DNA of 64,000 nt, taken from the IMG/VR virus record IMGVR_UViG_3300007512_000016, positions 36,629 to 100,628 of that record; one strand, given 5' to 3'. Positions 1 to 64,000 of this stretch are shown here, piece by piece. Under the pieces are notes generated by a model. The model was not told the origin of the DNA. It made no database searches and saw only the letters and a program-made list of their open reading frames with translations. The translations under genes and the position numbers were made by a program. Source of the DNA: a virus. How positions within the stretch are numbered: the stretch's first letter is position 1; every line of letters begins with the position of its first letter.

Positions 1-838
1 GACGTGCTCGACGATCCCCCCCACGAGCCCGGTCAACCAGGGTCAAAGTCCGCTTGTCTGGGCGGAGACTAAACAGCTTCTCATCAGTGAAAGGGAAGCT
101 CTCTACATCCACCTGCTCAGGTGGAAGAACCCGCAGGGCTGTCCACCCCTTGTAGTTCTTTTTCAACCACGCAACGGCACGCTCGTTGGCGTCCTCCCGG
201 AGCCGTCGCTCTGTCCTGAGGAGCGGTTCTCCATCTGGAGTCTCTTCCAGGTACGTGTCCGAACGGAACCGCACCTCATCCGGCATATCCGGAGAGGTAT
301 CCTCTGCGTAGATGTTCACCACGCCCAACAGGTGATACTCGTGGACGATTTCCCTGAGACGAGAGAGCAGCTTGATTCGTTGTGCCCAGCGAGTACAGAA
401 CCGCGAAGCCGCCATCGCCAAATCCCGGTTCCTCGCCTTAGGAGGCGAGATCCGGACCTTCGACAGAGGCAACTCCGTATGGAGATCAAGCGCCTGCCCC
501 ACGAAGGGATGAGACCGGTAGAAGTGCCGATAAAAGTTCCACTGCTCCTGCTGACTCTGGGGCAGCTCCAGAAAATCGGTGCTCAGCTCCGGGTGGTAGT
601 AGTTCCCGTGAGCCGCATCCACAGTGCTGGCCGACCCGAGCCCTGAGCTGCTGTAGCCCATTCGCATCGAGGAAGCCCGGACGAGCCTCTTCGGCTTGCC
701 GACTCGGACCTTGCTCCGATCTTTCACTCGACTCACCGGGACTCCCTCCTGCTCAGACAGATCCGGACCCATCGACGCGAGACGACGTGGCGGCTTACCC
801 GGGGGAGACCCCGAGCCTGTCGTAGGTTCATCAGCCAT
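1..838 (-). CDS. Portal protein, N-terminal part (cut by window edge)
   Basis: The frame is open from the ATG at 838 to the window edge, about 279 codons, so the C-terminal part lies outside. The N-terminus is basic and Gly/Ser/Pro-rich; the middle reads WNFYRHFYRSHPFVGQALDL followed by an E/P/D-rich region. This resembles the start of phage portal proteins, which form the dodecameric DNA gate at the capsid vertex and bind the terminase. Position supports the call: it follows the terminase gene with two small genes between, same strand. The start overlaps the upstream stop by 8 nt. The portal assignment rests on context and general appearance, not a diagnostic motif. Confidence 0.6.
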   Translation of the reverse strand, partial: MADEPTTGSGSPPGKPPRRLASMGPDLSEQEGVPVSRVKDRSKVRVGKPKRLVRASSMRMGYSSSGLGSASTVDAAHGNYYHPELSTDFLELPQSQQEQWNFYRHFYRSHPFVGQALDLHTELPLSKVRISPPKARNRDLAMAASRFCTRWAQRIKLLSRLREIVHEYHLLGVVNIYAEDTSPDMPDEVRFRSDTYLEETPDGEPLLRTERRLREDANERAVAWLKKNYKGWTALRVLPPEQVDVESFPFTDEKLFSLRPDKRTLTLVDRARGGDRRAR

Positions 839-1154
839 CAGTCACCCCAAGGTCTGCCTGAACCCCACGGACCAGACTCGAAAACGCATCCCGACTCAGG
901 GGAGGGGTCGCCGGGGACACCGGATCCTGAATCCGATGAGTCCCTTGAATCTCACTGACCTGCCTGTGTAGACGCATCAGGTTCACGGACATTCTCCGAT
1001 AAGCCTTCTTCCGCTCGGGATTTTCATCGCGACGAGCAGCCTCCCGACAAAGCCTCAGAGCGGAGTCCAGCTCTCTCTGAGCACGCACCAGATGAACAAG
1101 AAGACGCTTCTCTCGCTCATTCGGGGCATTGCGGGCGTGGCTTCGTGTTGGCAT
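831..1154 (-). CDS. Hypothetical basic helical protein
   Basis: About 107 aa from ATG at 1154; a TTG at 1175 would add seven residues. It is rich in Arg, Glu and Leu and predicted by eye to be helical (EREKRLLVHLVRAQRELDSA), followed by a Pro/Ser-rich tail. It lies between terminase and portal in a tight overlapping string and overlaps the portal start. The position suits a head-assembly or packaging accessory protein, but no family is recognised. Confidence 0.6.
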   Translation of the reverse strand: MPTRSHARNAPNEREKRLLVHLVRAQRELDSALRLCREAARRDENPERKKAYRRMSVNLMRLHRQVSEIQGTHRIQDPVSPATPPLSRDAFSSLVRGVQADLGVTDG

Positions 1155-1165
1155 CGACCACCAAT

Positions 1166-1423
1166 TCAGGACCAAGAGGGTGATTTCGTAAAGACGCCTG
1201 ACTTTACCGCCACTTTCAGTGTTCGCTTCAGGAGAGTCATGTCCTCTGAACTTCCAAGGTACAGCCTCTCCCAGGAGCCCCCTGCTCGTTGAAAGACACG
1301 AGAGACCCTATCCAAGGCTTCCGGCGTGGGGCTGACCTTCGCCTTCCGGTGACTGGTCTTCACCATCGTCACCATCAAACGATGGTGAGCAGACAGGGGC
1401 GAGGTAGGGGTTCGGACAGGCAT
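1166..1423 (-). CDS. Small hypothetical protein after terminase
   Basis: 85 aa from ATG at 1423, preceded by a good ribosome binding site (GAGGTGAGGTAG directly before the ATG). It is basic, with VKTSHRKAKVSPTPEALDRV and a short helical segment, and no membrane segment. It starts 6 nt after the terminase stop, so it is almost certainly co-transcribed. No family is recognised. Confidence 0.55.
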   Translation of the reverse strand: MPVRTPTSPLSAHHRLMVTMVKTSHRKAKVSPTPEALDRVSRVFQRAGGSWERLYLGSSEDMTLLKRTLKVAVKSGVFTKSPSWS

Positions 1424-1428
1424 CTACC

Positions 1429-4400
1429 TCACCTCTTCTTTTTCTTGTGGGAGACCATCACCAGCCCCCGATATGGACTCATCCCCCCCGCCCTCGCCTT
1501 ACGGGGATCCATACGCTTCAGGGAACTCCCACCCAGGAGAGCCTTACGGCGTGCTCGGGACAGGGATCCGGGATTCGGGTGCCTGTTCAACGAACCTGGA
1601 CGTGGGCCACCCCCCGTCGCGAGATGCCGACCTTCTCCGATGGACTGAGAGGCCAGCCACACCATCCGAACCACAGCATCCGAGAGGTCATCGTGGTTGT
1701 CCCGCCCAGGAGGAGCCTCTACCACCGTGACATACTTGCTCTTATGCTCCGCCTGGAGAGTCAGCATCTCCGCGATATAAGGGCAGTGCTGCTCAATCCC
1801 ATGCTCATCTACGGGGCGAGGCCAGTCATAGAGGACAACCCTCCGCTCCTGCATCATGTTGTAGAAGTTGCGGTAGATCCGAGAGGACAACGGAGCCGTG
1901 AAGTGCTCCGCCCTGATTTGAGTCAGGCCCCGGTCTTCCAGAGCTTGCTCCAACGGGAGCCCAGCCCACTGGTCAAACATCCCGTTGACGAGGTAGAACC
2001 GCTGACTCAGATCCTTCAACCAATCCGCGACCCACTCCATCCGAAGACGATCCACGTCCGCGTATTGACCCTCTCCTGCCTGGATCGAGTCCACAAAATC
2101 CACGACGACGTTTCGATCTTCGACATGGCCGATAGCGACAGCGGAGGCGTCGCCCACCATCGCGAAGTCGAAGCCCAGGTAATGCGGGAACCGGCTCCGA
2201 CCTCGGAACCTGGGCCTGCGGGCGGGGTCTATGCAGGCAAGAAGGTCGTCCTCGTTCTCAATCCAGCCTCGTGTCCGGTCACTGAAGACCGCCCCGTACT
2301 CCGTGAAGAAGACCCGGACGTCCTTCAGGTAGTGCTTCTCAAACTCATGAGCCGGGATTGTCGGGTTCACCTCCCAGGTGGGAGCCTGAACGCAGATCAT
2401 GTTCTCCGAGGGTCCAGGCTGGAACCCCAGGGTGTACTGATCATAGAACAGCCCGGTCTTACCGAGAGGAGAGCTGATCAGAATAATCCGACCTTCCACC
2501 TCTCCAATCGGGAGCCGCTTATCCGCCGGGTCCTTCGGGGAGTAAGCAGAAGTAGAGGGGGTCACCGCCTGATAGACTTCGTCCGCGCCGGACTGGCCCG
2601 CGTCCGTGAAGTGAGCCACCTCATCCAGAATGACCAGGATATTACCTGCTCCTCGCAGCCCCTTCGCCACGCAAGAGCGGAACGTGATCTTGATGCTGGA
2701 GCGGGCCTTGGGATCGTCCGCGTAGCTCCCATACTGGTCGATATCATACGGCGTCTGGAAGTTCGCGTATGACATGGTGTTGTTCGCCATGTACGGCGAG
2801 AAAAAGTCACAGGACTTGAAGTGCCCGGCGACCTCACGGTACAAGAGCCCCGCCTGATCCTTATCCGTCGCGACGCTGATAAGCTGGATGACGTTGGAGT
2901 GAGGCAGCCCGTAGTACCGGTGAGGGTCCCCCTTCAAAAGCAGCTTGTAGGTCTCATAAGCTGCGATGCAGGCAGATATTGTCGTGTTGTGGTTCGTCAT
3001 CCCATTGGCAACGAACATGGACCCCTGAGGGACATTTAGGTCGTAGACCGCTTCCTCACCCTGCTCAACCGAGACCACAGGGTCGAAAAAATAGTCGAGG
3101 TCGTAAATCTCCTGGAGGTGTTGGACGATTTCCTGGTCAGCCCCCAGCCGCCGAGCTTCTGCCAACGTCTTCTCCAGACGCGGATAGGTCATCTGCTCTG
3201 TCGAGCTGGGCTTGATGGTGTTCCCCATCACCCCCCGCAGGTCAGACCGCGACCACCCTTGTCCCGGCTTACTGGTCGGGACTGAGGCTAACAGCTTTGA
3301 GCCCCATTCACGGAGGTATGGAATGGACTCCGAATTCCCACCCTCTCGACTGGAAGACTTCAGACCCGCCCAGAGAGGCTCCATCTTGCGTCGGGATACG
3401 AATCCCACTCGCTCCGCAAACATCTGCCTATGCCGGAGCCCTCGGACAATGAGGATGTAATAGTTCCGCTCATAGGTCTTATTCCACTTGGCCCGGATTC
3501 GACTCACGATCCCCAGGTTCAGCAAGAGGGTCTGAACCTCATGGGCAAGACGCTCGCTGGCGGAGCAGAAAGAGACCACCTTCCCGTTGGACTCCATCCC
3601 GCCATCAGTCTCAAATAGACCTCGGAGGAAAGCCCGAACGACAGGAGCCGTAGACTGCATGACAGACCAGGGGACCATCTTGGAGCGACGATCTGCGTCG
3701 TAGACCCACCCGAGGTCGTGGAGGAACTGTCGAGCCCCCAAGCTATGAAACTGAATTCTGGTCGTCTTCGGGGAGTGCCCAACACCCTGTTCCTTGAACC
3801 CCCCGAACAGCCTTGTCCACAGGGCCTTCATCTCGACCCGAAACTCTGGGCAAGCCACTGTCAGCTCAACCACCCGGTCCCGAGTCCAAGAGCCATCCCC
3901 CACAAGAGCCCCAAGCAAAAGCCCCCATTCCTCAGTCAGATGTGTCGGGAGAGACAGGTCTTTCCTACCCAGGTCAGACCAGTAGGGGGAAACATCGAGA
4001 TACTCCTGCGGCCACAGGTTTGTCCCTCGATGAATCGCAACGAAATCGCCCTCTTCAACATCCCCCAGGTACTTCCAGACGACAAAGCCTTCCGGGCTCA
4101 TTACTTTGATGCGATGGTTGGGTGTGCCTCCAAGCCTGAATCCACAGTAGGTCTTCAGGTCTCGGATTTCACGAACACCACCGTTATAGAAGTACGCTGA
4201 CTCTGCCGTGGTCTGCCTGCCCTCTTGAGCTACTGTAATCCGACAGGGTTGGTGTTCAGGGCCTTCGGGATCTCCCAAAGACTCGATTGGAAGAACTCCC
4301 TTTGAGGTCAGGACCAGAGACCCGGCTTTCAAGCACTTTCCTGAGCGTCTTCCGACACTTAGGATCATCTCCCTACGTTCATGCCCGGGGACGACCTCTC

Positions 4401-4758
4401 GGACATTGCACCTACCGTCATCGTGGAGGTAGCGGAGATATCCCGCCTCCGTCAGATATTGGTAGTTCTTCCTCTGCCAGTCCGAGATGACGAGTCGATG
4501 CTTGTAGTACCCGTCGTGGTCCAACACCTCCGGGTCATAATGGGGGTGGTCTTCCGGGACCGGGGCGTCTAGCGGATAGTCGAACTCGTTATCGTCCAGA
4601 GCGAGTCCGTAGTGGACCTTGAGGATGACCCGCTGAACGGGGAACAGCTTGAAGTCGAGGCCCCAGGGAGCCTCGATGAACGTGATGATATCAGCGACCT
4701 CACGACCCTGAGTGGTCGTGGTCCTCCCGACATTCCTCGCGAGATCTGCGAGGCTCAC
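1429..4758 (-). CDS. terL: Terminase large subunit (TerL) precursor with an in-frame intein
   Basis: DNA-packaging motor ATPase/nuclease. The precursor is 1109 aa; removing the 450-aa intein leaves about 659 aa, normal for TerL. The ATPase domain has Walker A GRRSGK/TT (split after the Lys by the intein, residues 136-141), Walker B-like NILVILDEVAHF, and the coupling segment RIILISSPLG. The C-terminal RNase-H-like nuclease shows LGFDFAMVGDASA and a later NHDDLSDAVVRM acidic site. Start is GTG, overlapping the upstream stop (GTGA). The tail is basic with a KKKKR end. Splicing must occur before packaging because the P-loop is interrupted. Confidence 0.93.
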   Translation of the reverse strand: MSLADLARNVGRTTTTQGREVADIITFIEAPWGLDFKLFPVQRVILKVHYGLALDDNEFDYPLDAPVPEDHPHYDPEVLDHDGYYKHRLVISDWQRKNYQYLTEAGYLRYLHDDGRCNVREVVPGHERREMILSVGRRSGKCLKAGSLVLTSKGVLPIESLGDPEGPEHQPCRITVAQEGRQTTAESAYFYNGGVREIRDLKTYCGFRLGGTPNHRIKVMSPEGFVVWKYLGDVEEGDFVAIHRGTNLWPQEYLDVSPYWSDLGRKDLSLPTHLTEEWGLLLGALVGDGSWTRDRVVELTVACPEFRVEMKALWTRLFGGFKEQGVGHSPKTTRIQFHSLGARQFLHDLGWVYDADRRSKMVPWSVMQSTAPVVRAFLRGLFETDGGMESNGKVVSFCSASERLAHEVQTLLLNLGIVSRIRAKWNKTYERNYYILIVRGLRHRQMFAERVGFVSRRKMEPLWAGLKSSSREGGNSESIPYLREWGSKLLASVPTSKPGQGWSRSDLRGVMGNTIKPSSTEQMTYPRLEKTLAEARRLGADQEIVQHLQEIYDLDYFFDPVVSVEQGEEAVYDLNVPQGSMFVANGMTNHNTTISACIAAYETYKLLLKGDPHRYYGLPHSNVIQLISVATDKDQAGLLYREVAGHFKSCDFFSPYMANNTMSYANFQTPYDIDQYGSYADDPKARSSIKITFRSCVAKGLRGAGNILVILDEVAHFTDAGQSGADEVYQAVTPSTSAYSPKDPADKRLPIGEVEGRIILISSPLGKTGLFYDQYTLGFQPGPSENMICVQAPTWEVNPTIPAHEFEKHYLKDVRVFFTEYGAVFSDRTRGWIENEDDLLACIDPARRPRFRGRSRFPHYLGFDFAMVGDASAVAIGHVEDRNVVVDFVDSIQAGEGQYADVDRLRMEWVADWLKDLSQRFYLVNGMFDQWAGLPLEQALEDRGLTQIRAEHFTAPLSSRIYRNFYNMMQERRVVLYDWPRPVDEHGIEQHCPYIAEMLTLQAEHKSKYVTVVEAPPGRDNHDDLSDAVVRMVWLASQSIGEGRHLATGGGPRPGSLNRHPNPGSLSRARRKALLGGSSLKRMDPRKARAGGMSPYRGLVMVSHKKKKR
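2986..4335 (-). mobile_element. Intein with LAGLIDADG homing endonuclease, in TerL P-loop
   Basis: 450 residues starting with Cys (CLKAGSLVLTSKG, block A) and ending VANGMTNHN followed by extein Thr. Splicing blocks are visible: TPNHRIKV (block B) and VYDLNVPQGSMFVANG (blocks F/G). The two dodecapeptide motifs are LLLGALVGDGSW and FLRGLFETDGGM, typical of DOD homing endonucleases, with Asp/Glu in both. All splicing residues (Cys1, block B His, His-Asn end, Thr+1) are present, so it is probably active. The insertion point is between Lys and Thr of Walker A. Confidence 0.95.
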
Positions 4759-5405
4759 GACTTCCCTCGCATCTTAGCTCGGGCTTCGGCCTTCCAAGCG
4801 TCGTCGAGCTTCTCACCCATCCTCGTGAAGATGGTCTCCACCAGCTCGGGGCGAACCCCGGAGTCCTCCAAAACCGCGCGGAAAGTCTCCAAAACGAATC
4901 GGAAGAGGAGCTTGAACTGGTCCCCCTCCAGATCGATTGTCGCCGTCCTCTCCATCCTCTTGACCCAGGCATCCCCGAGAGCCGTAAGGGCTCGGACTCG
5001 CCGGGAAGAGATCATCGCGGTCTGCTCCCCCTGCCGCTCTGCTTCCTCTCGCTCAAACTTCAGACTCGCGGCCTCTTCCGCGATCCCCTGCATGATTACC
5101 GGGAGCACATCCTGGTTGGGGTCCCGGGCCAATTTGCCCCGCAGATCGTCATCCCGAATCGCCTCCTTCTTCTGCCGACATACCTCTCCGACCTCGTCCG
5201 AGGCGGGGGGCAACTCCACCCGAGCGGGGCGGCCAGGAGCACCGCGCATGACTACGGGGGCTCCTCCTTTCATCGCAATCACGTCCGACTTCCGGACCTG
5301 ATCTGGAGCCCTCCACTTCGTCTTCCCAGAGGCGTCTACCACCTGCACCCGTTGAGTCCCTGCGGGCAGGTTAGCAAGAATCTGGTTCAGGGAAGGGTTC
5401 GGCAT
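4755..5405 (-). CDS. Hypothetical protein before terminase (possible small terminase)
   Basis: 216 aa from ATG at 5405 (a TTG lies one codon upstream). The N-terminus contains VQVVDASGKTKWRAPDQV, and the C-terminal half is a long charged helical region (ERTATIDLEGDQFKLLFRFV) with a basic KAEARAKMRGKS end. It ends overlapping the TerL GTG start, the usual place of the small terminase subunit, but no helix-turn-helix is obvious. The role is inferred from position only. Confidence 0.65.
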   Translation of the reverse strand: MPNPSLNQILANLPAGTQRVQVVDASGKTKWRAPDQVRKSDVIAMKGGAPVVMRGAPGRPARVELPPASDEVGEVCRQKKEAIRDDDLRGKLARDPNQDVLPVIMQGIAEEAASLKFEREEAERQGEQTAMISSRRVRALTALGDAWVKRMERTATIDLEGDQFKLLFRFVLETFRAVLEDSGVRPELVETIFTRMGEKLDDAWKAEARAKMRGKS

Positions 5406-5414
5406 CAATTACCT

Positions 5415-5984
5415 TCAGGGCAGAAGGGTTGGGGCCCCGAGAGACGGCGAGCCTCCCGAGCAGTAGCCATTCGCAGGAGCCAGGGTGTAGTTGGTCACTG
5501 ACCCGGCGAAGAGAACATCAAACCGTACCCGGTCCCCCGCGGGACCTCCCCGAACTGTGATGTTCACATCTGAACCTGAGGGGCTCGCCGTGATTCCTGG
5601 GAGGGCTCCGATCGCAGTAGCGATTGCCGTCGCCGTCGCTCCCGTGCTCCCCCCAACCGTGAAATCCTCACCCGAGGTGAGGACATAAGGGCCGATGAAC
5701 AAGAACGCCTTGTCCGTGAAATCATTGTCGTCCACGGTAATCGTCGCGGTAGCTCCAGCAGGGTCACCAGACAGGAGGCCCTGCTGTGTGGTGACCCCCG
5801 GTGTGGTCCCGCGATTGGACCTCGCGAGACCATCCCCTCCACGGCTGACCTGGGGTAGATGCTGAATCGTGAACCCTGTCCGCACCTTCTCCGGGTTCCC
5901 AACGGACCCGCGGCTCGGGTCCGACCCCTGCCTGAGATTGGCGACCAGGATGGTAAAGGGCTTCTGACCAGTGACGAGCTTCAT
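5415..5984 (-). CDS. Virion-type hypothetical protein (beta-rich repeat-like domain)
   Basis: 189 aa from ATG at 5984, chosen because AGGAGTG lies at proper distance; a longer reading would overlap the previous gene. The central segment (ATITVDDNDFTDKAFLFIGP, then TVGGSTGATATAIATAIGAL and NITVRGGPAGDRV) alternates hydrophobic and polar residues as in Ig-like or beta-sandwich phage structural proteins. It is located among terminase-proximal genes, which fits a capsid decoration or tail component. No catalytic motif is seen. Confidence 0.6.
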   Translation of the reverse strand: MKLVTGQKPFTILVANLRQGSDPSRGSVGNPEKVRTGFTIQHLPQVSRGGDGLARSNRGTTPGVTTQQGLLSGDPAGATATITVDDNDFTDKAFLFIGPYVLTSGEDFTVGGSTGATATAIATAIGALPGITASPSGSDVNITVRGGPAGDRVRFDVLFAGSVTNYTLAPANGYCSGGSPSLGAPTLLP

Positions 5985-6045
5985 GAGCGAGCACTCCTGA
6001 TCCCCCGTTTTCCATAGGGAATCTATTGGAGTTTGCTCCGTTACT

Positions 6046-8235
6046 TCACCAGAGCATCCCACCGAACTGAATGTCCTGAATGGGATCGTGGTCTTCAGAC
6101 TGGTTGAAGTTGATGTGCTCCAACTCTGCCTCGCGACCCAACTTGAATTCATCAGGGTCATATCCCGGCCCTGAAAGGACCACTTCCAGCTCAGCCTTCT
6201 TCTTCGCTGCCTTCTGTCGAGCCTTGATACCTTCAGCCTGAATCAGATCACGGAGGGCAGGCATCGCCGCCCCGATGACATGAGCGGCGAACCGAGACCG
6301 TAGACCTTGCTTGAGGCGAGTCCCGTAGAGCCCATAGTGAAGCTGCCGGCGGGTCCACTGAACGCAATCGCGGACCTCCCGAGCACTCGCTACCTTGGCC
6401 TTCTTACCCGCCCCGGGAGCCGCCTCATAGCGGACTCCGTCATACGACCGGCGCTTCGGCGGGGCCGACTGTAGAGCAGCTTGCAGATCTGGCCCCAGGC
6501 TGCCGAGGATTTCCTTGGCGTGCTCCCTCGGAACAACCCGAGCGATATGGTTCCGAAGGGCCTTGCCCTTCAGACCCCGTCGCATGGCGTTACGAACCAG
6601 ATCAGCTCGTCGCTGGAGATCCTGACTCAGGCGATACTCCCGAGTCGCCTGATGCTCCCGGACGGCTACGGTAGCATCCACCTGAGACTGGACCTCCTTA
6701 CGACCTTCCGCCGCCTTCTTGAGCGAGGCCCAGACCTGCTCCGGAGTCGCCAGCTTGATCGTCCTCTCGTTGGGCTGACCTGTGTAGGGGTTCGACCCGG
6801 TCTGACGAGTGATCAAGGTCGCCGCTGCCTTCAAGACAAGGCGGGGATCCGCCTGGGATTGAACCAGACGCCGGCAGTCTTCCCGGGTCAACCACTCCTT
6901 CCGATGCCACGCGAGGAGCTGACGGTGGGCCTGCTTCCGACGAGCCGCTGGCTCTCGGTGAGAGATATCCACGGGAGCCGGGCCCGGGGTCTTGGCGGCC
7001 TCCGCCATCGCTTCCCGGGCATGTTCAGGGCTAGCCGGTGTAGGCCGCACATCATTCGAGACTCCGGAGTACGCCTCAGGAGGGAGGGGGCGGGTAATCT
7101 GCGTCGCTGCCCGACGGAGCATCTCTCCGGGAGAGAGGTCCGATCGGACAATCTGAGATCCCGCCTCCCGAGTCAACAGCCCGGACTTGACCCACCCTGC
7201 GATCTTGAGCTGGGCCTTCCGGCGGACAACGGACAGCTCCGCTTCCCGGTTGTCCAACGCTCGGGCAGGCTCCCGAGGAGTCTCTTGGAAGGCCCTGACA
7301 GCCTCCTCAGCCGTGACTCGCTGGCTAGGTGCCGTATGGGTCGGGAGATGGTCCCCCGCGGCTCTCACGTCGGCCTGGGGAGCCGTAAATGCCATCTTCA
7401 GAGCGAGCCGAGGCGTAGCGTCGGCAGCTACCTGCCGACCCGTGGCCTCAAGCAATGGCTGATAGATTTCCTGAGCCTCTTCCCAGGGAACCGTCGCCAC
7501 AAGCTTCCGAGCAAAGACGGAACAAGACCCACCGCGGTTGTGGACACAACCACCGCAACCCTGCTTGCTCACCAGATAGCGGGCACCCCGTCCAATCTTC
7601 GGTAGCTCGGACTTCCACTTGCCCTTGGCACAACCCGGGTACGCTTCAGCCCGAAGGAAGACCCGACCGGCGAGCCCATGATCTTCCTTGACCCATGCGA
7701 GAGCTTTCGCGACCCGAGGAGCACTGCGACCAGCCGCCTGACGGGCCTCCTGAAGGAGAGCCTGGAGGGGCTCTCCCCGAGCCGATCGCCGCATCGCCCT
7801 CTGAACCACCCACCGGAGGTCCGAGGCCGACTTGTGCTTCTCGGGAACGGGCCGGTCCTGACTCCGCTCGTAAGCAATCTTCTCCCGGTCCAGGGCAGGA
7901 TAACGAGCGTCAGCCTGCACATGCTGGCCCCACGCTTCTTCCAGCTCAGGGATGACCGTCCCGGTCTCCGTGTTCTCAGGGAGACGCTCAGCGTCCTGCT
8001 CGGAGATTTTCAACCAGGACAAATCCTGAACAGAACTCTCCATCAGACGCCCGAGATCCGCGACCCCGCTGTCATCTTGGAACATCCCAGGCGACGCCTC
8101 CAGGGGCGTCTCCGGGTCCTCGCCCCAGAGGGCGGCGGAGAGGTTGCTCATCTGACCCGGATCTACGTCCAGGTCAAGAATGGGATCCTCAGAGCCAAGG
8201 AGGACGTCATCCGGGAAATGCTTATCAACACTCAT
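6046..8235 (-). CDS. Large hypothetical protein with Cys-rich motif, probably virion-associated
   Basis: 729 aa from ATG at 8235 with GGAGG 10 nt upstream. The first ~120 residues are acidic (D/E/S-rich), the rest strongly basic and helical with many Ala/Arg/Gln. A cysteine cluster GCGGCVHNRGGSCSVFARK near residue 220 could bind a metal. Two stretches around residues 330-480 look like diverged repeats (REAELSVVRRKAQLKIAGWV and REPAARRKQAHRQLLAWHRK, each followed by LTRE and a LV/IVRS-like segment). The size and position suggest a structural or ejection protein. No known family is recognised. Confidence 0.65.
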   Translation of the reverse strand: MSVDKHFPDDVLLGSEDPILDLDVDPGQMSNLSAALWGEDPETPLEASPGMFQDDSGVADLGRLMESSVQDLSWLKISEQDAERLPENTETGTVIPELEEAWGQHVQADARYPALDREKIAYERSQDRPVPEKHKSASDLRWVVQRAMRRSARGEPLQALLQEARQAAGRSAPRVAKALAWVKEDHGLAGRVFLRAEAYPGCAKGKWKSELPKIGRGARYLVSKQGCGGCVHNRGGSCSVFARKLVATVPWEEAQEIYQPLLEATGRQVAADATPRLALKMAFTAPQADVRAAGDHLPTHTAPSQRVTAEEAVRAFQETPREPARALDNREAELSVVRRKAQLKIAGWVKSGLLTREAGSQIVRSDLSPGEMLRRAATQITRPLPPEAYSGVSNDVRPTPASPEHAREAMAEAAKTPGPAPVDISHREPAARRKQAHRQLLAWHRKEWLTREDCRRLVQSQADPRLVLKAAATLITRQTGSNPYTGQPNERTIKLATPEQVWASLKKAAEGRKEVQSQVDATVAVREHQATREYRLSQDLQRRADLVRNAMRRGLKGKALRNHIARVVPREHAKEILGSLGPDLQAALQSAPPKRRSYDGVRYEAAPGAGKKAKVASAREVRDCVQWTRRQLHYGLYGTRLKQGLRSRFAAHVIGAAMPALRDLIQAEGIKARQKAAKKKAELEVVLSGPGYDPDEFKLGREAELEHINFNQSEDHDPIQDIQFGGMLW

Positions 8236-8855
8236 CAGCCAATCCTCCGGGACAAGGAACGGTGAGCGACCCGATTCCTCATCTGTACCCGCTCAGAAGA
8301 AGCCATCTTGTCATGCTCGGCGTCCATCTCCGCCTCTTCCTCTTTCGCCCAACCTTCCGGGTCCCGACGAATCTCTTCAGCGTCGTCCACGATATCCTGA
8401 ACCTCTTCCCGCTCCCGCTTGTCCACGGCTGCCTCAGGGTTCCAATGAGGGGCGTTGATCTCATCATAGAGGGTATCGGATAACGCAGACAGGGCCTCGC
8501 AGACGTTCATGAACCCCCGCCGCATGTCCGCGATCTTCTGGATGTAACCCCGTCCTCCGAGGTTCCCATCTGGGCTCACCCTCGCGCTCTTGACCTTGAG
8601 AAAATTCTGGTGAGCACTGGAGACATGGCCCAAACCAGCCAGGGTAGACCGAAGCACCTGGGCGAGGGGCTTGAGCTGGCGGGGGTCGAACACAAACCCC
8701 TCGTCCATCTCCCGAGCAGAGGGAGCGTGATCATTCCAGGCCCACTCGTTGCGGTCGCCGCTCCGGTCCTTCTTGAAAATGACCTCGCCCGCGGTGCGGG
8801 AACGGGCCTTCGCTTTCAAGTAACGGTCAGCTACTCGGGAAGCTGAGGGGGTCAA
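8235..8855 (-). CDS. Hypothetical protein with N-terminal RVADRYL motif
   Basis: 206 aa starting at a TTG (8855) fixed by a strong AGGAG seven nt upstream. The N-terminus SASRVADRYLKAKARS carries a short motif seen in four other proteins of this window (at 10.6, 12.4, 39.8 and 46.9 kb). The middle is a helical domain and the C-terminal third is very acidic before a basic end. It follows promoter-like GAGGAGCCTATACC, so it may open the 8.9-to-1 kb transcription unit. Function unknown. Confidence 0.6.
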   Translation of the reverse strand: MTPSASRVADRYLKAKARSRTAGEVIFKKDRSGDRNEWAWNDHAPSAREMDEGFVFDPRQLKPLAQVLRSTLAGLGHVSSAHQNFLKVKSARVSPDGNLGGRGYIQKIADMRRGFMNVCEALSALSDTLYDEINAPHWNPEAAVDKREREEVQDIVDDAEEIRRDPEGWAKEEEAEMDAEHDKMASSERVQMRNRVAHRSLSRRIG

Positions 8856-8888
8856 GGGGAGTCTCCTGAGGTCTCAACTCCACCAGAG

Positions 8889-8906
8889 GTATAGGCTCCT
8901 CACCGA
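8889..8906 (-). promoter_or_regulatory. Promoter-like GGTGAGGAGCCTATACC
   Basis: On the minus strand the sequence CGGTGAGGAGCCTATA, 35 nt upstream of the TTG start at 8855, is identical over 16 bp to a site upstream of the gene at 40832. TATACC would be the -10 element. No AASTTT -35 is present. Both copies sit at the same place relative to a gene start, which supports a regulatory role. Confidence 0.5.
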
Positions 8907-9145
8907 GTCGTGAGAGGAGGCCCCCGATATACCAAGGCTCCCGTAAAGGGTCCCCGCTCCGTATCCGCCACCTTTTCAACCCGACCCGGGTGGCCCAGGC
9001 TCTCCTTCAACTCACTCATCGTCATGTGCTGGGAATCCGAAGCTTGACGAGCAAGAAACTCCTCCTCCGTCAAACCAGGAGGAGCACTGGACCCCGTAAA
9101 TGGAGCCAGGGAGGTATCTTGATTGATGAGGTCTCGTAGACTCAT
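8900..9145 (-). CDS. Small hypothetical protein
   Basis: 81 aa from ATG at 9145, overlapping the end of the previous gene by 4 nt. It contains GLTEEEFLARQASDSQHMTM and a Pro/Gly-rich C-terminal end. The TEEEFL segment recalls the N-terminus of the Nudix gene product at 54.6 kb, but the similarity is too short to mean much. No family is recognised. Confidence 0.5.
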   Translation of the reverse strand: MSLRDLINQDTSLAPFTGSSAPPGLTEEEFLARQASDSQHMTMSELKESLGHPGRVEKVADTERGPFTGALVYRGPPLTTR

Positions 9146-9360
9146 GCTCGACGAATATCCTTCCTCAGCTCCCCCAGGAGAGCCGTCTTCAGCTCCGGGT
9201 TCTCCGTCACGGAAGCAAGCCGAATCGCCTTCCGACGAAGAGCCACCTCGGAAGCAACCCTTCGGTTGCTGTGAGAACCACTGAAAGGCCGGGCGTCTGC
9301 GGATTTCCCAGCGTTGAGCTGGGCTACATCCCAGAGGGTCGTGTCAGGTCGAGAGGACAT
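9142..9360 (-). CDS. Small basic protein with PELxxxLLxxL motif
   Basis: 72 aa from ATG at 9360, with AAGGA upstream. The C-terminal half reads KAIRLASVTENPELKTALLGELRKDI; the same pattern (RL, then PEL, then LL and a final K/D) occurs in the product at 9998-10276. This looks like a small helical hairpin module used repeatedly in this phage's virion-type genes. Function unknown. Confidence 0.5.
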   Translation of the reverse strand: MSSRPDTTLWDVAQLNAGKSADARPFSGSHSNRRVASEVALRRKAIRLASVTENPELKTALLGELRKDIRRA

Positions 9361-9369
9361 GTCTAAATC

Positions 9370-10005
9370 CTAAGCCTTCAGGGGGTTTCCATCATCGCGG
9401 AAGAGACGCTCGATCACGAAGTCCTTCCCGTCCTTCCGGACAGACCAGAGATCCCGCGTCGCTTTGTTGATCAGGGTGTCCGCGGCGACCCGAAGGAACC
9501 CGTTGAGATCACCCAGGTTGGCGACTCGCTTGGTCGCAGCCGGGGGCGAAGGGACCTCTTCCAACCACAAGTGATTCGCGGCGATTGGACGAACCTTGCC
9601 ATCAGGCCAGAGGGTGAAGACGAGACCGTTGTACTCCGTCAAATCACCCGCCGCCGTCCGAACCGTGACCACCTCACCGATGGACTCTCCTTCGGGCACA
9701 TCGTCGTAGGTGAGCACGGAGCCCAGGTTGACCTTGAACCGCACCCGGGTCCCCGCTGGGGGGTGCTCCGGGACCGCGTTGGCCTCCTTCAGCTTGTCGG
9801 TCAGGTTGACCACTTGGCTGAAGTAATCCCCACCTACCTCGTGATCGCTGAAGTAGTTGACCTCAGGGGGGCCGCCTTGGGTTCCCTGAGGGAATAGGGC
9901 CTCCAGACCCGCTTCAGGCACAGGTTCGTCCTCAAGGAAACCGCCGAAAGCATCCCGCTCACCGAACTCGCTGCCCATGAGGCTCTTCCAGAAATCGTCA
10001 TTCAT
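9370..10005 (-). CDS. Hypothetical protein, beta-rich
   Basis: 211 aa from ATG at 10005. An acidic N-terminal region (about residues 1-60) is followed by a beta-rich domain with GTRVRFKVNLGSVLTYDDVP and GEVVTVRTAAGDLTEYNGLV, resembling a KOW/SH3-like small barrel, then a C-terminal helical part with FLRVAADTLINKATRD. It overlaps the upstream small gene by 8 nt. No catalytic residues stand out; a virion role is inferred from context only. Confidence 0.55.
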   Translation of the reverse strand: MNDDFWKSLMGSEFGERDAFGGFLEDEPVPEAGLEALFPQGTQGGPPEVNYFSDHEVGGDYFSQVVNLTDKLKEANAVPEHPPAGTRVRFKVNLGSVLTYDDVPEGESIGEVVTVRTAAGDLTEYNGLVFTLWPDGKVRPIAANHLWLEEVPSPPAATKRVANLGDLNGFLRVAADTLINKATRDLWSVRKDGKDFVIERLFRDDGNPLKA

Positions 10006-10276
10006 TCGAGGCTCCCTTGAGCACCGGGTTCTTGTCCCGAGGAGGACGACCCTGCTCGTGGAGCAGGCGGTCCTGAAGCCGCTTCATTACGTCCGTCCCC
10101 CCAGCGAGGGGCTGGTCGTAACCATGGTCTATCTCATTCGGGTAGATATCTTTCCCATCCGGGTTGCCCTTGTACCCAGCCTCTTTCAATAGCTGAAGAA
10201 GTCCAGATCTCAGCTCAGGCTCAACCTGCCCCAGACGAATCACCTGTCTCTGAAGAGGACTCAGGGGCTTCTGCAT
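9998..10276 (-). CDS. Small protein with PELxxxLLxxL motif
   Basis: 92 aa from ATG at 10276. The N-terminus LQRQVIRLGQVEPELRSGLL matches the helical motif in the 9142-9360 product, followed by a Gly/Asp/Asn-rich segment and HEQGRPPRDKNPVLKG. It lies inside the overlapping string, with its start 56 nt inside the end of the thioredoxin gene in another frame. No known family. Confidence 0.5.
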   Translation of the reverse strand: MQKPLSPLQRQVIRLGQVEPELRSGLLQLLKEAGYKGNPDGKDIYPNEIDHGYDQPLAGGTDVMKRLQDRLLHEQGRPPRDKNPVLKGASNE

Positions 10277-10607
10277 GGGAAGAATTCCGGGTGAAGAGAT
10301 TTACGATGCCCTGCATCCCCACGGCACCGATAGAACGATCAACGGGATCGCCATCCCAGAAGAGGATGAATGTAGGCACCGTCCGGACCTCAAACTGCTC
10401 AGCCAGCTCCATGTCCTGTTCAACATCTACCTTCACCACCCGACCCGTCTTTGAGGCCACCAGAACATCATGGATCTGGATCAGTGAAGGCTCCATCGCC
10501 TTGCAGGGACCGCACCAGGAAGCCGTGAACTGGACCATGACAGGTACATCAGAGTCCAACACGTCCCCCGTGAACTCATCGAAACTAGTGTAGGGAACCT
10601 CGGCCAT
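10221..10607 (-). CDS. Thioredoxin
   Basis: 128 aa with a classical thioredoxin fold: VPVMVQFTASWCGPCKAMEP carries the WCGPCK redox active site, followed by VVKVDVEQDMELAEQFEVRT and the cis-Pro segment VPTFILF. The C-terminal ~20 residues are a Ser/Glu-rich extension. It probably acts in the cytoplasm as a disulfide reductase. It could re-reduce the phage ribonucleotide reductase (31.8-36.0 kb), which ends in a Cys pair, though it is encoded within the virion-gene string. Confidence 0.93.
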   Translation of the reverse strand: MAEVPYTSFDEFTGDVLDSDVPVMVQFTASWCGPCKAMEPSLIQIHDVLVASKTGRVVKVDVEQDMELAEQFEVRTVPTFILFWDGDPVDRSIGAVGMQGIVNLFTRNSSHAEAPESSSETGDSSGAG

Positions 10608-10620
10608 GCCTTGACCCTAC

Positions 10621-10749
10621 TCAACGACGGGGCTGGAGTAGTCTCATTTTACGGCCCCGTTGGGTCAACTCGATGACCCCCGCCGCCAACTCCTGAAAGG
10701 TCAGGGAAGCTGTAAGCCAACGGGACGCGACCCGGGCCTCTCTCATCAT
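10621..10749 (-). CDS. 42-aa protein with RVASRWL motif
   Basis: Short frame from ATG at 10749 that overlaps the stop of the fibre gene by ATGA, the usual spacing in this phage, and ends 14 nt before the thioredoxin start. The peptide begins MMREARVASRWLTASLTF and ends basic. The RVASRWL core matches motifs in four other products here, which argues that this short frame is really translated. Function unknown. Confidence 0.5.
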   Translation of the reverse strand: MMREARVASRWLTASLTFQELAAGVIELTQRGRKMRLLQPRR

Positions 10750-11939
10750 GTCATCTGCCTTGTGACTGTGTAGGACACGTTGCCCGTGTAGCTAGCACTT
10801 GTCGAGATCGTGAACCCCGTCGTTGCCCGGGAGGTCACCGCTGCTGTGAGGCTGGTATCCTCCCAATCGAGATGGACCGCGTAGCTGGTATCAGGCATGT
10901 CAGCGTCGAAGAGAACCGCCTTGGAGGTCTCCGAAGAAAAAGCCACCACAGCCATCACCCCGGACTCCGTCATCGTTCCATCCCCTGTCAGCGTCCCCCG
11001 GGCTCCTCCGATACGAGTACAAGCAATCGTCTCATTGAGAACCAGATTCCCCACCCGAGACCCCACCAGGGTCAGGGTCCGATCTCCGCCGATCGTAATG
11101 GCACCAACGGAAGGGCAGCCGGCATAAAGGAGGCTCCCTGCCCCGTCCAAGTCATTGGTCGAGGCTCCTATCTGAGAGCAACCCACCACCTTGTACTCTG
11201 AAGTCGTGACCGAGGGTCGAGAATTCGCGGTGTCATAGGAGAGCTGGAGGTCTATGACCCGAGCCACCCGCTCCAGGTGAAACGAAGCGCAGTTAGCAAC
11301 CGAGCAGACCGCTGTCGAGCTGGACCCTTCCCAGGACCCGCCGACCACCCGAATGTGATTAACCGCGGAGGCTCGGATGTTGTAGGTCCCGACCCCGGAG
11401 GCAATCAGATCGCAATCGTGGAGGTAGACTCCCGTGCTGGCGACGGTCGAACTGGCCCCACCCACGATGTAAACGCAGTCCTCCCCGTCCCCCGTGTGCT
11501 CCACCCGAAGGTTCCGCAGGAGGGTGAAGAGAGGGATTCCGGACCCCGCCTGAATCGTGATCGTCGGACTGGTTGCGGTGCTGGGCTGGAGAACAACCCG
11601 ACCCAGACCCACCAGACAAACCCCGTCCTCATCAATGGTCAGGTTCTCGGTGTAGGTGCCGGGACCGATCAGGATCAACGTCGGGGAGGCCGCGGTGGCT
11701 CCCGAGACAGCGTCGATCGCTGACTGGATGGTGGTGTACTGAGCCCCCGAGCCTGCCCGGCCGACCATCAGAATGCCAGTGATCGTTTGGAGACCCGCGA
11801 GCTGAGAGAGCAAGAGCCCTGAAGTCTCCACCGCGTCGATAAACTTCATCGCCCCCGCGGTCGCGTCCCGACTCACCGTCAGAGTATCTCCGCTGCCGGG
11901 CTCAATCTGAAGCTGGTCCACCTGGAAGTTGTCGGGCAT
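10746..11939 (-). CDS. Fibre-like protein with beta-helix region
   Basis: 397 aa. Residues ~50-330 form repeated short beta-strands with GPGTYTENLTIDEDGVCLVG, LLRNLRVEHTGDGEDCVYIV and GVYLHDCDLIASG, the pattern of right-handed beta-helix (pectate-lyase-like) phage tail proteins. The last ~75 residues (ETSKAVLFDADMPDTSYAVH ... TTGFTISTSASYTGNVSYTV) match the C-terminal domain of the next gene product. It is likely a tail fibre, spike or baseplate adhesin that recognises the host surface. No lyase active site can be assigned. Confidence 0.75.
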   Translation of the reverse strand: MPDNFQVDQLQIEPGSGDTLTVSRDATAGAMKFIDAVETSGLLLSQLAGLQTITGILMVGRAGSGAQYTTIQSAIDAVSGATAASPTLILIGPGTYTENLTIDEDGVCLVGLGRVVLQPSTATSPTITIQAGSGIPLFTLLRNLRVEHTGDGEDCVYIVGGASSTVASTGVYLHDCDLIASGVGTYNIRASAVNHIRVVGGSWEGSSSTAVCSVANCASFHLERVARVIDLQLSYDTANSRPSVTTSEYKVVGCSQIGASTNDLDGAGSLLYAGCPSVGAITIGGDRTLTLVGSRVGNLVLNETIACTRIGGARGTLTGDGTMTESGVMAVVAFSSETSKAVLFDADMPDTSYAVHLDWEDTSLTAAVTSRATTGFTISTSASYTGNVSYTVTRQMT

Positions 11940-11948
11940 CTTCGGTCC

Positions 11949-12380
11949 TTAGAGGAAGACGTTGTAACGGACGGTGCCGGTAAACGTCGTGCCTGCCTCG
12001 ATCGTGAAGCCCGTCGTCGCCTTAGAAGTAGCCTTGAAAGGAACGAAAGCGTCAGAGTCGAAGAACACCGAGTAGGTAGCGGAGTTGAGAGCCGTCGTGA
12101 AGGTCACGCTCTTGGAAGTCTCCGCGGTGAAGGTCACCTCACCACTGATCGCACTAGTTGAAGCCAAGAAATCCTCCACCGTGGTGTAGGCAGAGCTGAT
12201 ATCGTCCGTGACCGACTGCGGTAGCTCAGTCAGAGAATCCTGAAGCAGACCTGTGGGTGCAGTCAGGTTCCTGACCGAGAGGTTCCCCGAGGAGTCTGAG
12301 ACGATGGTGAAATAGTAGTAGCTGGCACTACTCGCCCCGGAGCGGAACGTGAACTCGCTGAGAATGAGCGTTCCGGCCAT
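11949..12380 (-). CDS. Short fibre-like protein sharing the tail C-terminal domain
   Basis: 143 aa from ATG at 12380. The N-terminal half is beta-rich with FYYFTIV-type strands (SYYYFTIVSDSSGNLSVRNL). The C-terminal half, TAETSKSVTFTTALNSATYS ... KATTGFTIEAGTTFTGTVRY, is a diverged copy of the domain closing the 397-aa fibre protein next to it. It may be a short fibre, or a partner forming mixed trimers. It starts directly at the upstream stop. Confidence 0.65.
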   Translation of the reverse strand: MAGTLILSEFTFRSGASSASYYYFTIVSDSSGNLSVRNLTAPTGLLQDSLTELPQSVTDDISSAYTTVEDFLASTSAISGEVTFTAETSKSVTFTTALNSATYSVFFDSDAFVPFKATSKATTGFTIEAGTTFTGTVRYNVFL

Positions 12381-12694
12381 TACCAGACTCCGGTGGTCTC
12401 GTAGCCCTTCTTCTCAAACCACTCGCTGAGACGAACCATCGCTTCCTGGTCCTCGGACCAAAGTACGAGATGATCGAACTCTTCTCGGATCCCGAGGTCC
12501 AAGATGGGCTCAACGCCGCCGACCTTGGTCTTCCCATCCCGGTAAAGATGCAGGAGCTTCCCCACACCCCGCCCGTCTCGCTCACCATTGAAGAAGACCT
12601 TCACCCGGTACTCAGGGCGAGCCTGAGCCTCCAGCCACCGTCGAGCCACGGTGCGGGCGAGGACAACTCGATGAACTGAGAGGATCGTGCTCAC
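12380..12694 (-). CDS. Small hypothetical protein with TVARRWL motif
   Basis: 104 aa from GTG at 12694. The N-terminus VVLARTVARRWLEAQARPEY contains the RVAxRWL-type motif found elsewhere here, followed by a beta-strand YRVKVFFNGERDGR and an alpha/beta region ending SEWFEKKGYETTGVW. It is the first gene of the fibre unit; a TATTCA-like -10 lies about 30 nt upstream. No known family. Confidence 0.55.
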   Translation of the reverse strand: MSTILSVHRVVLARTVARRWLEAQARPEYRVKVFFNGERDGRGVGKLLHLYRDGKTKVGGVEPILDLGIREEFDHLVLWSEDQEAMVRLSEWFEKKGYETTGVW

Positions 12695-12741
12695 GTCTAT
12701 CCAGGGTTTCTACTCCTGGCCCTGAATAGACCGAATATCGA

Positions 12742-13353
12742 CTAGTCCAGCAGGTAGGTCATCGTGGACTGGCATTGGGGACGCTGAACTTCACGCAACA
12801 TATTTAGATTCTTATACACATACCGGAACAAATCCGCATACTTCTGGCACCCGCCGGCTTCATCCAGGCGTTTGATCGACCGCAAGAACCGGTGCCTGAC
12901 CAACCCCTGAGAGACCCCCAGCCTCTTCGCCACCTCGCTCTGGCAGGTGGTCTCAAACATCAGCAGCATAATCTGAACATCCAGAGGGTCATCCAGTGTC
13001 CGTTTGAGGACGACCTCCAGCTCCCCCTGCTTCAGAGGGGGCAGCTCAATCAGGTACCGAATCCGGGCCGACGCCCGCTTCAGCCGGTAGCTGACCGTCG
13101 GTTGACTTACTCCGAAAATCGCTGCGATATCCGTCTGCTTACGACGCTTGAACACGTACAGCTCAATGAAATCCGCCTCGCGGTGAGGGATGCTCCGAAG
13201 AGCCTCCCGGACTCGCTCCATCTGGGCTTCCTGCACATCATCCAGATGATCCCGATGAGAGATCCCCAGGGCACCCAACCCGTCCTCGTTGGAAAACCGT
13301 GCCTCCAACTCCGCGGGATCCAAAACCTTGTGACCGCCCCACCAACCTCGCAT
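12742..13353 (-). CDS. Sigma-70-like factor with two HTH domains
   Basis: 203 aa from ATG at 13353 with GGAGAGGT upstream. Residues ~55-105 (ALRSIPHREADFIELYVFKR then RKQTDIAAIFGVSQPTVSYR) look like sigma region 4: a helix ending in a conserved acidic-Leu pattern and a helix-turn-helix. A second HTH, QSEVAKRLGVSQGLVRHRFL, lies near residue 140. No region 2 is evident, so it could be a region-4-only regulator or an atypical sigma directing RNA polymerase to the TATA-type phage promoters. It sits next to the NusG-like gene. Confidence 0.7.
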   Translation of the reverse strand: MRGWWGGHKVLDPAELEARFSNEDGLGALGISHRDHLDDVQEAQMERVREALRSIPHREADFIELYVFKRRKQTDIAAIFGVSQPTVSYRLKRASARIRYLIELPPLKQGELEVVLKRTLDDPLDVQIMLLMFETTCQSEVAKRLGVSQGLVRHRFLRSIKRLDEAGGCQKYADLFRYVYKNLNMLREVQRPQCQSTMTYLLD

Positions 13354-13362
13354 ACCTCTCTC

Positions 13363-13902
13363 CTATTGATCTTCCAACGGGGAAAGAAAAGCCCGCGGGA
13401 TGGTTTGGACACTCTTCAGTGATCTCATGGTGAACATCACCTTTGCATGATCTCCGTCAAGAAGCAAAACCTCGCCCTCCAGAGACGAGTAAAGACCGTC
13501 GTTGACAACGACGGTCATTCCTTCCTCGATATCGGAGGCGATTTGCTCCGCGAGCTGCTTCCTCATGTCGTCAATAGAACGCTGCTGGACGACCTTGAGG
13601 GTCCGGACCCTTCCGGGCTGAGAGAGCACCGACCGGACATAAGGGCAATCGCGCTCCAGGGCGACATAATCCGAATCCCCCAGACCCGAAGCAACGAAAG
13701 CGTAGCCCTCCATGAGACAAATGGAGACAGTCCTCTCTTGCTGAGTAAATCGGACGCAGGGGACAAAGACAGGGTGGCTTGAATCCACCCCGAGATGATC
13801 TCGGAGGGCTTTTTCCAAACCGCCCTCTCGGGCAAGGGCCTCCCCGGCACTTGTCAGTTCAAGAACCACCCAGGTCGGTGCATCACGCAGGTCGCCTGTC
13901 AT
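13363..13902 (-). CDS. NusG/RfaH-like transcription elongation factor
   Basis: 179 aa. The N-terminal NGN-like domain starts TWVVLELTSAGEALAREGGL and includes LMEGYAFVASG, equivalent to the conserved pGYvFv strand of NusG. The C-terminal KOW domain reads EEGMTVVVNDGLYSSLEGEV. NusG-family proteins bind the RNA polymerase clamp and affect pausing and termination, so a phage copy may promote processive or antiterminated transcription of phage operons. The length fits the family. It overlaps the end of dnaX and follows the sigma-like gene direction. Confidence 0.75.
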   Translation of the reverse strand: MTGDLRDAPTWVVLELTSAGEALAREGGLEKALRDHLGVDSSHPVFVPCVRFTQQERTVSICLMEGYAFVASGLGDSDYVALERDCPYVRSVLSQPGRVRTLKVVQQRSIDDMRKQLAEQIASDIEEGMTVVVNDGLYSSLEGEVLLLDGDHAKVMFTMRSLKSVQTIPRAFLSPLEDQ

Positions 13903-15241
13903 CGTGACTTAGACGGTCCAAGAGAGTGCCAAGTTCAACCCGAAACTGCTCCGGGGACAACATCCCCCGCAACCCCATCGGGGTTGGCTGATCCTCCAGC
14001 CGCTTTCGAGTCTCCCGGTTGACTGCTCTCTCATCAACGTGTACTCCTCCGATGTTTCGGACTTGTAGGGACACCTTACCGGGATCATCTCCCGAGGGAG
14101 CCTCAGCTTTCTCCGGCTGAGACTTCACGGCGGGTTGTGGAACAACAACCGCAGCCGCGGGGGTCCTAACAGGAGTACCCACTCTTATCTGATGAAGCAA
14201 CGAGAGATCACATCGAAGCGTGGCCTCTGAGGGGCGGGCCAGTCTGGAAGACATGTGAGTCGCGAAGGCCACGAGAAAGCTACCATGCAGCTTCCCTGCT
14301 GATTTCACACGGGTTTTATCCAGGTACAAGGGGATGGAGCCGGCACCCAGAACCGCCCGGTAAGCCACCATGAAGAGATCAGTCAGGGCGTGGTAAACGC
14401 TCGCCGGGCTCGTCGAGCGCAGGAGACCGTCCACCGCGACCTGACAAGCCGCTTCATCTTGACCGATCTGCTCAAGAATCGCTAAATAAGCGTCGAAGGC
14501 CCCCAGATTCAAGACGCGAGCCGTATTGGTCCGGTCCACGCTGCCAAACTTCGCGACGGTCTCCATCGCTTTGATGGCTCCCCGGAAGTGGCACTTCTTA
14601 ACGGCCGCGATCAGCTCCAGGGTCGCTCTGTCATAGACCACCGACTCCTCATCGCAGATGTAGGCGAGGCGGTCCGCGACCTGCTCTGGCGTACATTTTT
14701 TGATGGTGAACGAGGGGGCACAACGATCGAAGATCGTCGCGCTCATGCTCTCCGGAGCCGTCGTACAGAAGATGCAGATCAGCCACTTGTCCTCCGTCCC
14801 GGGGATGCAATCCTCCATGACCTTGAGGAGGGCGTCCAGGGCTCCCTTGGAGAGCTGGTGAGCCTCATCAAAGAGGTAGATACGACGGGTCCCTGAGAAC
14901 GTCGCATACTGGAGGCTCTCCACGATCCCTCGGATATCCTCCTTGCCGCTGTTCGTAGCGGCGTCCACTTCCACGAAAGACTCAGAAGACCCCGACCGGA
15001 GGATGTTTCGACAGGAGAGGCAGGCGTCGCAGGGATTACCCCTCTGCGGATCATCGCAGAGCAAAGCTCGGGCGAGGATCCGGCCCATCGTCGTCTTGCC
15101 CGACCCAAAAGGCCCAGAAAACACGTAGCTCTGCTCAAACCCGGCCCCTGCCGAGACGATCTCCCGCAGAATCGCCGCGTGGGATTCTTGACCCACGACG
15201 GCTTCATAGCCCGCCGGCCGATACTGAGTATCCCACGCCAC
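13883..15241 (-). CDS. dnaX: DNA polymerase III gamma/tau-type clamp loader ATPase
   Basis: 452 aa from GTG at 15241, fixed by AGGAGG. The N-terminus YRPAGYEAVVGQESHAAILR is typical of DnaX. Walker A is GPFGSGKTTMGR; a zinc-binding set (CDDPQRGNPCDACLSC) follows; Walker B is IYLFDEAHQLS; sensor 1 is CIFCTTAPES; the arginine-finger segment is FDRCAPSF (SRC motif with D for S). Residues ~370-452 are a Pro/Ala-rich linker and short tail, much shorter than bacterial tau. It loads the phage clamp with the delta and delta-prime subunits encoded at 36.1-37.7 kb. Confidence 0.93.
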   Translation of the reverse strand: MAWDTQYRPAGYEAVVGQESHAAILREIVSAGAGFEQSYVFSGPFGSGKTTMGRILARALLCDDPQRGNPCDACLSCRNILRSGSSESFVEVDAATNSGKEDIRGIVESLQYATFSGTRRIYLFDEAHQLSKGALDALLKVMEDCIPGTEDKWLICIFCTTAPESMSATIFDRCAPSFTIKKCTPEQVADRLAYICDEESVVYDRATLELIAAVKKCHFRGAIKAMETVAKFGSVDRTNTARVLNLGAFDAYLAILEQIGQDEAACQVAVDGLLRSTSPASVYHALTDLFMVAYRAVLGAGSIPLYLDKTRVKSAGKLHGSFLVAFATHMSSRLARPSEATLRCDLSLLHQIRVGTPVRTPAAAVVVPQPAVKSQPEKAEAPSGDDPGKVSLQVRNIGGVHVDERAVNRETRKRLEDQPTPMGLRGMLSPEQFRVELGTLLDRLSHDDRRPA

Positions 15242-15261
15242 GAGGCACCTCCTCTAAGAGA

Positions 15262-15846
15262 CTACGCCTCTGCCGCCACTTCCAGGCTAGCTTCCTCGGG
15301 CTCCGGAGCGGAATCGGCCTCAACCTCCGGACCGTCACCCGGGACCCTCTTCGTCGCAGGCTTGGGAGCCTGCAAGAGGTTCAGGATGTTGTTGCCGTCC
15401 GCTACTTCATCCTGGCTGTCCACGGGCGGGAAGAGGGCCTTGATGCCGTGCCTACGGATAGCATCCCGGAAGCCCCAGGCGTCGGGCTTCCGGAGCTTGG
15501 TCTTCGTCTCTCCAGACTCCGTGTCCTCCTCCGCAGAGCAGGCACAGAGAGCCGAGTCCATCCAGGCGTCCTTCTCCCTGGACGAAGCCCGATCCCAGAG
15601 ATCCGCCGACAAGATGATGAAGAAGGCGTACTCGATCCGGACCTCGCTGAGGCCCCCCAGCACGCCCGGGGCCCTCTTCACCTGGAAGGGGATAGCGATC
15701 CCGTTCTCCTTCGGAGCCGTGTCCCGAAACATCACCGCGATCCCGTCAATCACCGCGACGAGATCATGGTGGTCCTGAAAGACCCGGTCCTTCATCGACT
15801 TCCAGATAGTGTCGTTAGCAGGATAGAACTTCACAGCCATCTTCAT
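15262..15846 (-). CDS. PhageMetallopep-like protein lacking the zinc-binding histidines
   Basis: 194 aa from ATG at 15846, immediately after the primase stop. The segment EYAFFIILSADLWDRASSRE followed by KDAWMDSALCACSAEED aligns by eye with the putative phage metallopeptidase family, whose core reads roughly F-I-I-DlW ... LidHELcHc. Here the HELCH positions read SALCA, so zinc catalysis is unlikely. The C-terminal part is acidic and Ala/Pro-rich. It probably has a binding or DNA-associated role in the replication operon. The family call is by recollection of the motif and needs a profile search. Confidence 0.5.
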   Translation of the reverse strand: MKMAVKFYPANDTIWKSMKDRVFQDHHDLVAVIDGIAVMFRDTAPKENGIAIPFQVKRAPGVLGGLSEVRIEYAFFIILSADLWDRASSREKDAWMDSALCACSAEEDTESGETKTKLRKPDAWGFRDAIRRHGIKALFPPVDSQDEVADGNNILNLLQAPKPATKRVPGDGPEVEADSAPEPEEASLEVAAEA

Positions 15847-15848
15847 CC

Positions 15849-16577
15849 TCACAGGTAAGTCGCGAGGGCCTGTCGCAGACCCTCCGAACCGGTTTTTTCC
15901 CAAATCTCACCAGGATCTCCGCCACCTCTGTAGCGTACATCCTGGCACGTAATACCAGCAGCCCTCAGGGAACGGAGGGCTCCCCAATATGTCCGCTTGG
16001 TTTTCTCGTCCACCCAACCCAGCACGCCCTTCCGCCCTGTAGGGTCCTCGTCGTACACGACGTAGACCGAACCCCGGAGAAACCTCCGGAGGAAGGTAAC
16101 GTGCTTTTTCGACAGACGGGCCCACATAGACGCCAGCACCGTGTCCTCCTGAGGGACTACATGACTCAAGGCTCCCAGGTCAAAGAGACCCTCGCAAACC
16201 CAGACGTCGCCGCCCGTGTGAATCTGGGTAGCCGCTTCAAAATCAAGACCCAGGAACACCGGATTCCACTTGGCTTCTGGGAGCAGAAGCCGGACGAGTT
16301 GCTTCTGCTCCATCCCACGACACTCCGCCCCGATCAACTCGCCTCGGGGCGAGTACAGGGGCGTCACCAGCATTCCCTCCAGCTTCTCCCCATATGAGCC
16401 ATGACGCTCCCGAAAGAGCGGGTCCGGGTGCGGGGTCGGGGGTGGAATGTCCGACCACACGCCCATCCCCAGGCGAAGGGCCAGAGGTTCCGGGACGCCG
16501 CGACCCAAGACGTAGTCTTCACCCACGTAGAAGAGATCCTGAGCCGAAGACACTCGCTCCTGAAGCCACTCCTTCAC
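15849..16577 (-). CDS. TOPRIM-type DNA primase
   Basis: 242 aa from GTG at 16577 overlapping the upstream stop. The TOPRIM core shows GDVWVCEGLFDLGALSHV (conserved Glu) and SVYVVYDEDPTGRKG (DxD). The N-terminal part (GVPEPLALRLGMGVWSD ... GMLVTPLYSPRGELIGAECR) matches the DnaG catalytic-core N-lobe. There is no N-terminal zinc-binding domain and no helicase-binding C-domain, so it is a minimal primase. It would make RNA primers for the phage replisome; neighbours are dnaX and the clamp. Confidence 0.8.
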   Translation of the reverse strand: MKEWLQERVSSAQDLFYVGEDYVLGRGVPEPLALRLGMGVWSDIPPPTPHPDPLFRERHGSYGEKLEGMLVTPLYSPRGELIGAECRGMEQKQLVRLLLPEAKWNPVFLGLDFEAATQIHTGGDVWVCEGLFDLGALSHVVPQEDTVLASMWARLSKKHVTFLRRFLRGSVYVVYDEDPTGRKGVLGWVDEKTKRTYWGALRSLRAAGITCQDVRYRGGGDPGEIWEKTGSEGLRQALATYL

Positions 16578-17089
16578 CGTAGGACCGCCATACCACGGCT
16601 AGCGTTATGAACCACCACGATGCTGATTCCGCTGGGGTCTTCCCCAAGAAACCCCAGAAAAGCTCGATCCCGAGGTACCACCACCACCTCATCTCCCAAC
16701 CAGGAGACCTTGGTGTGTTCCTGGTTCTCGCAGACCCGAGGATCCACAGTCTCCCCCACCAGCACATCGACCGGGAGGAGGTCATAGTACGACAGGTGAT
16801 CCATAGCGGCCTGAAGTCCCTTTGATGTGAGAGGATGGACGTTCCCCCATCCTCGCCGGTCCCCCTCCGTGATTACCGCAGCGACCACGCCTCGGTAGTA
16901 ATTCTCGCGAGCTACATCGCGTCGGAAAGCAGCTCGGATCCTCCGGTTGGTTGAGACCCGATCCACCCAAAGGAAGCCCCTAGTTGAGGATACCAGGAAA
17001 GGAGCCAGATCAGGCTCAACCACAAACTCCGCGAAGAGAGCATTCCGTCTCTGAATCCGGTAAGGCCTCACTAGCAGTAGATCAGCCAC
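16574..17089 (-). CDS. Hypothetical protein in replication operon
   Basis: 171 aa from GTG at 17089. It is alpha/beta with no obvious catalytic motif; notable segments are GVVAAVITEGDRRGWGNVHP, LLPVDVLVGETVDPRVC and DPSGISIVVVHNASRG. The alternating hydrophobic strands suggest a Rossmann-like or nuclease-like fold. It overlaps the primase start (GTGA), so it is likely translated with it; a function in initiation or priming is possible but unsupported. Confidence 0.6.
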   Translation of the reverse strand: MADLLLVRPYRIQRRNALFAEFVVEPDLAPFLVSSTRGFLWVDRVSTNRRIRAAFRRDVARENYYRGVVAAVITEGDRRGWGNVHPLTSKGLQAAMDHLSYYDLLPVDVLVGETVDPRVCENQEHTKVSWLGDEVVVVPRDRAFLGFLGEDPSGISIVVVHNASRGMAVLR

Positions 17090-17579
17090 CCCAGCCGCCC
17101 CAGAGACGTTGCCACCAGGAACGCTTCCGCGCTTCCGGACGGGGGGGAGGGACCGGGAGACTCACGGGTGCTCTCTGCTCGCTCTCAGCAACAGGCGGAG
17201 CTGATCCCGCCTGGGGGTCACTGAGGACCCACATGAGAGCAGCCAGGACCGGGTAAGAGGCGCCGATCTCATCCATCGTCGCAGCCTCCAAGAAGTTCAC
17301 GAAGTCCTTCTTGATCTCCTCCTTGGATTTCCGCGGTGAGAACATGCCGCAGGACCCTGACAGGTCCAGCTTGAGGTTCTCATCGCAGATCTGGTAGAGA
17401 TCCGCGAACTTCCCAACAGGGTTCATGCAGATCCCGAGAGGTTCCCCGGATGGGGAACCCACGGACTCGTTGAACTCGCAGTTACACGGGCGAGGAGCAA
17501 GATTCAGCTCGATCAGCCGCTTCAGGTGGCGAAAGCGCACCTGCTTCAACTTCTGCTTGATCGATCCTTCTGACTGCAT
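17082..17579 (-). CDS. Hypothetical Cys-containing protein
   Basis: About 165 aa from ATG at 17579 (GAGGAG just upstream; a GTG at 17597 is an alternative). The N-terminal part is basic with KQVRFRHLKRLIELNLAPRP, followed by several cysteines (CNCEF, GICMN, QICDE, GSCGMF) that could form a metal site. The C-terminus is Pro-rich and ends RSWWQRLWGGWGG, a Trp-rich tail that could anchor a partner. No family is recognised. Confidence 0.6.
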   Translation of the reverse strand: MQSEGSIKQKLKQVRFRHLKRLIELNLAPRPCNCEFNESVGSPSGEPLGICMNPVGKFADLYQICDENLKLDLSGSCGMFSPRKSKEEIKKDFVNFLEAATMDEIGASYPVLAALMWVLSDPQAGSAPPVAESEQRAPVSLPVPPPRPEARKRSWWQRLWGGWGG

Positions 17580-17598
17580 AGTCTCCTCGGTCCCCACC

Positions 17599-18231
17599 CT
17601 ACCGGGGCTGCTCCCTAACTGAGGCCACCCCGCCTCGGTTAGTAATCCGGTAGCTGCGATCCGCGGACTCCTCCAGGGCAGTCAGGTGAGTCACCATCAG
17701 CAGGTCCATGCCCAGGCGAGCACACAGCCCCCGGAGGAAATAACCCGTGTTCACCACATAGGTGGTGTCCACCGCAGGCAGAGCCTCATCCAGAAACAGG
17801 ACCGGACGCATCCCTCGACGAAACAAGACGGTGATCCTCAGAATCACCGACTGCACCGTGGTCACGGACCCCCCAAACGCGGCGTCTGAGGCTCCTTCAA
17901 TGCTGTTGTCCTTATCAAGGTGCTGGATGGTCGTCAGCGACACCGACACCTTCCCTCGCTGGACCTCTACGGTGGACTTGACCTCAATGTCTTGATCCGT
18001 GAAGATCCGCTGGAGCCCCTCCACCTGGAGTCGCTCCACCGCCGTGACGCTAGCGGTGACCTCGCGATCGATCAACTTCTGGAAGAGACGAGCGACCAGA
18101 TCCAGAATTTCTGTCTCCGCCGCGAGACCTTGAATCTCTCCAAGATAGGCAGCTTCAGTGCGCCGAAGGCTCTCTCTCAGGCCCACAGCCTGAGAGTAAC
18201 CCTGGAGCAGCTCAGAAGCCGTCAGAGCCAC
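17599..18231 (-). CDS. C-terminal half of a split Rad50/SbcC-type ATPase
   Basis: About 210 aa from GTG at 18231 (start uncertain), overlapping the clamp stop. The first ~100 residues are coiled coil. Then come the ABC signature-like region AAFGGSVTTVQSVILRITVL, Walker B with catalytic Glu (RPVLFLDEALPAVD) and the H-loop (LLMVTHLTALE). There is no Walker A. These are exactly the elements missing from the 405-aa protein at 22872-24089, which has Walker A and ends at a zinc hook. The two probably assemble into one Rad50-like head; the complex would process DNA ends with the Mre11-like nuclease. Confidence 0.75.
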   Translation of the reverse strand: MALTASELLQGYSQAVGLRESLRRTEAAYLGEIQGLAAETEILDLVARLFQKLIDREVTASVTAVERLQVEGLQRIFTDQDIEVKSTVEVQRGKVSVSLTTIQHLDKDNSIEGASDAAFGGSVTTVQSVILRITVLFRRGMRPVLFLDEALPAVDTTYVVNTGYFLRGLCARLGMDLLMVTHLTALEESADRSYRITNRGGVASVREQPR

Positions 18232-19346
18232 TGAATAGCCGTCAAGTAGGTGTCCCCGTGGGCTTCCCAGCAAAAGCGCACGAGCCCCGTCTGCTGGCCC
18301 TTCTTGTTGACCTTCTTGATGAGGTCAAACCGAATGACCTCCTCCGGGTTCTTGTCCAGCATCTTCTTCAGGTGCGGGACAGAGAACTGAAAGCCTCCAT
18401 CAGGGAACGCCTCGATCTTCTCTACAGAGACCGCCGGGACCGGGACCGAGTCGCTGCTGCCTGCCAAGCTCTCCATAGAGAGGGAAGCCCTCTCCTCCTC
18501 CGGATCCCAGAGGAATCGAACCTTCTGGTTGTCCTTATCCGCCGACGTCGAGAGGATGACCAGGACACGGCGAAGATCTTCCGTCCGGAAGGAGACCACG
18601 CAATCGGGCTCATCCTCCTTGTCCACGTCGATCTCAGGGAACTCCGCCAGCGGCAACGCGAGACCGAACACGGACCCATCTGATCCCGAGAAAAAGAGAG
18701 TCCCCCCAGCCAGCCGCAGATCGACGTCACCATCTCCCAGGCTGGCGAGGTAGGACATGACCGGACCCACCTGATCCAGGTGAATCTTCAGAGTGGACCC
18801 CTTCAGGACGTCGGACTCCACCATCGCAAAGGCCCGAAGATCCATCGACTTCAAGACCCCCTCCTGAACCTCCGTAAGGGCGAGGTGAGGAGCCTGAGAC
18901 TCATGAGGGAAGATGAAATCCCGGGTGTGGTCGAGGGCAGCGCGGAGACGCACAGCCTTCACCGTCACCTGGGTGGAAGACTTCGCGAAGCCTTTATCCC
19001 AATAAGGAAAAGTGACCGGATCCAGGCTGGGCCAGCGGACACTCCCGGAGGGGGACGTCCCCGTCACGATCGAACCCTTGCTCTCCAGGGTGAGAGCAAC
19101 GTCCCCCACACCGGAGACCCACCGGAGGAGACGCCAGCCCTCCACCGTGAAAGCCCCTTCCTTACCGGTCACTTCGCAGACCAGAGGAGCGGAGGCGAGC
19201 ACCTGCTGGTTGTGCGTCAGGACCGCCACCTTGTCGTCCTTCAGACGGACCACAAAGTGAGACTCCAACCCGCCCTTCTTGGCGAGTGCAACAGACGCGG
19301 TCTTGAGGGCCTGCTCAAGATCTTTCTGGGCAGCTCGAATCTTCAT
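18222..19346 (-). CDS. dnaN: Beta-type DNA polymerase sliding clamp
   Basis: 374 aa from ATG at 19346 with GGAGA upstream. Length and organisation fit bacterial DnaN: three similar domains, beginning MKIRAAQKDLEQALKTASVA, with GKEGAFTVEGWRLLRWVSGV in domain 1, the domain 2 start TVKAVRLRAALDHTRDFIFP, and a final FCWEAHGDTYLTAIQWL in place of the usual terminal P-M-R-L. It is diverged but recognisable. It would encircle DNA as a homodimer and be loaded by the DnaX, delta and delta-prime proteins also present. Confidence 0.85.
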   Translation of the reverse strand: MKIRAAQKDLEQALKTASVALAKKGGLESHFVVRLKDDKVAVLTHNQQVLASAPLVCEVTGKEGAFTVEGWRLLRWVSGVGDVALTLESKGSIVTGTSPSGSVRWPSLDPVTFPYWDKGFAKSSTQVTVKAVRLRAALDHTRDFIFPHESQAPHLALTEVQEGVLKSMDLRAFAMVESDVLKGSTLKIHLDQVGPVMSYLASLGDGDVDLRLAGGTLFFSGSDGSVFGLALPLAEFPEIDVDKEDEPDCVVSFRTEDLRRVLVILSTSADKDNQKVRFLWDPEEERASLSMESLAGSSDSVPVPAVSVEKIEAFPDGGFQFSVPHLKKMLDKNPEEVIRFDLIKKVNKKGQQTGLVRFCWEAHGDTYLTAIQWL

Positions 19347-19612
19347 CCATTCTCCAAATACGGGGCGAGGGTGTGGGCGGCGGTCTGGAGGTCTCGCTCC
19401 AAAGCCAGTACCAGCTCGGAGCACCGCGTCTCCAACTCCAGAATCGTGGCGTCCAGATGGGCAGGATCGAGACCTTGCTCCCGACACCTATCGTCTATCT
19501 GGCGGAGACGAGCCTCAGCCTCTTCTCTCCGCCCAGAGAGGCGTTGAACTTCTTTCGCGAGCTGTTCTCGTTTCTGGACAGCTTCCTGAATCCGAGTGTC
19601 AAGACCGGACAT
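19343..19612 (-). CDS. Small coiled-coil protein
   Basis: 89 aa from ATG at 19612, with AGGAGG ten nt upstream. Almost the whole sequence is a heptad-type coiled coil (RIQEAVQKREQLAKEVQRLS ... LDATILELETRCSELVLALE). It overlaps the clamp start by 4 nt and is the first gene downstream of a TCGTATAGG promoter. It could be a structural adaptor of the replication or recombination complex. Function unknown. Confidence 0.65.
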   Translation of the reverse strand: MSGLDTRIQEAVQKREQLAKEVQRLSGRREEAEARLRQIDDRCREQGLDPAHLDATILELETRCSELVLALERDLQTAAHTLAPYLENG

Positions 19613-19635
19613 GGTGTAAACACCTCCTGCTCCCC

Positions 19636-19647
19636 CCTATACGACCG
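19636..19647 (-). promoter_or_regulatory. Promoter with GGTCGTATAGG -10 region
   Basis: The minus strand reads GGCGGTCGTATAGGGGG, nearly the same as the plus-strand promoter at 31161-31171 (GGCGGTCGTATACA). It lies 24 nt upstream of the ATG at 19612 and would drive the clamp, Rad50 C-half, primase and dnaX string. The expected -35 position reads CGAAAG, so the upstream element is not conserved. Confidence 0.6.
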
Positions 19648-19663
19648 CCGCTGACCTTTCGGT

Positions 19664-20128
19664 CTATCTGCTGTGGCGGTTCTTATAGCCCCTGCGGCCG
19701 GACCTGGACCCCTCCCTCTGACTCCGCAGAGGACAGTGAGCCCCCGGTGTGTCAGAAGGAGTCACGGAAGAAGGGTCGTCTACCTGAAGGTTGGGTTCCC
19801 AACGCTGCCATTTCCCAATCCGCCGACGACGAGCCTCACGATCCGTCGCGTAAGCCAGGAAGGTAAGACGCTTGTGCTCGGAAAGATCAGCCTCACCCGT
19901 GATATCTCTCATCAGGCGATTGCCGCTGGGGTCATACCGCTGATTCAAGCCCCGTCGCCTATCGGTCCCGTCAGGCATACGAGCCGCTTGGTAGGGCTCT
20001 TGAGCCAGGAATCGCTCCTCCAGGCGTTGCTTAGCGTCCAACACCGCCGCCCGGAACCGGAGGAGCCCATGATCCGAAAGCTTGCGAATTTCCGCCTCAG
20101 TCATTTTCCTGGGGGACTTTTTCGCCAC
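19664..20128 (-). CDS. Hypothetical basic protein
   Basis: 154 aa from GTG at 20128, preceded by GAGAGGTG. The N-terminal region KKSPRKMTEAEIRKLSDHGL is helical and basic. The middle (YDPSGNRLMRDITGEADLSE then KRLTFLAYATDREARRRRIG) is also charged, and the tail is Arg/Ser-rich. It could bind nucleic acid. It ends just upstream of the TCGTATA promoter and is the last gene of the 21.1 kb unit. No family is recognised. Confidence 0.55.
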   Translation of the reverse strand: MAKKSPRKMTEAEIRKLSDHGLLRFRAAVLDAKQRLEERFLAQEPYQAARMPDGTDRRRGLNQRYDPSGNRLMRDITGEADLSEHKRLTFLAYATDREARRRRIGKWQRWEPNLQVDDPSSVTPSDTPGAHCPLRSQREGSRSGRRGYKNRHSR

Positions 20129-20138
20129 AAGGCACCTC

Positions 20139-21095
20139 TCATTTGAAGGAGAGGTCCACAACCCCATCCAGGGTCCCGAAAAACTCCTCCGACGACTTCA
20201 GAGAATTCTTACGACGCTTAGCCGAATTTGCGGCCCGCTGCTCCAACCGGGGAGTACATACGGGCTCAAACTCGCACCACCGGCAGACCTTCGGCTTCGG
20301 CGTCGCCGGGAACTTCTTCTTGTCCATCCCCTTCCGGGCCTCGATAGCCCGAATCGCCAACCCCTGAATGTCTTCCCGAGTGAACGGGATCCAGTCCACC
20401 CCGGTCTCCACCTCGCCCGTGTCGTTCCCGTCCTTATCCAGAACAGGGGCCCCTGCGGGGTAACGGAAGTACACAAAGCCCAGGCGATCCGGCAGCTTAT
20501 TGTACAAGAGGTAATGACAGAGGGCATACCAGCGTAGCTGGTCCGGGTCCGTGTACTTCCCCTTGCTCTTGCTGTTCTTGCCATCCAGAATCGTGATCCC
20601 GGTGTCCTCACGGCGAATGATGATATCGGCCCGCCCACCAATCGGGGTGTATTTGTTGACGTACCCCAGGAGGTCAACCTCCGATCTGGAGTACACACCC
20701 AGGAGACGATTCTGCTTCACCGTCCGGATGAAGCCTTCCACCCCAGACCAGATCACCTCCCACATCTCATCCCGGGTCGGAGCCGATCGCCAGTCGATAT
20801 ACTTCCGCCGTAGATTCCGGTTGAAGCTCGCCCGGCACTTCGTCTCCAGGCGGCGGAGGAGCCCCTCCGGGTTCTTGTACTCCTCATCGTTGTAGAAATA
20901 CTCGCACATGTCCGCCAGGACGATGCCCATCACGGCGTGGTGTTCGCTCTTCTTCTCCGGGATTTCCTTCCCCCGACCGGGACCCCTGCCCAGGTCGATA
21001 TCGCCCCAACCCCGGTACCAGAGAAACTTCCGGGGACACTCTTCATACTTGAGCAAACTGCTCCAATAGAGAGTGAATTCCTTCTTCGGGGGCAT
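20139..21095 (-). CDS. PD-(D/E)XK nuclease of the Cas4/RecB family with Fe-S cysteines
   Basis: 318 aa. It has the four-cysteine arrangement of iron-sulfur nucleases: one Cys near the N-terminus (KYEECPRKFLWYRGWG) and three near the C-terminus (VCRWCEFEPVC). The nuclease core shows GGRADIIIRRED and ITILDGKNSKSKG (D...DxK-type with Gly-Lys), and QLRWYALCHYLL as motif IV. This is a single-strand exonuclease type used in end resection or recombination. It lies between RecA/Rad50 and clamp genes, consistent with a repair role. It is not linked to any CRISPR array here. Confidence 0.85.
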   Translation of the reverse strand: MPPKKEFTLYWSSLLKYEECPRKFLWYRGWGDIDLGRGPGRGKEIPEKKSEHHAVMGIVLADMCEYFYNDEEYKNPEGLLRRLETKCRASFNRNLRRKYIDWRSAPTRDEMWEVIWSGVEGFIRTVKQNRLLGVYSRSEVDLLGYVNKYTPIGGRADIIIRREDTGITILDGKNSKSKGKYTDPDQLRWYALCHYLLYNKLPDRLGFVYFRYPAGAPVLDKDGNDTGEVETGVDWIPFTREDIQGLAIRAIEARKGMDKKKFPATPKPKVCRWCEFEPVCTPRLEQRAANSAKRRKNSLKSSEEFFGTLDGVVDLSFK

Positions 21096-21105
21096 GTGGA
21101 CTCGG

Positions 21106-21474
21106 TCAGATAAGGGTGCTGATAAGCCCCGCTAGGATGGGGCCTAGCACTCTACCGACCTTCGTGAGGAACTCGACCGCAGCCGTCTTCTCTGTCTGCT
21201 CCGCCTGCTCCATCGCAGCGACCAGATCCGAAGAAGTCATGAGCCCGATCGCCCGAATCTCCTCCTGGCTGAGAGCTTCACCGGCTCCCAACTTGGTCAC
21301 CATATTCAGGCTCATCTGGAGCCCTGCGGCTCCATGAGTCCCGAGCATGTCTGTCAGAGTCCCCAGAGCAGTTTCCTCTAGCAAACTGCTGGGGGCGAGG
21401 TTGCCCAACTTGCCGACGGCGTCGGTGACGCCCATCTTGGCGAGTTGAGCGATCAAATCTGAATTGGCTGACAT
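21106..21474 (-). CDS. Small protein with hydrophobic C-terminus
   Basis: 122 aa from ATG at 21474. Helical, rich in Ala, Leu and Met, ending in VGRVLGPILAGLISTLI, a hydrophobic or amphipathic segment that may insert in membrane. Its position beside a lipoprotein gene would fit a lysis or membrane-modifying pair (holin-like or superinfection-exclusion), but there is only one such segment and no endolysin nearby. Function unresolved. Confidence 0.55.
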   Translation of the reverse strand: MSANSDLIAQLAKMGVTDAVGKLGNLAPSSLLEETALGTLTDMLGTHGAAGLQMSLNMVTKLGAGEALSQEEIRAIGLMTSSDLVAAMEQAEQTEKTAAVEFLTKVGRVLGPILAGLISTLI

Positions 21475-21478
21475 GGGC

Positions 21479-21868
21479 TTACTCCGGGGCTACGTCTTCT
21501 GGAAGAACTTCCAGAACTTCCTCTTCCTCTTTCTCTTCCGCCTCCTCCGAGGCAGGACACAACGTGTCCGCTGCGGGGACCTCTGGAGGATCACCGGGAT
21601 CCTCCTCCAGCTCCGCTAGGAAAAGCGCCTGCTGTGTGTGGTAGGTCCCGCGAACAGAAAGCACCAGAGACAACTCCGCGTACTCCAAGCATGAATCCTG
21701 GTCACCCGAAGCAAGAGCAGAGGCAGCGGCGGCCTCCAACGCTGCCGCGCTGTCCTGAACAGCCACCGCGAACCAGTTGATCTCGGACTGATAGACGTTG
21801 GTGTCTCGGATTATCATCCGGTTGGATGCACAACCCGAGATCAGTAGGGCAAGGGCAAGAGTCCGCAT
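21479..21868 (-). CDS. Lipoprotein with type II signal peptide
   Basis: 129 aa from ATG at 21868 with GGAG upstream. The N-terminus MRTLALALLISGCASNRM is a short signal peptide ending in a lipobox (LISG/C), so the mature protein would be lipid-anchored at Cys13. The mature part is acidic, with a C-terminal Glu-rich run. Phage lipoproteins act as outer spanins or exclusion factors; neither can be chosen. It suggests a diderm host. A hairpin lies in the leader upstream. Confidence 0.75.
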   Translation of the reverse strand: MRTLALALLISGCASNRMIIRDTNVYQSEINWFAVAVQDSAAALEAAAASALASGDQDSCLEYAELSLVLSVRGTYHTQQALFLAELEEDPGDPPEVPAADTLCPASEEAEEKEEEEVLEVLPEDVAPE

Positions 21869-21880
21869 GAGTGGCTCCAG

Positions 21881-21901
21881 AGGAGGTTTCTTCCACCTCC
21901 T
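21881..21901 (-). promoter_or_regulatory. Hairpin in leader of lipoprotein gene
   Basis: Perfect 7-bp stem AGGAGGT/ACCTCCT with a 7-nt loop, placed between the Mre11-like stop (21913) and the lipoprotein ATG (21868). The arm contains a consensus-like AGGAGGT, so in RNA this would hide a decoy ribosome-binding sequence or act as a processing site. No U-run follows, so it is not a typical terminator. Confidence 0.35.
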
Positions 21902-21912
21902 GTGCTCTCATC

Positions 21913-22875
21913 CTACCCCACCCGCTCCAAGTAAGACAGGGCCCGCTCCCGAATTAACTCGGGCACGCCTTGACTCTGACGGATCAAATCCTCCAGAGGA
22001 GTGCCCTGGTCCTCGATCACGGTCTTCTGGAGAGCCTCAACAAATCCAGAGACCGTCATGTCCCGGACCTCCCCCCGAAACTTCTTCTCCAGATCGAAGA
22101 CCTGGGCGGAGGGAGCCACACGCAGCCGGACCACGCTGACCTCTACCCTATCCTCCAAACAAGTCAGGACAGAACACGCCGGCTTCCGATTGAGATCATC
22201 CTGGGAGAGTGAACCACGGGTCAGAGACCCGATATTCACGACCAGCTTCTCCCCCACCCGAACGACACCCTGGTCCTTATGCCAATGACCGAACACCCAC
22301 ACGTCAGGGTCCAGATCGGCTAAGTCCTGGTAGCGGACGATATCCTCCCCCTCAAACATCGACCCGCCCTGGGGGCTGGCGAGGACATGAGCCATCACGA
22401 TGAGATGGTTTTCATCACCCTTACGGAGCTGGACAAACCGCTCCATCTGATACTCCGTCCCGTGGTAGGGAATGCCCACCACCCGGACCTTCACCCCATC
22501 CTTCTCGAAAACAGCCTCATACTCGTCATAGCAGCGTTGGAAGACCCCCGTGCTAAACAAGACCCCCAATGGTTGCTTGTCCAGGTAACGAATGTCCCCG
22601 TAAACGCAGTCGTGATTACCCACGTTGGCATAGACCGGACACGGGTACTTCGCATGGAGATCCGCGACGCGGCGAATCAAATCATGGCTGTTCCTCTGGG
22701 GGCTCTTAATGTGGAAGAAGTCCCCGTTATCGAGAACCGCGGAAGCCCCGACCTTCTCGGCAACCAGACCCACCTGCTTCAGCTTGTCCAACACCGCTGA
22801 AGCCCAATCGTCCGTCCTGCTCTGAGGACCCTTGTCCGAGAGATGAACGTCGGTCCTGGTCACAAGACGAATCAC
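21913..22875 (-). CDS. Mre11/SbcD-like metallophosphoesterase nuclease
   Basis: 320 aa from GTG at 22875, which overlaps the upstream stop (GTGA) and has GGAGGTGG before it. Phosphoesterase motifs in order: TRTDVHLSD, AVLDNGDFFH, VYANVGNHD, LIVMAHV and WVFGHWHKD. A C-terminal capping region follows. It is translationally coupled to the Rad50 N-half, so the two should form an SbcCD/Mre11-Rad50-type (T4 gp47/gp46-like) end-processing complex. Confidence 0.9.
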   Translation of the reverse strand: MIRLVTRTDVHLSDKGPQSRTDDWASAVLDKLKQVGLVAEKVGASAVLDNGDFFHIKSPQRNSHDLIRRVADLHAKYPCPVYANVGNHDCVYGDIRYLDKQPLGVLFSTGVFQRCYDEYEAVFEKDGVKVRVVGIPYHGTEYQMERFVQLRKGDENHLIVMAHVLASPQGGSMFEGEDIVRYQDLADLDPDVWVFGHWHKDQGVVRVGEKLVVNIGSLTRGSLSQDDLNRKPACSVLTCLEDRVEVSVVRLRVAPSAQVFDLEKKFRGEVRDMTVSGFVEALQKTVIEDQGTPLEDLIRQSQGVPELIRERALSYLERVG

Positions 22876-24089
22876 GAAGCCACCTCCTGCCCACACAAGG
22901 GACAATCTCCCCTGGAGTCTAACAGCTCATGCACGTTGGACTCCCAGAACTCCAATTCCTGCCGGGAGTCTGAAAGACTCCCCTCCAATCGCTCCACAGC
23001 AAGTCTCGCTTGCTGCCTCGACCGGGCGAGTCCCTGGAGCTGGGCCAGGGCTTTGAGAGCTTTCAGAGCGGCGATCTGACCCTCCCGGAGCCCCTCCACC
23101 TGATCCCCGGGGAGATTCCCGAGATGCTCGACCTGCTCTTGTAGGAGACGCTGACGTGCCCGAAGATCTTTCCACTCACGCAGCTCCACGACTCTCGCAG
23201 AGAGATCCCCGACCCGTGTAGCCGTCGGGACTCCAGAAAGAGGAGCCTGCCGCAGGCTCTCCACGGCAGCACAAGCCGTCCTCCTCTGGGTGCTCAGACG
23301 ACGGTGAGTTTTGAGAGAGGCCACCGCCTCACGAGCTACTCTGAGCGATTCCACGGAGGGAAGAGAGACCTCTTGGAGTCCCTGGAGAGAATCCACCACC
23401 TGAAGGTACTGAGACCGAATGCTGTTCAAGGCTTCCAGGCTGGAAATCCTCTTTCGTAGAGAGGCCACTTCCTCCTCTCGCCTTTTCAAGGCGACGAGGG
23501 TAGAGCCCAAGTCATCCAGGCCCTCAAACTTCTTGAGGGCCTGTTGCGTCTTTTCCAGGTCGCCTCTGCGGAGAGTGAGAACCTGCTGAGCAGCCCGATG
23601 ATCGCTCTGCGATGATTTCAGGGCTTTGTTCAAGCGACCAACCCGAGTCACATCCGAGATGGCTTCCGCCAGAGCAGACCCAGGCATCTTCAACAGGAAG
23701 ACCTGACCCGTGAATTGCTGAGCGAATTGAGGCCATACCTTGACCCCGCCGGCTGACACCGGCCGGATCCCAAGAGCCAAAACCTCAGGTGGAGTTGTCC
23801 GACCTACGTTCTGGAGGACCACTCCGTTGACCGTATACTTGGCCTTGCCCTTGACGTTCTTCTCCCACCGGACCCACTGACCGTCGTCAAAGCGAATCTC
23901 CACCGACAACTCGGATTCCCCATGGCGAATCAGGGCACCAGCCGGGGGGTTGGTGAAGACTCCCCGGATAGCTCGCATCACTGCGGTCTTGCCAGAATTG
24001 TTCCGGCCGCAGAGCACCGTGAACCCGTCCACACGGAGAGTCGCAGACTTGATCGACTGGAAATTCTCGATGTGGACGGTAAAAGCCAT
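22872..24089 (-). CDS. N-terminal half of a split Rad50/SbcC-type ATPase, ending at the zinc hook
   Basis: 405 aa. Walker A is GRNNSGKTAVMRAI (residues ~28-41) inside the typical start FTVHIENFQSIKSATLRVDG. A Q-loop-like FTGQVFLL follows near residue 128, then ~270 residues of coiled coil. The protein stops six residues after CPLCGQE, the CxxC zinc hook. Signature, Walker B and H-loop are absent here and are found at 17599-18231. This is a clean break at the hook, not a random truncation, and it directly precedes the Mre11-like gene. Confidence 0.88.
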   Translation of the reverse strand: MAFTVHIENFQSIKSATLRVDGFTVLCGRNNSGKTAVMRAIRGVFTNPPAGALIRHGESELSVEIRFDDGQWVRWEKNVKGKAKYTVNGVVLQNVGRTTPPEVLALGIRPVSAGGVKVWPQFAQQFTGQVFLLKMPGSALAEAISDVTRVGRLNKALKSSQSDHRAAQQVLTLRRGDLEKTQQALKKFEGLDDLGSTLVALKRREEEVASLRKRISSLEALNSIRSQYLQVVDSLQGLQEVSLPSVESLRVAREAVASLKTHRRLSTQRRTACAAVESLRQAPLSGVPTATRVGDLSARVVELREWKDLRARQRLLQEQVEHLGNLPGDQVEGLREGQIAALKALKALAQLQGLARSRQQARLAVERLEGSLSDSRQELEFWESNVHELLDSRGDCPLCGQEVAS

Positions 24090-24092
24090 CGA

Positions 24093-25280
24093 TCAGACGT
24101 CTCCCAGGAGTGCATCCAGCTCGTCCACCACGGGATCGACGAACTCTTCTTCCTCCTCACCCTCCGGGGCTTCTTGAGAGAGGAAGGGCCTCACCTGCCC
24201 ATACAACTCAGCCATGAGATTCCGTTCCAGAATCTCCTTCCGCATCTTCTCTTCCCCCTGAAACTTCAGGGGGTCCTCGTTGGGGCGGTTCCAGGTGAGC
24301 CAGGAAGAAGACTTCTTGATGATCCCGTGAGCCGTCGCGATCTCCATCGCAGTCGCCACATCGTCGATCCCGTAGCCCTGCCGGATGACGAATTCAATCT
24401 CATGCCCCTGGTTGGGTGAGACCTTGCACTTGACCAGCTTCGCCTTGACCCGATTCCCGATCACGACCTCATCGACCTTGTGGCGGAAAGTGGAGTAGAC
24501 CTTCGCCGTCTTCTTCTGGACCTTCCTGAGGCTGATGCGGACAGAGGCCCAGAACTTCCAGGCGTTACCACCCTGGATGGTCTCCTGGGGTCCGTAGGAC
24601 TTCCCTCCCGTCGAGATCTTTGAGCGGACCTGAGAGATCCCGATCACCGCGGTCCCCGTCCGGGTGATCCGGGCCTGCAACTTCCTCAGGTAGCTGCTCC
24701 AGACCCGGGCGACCCGGCCAACCTGACCCGTATCCGCGACTTCCTTCGTGCTCTTCTGAGCTTCCGCCTCGGGGACCGCAGCACCCACGGAGTCCACCAC
24801 GACGAGGTCCACGCCGGAAGAGACGGCGACCCACATGATTCTCAGTCCGTCCTCCATCGTATTGGGCTGAGAGAGCATGAACTTGTCCGGGTCCGTGACC
24901 GGAACCCCGAGGATGCTCGCGTACCCCACATCAACCGCGTGCTCCCAATCCAGGTAGAGGACGGAACCACCCCCAGCACAGGTCGAAGCAGCGACGGTCA
25001 AAGCAAAGGTCGTCTTCCCGGCCGCCTCATGCCCCCAGAGCTGGATGATCTTCCCCCTGGGAATCCCGGGGCAAGGAGGAACCCCGAAGGTGTTGGGCTG
25101 GCCCCCGATCAGCCAATCCATCGCGAGGCTCCCCGTAGGGATGTGGGGGAGCGACTCCTTCAGCCGATTCATATCAAGTTCGGTGTGGTACTCGGTCGAA
25201 TCCTTGAAGATCTTCGACAGATTCGCCCGGGTGGCCGCCAGCGCGCTCACGGGGCCTTTCTTCTTAGCCGATCTCGCCAT
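24093..25280 (-). CDS. recA: RecA-family recombinase
   Basis: 395 aa from ATG at 25280. Walker A: IIQLWGHEAAGKTTFALT; Walker B: SSGVDLVVVDSVGAAVPEAE; the strand-exchange loop region GTAVIGISQVRSKISTGG; and the RecA-like QGGNAWKFWASVRISLRKV. The C-terminus is acidic and ends VDELDALLGDV, similar to short acidic tails in two neighbouring genes. It catalyses homologous pairing in phage recombination-dependent replication or repair, together with the Rad50/Mre11, RuvC and RecD2-like proteins. Its start overlaps the end of the resolvase gene. Confidence 0.93.
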   Translation of the reverse strand: MARSAKKKGPVSALAATRANLSKIFKDSTEYHTELDMNRLKESLPHIPTGSLAMDWLIGGQPNTFGVPPCPGIPRGKIIQLWGHEAAGKTTFALTVAASTCAGGGSVLYLDWEHAVDVGYASILGVPVTDPDKFMLSQPNTMEDGLRIMWVAVSSGVDLVVVDSVGAAVPEAEAQKSTKEVADTGQVGRVARVWSSYLRKLQARITRTGTAVIGISQVRSKISTGGKSYGPQETIQGGNAWKFWASVRISLRKVQKKTAKVYSTFRHKVDEVVIGNRVKAKLVKCKVSPNQGHEIEFVIRQGYGIDDVATAMEIATAHGIIKKSSSWLTWNRPNEDPLKFQGEEKMRKEILERNLMAELYGQVRPFLSQEAPEGEEEEEFVDPVVDELDALLGDV

Positions 25281-25920
25281 CTCGTTTGCTCCAACGGAAA
25301 AACCGCTCGTCTTCCCGGTGCAGGATCCCACGAACCTGGGATTGCCCGGCCCGCTTACCCCGCTGAAATTTGTGGATGAGGGTGAAGGTTCTCTTCTCCA
25401 CCGCGGTCAAGTCACCAGCTTCGATGGCCCCGGCTTGAAGGGACCAGAACCGGGCTCCCAGAACAGCACACAGGTAGCCGTCAGCCTCATTGTGGTTCCA
25501 CGCCCGATGATCCCCGGTGTCTACCTGGGCGGCCTCGATCATGTCCGACTTGCCCATCTTCCAGCCCTTCGGGCGACCCAGAGACTCAGCCGCGTGTGAC
25601 TTGATCTGCCCGTTGGCGAAGAAGACGACGTCCTGCTTCTCCTCGTAAAGAGCTTCGCAGGTGAAGAGAAAGAGCCCGTACATCCCCTCAGAGTACAGGT
25701 CATTGAAGATCGGAAACTCTAAGGCGACTTTATCGTGATGCTGCTGTTGAAGCAGAGCACGGAGCCGCTCCCGCTGCTGCATATAGCGGGAGATGAAGAG
25801 TTGCCGAGGGGTGGTAGCGAACCGGCCGCGGGCGGCACACCGAGCTTTCCCGGTGGCCGCCGTGTCGTGAATCGCCCACCCAAATCCCGTAAGGGACGGG
25901 TCCAATCCGAGTACCTTCAT
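25264..25920 (-). CDS. RuvC-like Holliday junction resolvase
   Basis: 218 aa. RNase-H-fold acidic residues are visible: MKVLGLDPSLTGFGWAIHD (first Asp), KVALEFPIFND (Glu) and RAWNHNEADGYLCAVLG (terminal Glu/Asp with preceding His). This arrangement is that of RuvC and phage RuvC-like resolvases, which cut four-way junctions before packaging. Slightly longer than bacterial RuvC. It precedes recA in the operon with a 17-nt overlap. Confidence 0.85.
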   Translation of the reverse strand: MKVLGLDPSLTGFGWAIHDTAATGKARCAARGRFATTPRQLFISRYMQQRERLRALLQQQHHDKVALEFPIFNDLYSEGMYGLFLFTCEALYEEKQDVVFFANGQIKSHAAESLGRPKGWKMGKSDMIEAAQVDTGDHRAWNHNEADGYLCAVLGARFWSLQAGAIEAGDLTAVEKRTFTLIHKFQRGKRAGQSQVRGILHREDERFFRWSKRDGEIG

Positions 25921-25938
25921 GGCCCGACCCCGGGTCGA

Positions 25939-26637
25939 TCAGGAGGTGCCGATGCTGTCCAGCAAATCGTCCACCACGCCTGCGTCCACGGACGCACCCG
26001 TGATCGACGGGGAGTCCATACCCGCCTTCTCCCGGATCTCGTCCAGGGAGAGATCGCGGGCGAGATCCGTCCGGATATCGGCGGCGATCCGCTCGATCGC
26101 GGCGGCGATCTTCGCCTGGATCGGGGCCGCCTTCTCGTTCTCCATGATAGAGCGGAAGACCGACTCCTTGCACGGGGTCAGGGTGCCCTTCTGGTACTGC
26201 GTGTCTTCGCAGGCGAAGAGGAAGTCGTGCTCACCCAACGACCACTCGTTGTGGAGACGAGCGAGCTGGTCGTAGCGGATCTTGCTGAAGGTCCAGCTCA
26301 ACACCTGGAACCCGGAGGTGAGGCGATCCCGGTCCAGAGTGCCGTCGTTGTCCGAAGGCCACTTGACCACGATGGTCGCGATAGCCTTCTTCGGCCTGCC
26401 GAGCTTGGCGTACTCCGGCCCCTTGACCAGGAAGTACCCCACGCCCTTCTTGTACCCCCTGTTGGCCCCGACGAACCGGGGGCTCTTGGCCCCGAGGTTC
26501 GGCTTGCCGTCGTCGTCCACGGGCCACCAGACGAGGCTCAGGCGATCCGTCCGCCCCTCCTTCCCCTTGTAGCGGCTCGCCTTGTTCTGGAAGCCCTCGT
26601 CGCCGCTTCCGAATCCAAACTCCATGTATTCAGACAT
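25939..26637 (-). CDS. Candidate single-stranded DNA-binding protein
   Basis: 232 aa from ATG at 26637 with AGGAG. Codon use is strongly biased to C/G endings, more than its neighbours, suggesting high expression. The sequence has aromatic/basic beta segments (DRLSLVWWPVDDDGKPN, VGYFLVKGPEYAKLGRPKKA, FQVLSWTFSKIRYDQLARLH) and a C-terminal helical part ending in an acidic tail (VVDDLLDSIGTS). Such features, and its place directly before ruvC and recA, suit an SSB-like protein, but no OB-fold signature could be confirmed. Confidence 0.5.
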   Translation of the reverse strand: MSEYMEFGFGSGDEGFQNKASRYKGKEGRTDRLSLVWWPVDDDGKPNLGAKSPRFVGANRGYKKGVGYFLVKGPEYAKLGRPKKAIATIVVKWPSDNDGTLDRDRLTSGFQVLSWTFSKIRYDQLARLHNEWSLGEHDFLFACEDTQYQKGTLTPCKESVFRSIMENEKAAPIQAKIAAAIERIAADIRTDLARDLSLDEIREKAGMDSPSITGASVDAGVVDDLLDSIGTS

Positions 26638-26660
26638 GGTCTCTGTTCTCCTATGGTGAT

Positions 26661-26695
26661 GAGCGAGCACTTAGTTGATTAAACGGGCCTCGCTC
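26661..26695 (-). promoter_or_regulatory. Inverted repeat in leader of the SSB candidate
   Basis: GAGCGAG (26661-26667) and CTCGCTC (26689-26695) form a 7-bp stem around an AT-rich 21-nt loop, 24 nt upstream of the ATG at 26637. On the minus strand the loop includes TTTAATCAAC. It could be a promoter-overlapping operator or an RNA hairpin for translational control. Confidence 0.35.
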
Positions 26696-26771
26696 GTCTC
26701 CATGTACCCCTGGCTCCCGCATGTTGGGCTAGCCACCCCACTATTTTTTCTACCCTCTTCAGGAGTCCAGG

Positions 26772-27755
26772 TCACATCCCGGCGGAGAGCATATCAATGA
26801 GCGCGTCGATATCCTCAGTGACGACTGCTGCCGCAGGCGCCGTAGCCTTCTGCCGCGGCATCGGAGCCTCCGGCAATGCCATCAGCAGGGAATCCAAGTC
26901 ATCCGAGCTGATCGTCTCATCCCCAGGAGGGATCTTCTCCGGGTCGTCATCCACCACCCGATCAAAGATATCCAGGTCCAGGGGGGCCTCTTCCTCCTCT
27001 ACAGGCTCCAGAACCGGCTCAGGCGGCGTCTGAGCCGTCAAACGCACCTCCTCAGGTGCTCCGAGGCCCAGCACGGGCTCCTCCTCCTCAGGCTCGGGCT
27101 CGGGCTCCTTCTGAGAGGACTCCGTCGGGTCTTCCCACCCGGAGACGGTCCCCAGGTGAATCTCCCCATCCACCTGAGCGATAATGTCTGTGGGATCATC
27201 CACAATGATCCCAGCCTGACCCGGCCTCAGAGCGACGGTAGCCGCACCGGGAGCCGGTGCGGTCCCCCACACCCTCCCCAGGCCGATCTCTTCATGGACC
27301 AGCTTCATCTGATCCCGCAGCTTGGACCCCACATCCTTCAGATCCGTCCGCTTGGTCTTCAAGATGGCAATGAGGGCCTGGAGGTTCGCGATCTGAATCT
27401 CCAACTCATTCAGCCGCGAGATGGCGTCCCGCAGCTTCATATGACACCGAGCCTCGCGGTCTCGGATATTCCGCTCCGCCCTGACCTCAGGGTCCTCCGC
27501 GAGGAGCCGCTTCTCCTCCAGCTCAAAACCTAGCTTCTCTCGACGGAAGGTGTCCTCGCTGCTCTTCAGAGCACGGAAGACGTCCAGGTAGATCCCCTCC
27601 AGACCCGTCAAGTAGTTCCGAGCGGCGGCGACCTTCTCCTGAAGACGTTTCGGCCCGTAGATGATCGGGTTGGAGTCCAGAGTGATGTGCATTCCCTCCA
27701 GGGTGTCGTAAATCCCCTGGATGCGATGCTCATCAAAGGCTGACGGCTTGCTCAC
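26772..27755 (-). CDS. Coiled-coil protein with long acidic C-terminal tail
   Basis: 327 aa from GTG at 27755. Residues ~1-165 are helical/coiled coil (LRDAISRLNELEIQIANLQA). Residues ~190-327 are mostly disordered, Glu/Pro/Asp-rich, containing ISSDDLDSLLMALPEA and a final EDIDALIDMLSAGM. These repeats of D-x-L-D-x-L-L resemble the RecA tail in the same operon and may be docking peptides. No enzymatic motif. Possibly a scaffold for the recombination complex. Confidence 0.65.
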   Translation of the reverse strand: MSKPSAFDEHRIQGIYDTLEGMHITLDSNPIIYGPKRLQEKVAAARNYLTGLEGIYLDVFRALKSSEDTFRREKLGFELEEKRLLAEDPEVRAERNIRDREARCHMKLRDAISRLNELEIQIANLQALIAILKTKRTDLKDVGSKLRDQMKLVHEEIGLGRVWGTAPAPGAATVALRPGQAGIIVDDPTDIIAQVDGEIHLGTVSGWEDPTESSQKEPEPEPEEEEPVLGLGAPEEVRLTAQTPPEPVLEPVEEEEAPLDLDIFDRVVDDDPEKIPPGDETISSDDLDSLLMALPEAPMPRQKATAPAAAVVTEDIDALIDMLSAGM

Positions 27756-28165
27756 TATCGCCCCTTAATCACTCCCAGGACGAGCTGGGAAAAGTTCTGG
27801 CGGATCGCCGCCGTGGTGCCCTCGTATACCGTCTTCTTGATGCTACCCGCTGCCCAGGCGTTCTTGTAGACCGCGAGATGTACCTCCCTCGCCAGGAGGA
27901 TCTGAGCGAGCATCCCCTCCCGGAGGGTGAAGCCGTTCTCCAGAACCTCGCCGTCACTCACCGACAGCTCCGCATCCGTCCCCGGACCCGAGCCGTCATC
28001 CTGAACGCTCGTGACTCCCCCGGAGAACGCAACGAAGTGATCACCCGCGCGAGTCTTGATCGACCGGGTGACCGTGATCTTGCTGATGCGAAGCTGACCC
28101 GCGATCCGAGTCAGGTACTCCGCGATCTCAGCATCCGACATGCCTTCCTTACTGTCCAGCGGCAT
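27755..28165 (-). CDS. Hypothetical protein
   Basis: 136 aa from ATG at 28165 with GAGGAA upstream; an internal ATG at 28141 is a weaker alternative. Helical N-terminus (MSDAEIAEYLTRIAGQLRIS), a beta hairpin region, and a helical C-terminus (GMLAQILLAREVHLAVYKNA). It sits between recD2-like and the coiled-coil gene, and its leader forms part of a large hairpin. No family is recognised. Confidence 0.6.
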   Translation of the reverse strand: MPLDSKEGMSDAEIAEYLTRIAGQLRISKITVTRSIKTRAGDHFVAFSGGVTSVQDDGSGPGTDAELSVSDGEVLENGFTLREGMLAQILLAREVHLAVYKNAWAAGSIKKTVYEGTTAAIRQNFSQLVLGVIKGR

Positions 28166-28175
28166 AGGAACTTTC

Positions 28176-28212
28176 CTCTTCCGGGGTGTAAGGGTATTAC
28201 CCCCCGGAAGAG
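28176..28212. repeat. 11-bp inverted repeat at the end of the helicase gene
   Basis: CTCTTCCGGGG (28176-28186) and CCCCGGAAGAG (28202-28212) are perfect complements around a 15-nt loop containing the helicase stop codon. An 18-bp perfect palindrome, TTCTGGGCTAGCCCAGAA, lies immediately beside it at 28216-28233. There is no U-run on either side, so a simple intrinsic terminator is unlikely; an RNA-processing site, operator or protein-binding site is more plausible. Confidence 0.5.
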
Positions 28213-30563
28213 GCTTTCTGGGCTAGCCCAGAAGCACAAAAAAGAGCCTGTAAACGCTCAGGAAACAGCGTGTTCCGAGCATCCGGACGGTTGTTTTCTA
28301 CCGCTCGGGACAGGGCAGTACGGGTGCCGACCAGGAAGACCTTTTTGCGAGCCCGGGTGATCGCGGTGTAGATGAGGTTCCTCTGGAGCTGCCAGCCGAA
28401 TCCGGGGACCAGGGGCATGACGATCACATCAGCCTCCTGCCCCTGCATCTTGTGGATGGTCTGACAGTAGGCAAGCCGCAGGAATCTCGGGGCATCACGG
28501 AAAGGGAAATTCACATGAGAGACCGGGGGACCGTGGATCTTCACCTCCACGTTCCGGCCCTTCCGATCAATCCGAGCAATCTTGCCCACGTCCCCGTTGA
28601 AGACGCCTAGCTCATAGTTGTTCTTGACGACCATGACCCTATCGTCTTCCCGGACGATATCGCTCCCCATCCTCATCTCTTGGACCCCTGGCGACTTCGG
28701 ATTCAAGAGCCCACGAAGCTTCTCATTCAGCTTCGTGACCCCGATGACCCCACCGAGCCTGGGCGAGAGCACCTGAAAATTCCGACGCCGCTCGTACAAG
28801 CCTGTAGCCAACTTCAGAATGAGGTCTTGAACCTTGTCCTCATCAGGAGTCTCCAAGAGAGTAAAATCTCCCTTGAGAGAGGGGGTCGGGACCACGCCGT
28901 TATAGATATCGTGGGCAGCGACTACGATATCACTGGTGTCCGCTTGTCGGAAAATCTGCGTCAGGTTGACTGTCGGGAAGATCTCCGTCGCGATCAGATC
29001 CCTCAGGACATTCCCAGGACCCACCGAAGGTAGCTGGGCTGCGTCACCGACGAACACGATCCTGGCATCCGAGCGAGTGCAAGTCAGGACCCTGTAGAGG
29101 AGATGCTGATCCATCATCGAAGACTCATCAATGATGACCACGTCCGCCTCTCCCGCGCTCCCCCAGGTCTCATCCGACCCGTTCCCCCCTTCCTGAGCCC
29201 CGGACCCCACGACCCCCACATACGTGGCGTCCCGCTCTTCACCCTTATCCCACCCCTTTGCCTCAAAGGCTCGGTGAATGGTGTAAGCGGGAGCCCCCGT
29301 CAAGGTGTTCATCCTCTTCGCGGCGATCCCGGTAGGAGCCAGGAGGAGGAACTGAATGTCGGCGTCCTGAAGCACCTTGACGACCGCCCGAAGGGTCGTG
29401 CTCTTCCCGGTGCCGGGGAGGCCCGTCAAAATCGACACGGGCTCTACAAGAGAATTCAAAGCTCCGAGGAGCTGATGGTCCGACAACTGCATCCGTGAAC
29501 CCGCGGACCAATCCGTCAAGGCCGCTCTCGCGACCTCGCGGACAGAGCCCCCGGCCTCTGCCGACTTCTCCGCCGCGGGGCCAGCCCACCCCATGAGACG
29601 GACCACACCCTCTGCTCGTTCACCGACGATTTGAGCCGACTCCCAGCGAAGCTTGAGCAGCCTCGCACACTCGGACTCCAGGTGGTGTGTCCAGGGATCG
29701 TAGATCGCCACCAGCCCAGGTCGAGTGCTCTGGTCCACCACCAGCAGGTCACCCTCATACAAGAAACGAATCCCGGCAGCCAACCGCTGTGGAGTGACGA
29801 CTCCAGGGATGATCGAGCGGACCTCACCCAAGAGGTTGGTGGTGTTCAGATAGAGATGCCCGGAGACACGAGCCTCCTTCACCGCATGAAGTACCGCCCC
29901 AGCCACCCGCTTCGGATCATCCGGAGACTTGCCCATCCTGAGAGCGACTTCATCGGCCTGCTGGAAGGTCACCCCGTCCACCTGGACAAGACTCCAGGGG
30001 TTGCTTGTCAGCACCTTCTCCGTCTCGTCCCCGAAGTGCGACCAGACCATCCTCACCTTGCTGGGAGGCAGACCCGCATCGCCTAGGAAATCCAAAGCGG
30101 CGAAGTAGGAACGAATAGCAGTCCACCGCTCCGAAACGTGAGCCGCCGCGAAAGGGGTGATTCCAGGTACGTCTTCCAACAGCTCCGGGTTGCCCGTGTC
30201 GAGCAAAGACACGAGAGAGTCTCCGAAATGCTCCGCCAGTCGCTCCGCGACCCGAGTCGGGACCCCGTGATTCGGAAGCATGGCGACGGCTACTTCTGTC
30301 GTCCACCCTCCCCGGACCACCGGGGACTTCACGATCTTCACCTGCCTGCCGTACCTCGGGTCATTGACCCACTTCCCCTCAAAGCCGAACCACGTCCCTA
30401 CCGCAACCTTCATCCCCAGGATGTTCCCGCGGACGCAAATCGTAGACGAGGTCACGAGGCTGTCTTCCTGAAACTGCTCGTCCAGGCGAACCACCAAGAT
30501 GTAGAAGGCGTCTGCCGGGTTCTCGAAAATCACCCGGTTCACTCGACCGCTGTAGTAGAGCAT
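28197..30563 (-). CDS. RecD2-like SF1B DNA helicase
   Basis: 788 aa. An OB-like N-terminal domain begins YYSGRVNRVIFENPADAFYI, followed by a helix-hairpin-helix region (ELLEDVPGITPFAAAHVSER). The helicase core has Walker A SILTGLPGTGKSTTLRAVVK, motif Ia LLLAPTGIAAKRM, Walker B EADVVIIDESSMMDQHLLYR, motif III RIVFVGDAAQLPSVGPGNVL, motif IV/V region YCQTIHKMQGQEADVIVMP, and motif VI NLIYTAITRARKKVFLVGTR. This is the 5'-3' helicase type of RecD2. It probably works in repair or replication restart with the neighbouring recombinases. Confidence 0.93.
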   Translation of the reverse strand: MLYYSGRVNRVIFENPADAFYILVVRLDEQFQEDSLVTSSTICVRGNILGMKVAVGTWFGFEGKWVNDPRYGRQVKIVKSPVVRGGWTTEVAVAMLPNHGVPTRVAERLAEHFGDSLVSLLDTGNPELLEDVPGITPFAAAHVSERWTAIRSYFAALDFLGDAGLPPSKVRMVWSHFGDETEKVLTSNPWSLVQVDGVTFQQADEVALRMGKSPDDPKRVAGAVLHAVKEARVSGHLYLNTTNLLGEVRSIIPGVVTPQRLAAGIRFLYEGDLLVVDQSTRPGLVAIYDPWTHHLESECARLLKLRWESAQIVGERAEGVVRLMGWAGPAAEKSAEAGGSVREVARAALTDWSAGSRMQLSDHQLLGALNSLVEPVSILTGLPGTGKSTTLRAVVKVLQDADIQFLLLAPTGIAAKRMNTLTGAPAYTIHRAFEAKGWDKGEERDATYVGVVGSGAQEGGNGSDETWGSAGEADVVIIDESSMMDQHLLYRVLTCTRSDARIVFVGDAAQLPSVGPGNVLRDLIATEIFPTVNLTQIFRQADTSDIVVAAHDIYNGVVPTPSLKGDFTLLETPDEDKVQDLILKLATGLYERRRNFQVLSPRLGGVIGVTKLNEKLRGLLNPKSPGVQEMRMGSDIVREDDRVMVVKNNYELGVFNGDVGKIARIDRKGRNVEVKIHGPPVSHVNFPFRDAPRFLRLAYCQTIHKMQGQEADVIVMPLVPGFGWQLQRNLIYTAITRARKKVFLVGTRTALSRAVENNRPDARNTLFPERLQALFCASGLAQKASSGG

Positions 30564-31087
30564 CAGTCTCCTCCGGTGGAGTCAACTATCTTGCCCACAA
30601 CAGCCCGTAGATCCTCTGCCTTATGAGTCAGATCTTGCACCCGATCGCCCATCCCCGAAGCGAGAACCCGATCCCTCATCTGGTCAACGGTCCACGCCGA
30701 AGCCATCAAAATCCTCCCGTGGTGACCGTCCAACACCTCCTCAACTCCCCGGGCGAGGGGAGAGCCGTCTACGCCGCGAACCCACCAGCGAGACCCCTCC
30801 CCCACCAAAGTCCCCTGACCATGTGTTTGGAAGAGCCGGTGAGGATCCCGGTGATGGTACGAACACCACCCCGTCGCTTCGCCCAGACAACTCCCCAACC
30901 CCCAAGATCCCACGCGAGGCGGGTTCGGAGGGACATGCTGGGCTGCAAAGTGAACCGCCTCTCCCAGGAAAAGGGAGAGGCGATCCAAAACAAGGCATTC
31001 CTCACCGTCATCCTGACGGCAGTGGAGACGACCATCCAGCCGATAGAATACGCCCTCAATCACGAGGGCTCGAAACTCTGCACTCAT
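30563..31087 (-). CDS. Hypothetical protein, first gene of the recombination operon
   Basis: 174 aa from ATG at 31087, chosen because GAGGG lies 7 nt upstream and a longer reading would run into the divergent promoter. Contains VIEGVFYRLDGRLHCRQDDG, a central region rich in His, Trp and Gly (TGWCSYHHRDPHRLF), and a helical C-terminus. It overlaps the helicase start (TGATG). Function unknown. Confidence 0.6.
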   Translation of the reverse strand: MSAEFRALVIEGVFYRLDGRLHCRQDDGEECLVLDRLSLFLGEAVHFAAQHVPPNPPRVGSWGLGSCLGEATGWCSYHHRDPHRLFQTHGQGTLVGEGSRWWVRGVDGSPLARGVEEVLDGHHGRILMASAWTVDQMRDRVLASGMGDRVQDLTHKAEDLRAVVGKIVDSTGGD

Positions 31088-31145
31088 AGATCCCTCTACG
31101 AAACCCCTCCCAGAAAAAGACCACCCGAGGAAGAATTCTCGGCGT

Positions 31146-31171
31146 AAGTTTTTACAGGGCGGTCGTATACA
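31146..31171 (+). promoter_or_regulatory. Phage promoter, AAGTTT-N14-TATACA
   Basis: AAGTTT (31146-31151) and TATACA (31166-31171) are separated by exactly 14 bp, with TCG immediately before the TATA. The following bases AGAGGGACC match the promoter at 42603-42628. It lies 22 nt upstream of the ATG at 31194 in the 106-bp gap between divergent genes. It belongs to a family of six sites with identical spacing. Confidence 0.75.
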
Positions 31172-31193
31172 AGAGGGACCAACCGAGAGTGCA

Positions 31194-31622
31194 ATGCGTA
31201 ACCGAATCGCCCGATTCACCTCCCAGGGAGCCCTGATCGCCCTGGCCTGCGATGCCGTCAATGGCATCTCCTACTCCAACAGCAAGATCCACCTCGCGAT
31301 CAACGGCGACTCCAACAGCTTCACGTCGGAAGACGGGGCCAGGGTGTACGGCAGGGTCACCCGGAACGTCGAGGGGCAGACCCGTGGCTGGGTGGTCCTC
31401 TCGGACCACACGGGCAAGGCTGCGATCCGGGCCAAGCAGGTCGCGGCGGTGGCCTTCAGCGACGACCGGCTGATCCGGATTACCTTCCGCGACACGTCCT
31501 CGCTGCTCTGGTGCGTCGAAGAGGGCTACGACGGCGAAGCCACCTACGAGGCTTTCATCGCAGCGTGGGCGAATGGTGGCGGCGGGGTGGAGTGCCCCAT
31601 GAACGACGAGTCCTTCCGCTAA
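31194..31622 (+). CDS. Hypothetical protein, strongly expressed type
   Basis: 142 aa from ATG at 31194 directly downstream of a phage promoter. Codon use is strongly C/G-ending. It is alpha/beta with RIARFTSQGALIALACDAVN, a beta-rich middle (GWVVLSDHTGKAAIRAKQVA) and an acidic end. It looks like a small early or regulatory protein because of its isolated promoter, but no motif reveals a function. Confidence 0.7.
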   Translation: MRNRIARFTSQGALIALACDAVNGISYSNSKIHLAINGDSNSFTSEDGARVYGRVTRNVEGQTRGWVVLSDHTGKAAIRAKQVAAVAFSDDRLIRITFRDTSSLLWCVEEGYDGEATYEAFIAAWANGGGGVECPMNDESFR

Positions 31623-31632
31623 AGGCTCGTCG

Positions 31633-31824
31633 ATGACGCTCACCCCCTTCCCAGGGTTCGCCCTTCCCAGGGACAAGATCCTCGCGGTGGGGTGGAGAGA
31701 GGGACGAATCTTCCTCTCGGTCACGAGCTTCGACCTGGACGAAGAAGAGGGGCTCCCCGACCGAATCCGCGCCGCTTGGAAACGAGGCGGCGGGGAGGTC
31801 TCTTACAAGAGGAGCCCTGTCTAA
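31633..31824 (+). CDS. Small hypothetical protein
   Basis: 63 aa from ATG at 31633, 10 nt after the previous stop, so co-transcribed. It has a Gly-Trp-containing beta segment (DKILAVGWREGRIFLSVTSF) and an acidic turn. Its stop overlaps the stop of the convergent ribonucleotide reductase gene by 4 nt. No family is recognised; coding is supported by the neat spacing. Confidence 0.5.
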   Translation: MTLTPFPGFALPRDKILAVGWREGRIFLSVTSFDLDEEEGLPDRIRAAWKRGGGEVSYKRSPV

Positions 31825-34800
31825 GCCTTGCTGGCCTGCTCCGCCTCCAGGCTCCAATCAACTTCACAGGCCCCCCCTGAGCAAGCTAGCTCCGCCGAGC
31901 CGCCGCCGCGGTCCTCCTTCTCATAGTAGCTCAAGAGGGCGTAGTCGATCTCCGGGAAGTCGTTGACGGCTTCCCGGTACTGACTCGCGGTGACCTCCTC
32001 GTAGGGGGCCAGGGTGTACCTCCCCCCATCATAGGGGAGGAACGAGAGACCGGTGATCTCATCGAAGTGGTCATAGACCCACTGACCGACCTCGGCCCAC
32101 TCCTCTTCCCGGACGTAGATGGTCGCGGACTGGTTGTGCCCTCTCTCAGAGCACCATGTCCTCATGATGTTGAGGTACCGGTCGAGCTGACCCAGGGCAG
32201 TCTCATCCTCCCTGAGGACTGCGTGATCAGGAGCCTTCACCGGGAAACGAGCCACCCAGACGGAAACCTCCTCGTCCGAGAGGTGCTCCTGCCCGTTCTC
32301 CTTGAAGACGGGCACGCCGGAGTCCCGGACGAGGGCGAACAGCGGATCACTGGCGGCGATCCGGACATGCCGGAAGTAGTAGCGGCTGTGACGAGGGTGG
32401 AAACCGCTGGCGCAATCGAGGAGCTGACTGGAATTGCCGCTAGGCTTCCCGCAGGTGATCGCCACCGGGAAGGGGAGATCCATCCACCCGGCTGCCTCTG
32501 CCGCCGTGTCCTGAGCGACGCGGTTGAGGTTCAACATCACCTGCCAGTTCTGGCTCAGAGCCGGGTTGTCGCACTGACCCGTGATATCGACCCCCAGGAG
32601 CCGATCCTGGTTGCAGATCTCCGACCACGCCGGGCGGAGATAGGGGAAGTCCGTGAAGGACGCCTGAATCACACCCAGCCACGTCGCGAGGCGAACCTTC
32701 CTCGCCATCGAGGCTTCAGTATCCCACGGACGCATGACAGCCGCGGTCAGGTTGCACTGGTAAGTCAAGGTATTCCCAAAGACCCCCATGTGCCGCTCGG
32801 GCTCCTCAAAACAGAACGTGTGGTGGAGACCCGGCAGTTCTTCGATGGACCGGATGGTTTGGAACTTCGACTTGAACCGGGGCTTGTGTCCTCTCGACGT
32901 GTCCAAGCGATGACACGGGATGCTGGCACAGTCCGTAATGTCCACGTACCAGAGATCCTTCCTTCGGACACCCAGATTGGTCTCCGTCCCCGCCCTTCCC
33001 AGCAGGCCAATACTCGACCGGATGCCGCACCGAGTCAATAGAAGCTGAACCTTCCGCGCCCGAGCCTCACCACTCAGGTAGAGCCGCACACGACCTGTAT
33101 CGGTGGCGGTTCCATCAGCATCCAGCCACCCTGCCAGGAAGCTGAGAATGTCCTCACGGCACCACTGGAACACGCCGTTAAGGGCTTCCGGGTCGGTCTT
33201 CAGAGCGGAGACCATCTCGGGATCATGGTTGGCACAGAAATAGGAGACCTTCTGCAAAGCCAAATTCCCTGCGTTGGCAACGCGAGGGTTGCCGGCGACC
33301 CCCTGAATGGGCATGACGCTATCCTTCGCCCCAAAAGACTCCGCGTAGGAACCCTCCCAAACGTAACCGGACTTGCGAGTCTTCCGCCTGACAGTCCCGT
33401 CCCCAACAATAGCCCCCATCGTGTAAGCCCAATCAGAGCCTACCGACTGTCCCCCCTCCTGCACGATCTGGAAAGGCTCAGTACGACGAGCAGCCTTGAT
33501 GGGGTTGTCGAGCATCTCGGCTACCGTCATCGCCTTGAACTTTCCCGACCTGACATCCTTGGTTGACACCGAGAAACGATGGTACGCCGTGGTGTCCAGG
33601 TAGGAGCCATCCGACATGTGGACCCGATAGAGCTTCTGCCCGATTCCAGTCTGAAAAGGGCGAACTTCAGACCACCGTTCCCCATTCCAGATTTCCACAG
33701 ATTTGCCTACAACATCCTTGATGTTGTAGAGACCTTGCCGGGTAATGAGCGGAGTGTCCCCGGAGACACAGAAGCTGCCCCCACCACCCTCACCCGTCCA
33801 GGGATCCGTCGCCCTGGAGAACCGGAGGGAAATCTCCGAGCAGTTGTGGACGTAGAGCCCATTGGCATCGAAGGCCCCCAGCTCCGGGACGGTGCAGTCG
33901 TAGACCTTCTCCACGCCCATCGAGGTCATGGACTCGACCCGAACCACGAACCGCTCCCGGTTCGGCTGGCGACGGTACTGACCCAGCAGGTCCACCAGGA
34001 GAGCCGCCTTCGCAGGCTCGGTGAACCCAACCATCGACTCGAACTGGAACAGGTTGTCCTTGGCGATGACCAGCTCATGCATTGCCTTGCACCAGTAGGA
34101 GCCATAGCCTCCCTTGCCATCGGGGAGATTGCGGTAGCCCTCAGGCTGACGCTCCTTGTAGATAGTGGAGACGACACCGAGCCGAAGCAGCATCCGCTGA
34201 GCAGCTTCCAGGGTGTTCAGGTTGGCTTGCCCCAGCCGAACCGAGACACCCTTCTCCTGCGAACCCTGAACCGACCCGTCTGCATCGAACAGCCCCGACA
34301 GGAACCCAGAGATGAAGTCCTCGGTCTCCTGCTCCAACTTCCGGGTGATGGTCTTGGAGGCCGGGACCATCCCATAGGTAGTCTCTGCCATCCCAGCCAG
34401 AGCCGTGCTGGAGACCTGCCAGCACCCGTTGGTCTTGTTCTGGTTGGGCTTGGCGTCAGCTCGGATTCTCAAGCCTGCCGTCTTGACCCGCTCTAACGCC
34501 TGAACAGCCATGTGCTCAGCGTCGTCACCCCAGAAGCGAAGGTGGCCGTGATCGCTCTTGGTCTCGGAGGATTCCACCGTGAAGGTGCCGTCACCCAGCA
34601 AGGAACCCATCAGCCAGCCACGAGCCTTTGCGACCTCGTCCCCAGCCAGCTCGACTGCCCGGTGGTTGTTGAGCCGGATGAGGTCGCCAGCCTCCAGCTC
34701 AGAGGCTTCCACCCACTCGAACCTCTGGACTCGACGGGACTGAACTACCCGACAGACCTTGTGGTTCCCCGTCAGCTCCAGACTGTAGCCTTCCGTCGTC

Positions 34801-35996
34801 GCCAGTCGGAACAGCTCCTTTTCACCCGTGAGCCAGAAGCCACGGTCGCTGGACGAGTAAACCTTGCCGTCCACGATTGCCTCGAAAGGCTGCCCGATGA
34901 GCTGGGAGACTTGCCGAGGCCCGTTGAGGGTGTTGACCCAGGAGCGGACACTGATACAGGGGTTGGTCCGACAGGTGTTCGGCTCCCGAAGCGCCGCCCG
35001 CTTGTGCCAGTTGTCGATCAGGAACCCTCGCTCTCCTGACTTGGAGCGGACCAGGGCAGACCACTCGCCCCAGAAAACTTCTTCAGAAGGCCGATCCAGC
35101 CAGTACGCCGAGTTGTTCGACATGTAGCGGATCGTGGGGAAGTCCCCACGACTCCAGTCCTTCGCGTGCCTCATCTCCTCGTCATCCGGAGAGGAGATGG
35201 AGATGAGAGCCGCTCGGCGGAAGCCGCCGACCATGACGATCTCAGCGATCTGACAACAGATATCGTGGCACTCGATCGGCTTGATCCGCCGGCCGGCGGC
35301 ACCCAGAACCACCTCCTCCGCGAACTCCATCAGCCGACGGAGGGGATCCGGCCCACTGGACCGACCACCCTTGATCTTCAAGACCGACCCCGCGGCCCGA
35401 ATCTGGCTGTAGTCAAAGGCGACCCGGTAGCCCTTCCACCAGTGAGTCATCCCGAAGAACAACGCATCAGCCCAGCCCTCCGTGCTGTCCCCGATCACGT
35501 AAGGGATCGGGTCGCCACCCTTGAGGTCCCCGACCGGGGGGAGGTTGGAGACAAACTCCTTCTCCACGGAGAACCCACACCCGGTCCCGCACATCAGGAC
35601 ATGGAGCAGCTCCGAGAACGCCCGGAGGTTGTCAACCGGGTGGAACGAGCAGTTGTACACGCAGGTGTTGTCCCGGCGTGCTGCCTCACCCGCAGACCAG
35701 AGGGCCCTCATCGAGGGCATGACCTCCATGTCCAAGACCGCCTGCCGACATTCCTGAAGTACCGCCTGAGGGACCTCAGGCCGCTCCTGAGCGAGGAAGT
35801 CGAAGTACCGGGACACGGACTCATCCCAGGTCTCCCGGCGGCCTTCAGCCTCCAACCAGCGGCTATACGTGCGGACGTAGATGAACTCCGACAGGGGGTT
35901 GCGGAAGAACCCCTTGGAAGAGCCTGATTCCGGGTAGGTCAGTGAAGGAGCCGTGATGCTGCTGGAGCGGGAATCAACAGGGAGAACTTCGGGCAT
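31821..35996 (-). CDS. Adenosylcobalamin-dependent (class II) ribonucleotide reductase with two inteins
   Basis: Precursor of about 1391 aa from ATG at 35996 (GAGG upstream; an ATG at 36038 would add 14 aa). Removing 372- and 338-aa inteins leaves ~681 aa, matching monomeric B12-dependent ribonucleoside-triphosphate reductase. Visible parts: GTGCGFSVEKEFVSNLPPV, the active-site NP/CSEI interrupted by intein 1, a GGFRRAALIS segment, DGGRYTLAPYEEVTASQYRE, and a C-terminal redox pair CSGGAC. It makes dNTPs without oxygen or a radical-generating partner but needs B12 from the host. Thioredoxin at 10.2 kb is a possible reductant. Confidence 0.92.
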   Translation of the reverse strand: MPEVLPVDSRSSSITAPSLTYPESGSSKGFFRNPLSEFIYVRTYSRWLEAEGRRETWDESVSRYFDFLAQERPEVPQAVLQECRQAVLDMEVMPSMRALWSAGEAARRDNTCVYNCSFHPVDNLRAFSELLHVLMCGTGCGFSVEKEFVSNLPPVGDLKGGDPIPYVIGDSTEGWADALFFGMTHWWKGYRVAFDYSQIRAAGSVLKIKGGRSSGPDPLRRLMEFAEEVVLGAAGRRIKPIECHDICCQIAEIVMVGGFRRAALISISSPDDEEMRHAKDWSRGDFPTIRYMSNNSAYWLDRPSEEVFWGEWSALVRSKSGERGFLIDNWHKRAALREPNTCRTNPCISVRSWVNTLNGPRQVSQLIGQPFEAIVDGKVYSSSDRGFWLTGEKELFRLATTEGYSLELTGNHKVCRVVQSRRVQRFEWVEASELEAGDLIRLNNHRAVELAGDEVAKARGWLMGSLLGDGTFTVESSETKSDHGHLRFWGDDAEHMAVQALERVKTAGLRIRADAKPNQNKTNGCWQVSSTALAGMAETTYGMVPASKTITRKLEQETEDFISGFLSGLFDADGSVQGSQEKGVSVRLGQANLNTLEAAQRMLLRLGVVSTIYKERQPEGYRNLPDGKGGYGSYWCKAMHELVIAKDNLFQFESMVGFTEPAKAALLVDLLGQYRRQPNRERFVVRVESMTSMGVEKVYDCTVPELGAFDANGLYVHNCSEISLRFSRATDPWTGEGGGGSFCVSGDTPLITRQGLYNIKDVVGKSVEIWNGERWSEVRPFQTGIGQKLYRVHMSDGSYLDTTAYHRFSVSTKDVRSGKFKAMTVAEMLDNPIKAARRTEPFQIVQEGGQSVGSDWAYTMGAIVGDGTVRRKTRKSGYVWEGSYAESFGAKDSVMPIQGVAGNPRVANAGNLALQKVSYFCANHDPEMVSALKTDPEALNGVFQWCREDILSFLAGWLDADGTATDTGRVRLYLSGEARARKVQLLLTRCGIRSSIGLLGRAGTETNLGVRRKDLWYVDITDCASIPCHRLDTSRGHKPRFKSKFQTIRSIEELPGLHHTFCFEEPERHMGVFGNTLTYQCNLTAAVMRPWDTEASMARKVRLATWLGVIQASFTDFPYLRPAWSEICNQDRLLGVDITGQCDNPALSQNWQVMLNLNRVAQDTAAEAAGWMDLPFPVAITCGKPSGNSSQLLDCASGFHPRHSRYYFRHVRIAASDPLFALVRDSGVPVFKENGQEHLSDEEVSVWVARFPVKAPDHAVLREDETALGQLDRYLNIMRTWCSERGHNQSATIYVREEEWAEVGQWVYDHFDEITGLSFLPYDGGRYTLAPYEEVTASQYREAVNDFPEIDYALLSYYEKEDRGGGSAELACSGGACEVDWSLEAEQASKA
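32757..33770 (-). mobile_element. Intein 2 of the ribonucleotide reductase, 24 residues after intein 1
   Basis: 338 residues from CVSGDTPLITRQGLYNIKDV to ERHMGVFGNTLTYQ, followed by CNLTAAV of the host enzyme. Block B is TTAYHRFSV. LAGLIDADG motifs are YTMGAIVGDGTV and FLAGWLDADGTA. It ends in Tyr-Gln instead of His-Asn; terminal Gln is known in some active inteins but the missing penultimate His is unusual. Confidence 0.9.
33843..34958 (-). mobile_element. Intein 1 of the ribonucleotide reductase, in the NPCxE active site
   Basis: 372 residues, from Cys (CISVRSWVNTLNGPRQVSQL) to GAFDANGLYVHN, followed by extein Cys. Block B is LTGNHKVCR. Two LAGLIDADG motifs: WLMGSLLGDGTF and FLSGLFDADGSV. 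All standard splicing residues are present, and the Cys+1 is the catalytic Cys of NPCSE, so the enzyme is inactive until splicing. Confidence 0.95.
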
Positions 35997-36044
35997 CACG
36001 GCGCCTCGGAGGAGGGGGTCCAAAAACGATGACAGCATAGAACC

Positions 36045-36056
36045 AGGGCTATAAAC
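36045..36056 (-). promoter_or_regulatory. Possible promoter (TTTATAGCC) before ribonucleotide reductase
   Basis: On the minus strand GGGTTTATAGCCC lies about 50 nt upstream of the chosen ATG at 35996. A second TATA-like site (GGTACTATATCGG) lies at 36098-36110. Neither has the AASTTT upstream element. The 93-bp gap between the delta gene end and the reductase is otherwise empty. Confidence 0.35.
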
Positions 36057-36131
36057 CCCCTACCGAGGACCACGAAGGACTGCCGATCCAAAGGATCCCG
36101 ATATAGTACCTATGGTGGAATTCCCCGGGTT

Positions 36132-37133
36132 TTACCGACAGGCCACCACGAGCTGAGCCTCCAAAAGGACCCACGGGGACAACCTCCCCTGTCTCACAGC
36201 CCTCGTGACTATCGTCAGCCGGTGTAAGAGCTTCTTCAGAGGCAGCACACCCCACACCCGGACTACCGGAAGAATCTCCTTCCGGTAGACGAAAACGTGA
36301 ACGCCCATCAGGCTCGCCACATCCTCATCTGAACCCCCCAGATTTTTCAAGCTCGCGGCGTGAAGCCATCTAGTCGCTGCGTTTCCAACCCAGGTACAGA
36401 CCAACATCGTCGGCTCCGTGGGATGGGTCTCCCTCAACCTCCCCAGACCCCTGAGCAGTCTCATGGGATCCTTCCTCGCGAGAGCCTGAACAACGGGCTC
36501 AACAGATGCTTTGGAGATTGGGGACACGACCCTCTTCAAATGAGACCCCCCAACCTCATCCACACCCTCCGACCTCGCCAGAATAATGGCTTTCCACAGC
36601 TCGAAATGCAGGAACCCCAGGTTGGTCCCCTGAACCTGAACCAACCCGGAGGCCACACCAGGGGCCAAAGAGACGCCCTCCTCTTGAGCCAGCTTCTCCA
36701 GGTATTTCACGGCTCGCTTAGGAGCCTCCCAGGGCTTTGGGAGAGAGAATCTGGCGTGGACATTGTTGGGTAGCCTCTCAAGGAGATCCTTGAGAGGCGT
36801 CTTCTTCCGGCTGACAGCCCCCTCCTGATGCAACAGGAGCAACGTATCCGGGTCTCCGTTCTCCCAATGACGAAGAACAACCTCCGGGCTGGTCTTCTCT
36901 GGAGAGGTCACAACCGCTAGCACCTTGCCCAGCGACATAAACCCTTGAGGAGCCGTCAGACCCTCCAGGGCTGAGTGGTCCTCTCCCGGGAGTCGGAGAA
37001 ACCGATAGCCCCTCCCCATCAAAGTCTTCCGAGCCTTCGCGACCTCCAACCTCGCCATAAAGGTGTCGTTCCCAGAGACAACGACGACTGGAGGCAGCTT
37101 CCTCAAGGTCCACTGGTTCTTCACGGAAGCCAT
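36132..37133 (-). CDS. holA: DNA polymerase III delta-type clamp loader subunit
   Basis: 333 aa from ATG at 37133. The start PPVVVVSGNDTFMARLEVAK is the delta-subunit domain 1 pattern. FLRLPGEDHSALEGLTAPQGFMSLGKVLAVV fits the clamp-contact region, followed by a helical collar domain (ASVEPVVQALARKDPMRLLR, then CTWVGNAATRWLHAA). No Walker A, as expected for delta. It opens the clamp ring in the DnaX/delta/delta-prime complex. It overlaps the delta-prime gene by 13 nt. Confidence 0.8.
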   Translation of the reverse strand: MASVKNQWTLRKLPPVVVVSGNDTFMARLEVAKARKTLMGRGYRFLRLPGEDHSALEGLTAPQGFMSLGKVLAVVTSPEKTSPEVVLRHWENGDPDTLLLLHQEGAVSRKKTPLKDLLERLPNNVHARFSLPKPWEAPKRAVKYLEKLAQEEGVSLAPGVASGLVQVQGTNLGFLHFELWKAIILARSEGVDEVGGSHLKRVVSPISKASVEPVVQALARKDPMRLLRGLGRLRETHPTEPTMLVCTWVGNAATRWLHAASLKNLGGSDEDVASLMGVHVFVYRKEILPVVRVWGVLPLKKLLHRLTIVTRAVRQGRLSPWVLLEAQLVVACR

Positions 37134-37723
37134 GCGACAAGAACCTCCACCAGGGTTGGATTCTTTAACTCCATCGCCCGCCGGATCGACTCCCAGAGTC
37201 GATGGGGCTTCCCTCCTCTCTTCGCGAGCAAGAGGGCTCCAGCGGAGAGCAGTAGCTCCCTGTCCTCTTTATTCTCTCTGACAGCCTCTATGATGGTGGA
37301 GATCTCTCCCGCCTCCCAGGCTGACAACATCTTCTCCGCTACATGGAGAACCGAAGTTTCAGCGAGAGGTCCATCGGGACACCAGACAACCTCACAACGA
37401 GAGAGAACCGTTCCAGCTACATCCCCTGCATCATGAGCCCAGAGTATCGGGAGAGTCCTCCCCTCCTGATACTCTTCCAGAGGCTTCAACAATACGTCCC
37501 GAGCCTCAGGACGGATGTTGTCCACAGGACCGATGATCAAGACCGATTCCATGTCTCCCAGGGGGGACAACCTCAGGATCCTGGCAGCAAGCCTCGCCGC
37601 CTCTGCTTTCAAGCCCCCCTCCCCTATAGGTTGATGAGCCTGACGACCAAGGCTAGCAGCCCTCTGATGAGACTCCTGCATAGCCCCTGGTCCATGAAAG
37701 AGGAGAGGAACAGGTTGCTTCAT
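37121..37723 (-). CDS. holB: DNA polymerase III delta-prime-type clamp loader subunit
   Basis: 200 aa, shorter than bacterial delta-prime. The region DMESVLIIGPVDNIRPEARD followed by VLLKPLEEYQEGRTLPILWA corresponds to the delta-prime Walker-B/sensor area, and TVLSRCEVVWCP is the SRC arginine-finger motif. The P-loop is missing, as in many delta-prime proteins. The neighbouring delta gene confirms the assignment. It completes a bacterial-type clamp loader. Confidence 0.8.
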   Translation of the reverse strand: MKQPVPLLFHGPGAMQESHQRAASLGRQAHQPIGEGGLKAEAARLAARILRLSPLGDMESVLIIGPVDNIRPEARDVLLKPLEEYQEGRTLPILWAHDAGDVAGTVLSRCEVVWCPDGPLAETSVLHVAEKMLSAWEAGEISTIIEAVRENKEDRELLLSAGALLLAKRGGKPHRLWESIRRAMELKNPTLVEVLVAWLP

Positions 37724-37738
37724 GTTCCCTTCTTACGA

Positions 37739-37936
37739 TCAGAGCTGGATATGCCAGCTCCCATTACAGGTGAGACACCGGTATCGGGTGATCGAGCCAC
37801 CCCCACCTGTCTTCTGACGGAAGACGATCTTCGCCTGATTCCCCTCACAGGATCTCTTCGCTCGACAAGAGATCCACACCTGTTGGTCGATCTTTTTCGG
37901 CTTTACAGGGGGTCTCCGCGGTTTGTTCTCAGCCAT
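37739..37936 (-). CDS. Small zinc-ribbon protein
   Basis: 65 aa from ATG at 37936, overlapping the previous stop by 8 nt (ATGGCTGA, the same arrangement as at the portal start). A basic N-terminus KPRRPPVKPKKIDQQVWISC is followed by CRAKRSC and RYRCLTCNGSWHI, giving four cysteines for one zinc ribbon. Possibly binds nucleic acid or RNA polymerase. It is co-transcribed with clamp-loader genes. Confidence 0.65.
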   Translation of the reverse strand: MAENKPRRPPVKPKKIDQQVWISCRAKRSCEGNQAKIVFRQKTGGGGSITRYRCLTCNGSWHIQL

Positions 37937-38300
37937 CAGTATATCCAGCCGCCTCAAAGCTCTCCCGAAGTCGAACCCCGATAAGTTCCACCCAGGTATC
38001 CACTCTCCCGGTCTCCAAAGCTCTTCTACAGAGAGGAAGCCTTGTCTGGAGATTAGAATCCTCCAACACAGGGACCACAGCCTCTTTCCACTGATCCCAG
38101 GAGACCACGACCGGAAACTCTCCGTGGTGCTCATCCAATACATCCCCCTTTCTGGAGATGTGGATGACCTCAGAAGGGGACGATCTTCTGGATAAGGGGA
38201 ACCGAACCTGGGCTACCTCCAGCAGGAGATAGAAAACAGGCACAGCGAGAGAGGTCTCCGCTGTAGAAGCTGTAAACCTGCTAGAAGACCGTTGAGCCAT
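37929..38300 (-). CDS. Hypothetical protein, first gene of clamp-loader operon
   Basis: 123 aa from ATG at 38300. The sequence has a hydrophobic strand near residue 20 (LAVPVFYLLLEVAQVRF), SRKGDVLDEHHGEFPVVVSW in the middle and a helical end. A TATAGG -10-like element ends 7 nt before the ATG, so the mRNA would be leaderless or nearly so. No family is recognised. Confidence 0.6.
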   Translation of the reverse strand: MAQRSSSRFTASTAETSLAVPVFYLLLEVAQVRFPLSRRSSPSEVIHISRKGDVLDEHHGEFPVVVSWDQWKEAVVPVLEDSNLQTRLPLCRRALETGRVDTWVELIGVRLRESFEAAGYTDG

Positions 38301-38307
38301 AATCAGC

Positions 38308-38313
38308 CCTATA
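38308..38313 (-). promoter_or_regulatory. TATAGG element for the clamp-loader operon
   Basis: The minus strand reads CTCCCGGTATAGGGCTGATT directly before the ATG at 38300. The distance between TATAGG and the ATG (7 nt) places the likely transcription start at or next to the start codon. No AASTTT is present at the usual position. Confidence 0.4.
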
Positions 38314-39046
38314 CCGGGAGGAAGGTGCTCTCAGTCGTCAGGGGTGTCGTTGTTGTAGCTGCTGTCGTTGTAGATGTAGAAGCTGTTGTTGTACTCGTTG
38401 TCGTTGCTGTAGGAGTTGCTGAAGTAGTTGTTGCTGGAGTGGTTGTTAAGCGATCGGTCCTAGCGGACCTCTCTGGGCTCTAGCCTAGGATCTACAGGGT
38501 CTTCTCTCTGACTCCTCTCTCTTTCCTGAGGGGAAGTCCTTCGACGAAGACACCTGGAGCACTTGGCACCCAGGTCAGCTTAGGTGTCCAAGAGATTATC
38601 TCTCCCGCTTTCGGGCGAAAGCTCAGTCAGAGGGAGTTTGACCTCCTCTCCAGCAGTTCAAATCCTGCTAGCCCTACTTCCTGTACGGGAGAACCTCTCG
38701 GTAAGCTGCGAGGTTCGTGAAAACCGGGAGGCCCGCTCTCCGTCCCTCCACAACTTCCTGTGGAGGAGGCAGATCCTCAAAGTTCCGTTGGTTGAGTTTG
38801 GAAAGAGCAAGACGGAGCGGTTCGCCAGTCCTTTTTCTCTCGGGTCTTCCAAGAGTCTCTCTCGCTGGTGGTCTGATACCAGATCGGTTTCCCGACCCCG
38901 GACACCGCTCGGTTACAGAGGGTTGGATCAGGGAGCCAACCTTGAGCCGAGAATTCCCGGGCTTCCCCTGACGGGGAAAAAGAGCCTACCCGTCTTACAG
39001 GGAGGTGCTACCTCGTGTCAAGATAGAAATCTCAGGAGGAGCCACC
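38314..39046 (+). other. Non-coding, structured stretch of about 730 bases
   Basis: No convincing gene is visible; open frames here are Ser/Arg/Leu-rich or Val-rich and start without a ribosome site. The stretch contains a low-complexity tract (38346-38450), competing hairpins around 38551-38589 (GACACCT can pair with AGGTGTC while overlapping ACCTGG pairs with CCAGGT), an AACCTC/GAGGTT hairpin at 38693-38714, a tRNA-3'-end-like segment at 38651-38675, and a GGTTGG...CCAACC hairpin near 38920-38941 nested in CTCGG...CCGAG. It may encode a structured RNA or be a recombination remnant. Confidence 0.5.
38346..38450. repeat. Degenerate GTT/GCT triplet repeat
   Basis: About 35 triplets of the type GTT, GTA, GTC, GCT, GAA in series. 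Plus-frame reading gives a Val/Ala-rich string; one minus frame gives a Thr/Ser/Ala string and another an Asn/Ser/Tyr string, but no minus frame has a start codon before it. It is probably a remnant of a Thr-rich linker or a slippage-generated tract. Confidence 0.6.
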
Positions 39047-39262
39047 GTGGAGATCATTCTCAATGGACGACGGGTCACTATCCAAAAGGACGAGATGACC
39101 TATGAGGAGCTGGTGGCTCTAACCGGACACCCTCAAGGGACCTTGCTCACGATCACCTACCGGAGGGCTCAGGATCCTCCTCAGGGAATCCTGGTACCAA
39201 GGAAGAGGGTGACCCTGAAAGAAGGTGCTGTGGTGAACGCTTCAGACACCAGTAGAGCCTGA
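39047..39262 (+). CDS. Ubiquitin-like protein (single multiubiquitin-type domain)
   Basis: 71 aa from GTG at 39047, fixed by a perfect AGGAGGA seven nt upstream; a GTG at 39005 is in frame but lacks support. The sequence follows the bacterial multiubiquitin-domain pattern: LNGRRVTIQKDEMTYEELVA (strand 1, strand 2, start of helix), LTITYRRAQ (strand 3), GILVPRKRVTLKEGAVVN (strands 4-5). It ends SDTSRA, without the Gly-Gly that would allow conjugation. Chromosomal relatives lie beside E1, E2 and JAB genes; none is visible in this window. It stands alone after the structured region, tail-to-tail with a kinase gene. Confidence 0.75.
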   Translation: MEIILNGRRVTIQKDEMTYEELVALTGHPQGTLLTITYRRAQDPPQGILVPRKRVTLKEGAVVNASDTSRA

Positions 39263-39727
39263 GGGGCTCCTCTCAATGCAGATACTTGTGAACCCCTCCT
39301 GGTAAGAGGGAGGAGAATCACGGAGACTCTCAGCCATCGAGAGGATTTGTTCCTCAGGGACTCTGCGACCCTCGGGCCTGAGGGCGTTTCTCTCCAGGCA
39401 GGTTGAGACCGGAGTGTCTACCCAGATGAGGGAGACCATCACGGGCTTCCTCGTGTCCTGAATCACCTTGAGGGTTGTCGCCCGATGTTGGGGGCGAGCG
39501 AAGGTGGCATCGAAGAACACCTGACCTGGAGCCGGTTCCTTCTGACTGAGGAAGTGGCTCTTTCCTGAGCCGGGGAGGCCCACCATCAGGGTGACTTCTT
39601 GCACTCCTCCGGAGAGGATCACTTGTTGGAGTGTCTGATGAGCCTGAGCCCAGGCAGCCCGAGAGCGATCGGGAGTCCAGACGTAGGCTCCTGCTTCCAT
39701 GAGGAAGGAATCGGGGGAGATGATCAT
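39242..39727 (-). CDS. P-loop kinase, polynucleotide-kinase-like
   Basis: 161 aa from ATG at 39727. Walker A is TLMVGLPGSGKSHFLSQ; a D-x-T segment VFFDATFARPQHRATTLKVI follows; then VSLIWVDTPVSTCLERNALR and a C-terminal lid-like region. This is the zeta-toxin/PNK-type small kinase pattern (T4 Pnk N-domain family). It may phosphorylate 5' ends of nucleic acid or a small substrate. It overlaps the ubiquitin-like gene tail-to-tail by 21 nt. A phage promoter sits directly upstream. Confidence 0.75.
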   Translation of the reverse strand: MIISPDSFLMEAGAYVWTPDRSRAAWAQAHQTLQQVILSGGVQEVTLMVGLPGSGKSHFLSQKEPAPGQVFFDATFARPQHRATTLKVIQDTRKPVMVSLIWVDTPVSTCLERNALRPEGRRVPEEQILSMAESLRDSPPSYQEGFTSICIERSPSGSTGV

Positions 39728-39732
39728 GGCTC

Positions 39733-39758
39733 TCTATACGCCCCGGTTCAGGAAATTT
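39733..39758 (-). promoter_or_regulatory. Phage promoter, AAATTT-N14-TATAGA
   Basis: On the minus strand AAATTT (39758-39753) and TATAGA (39738-39733) are separated by 14 bp as in the five related promoters. Only 5 nt lie between TATAGA and the ATG at 39727, so the kinase mRNA is predicted to be leaderless. Confidence 0.65.
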
Positions 39759-40832
39759 TCAGTCTTGTTCCAACCACCTGAGGGCGACTCGTTCTGCCGC
39801 CTTCTTCTTCCTGGTCTTCGCGAGTCGAATCTGCTGCGTCAGCTCTTGACGAAGCTGGGGGGTGTTGAACAGGTCTTCTACAGCACCAGGAGACTTGAGC
39901 AACGTGTTGATCTTGTCACCAAGCTTCCGGATAGACCGGCTCACCTGAGCCGGTCTGAGGCCAGTCAGCCCAGCTACATCCTTCCACTTGAAATCGAGGC
40001 TGCTGTCGTAGCCCTCAGTCCCGGGCTCCCCTTGCTCCCGCCTCTTCTGCTGAAGGTTTCGGTAGTTCTCCCGAATCGCCTGGAGTACCTGAACCTCACG
40101 GGGACTTGCCTTCGCCCTGGGGAAGCGGTCATCCTGACCGAGCCACACCGAGATGAGACGCTGCCAGATCGGGGAGGATTGACCCTCTCCCACCATCCCC
40201 CTCGTGATGGCTTGGATGACGGCTTCCCGGGCATCCTTGCCGAGGAATTCCTTAACGCCGCCTTCCTCAGGGGCGAAAGCAGGGGCCTGACCCGGGTCAC
40301 CCAACTGACGGCGATGCCTCGGGTCGTCAGAGCTTCCCGGGGCTGTCAGGTCAGTCCCTTCATCGCGGTGACGGATCCGGTCTCCAGATACCCGCAGCTC
40401 GTCATTCGCTCGCTGCTTGCCTCCCCTGATCGCCAGCCGGAGCACATCCAGGGGCTTCGCCTGACCCCGAAGGATCTTGGTCCGGAGCTGCTTCCCGATC
40501 CCCCGGAAGAGGGGGTCACGGATCTGCCCAGCCCCGAGGGGGATACCCATCAGGATAGAGGAGAACGCCTCTTCGGGCGTGTTCCGGCTGGAGTCAGCCG
40601 GGCCCATGTTCTTCTTGAGGTATCCGAGAACGGCACCCTCAAAAGCCGACCAGAATCGATGATCTCGTTCTGCCGTCCAGAGGGGGTCCATGTCAGAGCC
40701 TTCGTTCTCGACCCAGGCTTTCGCCCGCTGCCATCCAACGTAAGGATTCTGAGACCACGCCCCTAGCGGTTCCCCGGCGACGGCTTCAAGCGTCTGAAGC
40801 CGAAGAGACAAATCCTGGGGGTTGATAGGCAT
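39759..40832 (-). CDS. HTH protein with C-terminal RVALRWL motif
   Basis: 357 aa from ATG at 40832. Helical throughout; residues ~285-320 (SLDFKWKDVAGLTGLRPAQV then SRSIRKLGDKINTLL) look like a helix-turn-helix, and EVQVLQAIRENYRNLQQKRR precedes it, as in sigma-like factors. The C-terminus KKKAAERVALRWLEQD carries the recurrent RVAxRWL motif. It could be a transcription regulator or a virion protein; the HTH favours the former. Confidence 0.55.
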   Translation of the reverse strand: MPINPQDLSLRLQTLEAVAGEPLGAWSQNPYVGWQRAKAWVENEGSDMDPLWTAERDHRFWSAFEGAVLGYLKKNMGPADSSRNTPEEAFSSILMGIPLGAGQIRDPLFRGIGKQLRTKILRGQAKPLDVLRLAIRGGKQRANDELRVSGDRIRHRDEGTDLTAPGSSDDPRHRRQLGDPGQAPAFAPEEGGVKEFLGKDAREAVIQAITRGMVGEGQSSPIWQRLISVWLGQDDRFPRAKASPREVQVLQAIRENYRNLQQKRREQGEPGTEGYDSSLDFKWKDVAGLTGLRPAQVSRSIRKLGDKINTLLKSPGAVEDLFNTPQLRQELTQQIRLAKTRKKKAAERVALRWLEQD

Positions 40833-40866
40833 TCCTGTCTCCCGATGGGTTCCTACCGTCAGGGAC

Positions 40867-40883
40867 TTATAGGCTCCTCACCG
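40867..40883 (-). promoter_or_regulatory. Promoter-like CGGTGAGGAGCCTATAA
   Basis: Shares 16 identical bases with the site at 8891-8906 and lies 35 nt upstream of the ATG at 40832, the same distance as in the other copy. TATAAG is the presumed -10. Confidence 0.5.
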
Positions 40884-41049
40884 GGGGAGGACAGAAAGTG
40901 GTGCCCGAGGGCTTGACGAGTGAGCCCTGACGTGCGACCTTCTCCAAGCCGCGACCTGATCTTCTCATCCTGTCTCGGCACCCTGACTGACCCCTCTGAA
41001 ATCCTTCAGGCCGAGCTGCTGAGCAGCCACGCCGCTGGAGCTTGAACAT

Positions 41050-42600
41050 ATGCGTGAGACTCGCCGTTTTCCTACGGCTCGGGCTTTTCGTGAAGCCCTG
41101 ATCTGGACCCTCGGTTCCTACAGCCTCTCCGACCTGACGTTTCTGGGCGGAGAACTTCTGACCGACGGTGTCCCCTCCTGCTACCGGGACGCTTTGACGT
41201 CTACCTACCGCGACGACGGCTCTCACTCCGTCGTTCTGCCCTTCGTCCCGGTGAAAAAGACCGACGCCCTCTGTCGCCAGATCCTCGTGATCGGTGGTCT
41301 GAAGGAGATGGCTGGGGTCACTCGCCTCGATCACCTCCCCCCTGGCTGGAGGCTGGACGCCAAGAAGCGGGGCACGAAGCCGGGCCTCTACCGGGTCGTT
41401 GGGTGGGCGTTCCGGAACCAGCGGCGGGGTTACTGCAACTCCCGCCCGGAGTTGACGTGGCAGCCCGTCATCTGGAAGTCGGGTCAGGAGCCCGAGAACC
41501 CTCGGTTGATCACCACGGGTGCCTGCACCCATATCGATCCCGACTACCTGTGGGGTCTCCCGCTCTCCGAGCGGGATGCTCTGCTGAAGCGTACCCGTCC
41601 GGTGGCGGGTTGGTGGATGCTCACCCCCCTGGGGGCACTTCAGGCAGAGGAGACCATCCAGGCCCGGGGTCGCCCCGGGTACAACCAGACCGCTCAGTGG
41701 CTCGACGAGAACGTCGATGAACAGACCTTGCAGAGGCTCTATGCCTATCTGGCGAAGAAGCTGCCGAGGAGCCTCCAGTTCAGGAAGATCCGGGAGCACG
41801 TCCACAACAAGCTGGTGTCCCTGATCGACCTGGACTCGTTCGCGGGGCGGATTAACCGCGGGGAGACGATCTACTTCAGCCAGCTCAAGGTCTACTGCTA
41901 CCGCTCCGCGGTCTCGGATCTGATGGCAGATGGGCGGGACCCGGTCTCCCGTACCCTGTACGGGGCTTCCACTCTCCGCGAGCGTCGGGACGGGGAGCAG
42001 GTGGTCCCGCTCACCACCCAGGAGTTTCACCCCGTCTATGTCAATGACGGAGACGAATCCGGGGGGCCGCTCCTCGACGCCTCCGGGCGGAACCTGGAGG
42101 CGGACATTCTGGAGCGGGAAGCGGTCTCCCACGGACTCGCGGAGGTCGAGCGGGCATTGAGGGCTCTCAAGCCGTCCGTCGCAGATCGCTATCTGGGCGT
42201 GATCGAGTCGCAGTGCGAGGGCCTCGCGATTCAGGAACTCGCGGACAGGGAGGGCGTCGGGTATGACCGCGCGAGCACCCTGATCCAGACGGTGAGGAAC
42301 ACCCTGAGGATGAGCGCGGTGAAGGGGCAGGTCGCCCTCAAGGTGCTCAAGGTCGCCCTGGAGTCCGAGAACCCCCGGCTGGACTCGGTGAGGGCAAGGG
42401 TCGATCCCCCGCACCTCCCGGGTGTCCCGGAGACGGACAAGCCCCTGGTCTGGGGTCGCACCTTCGGTGAGGTGGTGGAGTACCTCTGCCGCGAGGGCTG
42501 GGCGGTGCAGCGACACGGCAACCTGCGTTGCACCGCTCGCGGGGAGGTCTGGTTGAGGGCTCAGGACGCCGCGAGGGACCCTTTTTTCCTCGTCTACTAG
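41050..42600 (+). CDS. Sigma-70-like factor (large, atypical)
   Basis: 516 aa from ATG at 41050 with GGAG nine nt upstream. Residues ~255-310 (VHNKLVSLIDLDSFAGRINR then GETIYFSQLKVYCYRSAVSD) resemble the helix pair of a sigma region 2. Residues ~365-420 (RALKPSVADRYLGVIESQCE, GLAIQELADREGVGYDRAST) match region 4 with a helix-turn-helix. The N-terminal ~200 residues are a separate domain (LIWTLGSYSLSDLTFLGGEL ...). Strong C/G-ending codon use. It is a candidate for reading the AASTTT-N14-TATA promoters. A long reverse-strand frame over the same DNA is a shadow. Confidence 0.6.
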   Translation: MRETRRFPTARAFREALIWTLGSYSLSDLTFLGGELLTDGVPSCYRDALTSTYRDDGSHSVVLPFVPVKKTDALCRQILVIGGLKEMAGVTRLDHLPPGWRLDAKKRGTKPGLYRVVGWAFRNQRRGYCNSRPELTWQPVIWKSGQEPENPRLITTGACTHIDPDYLWGLPLSERDALLKRTRPVAGWWMLTPLGALQAEETIQARGRPGYNQTAQWLDENVDEQTLQRLYAYLAKKLPRSLQFRKIREHVHNKLVSLIDLDSFAGRINRGETIYFSQLKVYCYRSAVSDLMADGRDPVSRTLYGASTLRERRDGEQVVPLTTQEFHPVYVNDGDESGGPLLDASGRNLEADILEREAVSHGLAEVERALRALKPSVADRYLGVIESQCEGLAIQELADREGVGYDRASTLIQTVRNTLRMSAVKGQVALKVLKVALESENPRLDSVRARVDPPHLPGVPETDKPLVWGRTFGEVVEYLCREGWAVQRHGNLRCTARGEVWLRAQDAARDPFFLVY

Positions 42601-42602
42601 GG

Positions 42603-42628
42603 TAGTTCCGGCTCCCTGGTCGTATAAG
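42603..42628 (+). promoter_or_regulatory. Phage promoter, TAGTTC-N14-TATAAG
   Basis: TAGTTC (42603-42608), 14 bp, TATAAG (42623-42628), preceded by GGTCG and followed by AGAGGGACA, the same as at 31146-31171. It starts 2 nt after the stop of the sigma-like gene and lies 21 nt before the ATG at 42650. Confidence 0.75.
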
Positions 42629-42649
42629 AGGGACACATCGGAGACATTT

Positions 42650-43858
42650 ATGTCCACGACCCTCGCAGCAGCCCTCTCGGGTCCCGGCCCGGTTCCTTGC
42701 TCCTTCTTCAACCGGAAGAAGGGCGTCACCAGGGGGGGCAAGGCCCGCCCCGTCGTCTACGGCGACGGGGTTGATTACGTCACGGGCTGGCTCGGGGTGT
42801 CGTACCCCGTGCTGGTGAGCGAAAGCCTCGCCGCTCTCACCCAGATGAACCCGGGGACGGTCGCTCAGGAGATGGCGACCGCAGGTATCATGGCTCATAC
42901 GAGGGACTGGACGCCCTCCAGCCCTTCCTACAACGACAGGGAGGGTTTGGCCCGGGTGGCGAGCCTTCAGGGGCTTGACGTGGCTCCTGACGCTTCTATC
43001 ACCCGTCTCCGCCGGGCTCTGAAGGAGGCGGGTCCGCGTCGGTTGCCGGTGACCCAGGCTCACGTCGTCGAGGCCCTCCATTCTGTCCGCAAGTCTCTGG
43101 AAGGGCGGGTGCTGTCTGGGGCTCTCCGGACGCTGATGAATGACCGGCTCCTTCGGTCCCTCAAGATCCAGGACGCCGCTGCGTATCGGGGGGCCCTGCT
43201 GGAGTTGGAGCAGATGGCGAAGACCGCCGGGGTCACGGTGGACCTCTCTCCTCTCCGCTCGGTGGACACTGAGGATTCATTCATGAAGGAATGGGGGAAG
43301 GTGCTGGCGGTCTTTGAGGCCGGGCCCGCCGCTCGCGATGTGAACTGGGGGAGTTTCGGCCCCCTCCGGGACAGCCCCACCGGGGCTGTCATCCCCGGTG
43401 TTCGCGTCTACAAGAAGGACACCGGGGATGACGTCGCCGCCAGCCTGGATGAGTGGCTCAGCCGCCCCATCCCTGGCACCATGAATCTCCAGCTCCTTCA
43501 GGTGAATGCTCAGCAGGTAGAGCCCCCCACCAACGGTCCCGTTCCGGACCCCGTCTCCGGGCCGGTCGCGACCGCGAAGCGGTACATCCAGTCGTCCTTG
43601 CCCCTGAGTGCGTACCGCAGCTACAGGATGGAGCCCCTGTCCGTCGCCGTCTACGATAGCGATGGCAACCTCGCGTGGCGTCGCTATACGCCGGAGGGTG
43701 CCGGCTACCGCGATCACCTTGACCCCGGTGATCGCTACGTGACCATCGGCGGGAACAAGATCCGCCGAGGAGGCCAGTGGGGCTTCACCCAGGGGTTCTA
43801 TCCTTTGGAGGAAGCCCGGAAGATGGCTGATTCCGGTGCTCTGGTCACTACAGGGTAG
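42650..43858 (+). CDS. Hypothetical protein under its own phage promoter
   Basis: 402 aa from ATG at 42650. Strong C/G-ending codon bias. The first ~230 residues are mostly helical (SITRLRRALKEAGPRRLPVT, RRSLKIQ-type region); the C-terminal part is beta-rich with SVAVYDSDGNLAWRRYTPEG and GDRYVTIGGNKIRRGGQWGF. No catalytic motif or membrane segment. The dedicated promoter suggests an abundant or stage-specific product. Confidence 0.65.
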   Translation: MSTTLAAALSGPGPVPCSFFNRKKGVTRGGKARPVVYGDGVDYVTGWLGVSYPVLVSESLAALTQMNPGTVAQEMATAGIMAHTRDWTPSSPSYNDREGLARVASLQGLDVAPDASITRLRRALKEAGPRRLPVTQAHVVEALHSVRKSLEGRVLSGALRTLMNDRLLRSLKIQDAAAYRGALLELEQMAKTAGVTVDLSPLRSVDTEDSFMKEWGKVLAVFEAGPAARDVNWGSFGPLRDSPTGAVIPGVRVYKKDTGDDVAASLDEWLSRPIPGTMNLQLLQVNAQQVEPPTNGPVPDPVSGPVATAKRYIQSSLPLSAYRSYRMEPLSVAVYDSDGNLAWRRYTPEGAGYRDHLDPGDRYVTIGGNKIRRGGQWGFTQGFYPLEEARKMADSGALVTTG

Positions 43859-43865
43859 AGAACCG

Positions 43866-44621
43866 ATGCGAGACGCCAGGAGAGTTTTGAAACAAGTCAA
43901 AGCGGCGAAGAACGCTGAGCCCAAGCCCGCGTTCTTTCGCGTCCCGGTGCTTCAGGCCCTTCATTTCCTGGGAAGCCCCGGAGCCTTGATAGGTCGGGAC
44001 GCCGTGATCGATTACGTCCTCGATTCCCTGGGATGGGAAGCGGATAAGTACGGTGTCCGACCAGGAGGCGAGGGCCGCCTCAAGGTGCCCTATTGGATAG
44101 GGCGTGCTTTCCTTTCTCTGAAAGACCAGGGGCTCGCGTACCAAGCCCCGAAATCTCGGGGCATGTGGTCGCTGACAGAGCGGGGCTCTCTCATCGCTCC
44201 GAAGATTATGGAGGCCGAACCCCGTTCCGGTGGTTTCGGCCTAGCCCTCTCCTTTCCGGACAACCTCTCGCATGTAGAGGTAGAGGATTACGTCCTCTCT
44301 CGGGTGGCGGAAGGGACCCCCTGTTTTTCCCATTGGGAGCGAGTCCCGGAATGCGGGGATTGCTTACTGGCGGGGCCTTGTGTTGAAGCTTTGATCGGGG
44401 TCTTCCGCCGCAACGCTTCTGCGAAAAAGCCGAAGCGTGATCCTGCACCCACGCCGAAAACCAAAGACCACCCGGGGACTCGTTGGGTTCGCTATTCACC
44501 GGGGATCCGGTGCGTTGCTTGTGGGGAAGTGCTCCCGCCGATTGAGGATGTGCCTATGGGGACCCAGCTTCTTTGTTATCGCAAGCAGCCCTCGGGCTAC
44601 ATCCACCCAGAGTGCCTATAG
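43866..44621 (+). CDS. Winged-helix (Mrr-N-like) protein with two Cys clusters
   Basis: 251 aa from ATG at 43866. The N-terminal domain (FFRVPVLQALHFLGSPGALI, then PYWIGRAFLSLKDQGLAYQA and SRGMWSLTERG) resembles the Mrr N-terminal winged helix. A central CFSHWERVPECGDCLLAGPC cluster could hold an Fe-S or zinc ion. The C-terminus CVACGEVLPPIEDVPMGTQL ... CYRKQPSGYIHPECL is a PARP-type zinc-finger-like treble (C-C-C-H-C). No nuclease core is seen. A DNA-binding or end-sensing role is inferred. Confidence 0.6.
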   Translation: MRDARRVLKQVKAAKNAEPKPAFFRVPVLQALHFLGSPGALIGRDAVIDYVLDSLGWEADKYGVRPGGEGRLKVPYWIGRAFLSLKDQGLAYQAPKSRGMWSLTERGSLIAPKIMEAEPRSGGFGLALSFPDNLSHVEVEDYVLSRVAEGTPCFSHWERVPECGDCLLAGPCVEALIGVFRRNASAKKPKRDPAPTPKTKDHPGTRWVRYSPGIRCVACGEVLPPIEDVPMGTQLLCYRKQPSGYIHPECL

Positions 44622-45094
44622 TGTTGGACCTTAAACACTTCCGACAAGATCTTTCTGCCTTGCTCTCTGCGATTGAGGCAGAGGTCGCGACTGCAACCAC
44701 GGCTCGTCGAGTGGACCTCGGATCCTTTCTCTGGGAGACCATCACTCACGCCAACAAGGTCTTTGACCTCCTCAAACGGAGGCATCTGCGGCCAGCAGCT
44801 CTCTCTGCCGGCGGCAACCAACCGGGCAGGCAGGTGTTGGCAGGATCGGGAAAGACGAAATGCCACGTCAAAGTCCCTGAGCCGCGGTATCGTCTCCGTC
44901 GAGACGCTTCAGTAGATGAGTTGAAGAGAGCCCTCGGACCCCGGTTCGATGAATTCTTCTCGGTTACCGTGAAGGTCCAGCCCAAGCGAGAGGCTGGGAA
45001 TCTTGTAGCTCGTCTACAAGACCCGGTACTGAGGAGTCAGCTCCTCAGTGCTCTGGAAGAGGTTCAGGACACCCCGCGAGTTTTCTTCCGCTAG
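44621..45094 (+). CDS. Hypothetical protein
   Basis: 157 aa from GTG at 44621, which overlaps the upstream TAG by one base (TAGTG), a coupled start. The N-terminal helix (LDLKHFRQDLSALLSAIEAE) is followed by a middle basic region and RRDASVDELKRALGPRFDEF ... VTVKVQPKREAGNLVARLQD. No known motif. It ends overlapping the convergent ParB-like gene by 4 nt. Confidence 0.6.
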   Translation: MLDLKHFRQDLSALLSAIEAEVATATTARRVDLGSFLWETITHANKVFDLLKRRHLRPAALSAGGNQPGRQVLAGSGKTKCHVKVPEPRYRLRRDASVDELKRALGPRFDEFFSVTVKVQPKREAGNLVARLQDPVLRSQLLSALEEVQDTPRVFFR

Positions 45095-46872
45095 AGGCTC
45101 AGCCAGCCTTCAACGGAGTTGGGCGGCGGGGGCAGCTCCACTGACGCGAGTCGGCGGTTTGCGTCCGGATAGGCGTCGAGCAACATCTTGGCGAATTGAC
45201 ACCGACTCCCGCTGCAATGAGCCTTGAGGAATCCGGTGATCCTGCCGTGCTGCTCTGCTCGACGTCGGTGAAGATCAACAGCGACCGCGCCGGAAGCCTT
45301 CCGCACCTGAGAGCACGCCTGGAGGCATCGATCGGCTGTCTTGGACCGGAACCCATAGAGACCGTGGCTCCCGCTGGCGGTCTTCCCGACGCCCCCCGTG
45401 GGAACTTCCAGAACGAATCGCTCCTGGTCGTGGGAGAGGACGGTCATGCTCGGGTTTCTCGCGATCCGTTCACGAATCCAGGCAGCCATCTGGCTATGGC
45501 TGAAGTCACTGGCCTGAAGAGTGCTCTCTCCTTCCGTCGAGCTGAGGCCGAAGAAGCGACCTCCTGACTCGTACACCCGAACCTCGGTGTCGTCCGTGGC
45601 GAGCTGGACAACGGGGCCCCCAACAGAGGCTACCTTGGAGATCTTCTCCGCGATGCGGGGGCCGAGCCCCTTCATCGCGGTCAGCAGCACCCTGGCGGTC
45701 CTGCTCTTGGTCCGGGCCTTGTGGGTGGTCAGGAAGTCCACGGCTTCCTGACCTTCCGTGGCCCAGAGCTTCCTGGCGATCTTGACAGCCCGCCGCTGGA
45801 GCTTCCGGATGCAGGTCTCACAGTCCCTCTGCGTCGCCTTCCTGAAGCCGTAGAGCCCGCTGTGCTTCCGCTCAGGAGTCAAGTCGGTCGCCTGGAGCCG
45901 GTTCACCAGCCCTTCCCGAGAGGCACGAATCTGGTGAACTACTGTTCCTGCCGGGATGCGGAGGAGAATCGGAACCGCACCGCCTTCGGATGCGGTTCGC
46001 TTATCCCTGACCGTCTTGAACATCCCGGCGGCGCCTGGACCTTCGTTCATGTACGCTTGCAGGTTCCACACCAGGACTCCGGGCTCTTCGGGGACCGGGT
46101 AGCCCAGGTAAGCCGCAATCCTGGGAGAATCCCCGTAGTCCTCTACAGAAGCGGCCTTGGCGATGATCTCGGAGAAAGCCTGTCTGACGGTCTCGTGCTT
46201 CGCTCCGCCGTAGATCTCAGCAGCTTCCAGCAAGCCCTCAATATCCATCCCGATCCGAATGGCGGGCATCTCAAAAGAGGGGTCCAGGGCGAATACGGCT
46301 GCCCATCGGTGATGCCCATCGAGGATGTGGTTGTCGTGGGAGACCAGAACCTCTCCCGCGAGATCCTGAAGGGTCTGCTTTCCGGACTCCACGTTGGCGA
46401 TCATAGTGGAGACTTTCTCGCTGTCCATCTCCATCTGAGTCGCCATCAGCGTTGACGCTGGGATCGGCAGACGGACCACCTGGATGCCTCCTTCTTCCAG
46501 GCTGTTCAAGAAGCCTGGAAGATGCTCCCCCCGGAGCTGGGGCATCTCTTCCCTCTTCTTCCCGAGGTTGCCGTGGAAGAAGTCCGGGTTTTCCTCGACG
46601 ATCCCGGCAAAACGGGAGGTCAGATCCTCCTGGTCGCGTCCTGGGAAGCGGAGGTTGTTTTCCGAAGCGAGCCGGGAGATCAGGTCTTCCGCGGAAGACC
46701 CTTGCTTCTGCATCTCCTCCCGGACCTTGAGCACGGAAGGAGGGGGGTCCTCGTTCATTTCTTTGAACTCAGGCCCCACAACCGCAGCGACTTCGTCCAC
46801 GGTCATTTTCACGCCCTTCGGGAACTTGGCGTCCACTTGAAGGGCAGCCTTCATCTCAGCCAGGGTCATCAT
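45091..46872 (-). CDS. ParB-like-domain protein with duplicated GLYGFR module
   Basis: 593 aa from ATG at 46872 (AGGAG upstream). Residues ~130-215 hold a ParB/sulfiredoxin-like core: VVRLPIPASTLMATQMEMDS and NHILDGHHRWAAVFALDP, the DGHHR motif being that of ParB-type nucleases/CTPases. Residues ~339-402 and ~504-568 are two copies of a helical module: GLYGFRKATQRDCETC ... FLTTHKARTKSRTARVLLTA and GLYGFRSKTADRCLQA ... FLKAHCSGSRCQFAKMLLDA. The combination suggests a virion or DNA-entry protein rather than partition, since no ParA is seen. Confidence 0.6.
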   Translation of the reverse strand: MMTLAEMKAALQVDAKFPKGVKMTVDEVAAVVGPEFKEMNEDPPPSVLKVREEMQKQGSSAEDLISRLASENNLRFPGRDQEDLTSRFAGIVEENPDFFHGNLGKKREEMPQLRGEHLPGFLNSLEEGGIQVVRLPIPASTLMATQMEMDSEKVSTMIANVESGKQTLQDLAGEVLVSHDNHILDGHHRWAAVFALDPSFEMPAIRIGMDIEGLLEAAEIYGGAKHETVRQAFSEIIAKAASVEDYGDSPRIAAYLGYPVPEEPGVLVWNLQAYMNEGPGAAGMFKTVRDKRTASEGGAVPILLRIPAGTVVHQIRASREGLVNRLQATDLTPERKHSGLYGFRKATQRDCETCIRKLQRRAVKIARKLWATEGQEAVDFLTTHKARTKSRTARVLLTAMKGLGPRIAEKISKVASVGGPVVQLATDDTEVRVYESGGRFFGLSSTEGESTLQASDFSHSQMAAWIRERIARNPSMTVLSHDQERFVLEVPTGGVGKTASGSHGLYGFRSKTADRCLQACSQVRKASGAVAVDLHRRRAEQHGRITGFLKAHCSGSRCQFAKMLLDAYPDANRRLASVELPPPPNSVEGWLSL

Positions 46873-46884
46873 TGCTTCGGTCTC

Positions 46885-47892
46885 CTAGTCGTGCTGTCGG
46901 AGGTCACGCTTGGACTTCTGACGGTCACGACGATTCCGGGTTCGCTTACCCCCACCGTGAGTCCCGCCCCGAGGTCCGCCCTTCTCCATGAGGTGACGGA
47001 CTATCTCATTCCTCTTCTTGGGAGCCGGCCTCTTGGTTGGGGCGTTGGGGTCTTTCTTCTGAACGACAGGTTGGGTCTTCTTCTTCTTTTTCCTCGCGGT
47101 CAGCCACCGGTCAGCGACCCGTTGAGCCGCGAAGATCCCCCGAGCACCGTTCTCGCCCTTCTTATGCTCCCCACGCACGTCTACGCGATAGGTCTTGCCG
47201 AGGAAGAGGAGCCAGGGCTCAAGGGGGATCCCTTCGTAGCCGTTTTCCCAGGCGAGCATCCCGATCTGGCCTGGGAGGCTTCTAGCCTCGATACCCTTTT
47301 GGCTGACGACTTCCTCAAGCTGCCCTTCAGCCCACTCCTGGTACTCCGGGTCACCCGGCTTTCGGCTTGCTTGCACCTGTCTTCCTTCCGGGGTCACTTC
47401 CCGTTCGATAGCGACCGCCGGGCGGCGGACAAGATAGTTCGGCCACTTCTCGTACCACTTCCCGTAAAACTCGTCCTCGTGGACAACCCGGACGGTCTTG
47501 CTGGGGTTGGGGATGTTGGGGTCTGCGATGTGGAGAAATTGCTCTCCTTCCCCCCGGTCTTCTACATGGAAGACCGTGCTCGCGTGACTCCACTCCCGGC
47601 CTTCGGGATTCCAGGCGATGAGTACCGGGACCCCGCGATCCGTCCAGGATTTCAATTGAGCCACGGTAGACGGCATGGTCAGCGTAGCTCTACAGCCGTA
47701 GTGCTGAGCCGCCGCGAGTACCTGCTCCCAGCTCGCCCCTTTCATGGGGCGGGCTCCGAGAACTTTGTTGACCTCGTCCTCAGTCGTGTCGATCCCCAAC
47801 GCCTGTAGAGCCATTGAGAGAGAGCAAGGGACGCAGGTGTATTGCGTCCGCTGACGGACGGGCTTGACACTAGCTCGGGCGGATCGTTGCAT
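46885..47892 (-). CDS. C39-like cysteine peptidase domain protein
   Basis: 335 aa. Residues ~10-150 form a papain-like peptidase: RQRTQYTCVPCSLSMALQAL (catalytic Cys in TCVPC), GVPVLIAWNPEGREWSHAST (His) and FLHIADPNIPNP (Asp-Pro-Asn). This matches peptidase C39-type double-Gly peptidases. The C-terminal region includes AAQRVADRWLTARKKKKKTQ, with the recurrent RVADRWL motif, and a very basic tail. No transporter is present, so it may be a phage maturation or lysis protease. Operon with the ParB-like gene. Confidence 0.65.
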   Translation of the reverse strand: MQRSARASVKPVRQRTQYTCVPCSLSMALQALGIDTTEDEVNKVLGARPMKGASWEQVLAAAQHYGCRATLTMPSTVAQLKSWTDRGVPVLIAWNPEGREWSHASTVFHVEDRGEGEQFLHIADPNIPNPSKTVRVVHEDEFYGKWYEKWPNYLVRRPAVAIEREVTPEGRQVQASRKPGDPEYQEWAEGQLEEVVSQKGIEARSLPGQIGMLAWENGYEGIPLEPWLLFLGKTYRVDVRGEHKKGENGARGIFAAQRVADRWLTARKKKKKTQPVVQKKDPNAPTKRPAPKKRNEIVRHLMEKGGPRGGTHGGGKRTRNRRDRQKSKRDLRQHD

Positions 47893-47918
47893 GGGTCTTG
47901 ATTCCTACCCACGCCGAG

Positions 47919-47927
47919 GTATAGAAC
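47919..47927 (-). promoter_or_regulatory. TATACC element before the C39-like gene
   Basis: Minus strand AGAGTTCTATACCTCGG lies about 27 nt upstream of the ATG at 47892. The 174-bp gap up to 48066 holds this and a divergent plus-strand TATAAG (48016-48021, CCGTGTATAAG) plus a second TCGTATTAAT (48036-48045); no other feature is seen in the gap. Confidence 0.4.
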
Positions 47928-48015
47928 TCTTAGTGGGCTGGGTTGCTTAGCCGCCTTTTCCAGCAGGCAGACGACCGGATTCCACACAAGACCGCGAGGT
48001 CTTTCGTCTCCCGTG

Positions 48016-48021
48016 TATAAG
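48016..48021 (+). promoter_or_regulatory. TATAAG element before the zinc-ribbon gene
   Basis: CTCCCGTGTATAAGAAGACG lies 46 nt upstream of the ATG at 48067. A second candidate, TTCGTATTAATAAAG, lies nearer (48036-48045). The expected -35 position is GAGGTC, not AASTTT. Confidence 0.4.
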
Positions 48022-48066
48022 AAGACGGGGGAGCTTCGTATTAATAAAGAGCCCCACCGGTTACTC

Positions 48067-48741
48067 ATGACGCACAACACCACGACTGCTTTCCGAGTTT
48101 GCTGCCCCAAGTGCGGCAGCACCAACGTCGGACTGGAGACCGAAAAGACTCATTACTTCGGGGCGGGTCCGGACGGTTCCCAGCTTCATTGCTTCACCTG
48201 CGGGAAGATCGTCTACGGGAAAGAAAAGATCGAAGCCGTCGCGGCGCGTCAATACGCGGCTTGGACGCAATCCGAGCGTGAACGCCGAGCGGCGGCTGAA
48301 GCAGAAGAAGCCGCCAGCCGGGCGGCGGAAGCTGAGCGACAGGCCGCTCGGGCTCAGCGTGAGGCAAAGCGTCGAGCAGATGCAGCCAGAGCGGCTTCTG
48401 TCCGAGCCGCGGACAGAGCTGCCCTGGCCCCTCGCCCGACGCTTGAGCACGTCGCTATGTCCTGTACCCTGGGATCATGTCCGGTGATTATCTGGGTAAC
48501 CCCGGATAAGAAGCTGGAAATCCGAAACACGACGAAGCGGATTTTCTGCTGCCCCGGGCATGAAACCGAGTGGAAGTCTCTGACCAAGAGCGACCAGCAC
48601 ACCTGTGCCTGGAGGGCTTGTGAGGAGGCCGCGAGGAAGAACAGCCTCTACTGCTCCCGGGACTGTTCTAATAAGAATGCGCGCTGGCGCCTGCGGCTAC
48701 GCAAGGCGGCTACGCATCCCCGGAACCACCAAGGGGTTTGA
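48067..48741 (+). CDS. Double zinc-finger protein with Ala-rich coiled coil
   Basis: 224 aa from ATG at 48067. An N-terminal zinc ribbon (CCPKCGSTNVG ... LHCFTCGKIV) is followed by an Ala/Glu/Arg coiled coil (residues ~60-125) and a C-terminal Cys-rich domain with CTLGSCPV, FCCPGHETEW, CAWRACEEAA and YCSRDCSNKNARW, the last resembling MYND/CGNR-like short zinc knuckles. Likely nucleic-acid- or protein-binding. A GC-rich coding style indicates good expression. Confidence 0.7.
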   Translation: MTHNTTTAFRVCCPKCGSTNVGLETEKTHYFGAGPDGSQLHCFTCGKIVYGKEKIEAVAARQYAAWTQSERERRAAAEAEEAASRAAEAERQAARAQREAKRRADAARAASVRAADRAALAPRPTLEHVAMSCTLGSCPVIIWVTPDKKLEIRNTTKRIFCCPGHETEWKSLTKSDQHTCAWRACEEAARKNSLYCSRDCSNKNARWRLRLRKAATHPRNHQGV

Positions 48742-49096
48742 CCATAGAGGCATAAGTCTCCTCCACCGCTCGGAGACTCAAGCGACTCAACGAGGTTTTG
48801 ATGGAAGCCTCGACTTTCTGAGCGATCTCCGCTATCGCTTCCGCTCTGCGGGCGTCCGATAGAGTCTGGAGCTTCGTCAGCCACTCCGGGTCTCGTTGAA
48901 GGCAGATGAGAAAGCAGAGAATGGCTTCTCGTCGGATACTCTCAAAGAGTAGCCCATGAGCGAGTTGACTCTGGCCCCCGGAGGGCCACGTCGCAGCAAG
49001 AGCATGGTCTCGCTCGCTGACGAGCGCATGGCTACTTTTGACCCTCAATCGGTCATAGGCGATCGTCACGATCGCTCGTATAGCGGGCTCAGACAT
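48710..49096 (-). CDS. Hypothetical helical protein
   Basis: 128 aa from ATG at 49096. All-helical by appearance: AIRAIVTIAYDRLRVKSSHA, QLAHGLLFESIRREAILCFL and AEIAQKVEASIKTSLSRLSL. It ends 32 nt inside the convergent zinc-finger gene and overlaps the kinase gene upstream by 8 nt. No family is recognised. Confidence 0.6.
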   Translation of the reverse strand: MSEPAIRAIVTIAYDRLRVKSSHALVSERDHALAATWPSGGQSQLAHGLLFESIRREAILCFLICLQRDPEWLTKLQTLSDARRAEAIAEIAQKVEASIKTSLSRLSLRAVEETYASMVKPLGGSGDA

Positions 49097-49685
49097 AAGG
49101 GCGAAGCTGGTTGAGAACAGCTTCCGCGGGCTGGAAGCTGGACCAGTTGATGACGAGAATGTTGTTGCCCATCGATCCCTTCATGTACATCTCGTACTCT
49201 TCCCAGACTTTGACGAGGTACTCGTAAGGGATTCCGGGCCCTTCAGTCTCCTCCGGTCGGTTGCGGGCCTGGATCCGGTTGAAGACTACTTCAGGCGGGG
49301 CTTGAAGATAGACCAGCAGTTCAGGCTCCACCTGAACCTGAACTGTGAGGGAGGCGAAGACCTTTCGGTAGGTCTCGTACTCGCGCTCCTCCATCAGCCC
49401 CATCTGGTAGACCGCTCGGGCGAAGATCTGATCGCCAATCAGGGAGCGGTCGAAGAATTGGATCCCGGCTGTGTCTTGCTGGGCATGAGCAGCCAGGGCT
49501 CGCTGGGTCAACAGGTCCAGTTGCATCGCTAGAGCCCAGCGAGCCGGCTCCAGGTAGTAATCCCCCAGATAGGGATTGGACAGCACCGGCTCTTCCACGA
49601 CCAGAGAGCCCGGAATGAGAGCTGACAAAGATCTACAAAGACTGGATTTCCCTACGCCTGGAGGTCCCTCAATAGCAATCCGCAT
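49089..49685 (-). CDS. Deoxynucleoside kinase
   Basis: 198 aa from ATG at 49685. P-loop IAIEGPPGVGKSSLCRSL; the substrate segment LVVEEPVLSNPYLGDYYLEP; the DRS motif FFDRSLIGDQIFAR; and the lid-type YLQAPPEVVFNRIQARNRPE. This is the dGK/dCK-type deoxynucleoside kinase fold, phosphorylating salvaged deoxynucleosides. With the B12-dependent reductase it would supply DNA precursors. It is divergent from the nicotinamidase operon. Confidence 0.88.
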   Translation of the reverse strand: MRIAIEGPPGVGKSSLCRSLSALIPGSLVVEEPVLSNPYLGDYYLEPARWALAMQLDLLTQRALAAHAQQDTAGIQFFDRSLIGDQIFARAVYQMGLMEEREYETYRKVFASLTVQVQVEPELLVYLQAPPEVVFNRIQARNRPEETEGPGIPYEYLVKVWEEYEMYMKGSMGNNILVINWSSFQPAEAVLNQLRPYV

Positions 49686-49716
49686 GGCTCTAATCACTCC
49701 TGATCAGCCTGTTGCA

Positions 49717-49741
49717 CCACCCTACCGGTGGGATTTTTTTT
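49717..49741 (+). terminator. Intrinsic terminator
   Basis: Stem CCACC/GGTGG with loop CTACC, followed by GA and eight T. The stem is short (5 bp) but the U-run is the clearest in the window. It would stop plus-strand transcripts that read across the reverse genes before the promoter of the nicotinamidase operon. Confidence 0.5.
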
Positions 49742-49754
49742 GCGGATCTCCGGC

Positions 49755-49780
49755 AACTTTCTTGCTGTTGTTCGTAGAAG
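49755..49780 (+). promoter_or_regulatory. Phage promoter, AACTTT-N14-TAGAAG
   Basis: AACTTT (49755-49760), 14 bp ending in TTCG, TAGAAG (49775-49780), followed by AGAG as in the sites at 31 and 42 kb. It is the only candidate upstream of the nicotinamidase-vWA-PP2C-kinase-Nudix operon; the leader to the GTG at 49870 is about 80 nt. Confidence 0.7.
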
Positions 49781-49869
49781 AGAGTAAGAAAGGAGCACTT
49801 CCAACCGGTTTTGAGCAAAAGGCTCAAATTCGGAGGGAAAGCCACCGGCAACGCGAGAAAGAGGTGCGA

Positions 49870-51003
49870 GTGACCACTCAGACCAGCCCCATCTCAGGGC
49901 TCCCTTACCCCGAGTTCTTCCGCCCCTTCATCAACAACCCCGAGGTCGCGGGCATGGTCTATCTGACCCGCGAAGAGGAGGTCGCCGCCCAGGCTCGGGC
50001 CTTCCGTGAGACCCACGGGATCAAGCCCGCGTCTCTGGACGCTTCGGAGAACGGCGGGACCGTCGCGGTGATCCCCGTGGACGTCCAGGTCGGATTCTGC
50101 GCCCCGCCGGACGTTCAGCTCGGGCGGACGGCTTCCGGGCTCGACCTCCCCTGGACCCCGTCGGGCGGCTCCCTGTTCGTCCCCGGGGCCCCCGGAGACA
50201 CCTACCGGGGGTCCAAGTTCATCTTGGACAACCTCCAGTACATCTCGGCGGTCTTCCCCAGCCTGGACACCCACCGGGTGTATCAGATCTTCCACGCCGA
50301 CTTCTGGCGGAGCACGACGACCAAGGCCCCGCCCCCGGCCTTCACCACGATGACCGTGGACACCCTCGGTGTGGTGACTGGCCTGCACCCGGACGGGAGC
50401 ACGGATACCTACGTCACCCTGTTCTCCCGGAACCTCGCGTCGGCCTACTGCAAGACGCTCGCGGACCAGGGCTCGCCCCCCCTGACCATCTGGCCCTACC
50501 ACTGCCGCGTCGGCTCCACCCACCACTCGCTGATGCCGATCCTCTCTGAGGTCCAGATGTTCCACGAGGTCACTCGCCGGGCGGACGACGGCGTGGATAT
50601 CAAGGGCTATCAGGCGTTCACGGAGTCCTACGGCATCGTCGGGGACGAGGTCGGCGTCATCGACGGCGTGGTTCTCGGTGAGGAGGTCCGGGCGGGCTAC
50701 ATCGACAAGCTCGTCCAGTACGACGTGGTGGTCATCTGGGGCGAGGCCCTCTCCCACTGTGTCCGTGCGACGGTGGACCAGATCAAGAAGCACTTCGCGG
50801 CTCGGGATCCGGATCTGGTCAAGAAGCTCTACGTGCTGGAGGATGCCTCCAGCCCCGTCCCCGCCATCCCCGGGTTCGAGAACGACGCCTCCAGCCCCCT
50901 GAACTTCCCCGCGGTCGCCCAGGCGGCTCTCGCGCAGTGGAAGGCCGAGGGGATCAACGTCGTCCGGACCACGGACAACTTCCTCCCCGCCGCCCTGCGG
51001 TAG
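49870..51003 (+). CDS. Nicotinamidase-type cysteine hydrolase
   Basis: 377 aa from GTG at 49870 (GAGGTG upstream). Active-site features of PncA-type enzymes are all visible: catalytic Asp in VIPVDVQVGFC (D71), Lys in VDIKGYQAF (K245), and Cys in VVIWGEALSHCVRAT (C297), plus the family segment WPYHCRVGSTHHSLMP. The enzyme deamidates nicotinamide to nicotinate, feeding NAD synthesis. It is longer than typical PncA (~210 aa) because of insertions. It is the first gene of the operon with the vWA/PP2C/kinase triad and an NrtR-like Nudix protein. Strong C/G-ending codon bias. Confidence 0.88.
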   Translation: MTTQTSPISGLPYPEFFRPFINNPEVAGMVYLTREEEVAAQARAFRETHGIKPASLDASENGGTVAVIPVDVQVGFCAPPDVQLGRTASGLDLPWTPSGGSLFVPGAPGDTYRGSKFILDNLQYISAVFPSLDTHRVYQIFHADFWRSTTTKAPPPAFTTMTVDTLGVVTGLHPDGSTDTYVTLFSRNLASAYCKTLADQGSPPLTIWPYHCRVGSTHHSLMPILSEVQMFHEVTRRADDGVDIKGYQAFTESYGIVGDEVGVIDGVVLGEEVRAGYIDKLVQYDVVVIWGEALSHCVRATVDQIKKHFAARDPDLVKKLYVLEDASSPVPAIPGFENDASSPLNFPAVAQAALAQWKAEGINVVRTTDNFLPAALR

Positions 51004-51034
51004 TCCTTCCCCCACAACACCAACCGAGTAGGCA

Positions 51035-51889
51035 ATGTCTTCCAGCATCCCCATCAACGGTCTCTCCGGTCTGTCCTCCCTCCTCTCGGGGGCATCCAAG
51101 GGTGAAGCCCCGATCCTCTCGCGCTCCTCCTCCCAGGTGCTCGCTGGCGGGGCCTCCCCGCTCGTCGCCCTCGGAGCCGGCGGAGCGGACCTGACCCGCC
51201 AGGGGGTCAACGAGGCGATCAACATCTTCGTCCTCGTGGACGACAGCGGCTCCATGTCCTCCAAGGTCCGGGAGGTCATCGCGGGTCAGAACGCCCTGCT
51301 CGCCCAGCTCCAGAAGGACAGCCGCTCGGGTGACATGGCGATCTCGCAGTGGCGGTTCGGGTCGCAGTGCGGGGTCATCCACCCCGCCGCCCCCCTCTCG
51401 TCCGCCCAGCGGTTCGGCTCGGGTCCCGGGGAGTACGACTACCGGGCCAACGGGGGCTGCACCCGTCTCATGGAGTCCTGGCAGGACATGGTGGCTGCCG
51501 CCGTCGCGGACCACCAGTACAACGAGGAGGTCTCCCCCGTCCCGACGCCCACCACGACCATCTGCATCGTGATGACCGACGGCGGCGAGACCGAGCTGTC
51601 CGGGGCGGCGAAGGTCAAGAAGGCCGCGGAGCTTCAGAAGGTCGCCTCTGACCTCATCATGTCCGAGCGGTTCGTCCTCGCCTTCGTCGGCATCGATCCC
51701 CGCCACACCCCCGCTACGCCCATCCAGCAGTCCTCCTTCTACGCCATCGCGAAGGAGATGGGTTTCGAGGATGGCTGCATCGGCATCGACGCCGACGTGA
51801 CCCGAGCCTTCCTCCGGATCTCCTCCAGCGTGAGTCAGGTCTCCTCGGGCTCCGTGGCCCCGGGCCCCAGCTCCACCTTCTTCACCTGA
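51035..51889 (+). CDS. TerY-like vWA protein
   Basis: 284 aa. A Ser/Gly-rich N-terminal region precedes a vWA domain starting NIFVLVDDSGSMSSKVREVI, whose MIDAS is DDSGS, with the distal Thr in ANGGCTRLMESW and Asp in CIVMTDGGETEL. There is no signal peptide or membrane segment, so it is cytoplasmic like TerY. The C-terminus is a Ser-rich tail. It lies 31 nt after nicotinamidase and 52 nt before a PP2C gene; this vWA-PP2C-kinase order is the TerY-P triad. Confidence 0.85.
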   Translation: MSSSIPINGLSGLSSLLSGASKGEAPILSRSSSQVLAGGASPLVALGAGGADLTRQGVNEAINIFVLVDDSGSMSSKVREVIAGQNALLAQLQKDSRSGDMAISQWRFGSQCGVIHPAAPLSSAQRFGSGPGEYDYRANGGCTRLMESWQDMVAAAVADHQYNEEVSPVPTPTTTICIVMTDGGETELSGAAKVKKAAELQKVASDLIMSERFVLAFVGIDPRHTPATPIQQSSFYAIAKEMGFEDGCIGIDADVTRAFLRISSSVSQVSSGSVAPGPSSTFFT

Positions 51890-51941
51890 TCTGACCGCTA
51901 CCCCAGGCCGGGACCCGGCTCGGGGTCACCCGAGGGTGACC

Positions 51942-52763
51942 ATGAATGACTTCCACGTCGGGGCCGGGTCGGTCCTGGGTCGGCGGCACCTTGAACAGGG
52001 GCTCAACAACCAGGACGCTCTCGCTCTCTTCCAGAGTCCGGAGCTGCTCGTCGCTATCGTCTGTGACGGCTGCTCCGGAGGGAACCTCTCCTTCGATCTC
52101 GACTCCGAGATCGGAGCCAAGCTCCAGGCGACTTCCCTGGTGCGGAACATCGTGAGGTTCTACACCGCTTCTGACACCCCGATGGAAGTCCCTGTCGCCC
52201 TGGAAGCGGCCCGAGCCATGTGGCTCAACGCCGTGATCACAATGGCGTCCACGCTCCAAGAGCCTCTTCAGGACTTCATCACGACCAAGATGATGGCTAC
52301 CGTCGTCGGGGTGGTGATGACCCCGGAGACAACAACTCTCTTCCGGAAGGGCGACGGGATCTATCAGGTCAACGAGGAAGACCCCGTCCTCATCGACGAG
52401 GAGAACCAGCCCTCGTATCCGGTCTACGCTCTCCTGAACGTGGGAGAAAACTCGGGGTTCGTGATCGAGCGGGTGATGCCCACCGTTGAAGTCAACGGAC
52501 TCATCCTGGCGACGGACGGGGCTCTCCCCTTCGTGGTGACCCCCCAGCGGCTCGCCCACGGGGACAAGCCCCTCGGGTCTCTCAGCCAGTTCTACGACCC
52601 TCTCTGGATGGAGCACCCCACCAACATCCGGCGTCGGCTGATCGCCTGCGGTCCCTGGCGAGGCCGGCGACCCGCTCAGAATCCGCTGGATGACGATTGC
52701 TCCATCATCCGGATTCAGAGGAAGCCCTCCGAGGAAACGGAGGAGCCTGAGGAGGCTTCATGA
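51942..52763 (+). CDS. PP2C-type protein phosphatase
   Basis: 273 aa from ATG at 51942 with GAGGG upstream. Metal-binding motifs of PP2C: NNQDALALF, VAIVCDGCSGGN, the central DGIYQVN region, LILATDGALPFVV and DDDCSIIRIQ. It should remove phosphate from Ser/Thr, probably the targets of the kinase encoded next. The end overlaps the kinase start by 4 nt (ATGA), implying coupled translation and stoichiometric production. Confidence 0.85.
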   Translation: MNDFHVGAGSVLGRRHLEQGLNNQDALALFQSPELLVAIVCDGCSGGNLSFDLDSEIGAKLQATSLVRNIVRFYTASDTPMEVPVALEAARAMWLNAVITMASTLQEPLQDFITTKMMATVVGVVMTPETTTLFRKGDGIYQVNEEDPVLIDEENQPSYPVYALLNVGENSGFVIERVMPTVEVNGLILATDGALPFVVTPQRLAHGDKPLGSLSQFYDPLWMEHPTNIRRRLIACGPWRGRRPAQNPLDDDCSIIRIQRKPSEETEEPEEAS

Positions 52764-54619
52764 GTCGGCACGTTTACGTCGGTGGAAAGCGATACTCGGT
52801 AGACCCGAGTCAGCCCACCTTCATCGCGAAGGGCGGCGAAGCCGAGGTCTACCGGTTTGGTAACAGGCAGGCCCTCAAAGTCTTCCACCGCATCGACCCG
52901 GCTGACCCCCCGGATAAGCAGAGGGCAAAGAGAAACGCCCTCCGGCTCAAGGGACAGAAGATCCGCGAATTCCCGACGGGGCTGCCCTCGGAGGTGCTGG
53001 CTCCCATCGATCTGGCGACCACCCGATCCGGCGAGGTGATCGGGTACACGATGCCCTTCCTGAAGGGCTTCTCCGCCTTCCACAAGCTGTCTGACCGGCG
53101 TTTTCGGGACTCGGCGGGCTTGGGGCAGGACGCGACCCATCAGCTCCTCTTGAGGCTGTATGCGGTCCTAACGGGTGTCCACGCAGCGGGGGTAGTCGTC
53201 GGTGACCTCAACGACGGCAACGAGATGTATCGGGTGAAGCCGTCCCCAGACGTGCGGCTGATCGACGTAGACTCTATGCAGTTCGGCCGATACCCCTGCA
53301 CCGTCGCGGCTCAGAGGTTCCTCGACCCTAAGCTTTACGGCCGGGAGTTGGGGCGGGGTCAGTTTTTCACGACAGAGACGGATTGGTACGCCTTCGCCTG
53401 CCTGTCCCTCCAGTCCCTCCTCTGCGTGCTCCCCTTCGGTGGGATGCACAAGAAGCTGCGGACCTATCTCCGGAGGGCTGAGGCGGGTATCTGCGTCTTC
53501 AACGACGCCGTCAGGTACCCGGGCGGGGGCTTCCAGAAGGATGTTCTCCCCGATGATCTCCTCCAGCACTTCACCCAGGTGTTTGAGCAGGGACTCCGCG
53601 GGGTCTTCCCGGAGCGAGTGCTTCAGTTCCGGTGGACGACATGCTCTCAGTGCTCCCTGGAGCACGCCCGCCCCCGTTGCCCGGGATGCTCAGCTCCCGG
53701 TCTGGTGGTTGAGGCGATTCAGTACAACAAGAAGTGCCGGGCTACCCGTGTGTTCACCTGCCCCGGGTTCATCCGGGAGATCAAAGAAGAGCACGGCCGC
53801 CTCCGTGTGGTCTATGAGACCACGGGAGCCGTGAGGCGAGAGGACCATACGAAGGTCTGGGATTCCAAGCCGCCACCCCACACTCGGACGGCTATCGCAG
53901 GTGACTCGACCTGGATCGGCAGCAGCAACGGGGTCCTTCTTCAGATTGCCAAGCACGCTCTCCAGTCCCGAGCGACGACCGGGATCATGGGCAACCTACC
54001 GGTCTTCGGGGCGACCCGGAGATACCTCTACACCTTGGAGGGAGGACACCTCAAGCGGACGGACGCACAGGGCCGGTGGAGGATCCTCGGTTCCATCATT
54101 CCAGGGAGTACGTGGTTCAAGGTGGGGGAAGGATTCGGCGGTTTTGCCTTCTATAAGGCGGGCCACAAGTGGTTCTTCTACGTCTTCCGAGATCACCTGC
54201 TGCCGGTTCAGGGGATCCCTTCTCCGCAGGGGAAGGTCCGTGAGGTGGATTGCGTGTTCTCCGATCAGCACGCCTTGTTCCTCCTCAGTGAGGACCGTCA
54301 GGGGGTCATCGTCAACTCCATGTGGCTGGTGGACGCCAAGGGCAACGTGGTCGGACATGCTGAAGGGGAGGCGGATCAGGTCCGTATGCTCTCGACTATC
54401 TCAGGGAAGCTGGTGTCTTCCGGGAAGACACCACGTATCGTCTGCTCCACGGATGAAGGGCTTCTTCAGCTCGTCGTCAATGACGCTGGCGGTATCGAGG
54501 AATCCAAGCTGTTCACGGACACCCGCCCCTTCGTCCGAGCCGGGGACCGTCTCCTTCAGGCTCCCACCGGAATCTGGGTCGCTGACCGTAGTACGGTCAG
54601 GCTCTTAGAGCTAGGATAA
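52760..54619 (+). CDS. Atypical protein kinase with zinc ribbon and propeller-like C-terminus (TerY-P triad kinase)
   Basis: 619 aa. Kinase lobe: FIAKGGEAEVYRFGNRQALK (Gly loop and Lys40), catalytic loop VVVGDLNDGNEMYR (Asp149, Asn154; the usual His and Lys are replaced), metal-binding RLIDVDSMQF (DVD for DFG). A zinc ribbon follows (Cys295, 298, 307, 310 in TTCSQCSL and PRCPGC). Residues ~330-619 are repeated beta-blade segments (TRRYLYTLEGGHLKRTDAQG type), propeller-like. This layout is that of kinases in Ter-type stress systems. It is likely to phosphorylate the vWA protein or its partners. Confidence 0.83.
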   Translation: MSRHVYVGGKRYSVDPSQPTFIAKGGEAEVYRFGNRQALKVFHRIDPADPPDKQRAKRNALRLKGQKIREFPTGLPSEVLAPIDLATTRSGEVIGYTMPFLKGFSAFHKLSDRRFRDSAGLGQDATHQLLLRLYAVLTGVHAAGVVVGDLNDGNEMYRVKPSPDVRLIDVDSMQFGRYPCTVAAQRFLDPKLYGRELGRGQFFTTETDWYAFACLSLQSLLCVLPFGGMHKKLRTYLRRAEAGICVFNDAVRYPGGGFQKDVLPDDLLQHFTQVFEQGLRGVFPERVLQFRWTTCSQCSLEHARPRCPGCSAPGLVVEAIQYNKKCRATRVFTCPGFIREIKEEHGRLRVVYETTGAVRREDHTKVWDSKPPPHTRTAIAGDSTWIGSSNGVLLQIAKHALQSRATTGIMGNLPVFGATRRYLYTLEGGHLKRTDAQGRWRILGSIIPGSTWFKVGEGFGGFAFYKAGHKWFFYVFRDHLLPVQGIPSPQGKVREVDCVFSDQHALFLLSEDRQGVIVNSMWLVDAKGNVVGHAEGEADQVRMLSTISGKLVSSGKTPRIVCSTDEGLLQLVVNDAGGIEESKLFTDTRPFVRAGDRLLQAPTGIWVADRSTVRLLELG

Positions 54620-54633
54620 GAGGAGAGTTCTGG

Positions 54634-55491
54634 ATGGCAAAGCTAGGCCACGAAGCCAGCCACCTGACGGAGGAGGAGTTCCTGCGGGCATATCAGGCCC
54701 GCGAGTACCCCAAGCCCTCCTTGACCACGGATCTGGTCATCTTCAGCATCGAAGACTGCGTCCTTAAGGTGCTGTTGATCAAGCGGCGCGGTCACCCCTA
54801 CCAGGACTCCTGGGCCCTCCCAGGAGGCTTTCTGGACGTCCCTGGTTGGGAAATCGAAGCCATCGCGCAGAGGCATCAGCTCTCCCTCTCCGAGGGATCT
54901 TCCGTTTCCTGGCCCATCGAGGTGACCAACCTGTACCCTTCCCTGTTTCAGGAAGGTCCGGTTCAATGGGATGTGGATATTGAGGCGGGGGCTCATCGGG
55001 AGCTACAGGAGGAGACCAGTCTCCCCGCCCGCTCTTGTTTTCTGGAGCAGCTCTACACGGTGGGGAACGTCTCTCGGGATCCCCGCACGTATGTCGTGAC
55101 CGTCGCCTACTACGCCCTGGTTCCGTCGAACCTCATGTCTCTGGTCCGTCCTAGAGACGACGCGAAGGAGGCTGCGTGGCTCTCAGTAGAGGAAGCAGCC
55201 CGGTTGCCTCTGGCCTTTGACCACCAGGAGATCCTTCAGATGGCTCTGACCCGGATTCGGGGCAAGTTGGACTACTTCGCCGCCATCGCAGCGGGACTCT
55301 TGCCTCCGACGTTCACAGAGTATGAGCTGCGTGAAGTCTACGAGACGATCAAGGGAGTCGAGTTTCGACCGTCCTCCTTCAACCGCCGTCTCAAGCGAAT
55401 GAAGGAGGACGGTCATGTCGTGAGATCGGGCGGCTACCGCCGGACGGGGGGACGCCCGGCGGCAACCTATCGGTTCTCAAACGGTAGCTGA
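54634..55491 (+). CDS. NrtR-like Nudix/winged-helix protein with a Nudix-box insertion
   Basis: 285 aa. The Nudix domain starts TTDLVIFSIEDCVLKVLLIK, then YQDSWALPGGFLDV. The box is interrupted by about 45 residues before DIEAGAHRELQEETSLP, whose final Gly is Ser. LEQLYTVGNVSRDPRTYVVT and LAFDHQEILQMALTRIRGKL are typical of the NrtR family, followed by the winged helix (LLPPTFTEYELREVYETIKG, RTGGRPAATYRFS). NrtR senses ADP-ribose and represses NAD genes; here it may control NAD-linked genes or hydrolyse ADP-ribose. Last gene of the operon. Confidence 0.8.
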   Translation: MAKLGHEASHLTEEEFLRAYQAREYPKPSLTTDLVIFSIEDCVLKVLLIKRRGHPYQDSWALPGGFLDVPGWEIEAIAQRHQLSLSEGSSVSWPIEVTNLYPSLFQEGPVQWDVDIEAGAHRELQEETSLPARSCFLEQLYTVGNVSRDPRTYVVTVAYYALVPSNLMSLVRPRDDAKEAAWLSVEEAARLPLAFDHQEILQMALTRIRGKLDYFAAIAAGLLPPTFTEYELREVYETIKGVEFRPSSFNRRLKRMKEDGHVVRSGGYRRTGGRPAATYRFSNGS

Positions 55492-55908
55492 CGTAACCGC
55501 GGGCTCATTGCGACGGTTCGCACCGACCCACATAGGCTGAATGGTCAGCCTACGGGCGACGACGGCTCCCGTCTCGGTCAGGGCCCACTTGCCGATGCTC
55601 ACCAACTGAGTCATCGGCGTGCGGCTGTAGGTCGTACCGCGGGCACCCTTGCTCTGACCGCTCTGGTTCCTGAAGGCGAAGTGGATCTTGCGGCGGAGGA
55701 GCTTCATCCCCACCGCTGCCGGATCTTCGTCTTCATCGGCATGAAGGGTGCCGTAGTCCCGGATCTCGTCCGCGCCGAATCCAACGTCGGTCAGGACGGC
55801 TTCCACAACCCGATTCATGTCGATCGGCTCCCCCGCCTTGAACCGGCTAAGCCGGCCCAGAGCAACTACAACCGGGTTGTGGAAGTTCCGAGGCTTGATT
55901 TCCTGCAT
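55477..55908 (-). CDS. Winged-helix (Mrr-N-like) protein
   Basis: 143 aa. NFHNPVVVALGRLSRFKAGE, then GMKLLRRKIHFAFRNQSGQS and IGKWALTETGAVVARRL, follow the same wing pattern (W-x-LTE-x-G) as the protein at 43866-44621. The tail is basic. It could be a repressor or a DNA-binding regulator of the adjacent operons. It has its own phage promoter and its end overlaps the Nudix gene tail-to-tail. Confidence 0.55.
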   Translation of the reverse strand: MQEIKPRNFHNPVVVALGRLSRFKAGEPIDMNRVVEAVLTDVGFGADEIRDYGTLHADEDEDPAAVGMKLLRRKIHFAFRNQSGQSKGARGTTYSRTPMTQLVSIGKWALTETGAVVARRLTIQPMWVGANRRNEPAVTSATV

Positions 55909-55963
55909 AAAAGACTCCTGGTCGGGGTGTCGAAAGGTGATCGGGGGACGATCGGGAGCCTTT

Positions 55964-55989
55964 ATATTACGACCCGGACCAGAAAAGTG
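55964..55989 (-). promoter_or_regulatory. Phage promoter, CACTTT-N14-TAATAT
   Basis: Minus-strand CACTTT (55989-55984), 14 bp ending in GGGTCG, TAATAT (55969-55964), then AAAGG. It lies about 56 nt upstream of the ATG at 55908, in the 111-bp gap after the AAA ATPase gene. Confidence 0.65.
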
Positions 55990-56019
55990 GTTCTTTTTTA
56001 CCCCGGGTTAGAATCTATG

Positions 56020-57189
56020 TCAGAAAAAGTCCCCTTCGATATGCGGGTTGATGAGGTCTTTCATGGTTTTGATATTGACTTCATCGGTGCTGCGTTCTAG
56101 CACGCAGAGGGACGCATCCCGGAGGAGGAAAGGCGGTACCTTTCCGCTATTGCTGCGGATTATATCCCAGGCATCTTCCATGATATCGTGGACCTCCCGG
56201 TGGCCGAAGACGGCGCGGAGGCGTCGGTGATCGATCGCAGATCGGATCACTCCCGTGATGCTCTTCATCTGGCTCAGAATTCTTTTCTCCCGAGCGACCA
56301 GCCCGGGGAACTTTGCGCGCAAAACCGCTTCCTCGTCCTTCCAGTCGAGGTAATGCCACCGGACAGCTCGCTTCCACCGGCTCATCATGGAGGCGTCCTG
56401 AGGACGGGCAGATCGATAGAGACCCGTATCGTCGCCGCCACCGATGGTATTCGCGGAGGCGACGATCAGCGTCCCCGGGAGCATTTTGTGGGTCACGCCT
56501 TCGGGACCCACAAACCGACCCGAGATGGAGTCCATAATCAGCCGGAAGGTCTCCATCTGTTCTTCTGTCGCGCGGTCGATATCCGTGATCAGGAGCACGC
56601 AGGGGATTCGGTCAGTCACCTCTCCCTTGTCGTTTTTCACCTCGAAACCGTCCCGGTACAGCTTGAGGAACAGCCCATCGCTGTAGTAGGAGCCTCTCTC
56701 TGGAGAGATCTCCCGGGGTCGTAGCCAGCCTTCGATGTTGGCTTCAGGTCGAACCTGAAAGACCGCCCCAGGGCGGCGACAGGCCCAGCTCCAGGCAGAA
56801 AGGAAGGCATCCTTCCCTGAGCCAGAAGGCCCCCAGACGATCGAGTGCCTGTTGTATCGAAGATGCCTCGCCAGCCGCGCTGCGGCTGCTTTGGCCGCCC
56901 CAGCCGTGGGCGGCCGAAAGTGGAGGGGCCGGGGGAGACAGGCGTCCTCTGGCACCTGATGGTGCAGGGGGAAACTCGTCCCCGCGAATGTCACCTGAGC
57001 CTCTTTCCAGTCCCGAACCGGAGTCCGGGTCGCAGGGATGCCTGTACGAGTTGTCACCCGGTTCGCCACCGTCGGTGATCCCGGGTAGACAGCGAGGTAT
57101 TCCTCCCCGGTGAGCCCGTGGGCTTCCTGAAGGTGTGGAAGAAGGAACGCCTCCTCCACGCCACACACCTGACACCGCGGTGTCAGCAA
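56020..57189 (-). CDS. MoxR-type AAA ATPase with N-terminal zinc finger
   Basis: 389 aa. The N-terminus MLTPRCQVCGVEEAFLLPHL, followed by QEAHGLTGEEYLAVYPG, is a MucR/C2H2-like zinc finger. The AAA domain has Walker A HSIVWGPSGSGKDAFLSAWS (Asp in the second Thr/Ser position), Walker B CVLLITDIDRATEEQMETF, sensor 1 TLIVASANTIGGGDD, and an arginine region ASMMSRWKRAVRWHYLDW. MoxR ATPases pair with vWA proteins as chaperone-like machines; the partner gene (57183-59432) overlaps it by 7 nt. Confidence 0.82.
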   Translation of the reverse strand: MLTPRCQVCGVEEAFLLPHLQEAHGLTGEEYLAVYPGSPTVANRVTTRTGIPATRTPVRDWKEAQVTFAGTSFPLHHQVPEDACLPRPLHFRPPTAGAAKAAAARLARHLRYNRHSIVWGPSGSGKDAFLSAWSWACRRPGAVFQVRPEANIEGWLRPREISPERGSYYSDGLFLKLYRDGFEVKNDKGEVTDRIPCVLLITDIDRATEEQMETFRLIMDSISGRFVGPEGVTHKMLPGTLIVASANTIGGGDDTGLYRSARPQDASMMSRWKRAVRWHYLDWKDEEAVLRAKFPGLVAREKRILSQMKSITGVIRSAIDHRRLRAVFGHREVHDIMEDAWDIIRSNSGKVPPFLLRDASLCVLERSTDEVNIKTMKDLINPHIEGDFF

Positions 57190-59432
57190 GGCCCCCTCCC
57201 CGCCTGAGTGAGCAAGCTGTCGAGCTTGCTCGTCATCTGAAATGGGAAGTCCGCGAGGCGTCCGCAGAACACCGGGTCAGGGAAGACCTGCTGGACATAT
57301 GAAGCTTGCTGTCCGATGCCGACGCCCACGATGTGTATCCCCATTTTTTCTGCTTGCCTGAGCTGCCACCGCATGACCGGGGCGTTGCTGGGATTCGGTT
57401 GTCCATCCGTGTATACGAACATGAGCCGGTGAGTTTCGTCCCGATCCGCAAGCTCTTCCAGAGCCATCTGCATCCCGTCGCATAGCGGAGTGGAGTGGAC
57501 CGCGTGGTTATTGGCGAACCTCCATTGAACAGCCGGGAAGGTCTCTTCCCACCCCTTGAAAATGTCATAGTGGACACCGTAGGCCCGATGATAGGTCTGA
57601 CTGGCTAGATCGATCTCATCCAGCATCGTGGTGACTCGACGAGCCCTGATCCCAAGAACCAGGGTCGGGCAACCCAAAACGGAAAGGGGCTCGACAATGG
57701 CGAGGATCCCCTCCATCGCGACCTCTTTCATGGTCTTTTCTCGACCGTCGCGGTCTTGGACCCCGGCTTTCGCCTTCATGGAGTAGCTCTCGTCCAGCAC
57801 GATAGCCGCCGCCAGGGTCACATCCAGCCGCTTGCCAGGACGAGCCCAGGCCCGGGTAGGCTTCTTCCGAGCCCGCAGGTCTCCCCAGGTCCGGACCATG
57901 TACCGATCCGAGAGCTGACGCCCAGAAGGGAGACCGTGCCTCACCGTCCTCCGCTTGTAATCGAGGAACCTCATCAGGAAAGAGGATCTCATCGCGGCGG
58001 ATTCCTGCTGAACATCGCTCAACATCTGAGCGGTCTGAGCAAAGTCCCCATGCTCTCCCTTTTGGGAGGGCTTTACTGTCTCCACGATATCCAACTCGGT
58101 AGAGGCTGGGTTCCACGGTTGCTCGCCTGGAAGAAGCTCTCTCATTTCCCGCTGGATAGCTTCCCGAAGAGCACCGGAGAGAACCTCCTGGTGGTCCTTC
58201 AAATCACTCTCAGAAGACTCCAGGGCTCCCGCAGCGACCTCCGCCAGAGGACCCTCGCCCTCTGCTCCTCCCTCCCCCGCGTTCTCTTCCCCGAACTCCT
58301 TCTGGCCCTCAGAGGGAGCCCCTCCCGAGTCGGAGTCCTGGTTCTCATGAGACTCCTCTTCCTCTCCAGAGGATCCCCCGCCTTTCTCATCGGACTCGCC
58401 TTCGTCCTCCGAGTCCGATGGTTGCCCTGAAGAGGAAGGGCTGAAAAAGGGGTTGTCTTCGATCTCCTCCTGGTGCCCACACGCGGTGCAGGTGATGACC
58501 AGCTTGTCAGAGGAAGCCTGCCGCCGTACTTTCAGCTTGTCCGCTGGGGCTCCGCACTTCGGACAAGGGGCCTTCTGGGGCTCCTCGTCCTCCTTGTCCT
58601 GTTCTTGTTCCAAGAGGCTGACCAGCTCCGCGACCACATCCAGGGCAACCCGGAGGCTGCCCAGGTCATCCCCGGGGCCTAAGGTCATGGCGTGATTCAG
58701 CCACAAGGAGAGAGGACCCGCTTCGACCATCTCATAGGCATCCGGGTTCAGAGAGTGGTAGCGACGAAGGGCTTCTTTTTGAAGGTCCGTGTTGTACCCT
58801 TTCCCGATCCCACGAAAGGCCCCCTGAATGACCGTCAGGGGGTTAGCGGTCAGGTGAGGCGTTTCCTTGTCCAACACGTAATCGTTGACCGCGATTAGTC
58901 TCTGTCGGATGCCGGGGAAGCGAGAGCAGCCGCACCTCTCGATCCGGATATCCTCCACCAGATTATCCCAGCTCAGCAGGTGGGAGGCGTACCGAGACCA
59001 GTCAGGAATCCGAGCCCAGCGAGGAAGCACGATCGCGGCGACCTCTCGGGTGGTCAGGTACCGCTTACAGGTGAACACCCCATGTAGTAGCTCGTGGATG
59101 AGTCCCCCTTTCAAAGCCTTGGCGACCTTGAGAGTGAGAATCATCGGAGTCCTGGCGATCACGATCTGAGGGTCGGGGCGGGGATACCCGTTGACCTGAG
59201 TGACCCACTTGGACACGTCCATAGGTGTCGGCTGGCACCCCGGGTTCTCGTGGGCCCAGGCGGCGATGACACGGACGAGAATCCTCGCCGTCCACCAATC
59301 CATATGGGCGAAACCCTCCCCCTTGGAATGCACTGGAGGAGCTTTCTCCCCCATCAGAGAGAAAGCCGTCGCCCTATGGTCTGTCCATAGGGTCCGCCGC
59401 AGCACTTGATTCGGATCGGGTTGATTCCACAT
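57183..59432 (-). CDS. CobT-like vWA protein with HELLH metallopeptidase motif
   Basis: About 749 aa from ATG at 59432; an ATG at 59441 lies inside the promoter-like TTCGTATGAG. Residues ~110-200 hold GLIHELLHGVFT with a downstream DNLVEDIRIERC, an intact HExxH zincin signature with the EDxRIE segment. A zinc ribbon (CPKCGAPADKLK ... CTACGHQE) and a ~130-residue acidic low-complexity region follow, then a vWA domain with LDESYSMKAK (DxSxS), HSTPLCDGMQMAL and FVYTDGQPNPSN. CobT/vWA proteins work with MoxR-type ATPases to remodel target complexes; a protease role is possible too. Confidence 0.8.
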   Translation of the reverse strand: MWNQPDPNQVLRRTLWTDHRATAFSLMGEKAPPVHSKGEGFAHMDWWTARILVRVIAAWAHENPGCQPTPMDVSKWVTQVNGYPRPDPQIVIARTPMILTLKVAKALKGGLIHELLHGVFTCKRYLTTREVAAIVLPRWARIPDWSRYASHLLSWDNLVEDIRIERCGCSRFPGIRQRLIAVNDYVLDKETPHLTANPLTVIQGAFRGIGKGYNTDLQKEALRRYHSLNPDAYEMVEAGPLSLWLNHAMTLGPGDDLGSLRVALDVVAELVSLLEQEQDKEDEEPQKAPCPKCGAPADKLKVRRQASSDKLVITCTACGHQEEIEDNPFFSPSSSGQPSDSEDEGESDEKGGGSSGEEEESHENQDSDSGGAPSEGQKEFGEENAGEGGAEGEGPLAEVAAGALESSESDLKDHQEVLSGALREAIQREMRELLPGEQPWNPASTELDIVETVKPSQKGEHGDFAQTAQMLSDVQQESAAMRSSFLMRFLDYKRRTVRHGLPSGRQLSDRYMVRTWGDLRARKKPTRAWARPGKRLDVTLAAAIVLDESYSMKAKAGVQDRDGREKTMKEVAMEGILAIVEPLSVLGCPTLVLGIRARRVTTMLDEIDLASQTYHRAYGVHYDIFKGWEETFPAVQWRFANNHAVHSTPLCDGMQMALEELADRDETHRLMFVYTDGQPNPSNAPVMRWQLRQAEKMGIHIVGVGIGQQASYVQQVFPDPVFCGRLADFPFQMTSKLDSLLTQAGRGPC

Positions 59433-59497
59433 ACCCCTCATACGAATAGGCTGAAATTTACCCTCTCTTAAAAAAGCGGCAAGAAATCAGGGCAGGC

Positions 59498-59506
59498 TCG
59501 TATACT
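59498..59506 (+). promoter_or_regulatory. TCGTATACT promoter element, leaderless
   Basis: GGCAGGCTCGTATACTCGGCC lies directly before the ATG at 59512; only five nt separate TATACT from the start codon, so the mRNA should begin at or near the ATG. The -35 position reads AAGAAA, a partial match. It shares the 70-bp gap with the divergent CobT-like gene, whose start is also close to a TATA-like element. Confidence 0.55.
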
Positions 59507-59511
59507 CGGCC

Positions 59512-59886
59512 ATGAGCGACTACAGCGAATTCATGGACGGTGTCCTTTACCGGGTCGAAGCCTGCAACGGGGCGAAGCATCTCCTCTGGGAGAGACACGC
59601 GGAGGAAGCCGGAGGCGAGGTCCCCTGGGAGAGTCAGGACGGCTATCTGGTCTTCCTGGGCAAGGTCGAGGGTCTCCCGGTGTACCTCTCCGTCCGGATG
59701 ACCCTGATCTACGGCCAGAAGGTCGTCTTCTGGTTCGGGTCAGGGAGGATGGTGGACCACCGCCTCATTGAGGCGTGGTTCGAGACCTACATGGGTCCTC
59801 GGAGGCCGGGGAATCACTCGGACGTGATGAACTTCAACAACGTCCTGTCGCGCTGTCGCGAAGCAGCGGGGTTGGAGGGGGAGTGA
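59512..59886 (+). CDS. Hypothetical protein, first gene of second signalling operon
   Basis: 124 aa from ATG at 59512. Alpha/beta with DGVLYRVEACNGAKHLLWER, YLVFLGKVEGLPVYLSVRMT and VVFWFGSGRMVDHRLIEAWF. No catalytic motif. Strong C/G-ending codon use. It overlaps the following gene by GTGA. No family is recognised. Confidence 0.65.
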   Translation: MSDYSEFMDGVLYRVEACNGAKHLLWERHAEEAGGEVPWESQDGYLVFLGKVEGLPVYLSVRMTLIYGQKVVFWFGSGRMVDHRLIEAWFETYMGPRRPGNHSDVMNFNNVLSRCREAAGLEGE

Positions 59887-60083
59887 GCGTCGCGAGAGCC
59901 CGTATGACGGATCAAGAGCGGCTCCTGATGGAGATCGCGACCTCCATCCCGACGCAATGCTCCCGGTGGAGCATGGCGAATCCGATCAAAGCGATCGAGG
60001 CCGCGATCCGAGAGCACTGCCCCACGTCCTGCGGGCAGTGGCTCGCGCTTCGGAAGCCTCGGGAGTCGCAAGAGTCAGTATGA
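59883..60083 (+). CDS. Small hypothetical protein
   Basis: 66 aa from GTG at 59883, coupled by GTGA to the previous stop and by ATGA to the next start. Helical, with TDQERLLMEIATSIPTQCSR and AAIREHCPTSCGQWLALRKP; three cysteines. Coding is supported by overlap on both sides. Function unknown. Confidence 0.6.
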   Translation: MSVARARMTDQERLLMEIATSIPTQCSRWSMANPIKAIEAAIREHCPTSCGQWLALRKPRESQESV

Positions 60084-61021
60084 CGAACTTCCTCCGAGAG
60101 ACCGGGCTGGTTCCCGTATCGGCCAACCCACCTACGTTTGGTCACTGTGCCCTGATTAAGGAAGCCCTGCGGCTCTGCCGCAAGGTCTACGTCCTCATCG
60201 GCTGTAACCGAACCAAGGAAGGAAAGTATCTCTTCGGGGACGATGAAGCCGCGGGCTTGCTCCTCGCCATGCTGGGGTCCAGTCCCGATACAGCTCGGGT
60301 CACGATCCTCAAGACGACTTCCACCGTCGCGGACGTCGCTCTCGGGGTACAGGCGGACGCAATCTTCCGAGGTGTCCGCGATAATCTGGAGGCGGAGCGG
60401 GAGCGGGAAGACTTCGCTTTCTACGATCACATGGTCCGTGGAACCAGCAACAAGCTGCTTTTCGTCCCGAGCCCGGACGATCTCAAGGGCTGCTCCTCTT
60501 CGATCGTCCGCGGTCTGGTCCGGGAACATGCTCCCTGGGTACCCGAGTACGTTCCCGCCGATGTATGGCGTCGGACCCGAGAGCGAATCCACGGTCACAA
60601 GTGGGTCGGAGTATCCAACGCCTCCGATCTCCCTCTCCTTCCCCCGATGGGTCGGACTTGTTCTCTTCCTTTTGAAGAAGCCTTGGAGATCGCGGCCTCA
60701 GACTCGATGCCTTCCGGGCAGGTCTTTCGTGCGATCCCTGACTCGAAATGTCTGGATCGGGTCCCCTTCCTTCAGCGAGCCCTCCGAAAGATGTTCCGAA
60801 GGCGTCTGCGGGACCTGTGGCCGACAGGTCAGCCTGGGTTTTACTTTTTTGTCGGCTGGCCGGACTACGTGGTTCCGCCAGTGCTCTATGACGTTGTCCT
60901 GACCCGGGATCACGTCCAGTACCCGCCGATGATCGCGGAACCTTCAGGTGAAATCTATCCGCGAGCGGGCCGGTTCCTTGACGAGGCGAAGACTCTCTCG
61001 CTGGCGAGGTGGCCTGGATGA
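60080..61021 (+). CDS. CoaD-like nucleotidyltransferase
   Basis: 313 aa from ATG at 60080. The N-terminal ~160 residues match phosphopantetheine adenylyltransferase-type enzymes: VPVSANPPTFGHCALIKEAL (the TxGH-type site), VYVLIGCNRTKEGKYLF, ALGVQADAIFRGVRDNLEAE (CoaD-like RGxR) and LKGCSSSIVRGLVREH (ISSxxVR). NMN adenylyltransferase is the alternative. The C-terminal ~150 residues are a separate unrecognised domain ending near PRAGRFLDEAKTLSLARW. It would transfer AMP onto a cofactor precursor (CoA or NAD). Confidence 0.72.
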   Translation: MTNFLRETGLVPVSANPPTFGHCALIKEALRLCRKVYVLIGCNRTKEGKYLFGDDEAAGLLLAMLGSSPDTARVTILKTTSTVADVALGVQADAIFRGVRDNLEAEREREDFAFYDHMVRGTSNKLLFVPSPDDLKGCSSSIVRGLVREHAPWVPEYVPADVWRRTRERIHGHKWVGVSNASDLPLLPPMGRTCSLPFEEALEIAASDSMPSGQVFRAIPDSKCLDRVPFLQRALRKMFRRRLRDLWPTGQPGFYFFVGWPDYVVPPVLYDVVLTRDHVQYPPMIAEPSGEIYPRAGRFLDEAKTLSLARWPG

Positions 61022-61818
61022 GTTTCCAGCTCGGGAATTGGCGACTCCTCCGGAAGTTGGGAGAGGGCAATTTCGGCTACACCTATCTGGGAGAGCATGT
61101 CCTCCTGGGATTCCAGGTGGCTGTGAAGGTCGAGAAAGTCGGGACCCCGGAGGCGATCGAGGCCTTCAAGACGGAGGCGAGAGCCTACTCCGAGCTGCGG
61201 CACCCCTATCTCCCAACCCTCCATGATTACCTGGAGATGCCCGACCCGAGGGAACCCAGCCGGCTCCTTCGGCTGATGGTCCTGTCTTTCATCCCCGGTC
61301 AGAGCCTCACCGACGCCGTCGAAGAACACGGCAACCCGACTGACGAACACATCTGCTGGATCGTGGATAGGCTGCTGTTTGCCCTCAGCTATCTCAACTA
61401 CAAGGGTATCCTTCACCTGGACGTGAAGCCCGACAACATCCTGCTGAACATCCCCCACCACGAGGCGACCCTTGTTGACTTGGGGATGGCGTCTATCCGG
61501 CCGCGATCCGGGGACGTAGCCCGGGGCGGATCGCCCATGTTTATGGCTCCAGAAGTGTTCGCGATGTTCACTCCTGGTCCAGAGAGCGACCTCTACAGCG
61601 TAGGGAAGGTTGTGTGTTGGCTAAGCGGAGGAGACCCGGCGAATGGCATCTTTGGACCGGACATGGATCCCCGGTTCTCGTCCTTCTTTGAGGAGTGGAT
61701 CCGGCATGATCCCCGGTCCCGCCCTCGTAACTTCGCCGCTCTGCGGGATGATCTGGCTGATCTACGGACCCAGGTTTTCGGCAGAGTCGGCAGCGTAGAA
61801 GCCTGGGAGTCCAGATGA
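61018..61818 (+). CDS. Hanks-type Ser/Thr protein kinase
   Basis: 266 aa from ATG at 61018, coupled by ATGA at both ends. All canonical kinase elements: LRKLGEGNFGYTYLGEHVLL (Gly loop), VAVKVEKVG (Lys), ILHLDVKPDNILLN (catalytic Asp, Lys, Asn), TLVDLGMASIRP (DLG for DFG), GGSPMFMAPEVFAMF (APE) and SDLYSVGKVVCWL. It has no transmembrane or extracellular sensor domain, so it is cytoplasmic. It likely phosphorylates the vWA protein encoded next or host targets. Confidence 0.92.
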   Translation: MSFQLGNWRLLRKLGEGNFGYTYLGEHVLLGFQVAVKVEKVGTPEAIEAFKTEARAYSELRHPYLPTLHDYLEMPDPREPSRLLRLMVLSFIPGQSLTDAVEEHGNPTDEHICWIVDRLLFALSYLNYKGILHLDVKPDNILLNIPHHEATLVDLGMASIRPRSGDVARGGSPMFMAPEVFAMFTPGPESDLYSVGKVVCWLSGGDPANGIFGPDMDPRFSSFFEEWIRHDPRSRPRNFAALRDDLADLRTQVFGRVGSVEAWESR

Positions 61819-62981
61819 GCGGACACGGATACGGCGGTCGGAGCACTCGGTCCCGCCACAACGACGAATATGACACCGGCCACAACTGGTCCTCGGCCCG
61901 GAGCGGCTGGTCCACGCCCCCCAAGACGACTGTCCCGCGTCGGACCACGCAGAGCACCAGGGTCCAGACCCCGCCCCAGAAGCCCGCGGACCTCTGCCGG
62001 CAGTGCAACCAGCCCCTCAACAAGAAGCTCAAGTGTACAAGCTGCGGGAGCACCCACGTCCGTCGGGGCACCGTCCTCCTCCTCGATGGAGGCCCCACGC
62101 TGGGGACTGGTGACAGCGGGAAGTCCACCCTGATGCTGTCCAAGCCGGGGCAGTTGAACGCCAAGGTGAAGCCCCTGAAGGCGACTGCTCGGAACGTCGC
62201 TGTCTTCGCGATGGACATGACCGGGTCGATGGGCACGGCGAAGGACGAGATCATCAAGAGAGCCCCCGTTCTCTACTCCGACCTTCAGGAACTTCTTGGC
62301 GACGACGTCGAGATCCTCCTCATCACCTTCGGTGATGCGATTACTCAGGATGAGATCCGGGTGGTGGACTTCGGACGCGGGCCCATCCTGGACATTCACG
62401 TCCAGGCTGTCCACCAGAAGTGTCGGGGAGGTGGCAACCGCGTCGAGAGCCAGGATCTCGTCGCTCTCTACCTCGATCAGATGGTGGACTTCACGCAGGC
62501 AACCAATGTCTTCGTCTTCTTCGTCACGGACGAAGGGGTTCCCCTGAAGATGGATCGTCGCTGGGCGACGAAGTACGTGGGCGAGGCCGCGATGGCTGGT
62601 TACCCCGAGCACAACGACACCACCCGGGTCTTCGACTCCCTCGCCAAGAAGGCGAAGGTGTTCACGATCCTGAAGCCGGTGGACCACCCCTTCAACAAGC
62701 GGTTTGCCGCCTCTATGAGGCAGTCCTGGGCGACCGTGCTGGCCTCCCCCGACTTCATCCTCGACCTCTCCGATATCCGCCGCTGTGTGGATGTGGCGGT
62801 GGGCGCCATCGCGAAGAGCCTCGGGAAGCTGGCGACGTTTGAGAAGAATCTCGCCGCTCGGCAGACCGACCCCCGCTACCGCTCCCAGAACATCCAGACG
62901 GTCATGGGCACGATCATGAACGTCCCCGGAGGCACCCCCAACATCAAGCCCCCGGCCTCGGTCCCGGACTTCTTCAAGTAG
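61815..62981 (+). CDS. vWA protein with zinc ribbon
   Basis: 388 aa. The N-terminal ~60 residues are Ser/Thr/Arg/Gly-rich and likely disordered, a possible phosphorylation region. A zinc ribbon follows (LCRQCNQPLNKKLKCTSCGS), then GTVLLLDGGPTLGTGDSG and a vWA domain with MIDAS VFAMDMTGSMGTAKDEII (DxTxS), LLITFGDAITQDEIRVVDFG, and FVTDEGVPLKMD. The end is ASVPDFFK. It is coupled by ATGA to the kinase, suggesting a kinase-substrate or kinase-adaptor pair. Confidence 0.83.
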   Translation: MSGHGYGGRSTRSRHNDEYDTGHNWSSARSGWSTPPKTTVPRRTTQSTRVQTPPQKPADLCRQCNQPLNKKLKCTSCGSTHVRRGTVLLLDGGPTLGTGDSGKSTLMLSKPGQLNAKVKPLKATARNVAVFAMDMTGSMGTAKDEIIKRAPVLYSDLQELLGDDVEILLITFGDAITQDEIRVVDFGRGPILDIHVQAVHQKCRGGGNRVESQDLVALYLDQMVDFTQATNVFVFFVTDEGVPLKMDRRWATKYVGEAAMAGYPEHNDTTRVFDSLAKKAKVFTILKPVDHPFNKRFAASMRQSWATVLASPDFILDLSDIRRCVDVAVGAIAKSLGKLATFEKNLAARQTDPRYRSQNIQTVMGTIMNVPGGTPNIKPPASVPDFFK

Positions 62982-62984
62982 CCC

Positions 62985-63824
62985 ATGAATATCCTCGCGA
63001 TCAGTGATCTTCACCTCGGAAAGACCGGGGTGGAGCAAGGAATTGACTGGACCACCTTCTTTGTAGAAGTGCTCCAGCGGGCTCATCAGATGGCTCGGAC
63101 GCGGGACTATGACGTCCTCTACTTCGGGGGAGACGCCGCGGAGAAGGCTGATACCAGGGACCCGGCCTCCAACCTCAAGGAAGCCATTCGGCTCCTCTCA
63201 GAGATTCCCATCGCTCAGAAACTCTGGGTGATGGGGAACAACGACCTGGAGTGCCTCTCCGGCCCTCTTGATACCTACTCCGAAGAGATGCAAGGTCTCC
63301 TCGGAGACCGGTTCCACCTCTTAGACGCCGCTCCCTTCCAAGCCGGAAAGGTGGGCTTCTTCGGGAACATCGGGGGCCACAACGGGTCGTTGTGGAAGCC
63401 GCCCGCGGTCTCCGAACCGGAAGTCATCGCTCTGGAAGAAGAGATGATCCGGGAGGATGAGATCGGCTGGGCTGCTCACTTTGGCCCGCGGGCCGATTTG
63501 GGTCCGCGTCAGTTCTATCTGATGGCTCAAGGCCGGATGCTGGCTCATTATCGCTTGCTCGCGGACATGGACCAGCTCGTGATGGGGACCCACTTCGTCC
63601 CGAGCCCCGACTTCGTCCTCTACGGGCAGAGCCCCAAATATGATTGGCTGAACTGGTTCATGGGCTACGACGCCATGAGCCTCCCGCTTCCATTCTGGGA
63701 AGACGACCGACTCTCCCTCGGGCTCACCGGCCACACCCATCGATCAGCCTCGATGTTCCTCGGAGAGGTCCCCGTCATCAACGTCTCTGGACCCGAGCAA
63801 CCCCACTGGCTTCACCTTGAATAA
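62985..63824 (+). CDS. Calcineurin-like metallophosphoesterase
   Basis: 279 aa from ATG at 62985. Motifs in order: MNILAISDLHLGKTG, DVLYFGGDAAEKAD, WVMGNNDLECLSG, GKVGFFGNIGGHNGS, and LTGHTHRSASMF. This is a class III phosphoesterase, possibly acting on nucleotides or phosphoproteins. It follows the vWA gene by 3 nt in the same operon, and similar enzymes occur near vWA/kinase modules. It is not closely like the Mre11-type protein at 21.9 kb. Confidence 0.85.
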   Translation: MNILAISDLHLGKTGVEQGIDWTTFFVEVLQRAHQMARTRDYDVLYFGGDAAEKADTRDPASNLKEAIRLLSEIPIAQKLWVMGNNDLECLSGPLDTYSEEMQGLLGDRFHLLDAAPFQAGKVGFFGNIGGHNGSLWKPPAVSEPEVIALEEEMIREDEIGWAAHFGPRADLGPRQFYLMAQGRMLAHYRLLADMDQLVMGTHFVPSPDFVLYGQSPKYDWLNWFMGYDAMSLPLPFWEDDRLSLGLTGHTHRSASMFLGEVPVINVSGPEQPHWLHLE

Positions 63825-63829
63825 GAGAT

Positions 63830-63855
63830 AACTTTTCCGGGCCTGCTCGTATACA
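63830..63855 (+). promoter_or_regulatory. Phage promoter, AACTTT-N14-TATACA
   Basis: AACTTT (63830-63835), 14 bp ending in GCTCG, TATACA (63850-63855). It lies 18 nt upstream of the ATG at 63874 and starts 5 nt after the stop of the phosphoesterase. It opens a new unit running out of the window. Confidence 0.75.
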
Positions 63856-63873
63856 TAGCTGAGGTAATCAGCT

Positions 63874-63999
63874 ATGGACTTACTCCTACACCACCTGTCG
63901 GGTTGTCATGGCGAGTGGCAAATGCTCGCTCTCCTCCTTCAGGAGTGGTTCCCGTTTCTGACGGTGTATCTCTCCTCGCGGGAGAAGACCGATGAGTGA
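63874..63999 (+). CDS. 41-aa protein right after a strong promoter
   Basis: Frame from ATG at 63874 to TGA at 63997-63999. The peptide starts MDLLLHHLSGCHGEWQ and contains a hydrophobic stretch (MLALLLQEWFPFLTVYL), so it may be membrane-associated. A further gene seems to start at ATG 63992 (8-nt overlap, the same ATG-x-x-TGA arrangement as elsewhere). Function unknown. Confidence 0.5.
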   Translation: MDLLLHHLSGCHGEWQMLALLLQEWFPFLTVYLSSREKTDE

Positions 64000-64000
64000 C

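Follow-up and report, generated by a model that had tools for sequence, protein, structure and literature searches.

A phage encodes a lone ubiquitin-like protein (Ubl) of the Multi_ubiq family, a family that in bacteria is found next to a ThiF-type conjugation enzyme. The gene lies at positions 39047..39262 on the plus strand of the window, the 64,000-nucleotide stretch of viral DNA analysed here, and its 71-aa product, which ends in TSRA, is supported by profile, predicted fold and codon usage. An earlier note, made from the window alone, had described the gene as encoding a stand-alone ubiquitin-like protein. The gene is real and its kind was correctly named; the accompanying interpretation is partly supported. 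Judged from sequence comparison, what sets the phage gene apart is its detachment from the enzyme and its presence in a phage, not its single domain or its missing C-terminal glycine. We tentatively favour the reading that the lone Ubl is a decoy or competitor for a Bub-like E1/E2 enzyme of the host.

The window belongs to a virus record of 100,628 bases, which shares 89,884 bases, at 99.97% agreement, with a second IMG/VR record 126,159 bases long. The joined span is 136.9 kb with both ends open, so that the full phage genome may be larger. The gene content is that of a phage and includes a terminase, a UvsX-like recombinase, a Dda-like helicase and a ribonucleotide reductase. The nearest terminases are those of the huge phage LR745208.1 (485 kb, 55%) and of several IMG/VR contigs. 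Relatives match the terminase frame (1429-4758) in two separate pieces, which suggests that it contains a large insertion, and the ribonucleotide reductase frame (1405 aa, 31821-36038, minus strand) apparently contains two intein-like insertions. At 38325-38483 on the plus strand, a small frame preceded by a good ribosome-binding sequence encodes 52 aa that are rich in valine and alanine and derive from a GTTGTT-like repeat.

The ubiquitin-like gene opens with GTG at 39047 and closes with a TGA stop ending at 39262. A ribosome-binding sequence read directly from the DNA, AGGAGG at 39034..39039 on the plus strand, stands 7 nt before the start, in agreement with the earlier proposal that AGGAGGA marks it; the alternative in-frame start at 39005, which would extend the product to 85 aa, has no well-spaced ribosome-binding sequence. 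Codon usage of the 71-aa frame is phage-like (+0.098 log-odds per codon, the 17th percentile of phage genes of at least 100 aa), and the other five frames over the same stretch have negative codon scores and two to six stops each. An identical protein is encoded in the second contig and, given that the two contigs are near-identical over their overlap, an artefact of assembly joining is ruled out. We argue from the intact frame, the phage-like codon usage and the good ribosome-binding sequence that the gene has been kept for a function. It is also divergent and isolated, and a simple scan found no promoter-like site at it, as could be the case for a decaying passenger gene without function. 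Yet that origin is improbable in view of the same three signs of maintenance and of the core positions that the protein retains.

Residues 1-62 of the 71 matched the Multi_ubiq profile (PF14452) in hmmscan with 35.7 bits and an E-value of 9.9e-9, above the Pfam gathering cut-off of 24.5 bits, and this is the single match of the profile in the whole contig. AlphaFold2, supplied with an alignment of Multi_ubiq family members, predicted a beta-grasp fold with a mean pLDDT of 84.6 in the best of five models, which together range from 58 to 85. Among solved structures, the best match to the model is the C-terminal ubiquitin-like domain of the E. coli multi-ubiquitin protein 9cd2 (Foldseek E 7.8e-5; VIA-align Z 12.4, rmsd 1.9, 71/71 residues). 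Ubiquitin, NEDD8, ISG15 and BubA(155-229) match less strongly (VIA-align Z 6.5-7.3), with Z 6.8 for BubA(155-229) as found in the BubCD complex 9ea8. PHROGs contains no family for the protein, and phmmer with the single 71-aa sequence against the PDB returned chance matches only. The profile and the predicted fold together firmly indicate a multiubiquitin-type beta-grasp protein; the Pfam search and the structure prediction that had been suggested as checks thus both came out in favour of the earlier identification.

The closest relatives are found on plasmids. Their identity reaches 45% in the alignment, and their operons also encode a DUF6791-ThiF protein and DUF6527. A scan of genome contigs yielded 80 bacterial loci across many phyla, which together with 11 plasmid loci makes 91. 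The DUF6791-ThiF-type enzyme gene stands beside the Ubl in all 91 of these loci, which were found by similarity, and DUF6527 is also present in 88 of them, two of the three exceptions being cut by contig ends. Of 385 genomes of one class sampled with the family profile, 12 have Multi_ubiq; in 11 of these a match to the enzyme profile falls within the short locus, and in the twelfth a stretch resembling ThiF and JAB is seen by eye. No bacterium examined (91 loci and 12 genomes) had a Multi_ubiq gene that lacked a ThiF-type neighbour. In all 80 scanned loci the enzyme gene begins within the Ubl gene, with its ATG exactly 26 nt before the Ubl end, so that the overlapping frame probably accounts for part of the conservation seen at the Ubl C-terminus. 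Several loci also have an ImmA/IrrE peptidase with an HTH protein, or a WYL protein, as neighbours. In a tree of 51 domains the phage protein sits on a long branch beside Alicyclobacillus with modest support, a position that is uninformative for the host.

These loci revise part of the contrast drawn in the earlier note, which had set the phage protein against tandem repeats located next to E1, E2 and JAB genes. The association with a ThiF-type enzyme stood, and the JAB did not, as the usual partners of the closest relatives are a DUF6791-ThiF fusion and DUF6527. Single-domain relatives are the majority (about 58 of the 80 frames are no longer than 150 aa), which removes tandem repeats as a point of difference. 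Nor is the missing C-terminal glycine an anomaly, for no relative examined has one: 79 of 80 end in serine, and one bacterial relative ends in alanine (TDKA). Precedent exists as well, several newly found prokaryotic Ubl families having been described without a C-terminal glycine (Iyer et al. 2006, PMC1779556).

In the phage, neither contig gave a match to ThiF (PF00899), Prok-JAB or Prok-E2_B. Searches of the six frames of the 137 kb with a profile of nine bacterial enzymes (best E 5.7) and with one of nine DUF6527 proteins also found nothing. The claim that no conjugation enzyme is visible therefore held when the proposed search for E1, E2 and JAB genes was run over the two contigs, 137 kb with open ends. 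At 39237..39239 on the plus strand, the site 26 nt from the Ubl end where the overlapping ThiF-type gene has its ATG in 80/80 bacteria, the phage reads ACG. The place where an E1 gene would be expected is taken by a convergent gene for an AAA_33/zeta-toxin-like P-loop kinase (39242..39727, minus strand), which shares 21 nt with the end of the ubiquitin-like gene. On the other side, a gap of 560 nt holds no credible gene, no tRNA in a relaxed search and no Rfam family. The ubiquitin-like gene is thus an orphan within the 137 kb sampled, and an enzyme gene could lie outside. Since the contig ends are open and a phage with a related terminase reaches 485 kb, E1/E2 genes of the phage itself, and thereby a complete conjugation system, might be encoded beyond the sampled part. 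We consider this very improbable, as the bacterial enzyme gene overlaps the Ubl gene, and the 485-kb relative encodes a Multi_ubiq protein yet has no ThiF match.

The phage protein is also an outlier within its family. Of the 19 positions taken as conserved because 85% or more of 50 bacterial domains agree there, it departs at 9, versus 0-4 in the 50 bacterial sequences. The changes include G52R, K56T, F63V and S71A, whereas I3, L25, Y38, G47, L49, V55, K58, G60, N64 and T68 are kept. The C-terminal T-x-x-S of Ubls from Bub-like/NGR234-type operons is accordingly TSRA in the phage. The pattern used in the 80-locus scan covered residues 55-64, and some positions were thereby preselected; since it accepted the residues that the phage has at 56, 61 and 63, the differences there do not stem from the search. 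In bacteria the end of the Ubl gene is shared with the E1 gene, and F63, V65 and S71 fall in or close to this shared stretch, G52R and K56T outside it. A simple explanation for part of the divergence, that at residues 63-71, is thus a possible relaxation of the overlap coding constraint. The positions that are kept, a free carboxyl end of the usual length and the one bacterial relative that likewise ends in alanine would suit a working donor, attached by host E1/E2 to host or phage targets for the benefit of the phage. Such hijacking is nevertheless unlikely, given that K56, G52 and the terminal serine, a nearly invariant residue, are gone and that the phage shows no enzyme.

The same divergence, including that of the C-terminal residue, can be read differently, namely that the beta-grasp domain was co-opted as a binding or scaffold protein in phage biology (replication, host takeover or the virion), unrelated to conjugation. 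Beta-grasp domains often serve as adaptors. The genes nearby are of replication type, with a clamp-loader delta'-like protein in addition to the ribonucleotide reductase, or of no recognised kind, and a Peptidase C39-like protein (PF13529; 46885-47892, minus strand) is encoded about 8 kb away. For a neighbouring gene of 357 aa no homologue was found, and synteny with relatives could therefore not be compared. Against an adaptor, every bacterial Multi_ubiq case looked at is linked to a ThiF enzyme, and the ubiquitin-like gene stands alone on the plus strand among minus-strand genes, opposite to its nearest neighbours, so that no operon partner hints at such a role. Co-option as an adaptor is the main rival of the decoy reading, and we regard it as somewhat doubtful.

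According to the decoy reading, the gene was probably acquired long ago from a multiubiquitin (Bub-like) operon, and the Ubl would then have been separated from the E1-E2 enzyme. The phage Ubl is a homologue of the C-terminal beta-grasp domain, the one engaged by the enzyme, in bacterial multiubiquitin systems. As such, it may occupy the DUF6791-ThiF (E1/E2-like) enzyme of the host, or another Ubl-binding partner there, and would not serve as a normal donor, whereby conjugation harmful to the phage would be blunted. Several observations point this way. The counterpart of the phage Ubl in 9ea8, going by the entry title a complex of BubCD with BubA(155-229), is the domain bound by the enzyme; conserved positions, the terminal serine among them, have been lost, while the phage has kept the gene intact; and in every bacterium examined the family stands beside a ThiF-type enzyme, whereas the phage has none in the 137 kb. 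Furthermore, Bub operons often adjoin regulators that are also found with CBASS immune operons (PMC13373217), and several of the relatives studied here have neighbours of that kind. On the other hand, the changed residues could equally prevent enzyme binding, the changes at F63, V65 and S71 may reflect nothing more than the lost coding constraint, and, with open contig ends and a terminase relative of 485 kb, an enzyme gene could lie outside the sample.

When a phage gene mimics part of some system, this is a classic sign that the two are in conflict. The broader suggestion, that the lone Ubl competes for or jams a host Bub-like E1/E2 as a form of phage counter-defence by ubiquitin mimicry, is possible, and we put it forward with considerable reserve. 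If true, it would be indirect evidence that Bub-like operons act against phages. Protection against phage has not been demonstrated for Bub operons, their anti-phage role being open (PMC13373217), and the 71-aa protein offers a cheap and direct test of it. The finding also indicates where Ubl mimics may be present in phages, the Multi_ubiq domain having been seen here in one other phage only.

That other phage is LR745208.1, whose terminase is the nearest match to that of the present phage in the annotated collection and which is a second large phage with a Multi_ubiq domain. There the domain forms the C-terminal part of a 239-aa coiled-coil protein (about 103,113-103,832, minus strand; L032:1480-2199) and ends in Gly-Gly. 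The domain is of a different subtype and is not recognisable as an orthologue, the 71-aa query giving no match there. Its gene adjoins an R2K ATP-grasp gene and a YspA/SLOG gene, that is, a Ubl with a ligase-type neighbour. Apart from LR745208.1, no relative with a similar terminase was found to have Multi_ubiq. Pattern scans of IMG/VR with the 71-aa protein, a bacterial relative and two family alignments, in which divergent copies can be missed, recovered the sister contig only. A tblastn search of 50,697 phage records returned nothing significant, and among viral predicted structures Foldseek found none that matched below E 0.001. A literature search, short of a full survey, found no paper on phage-encoded ubiquitin-like proteins.

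Among known systems, the tail assembly protein I (TAPI) of lambda and T1 likewise carries a phage-encoded ubiquitin-like beta-grasp domain (PMC1779556). TAPI is described with a conserved C-terminal glycine and adjoining JAB/NlpC tail genes (PMC1779556); unlike it, the protein studied here ends in alanine and has neither a JAB nor a tail neighbourhood. Bub systems were characterised from PMC13373217 and PDB entry titles. The 9cd2 and Citrobacter proteins are multi-domain, and Citrobacter BubA has a BubCD partner, whereas the phage protein has one domain and no partner. The adjoining ThiF E1(-E2), the DUF6527/JAB and the 26-nt overlap that characterise Bub-like/NGR234-type operons are absent from the 137 kb sampled. 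The Multi_ubiq-DUF6791-ThiF-DUF6527 operons, of which the NGR234-megaplasmid-type operon 6c (Iyer et al. 2006, PMC1779556) is likely the prototype, differ from the phage gene in that the latter is alone, lacks the overlapping E1 start, ends in alanine and shows the 9/19 departures. With the Ubls of these operons it nonetheless shares the domain family, the length, the domain end point and a C-terminus without glycine, and among the BubA and multi-ubiquitin proteins compared (9cd2, 9d5a, 9d59, 8u38 and 9ea8) its predicted fold is closest to the C-terminal domain of 9cd2.

Follow-up and report, generated by a model that had tools for sequence, protein, structure and literature searches.

The window analysed here, 64,000 nucleotides of the viral record IMGVR_UViG_3300007512_000016 (positions 36,629 to 100,628 of that record), carries a vWA protein, a PP2C phosphatase and an atypical protein kinase in adjacent genes, which raises the question of what such a trio does in a virus and with which partners it works. 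A preliminary description had recognised the trio as one known from chromosomal tellurium-resistance/stress (Ter) systems and had proposed that the phage uses it to control phosphorylation of a shared target, possibly so as to block the Ter response of the host or to take its place. We found that these three genes form the signalling half of an operon of five phage genes (49870-55491), in the order nicotinamidase, vWA protein, PP2C, kinase and NrtR-like regulator, and that it is best read as a separate, NAD-salvage-linked branch of the TerY-P/Yeg triad.

All five genes are on the plus strand. A predicted divergent, PncA-like nicotinamidase (49870-51003, 377 aa; the GTG start at 49870 was picked by alignment, and GTG 49864 is also possible) lies directly 5' of the cytoplasmic, YegL/TerY-like vWA protein (51035-51889, 284 aa), followed by the PphC-like PP2C-type Ser/Thr phosphatase (51936-52763, 275 aa), the YegI/TerY-P-type kinase (52760-54619, 619 aa) and, starting 14 nt past the kinase end, the NrtR-type regulator (54634-55491). 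The trio had been described as adjacent and overlapping; adjacency and coordinates hold, but by the ORF coordinates only PP2C and kinase overlap (by 4 nt), the vWA and PP2C genes being 46 nt apart, and the functional partners on both flanks had been missed. In the 5' leader a pattern scan found a terminator-like hairpin with T8 (49717-49739, plus strand), a candidate attenuator that had no match in Rfam; no riboswitch was found upstream of the operon, and no promoter could be assigned to it in the promoter/terminator pattern scan.

The trio sits in genuine phage DNA, as had been supposed. Genes for a portal protein, the terminase large subunit, ribonucleotide reductase and a clamp-loader share the 100-kb record with the operon, a second, independent viral contig is 100% identical over the operon until that contig ends within the kinase, and the 68 viral loci found with this kinase subfamily include three in huge-phage genomes of 460-595 kb. 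That the operon is host DNA misbinned as viral, as might be suspected from the placing of the window kinase in a clade made up mainly of chromosomal sequences from myxobacteria, is thus very improbable. A match to terminase PF03237 was present in only 14 of 48 records and is therefore a weak test of phage nature.

TerY-P systems consist of a TerY-like vWA protein, a PP2C and a Ser/Thr kinase with a zinc ribbon (Anantharaman 2012; Gao 2020; both as described in PMC11090510), and the window trio is, by sequence comparison, homologous to them and to the E. coli YegL-PphC-YegI triad. In pairwise comparison with the Sinorhizobium meliloti triad the kinase (4e-15) and the PP2C (2e-8) were matched directly, and the vWA protein was linked to the classic triad vWA by profile-profile comparison (96.5%, 9e-10). 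The PP2C scored 46.1 bits against PF13672 (cut-off 24), and its metal ligands are intact, with motifs D27, D44-G45, G139-D-G, D194-G and D253-D254 invariant among relatives. The MIDAS of the vWA protein (D69-x-S71-x-S73, T143 and D182) is complete and conserved among relatives, confirming the earlier observation, and the protein matched phrog_7371 (2.8e-11) and, by profile, integrin I-domains and CobT. Scored singly, vWA (14.1 bits against PF00092) and kinase (12.5 bits against PF00069) stayed under the family cut-offs; single-family scans of both with Pfam, NCBIfam and PADLOC were too weak to decide, the PADLOC TerY model gave no match to the vWA protein at E <= 1 (it barely matched YegL itself), and PDB sequence searches with single proteins gave nothing useful where profile searches gave matches. 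Both assignments are nevertheless secure because of the profile and structure evidence. PADLOC matches to PD-T4-6 and MkoA kinases and to PDC-M21C phosphatases were set aside: none was strong, and E. coli YegI or S. meliloti showed them just as well, so that they reflect generic kinase/PP2C kinship only.

The kinase consists of a kinase domain (residues ~1-292), a Cys4 zinc ribbon (295-310; C295, C298, C307 and C310), which had been noted before, and an all-beta, propeller-like C-terminal domain (~318-619), which had not. Its AlphaFold model (pLDDT 92.9) matched LRRK2, further protein kinases and BtuG2 in Foldseek. The catalytic loop (VGDLNDGN) and the IDVD in place of DFG read as previously described, but the conclusion drawn from them, an unusual kinase, was not supported: E. 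coli YegI has GDVN and DSD at the corresponding motifs, and K40, D149, N154 and D169 are near-invariant in a motif census of 139 relatives, so that the missing His and Lys and the DVD are traits of the whole family. Since the VAIK Lys (K40), the catalytic Asp (D149) and the DFG Asp (D169) are all present, the kinase is expected to be active. The zinc ribbon is absent from the huge-phage branch of the kinase (64 of 67 viral sequences). In the kinase tree (midpoint root, few classic members sampled) the NAD-linked kinases are sister to the small sample of classic TerY-P kinases, from which they are separated with support 100.

The trio thus resembles the TerY-P triad in its three homologous proteins, their order and the Cys4 zinc ribbon after the kinase, and differs from it in the extra propeller-like domain, the separate kinase clade and, above all, the company that it keeps. 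No Ter or restriction/DNA-processing genes were found in the operon, and TerD was present in 0 of 48 viral records carrying the triad kinase, the neighbours being NAD genes instead. The link to tellurium/Ter stress was therefore dropped, and the proposed interference with a host Ter response gave way to control of NAD salvage. An association with Ter or restriction/DNA-processing genes is not universal even among classic triads. The E. coli YegL-PphC-YegI trio is the same trio, with GDVN/DSD for the GDLN/DVD of the window, but neither a nicotinamidase nor any other NAD gene lies close to it, and YegI has a single CxxC past the kinase domain and a C-terminal half that aligns poorly with the window kinase.

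The gene directly upstream of the trio is predicted, from its sequence and its structural model, to encode a nicotinamidase with intact catalytic (D71, K245, C297) and metal (D133, H135, H211) sites, all six residues being invariant in 26 relatives. Its family profile had nicotinamidases as top PDB matches (2h0r, 8e-16), and its AlphaFold model (pLDDT 92.3) had nicotinamidases/pyrazinamidases as 10 of 10 top matches in Foldseek. The window copy is very divergent, with no Pfam match, and its branch carries an N-terminal extension of ~65 residues before the catalytic domain, which could suit a cysteine hydrolase that shares this fold but works on a different amide, with only an indirect link to NAD; with the invariant active site, the nearest solved structures by both profile and fold, and the linkage of the gene to PncB, NadE and NadD, we regard this as improbable. 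At the other end of the operon the NrtR-type regulator scored above cut-off against both PF00293 (Nudix, 52.2 bits) and PF21906 (NrtR_WHD, 37.3 bits).

Dozens of other large phages carry this gene set, and so do soil bacteria. A search by the kinase alone gave 68 non-redundant viral loci, of which 64 had the vWA protein, 67 the PP2C, 63 the nicotinamidase and 61 all four genes, and 37 had further NAD-salvage genes nearby (PncB at 23, NadE at 22, NadD at 14 and Nudix/NrtR at 22). The figure of 63/68 is valid for this subfamily only, as retrieval used patterns from phage kinases already having NAD neighbours, and phages with classic TerY-P kinases would therefore be missed. The nicotinamidase was also found at 52 of the 66 bacterial loci belonging to this kinase clade (mainly Myxococcota and Chloroflexota) and lay within 300 nt 5' of the vWA gene in 47/61 viral and 45/48 bacterial pairs; operons combining PncB, PP2C, kinase, nicotinamidase and vWA protein occur in bacteria, and the PncB family matched solved nicotinate phosphoribosyltransferases (profile, 3.7e-24). 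NadE was encoded in 33 of 48 viral records with the kinase, and lay within 10 kb of it in 20 records against 3.3 expected (in 200,000 random draws the number was never above 13), while in several phages NAD enzymes were far from the kinase or not found. Around the classic triads (E. coli, seven plasmids and three planctomycete/acidobacterial loci) a nicotinamidase, PncB, NadE, NadD or Nudix family protein was found in 0 of 11.

These neighbours bear on two other functions for the trio. TerY-P triads shield P. aeruginosa from phages (PMC10889362) and accompany CoCoNuT restriction systems (PMC11090510), and the same gene trio might serve here as a defence module for superinfection exclusion, with the nicotinamidase as effector or signal arm and not for salvage. 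We consider this unlikely, since the operon is without a nuclease, helicase, McrBC or TerD partner, the constant neighbours are biosynthetic enzymes that build and do not destroy NAD, and the kinase clade stands apart from the classic triads. Alternatively, the nicotinamidase might clear nicotinamide, an inhibitor of sirtuins and ADP-ribosyltransferases, with the triad tuning ADP-ribosylation signalling of the phage rather than its supply of NAD. ADP-ribose is sensed by NrtR-type regulators (PMC9503650), the longer assembly of this virus has an apparent sirtuin (L163, 8369-9214; motif reading only), and a few sister loci have ADP-ribosylglycohydrolase or macro domains, but these are rare (3/68 and 2/68) next to PncB and NadE, and we doubt this explanation slightly more than the preceding one.

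Control of NAD salvage remains the preferred reading: the kinase and PP2C probably control it reversibly while the phage infects, perhaps as a counter to NADase defences. The gene identities, the intact active sites, the recurrent association and the phage origin are observations, whereas the target of the kinase, the direction of control, the ligand and a use against NAD-depleting defence belong to the proposal. The nicotinamidase would convert nicotinamide, as freed when host NADases destroy NAD, to nicotinate for the Preiss-Handler route, whose enzymes (PncB, NadD and NadE) are encoded by many sister phages and could here be supplied by the host; no match to NadE or NAPRT was found in the window contig or its longer copy, and the phage would therefore depend on host enzymes or on unassembled parts. 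The kinase would set pathway activity by phosphorylating a partner bound by the vWA/MIDAS protein, the likeliest targets, we infer, being the nicotinamidase and the vWA protein itself. The PP2C would undo this, the propeller-like domain and the zinc ribbon are candidates for sensing or docking, and the NrtR-like protein may tune transcription on an ADP-ribose-type ligand. More tentatively, the locus may represent a widespread, unnamed phage and bacterial system of phosphorylation-controlled NAD salvage, in which the propeller monitors the status of NAD or damage, the kinase and the PP2C toggle the nicotinamidase via the vWA adaptor, and phages thereby hold NAD against NAD-depleting immunity.

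The NAD-linked branch narrows the question of the TerY-P triad target, since its constant partner, a nicotinamidase, provides both a specific candidate for the substrate and an output that can be measured as nicotinamide, nicotinate and NAD. Should the proposal be right, phages not only rebuild NAD but also regulate the rebuilding by phosphorylation, and the same kinase-PP2C-vWA unit may govern NAD salvage in Myxococcota and Chloroflexota. Phage NAD synthesis via NadV/NadM/NadR (PMC9503650) and NAD reconstitution by NARP1 (cited in PMC13232231) likewise involve phage-borne NAD-restoring enzymes with an expected role against NADase defences, whereas the window has a deamidating PncA-type route that comes with a control unit of kinase, phosphatase and vWA protein. 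Searching both texts for these terms gave no nicotinamidase, PP2C or kinase/vWA unit attached to phage NAD genes. Huge phage 5-SewaE also encodes a nicotinamide-to-NAD route, with a four-enzyme set (PMC10747093), and the terms kinase, phosphatase and von Willebrand had no match in the text searched. The ARG-centred systems of hosts, which include NrtR-like regulators as well as vWA chaperones and have a proposed role in host defence (PMC9503650, section 3.8), share with our loci the NrtR-like Nudix-HTH regulator, a vWA protein, phosphatases and, at some loci, ADP-ribosylglycohydrolase, but their phosphatases are of other superfamilies and a kinase or nicotinamidase is not described there. Elsewhere in the window, a HIGH-type nucleotidyltransferase (59957-61021), considered as a possible second NAD enzyme, resembles CoaD as much as NadD.

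The conserved partner of the phage vWA-PP2C-kinase trio (51035-51889, 51936-52763 and 52760-54619, all on the plus strand) is a nicotinamidase. Relatives were retrieved by the kinase alone and all neighbouring ORFs were clustered without prior choice. Apart from the trio itself, the neighbour seen most often was a hydrolase of the nicotinamidase/isochorismatase fold, present in 52 of 72 bacterial loci (these include six classic TerY-P-type triads or planctomycete/acidobacterial outgroups without it, and several others cut by contig ends) and in 63 of 68 non-redundant viral loci, a fraction that describes this kinase subfamily and not all phage TerY-P kinases, since the viral search patterns were derived from phage kinases already having NAD neighbours. 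Nicotinamidase, vWA, PP2C and kinase occur together in 61 of the 68 viral loci and at least one further NAD gene in 37 (PncB in 23, NadE in 22, NadD in 14 and Nudix/NrtR in 22, the Nudix count possibly taking in non-NrtR proteins). The nicotinamidase gene lies at most 300 nt before that of the vWA protein in 47/61 viral and 45/48 bacterial pairs; the order is nicotinamidase-vWA-PP2C-kinase in most phages and PP2C-kinase-nicotinamidase-vWA, often with PncB in front, in Myxococcota and Chloroflexota. NadE is encoded in 33 of 48 whole records, in 20 of them within 10 kb of the kinase (3.3 expected by chance). The same profiles gave no nicotinamidase, PncB, NadE, NadD or Nudix match in 11 classic control loci. 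The tellurium-resistance (Ter) context proposed in the preliminary description was wrong: TerD was found in none of the 48 viral records carrying the window-type kinase, and the partners are NAD genes.

In the window, the gene preceding the vWA gene is a member of this nicotinamidase family (49870-51003, plus strand; the start follows from homology to L004, the closest relative locus, the listed start at 49576 being too early). It had no Pfam match; the best solved matches of the family profile are nicotinamidases (yeast Pnc1, 8e-16), the first ten structure matches of its AlphaFold model (pLDDT 92.3) are nicotinamidase/pyrazinamidase, and D71, K245 and C297 as well as D133, H135 and H211 are invariant among 26 relatives. 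A gene 14 nt downstream of the kinase (54634-55491, plus strand) encodes Nudix and NrtR winged-helix domains, both above cut-off. L004 has a fuller set (PncB-like, NadE, nicotinamidase, vWA, PP2C, kinase, ADP-ribosylglycohydrolase, Nudix/NrtR and NadD), its PncB family being confirmed against solved nicotinate phosphoribosyltransferases; PncB and NadE are absent from the contigs of the window's own virus. The operon leader carries a strong hairpin followed by T8 (49717-49739, plus strand), possibly an attenuator, which had no Rfam match. Divergent from the operon lies a deoxynucleoside kinase gene (49089-49697, minus strand; PF01712, 119.8 bits).

The three ORFs lie where the preliminary description placed them; PP2C and kinase indeed overlap, by 4 nt, whereas a 46-nt gap separates vWA and PP2C. 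PP2C scores above the Pfam cut-off; identification of the other two needs profiles, that of the vWA protein matching integrin I-domains and CobT. Its MIDAS is intact, as described, and conserved among relatives. Both the profile and the structure model of the kinase match protein kinases, and the model comprises a kinase domain, the anticipated zinc ribbon (Cys4) and an all-beta C-terminal domain of ~300 residues. We read this last domain as propeller-like, because the solved structures closest to the model are LRRK2 (kinase then WD40) and other kinases, and the beta-propeller protein BtuG2 ranks among its top hits.

Assignment to the TerY-P family was right: the three proteins match independently annotated triads on plasmids of Sinorhizobium, Rhizobium, Mesorhizobium, Granulicella and Methylocystis (pairwise, kinase 4e-15 and PP2C 2e-8; with profiles, vWA 96.5%, 9e-10, versus 0.16% for an unrelated control), and E. 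coli yegL-pphC-yegI is the same trio. Classic triads on rhizobial plasmids (L159, L160, L166 and L169) adjoin His-Xaa-Ser (hxsABC) radical-SAM gene sets, possibly a different partner for the classic branch.

In the tree, classic and NAD-linked kinases split at support 100. The latter form a Myxococcota/Chloroflexota clade, which keeps the zinc ribbon and includes the kinases of the window, L004 and L013 (another compared locus), and a huge-phage clade (61 viral rows, 21 bacterial or MAG), which lacks it. Well-supported branches show no fewer than seven switches of label, so these genes have passed between phages and bacteria. The motif changes thought peculiar to the window kinase represent no loss in the phage protein, because E. 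coli YegI itself reads GDVN...LIDSDS, and 139 compared kinases throughout carry other residues in place of the HRD His-Arg and Lys, with K40, D149, N154 and D169 nearly invariant. The operon is not host DNA: the virus record (100,628 bases, the window being bases 36629-100628) encodes a portal protein, terminase large subunit, ribonucleotide reductase and clamp-loader genes, and a second viral contig carries the operon at 100% identity up to its end inside the kinase.

The nicotinamidase, or else the vWA protein in complex with it, may be the target of kinase and phosphatase, and the propeller-like domain or zinc ribbon of the kinase may sense a signal; ADP-ribose could be the cue for the NrtR-like protein. 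The gene content and published phage NAD-restoration systems (PMC9503650, PMC13232231) suggest that the purpose would be to rebuild NAD after nicotinamide release by host NADases. Published work describes TerY-P in defence (PMC11090510, PMC10889362). It also covers NadV/NadM/NadR as enzymes of NAD synthesis in phages, ARG-centred systems of hosts that include NrtR-like regulators and vWA (both PMC9503650), and one huge phage whose NAD set comprises four enzymes (PMC10747093). The freely accessible, non-subscription papers searched gave no account of a kinase-phosphatase-vWA unit tied to nicotinamidase, so its newness is provisional.

Directly adjoining the NAD operon (56020-59441, minus strand) are genes for a CobS-like AAA+ ATPase and for a long CobT-like protein that has a zinc ribbon and a vWA domain at its C-terminus, with a third vWA protein nearby. 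We also found a second, unrelated kinase/vWA/phosphatase cassette at 59957-63824 (plus strand), encoding a HIGH-type, CoaD/NadD-like nucleotidyltransferase, a canonical Hanks kinase (PF00069, 97.8 bits), a zinc-ribbon plus vWA protein (MIDAS DMTGS) and a calcineurin-like metallophosphoesterase. Its kinase-vWA pair also occurs in LR745208, a huge phage (L170 6722-8768), where a J-domain precedes the kinase. Outside the window, G001, a longer assembly of the same virus, encodes a likely sirtuin (L163 8369-9214, minus strand; GAGIS...GIPTFRG motif, by eye). In the compared locus L007, two long phage ORFs (5805-7718 and 10939-15012, minus strand) appear to bear inteins, the former matching LAGLIDADG homing endonucleases.
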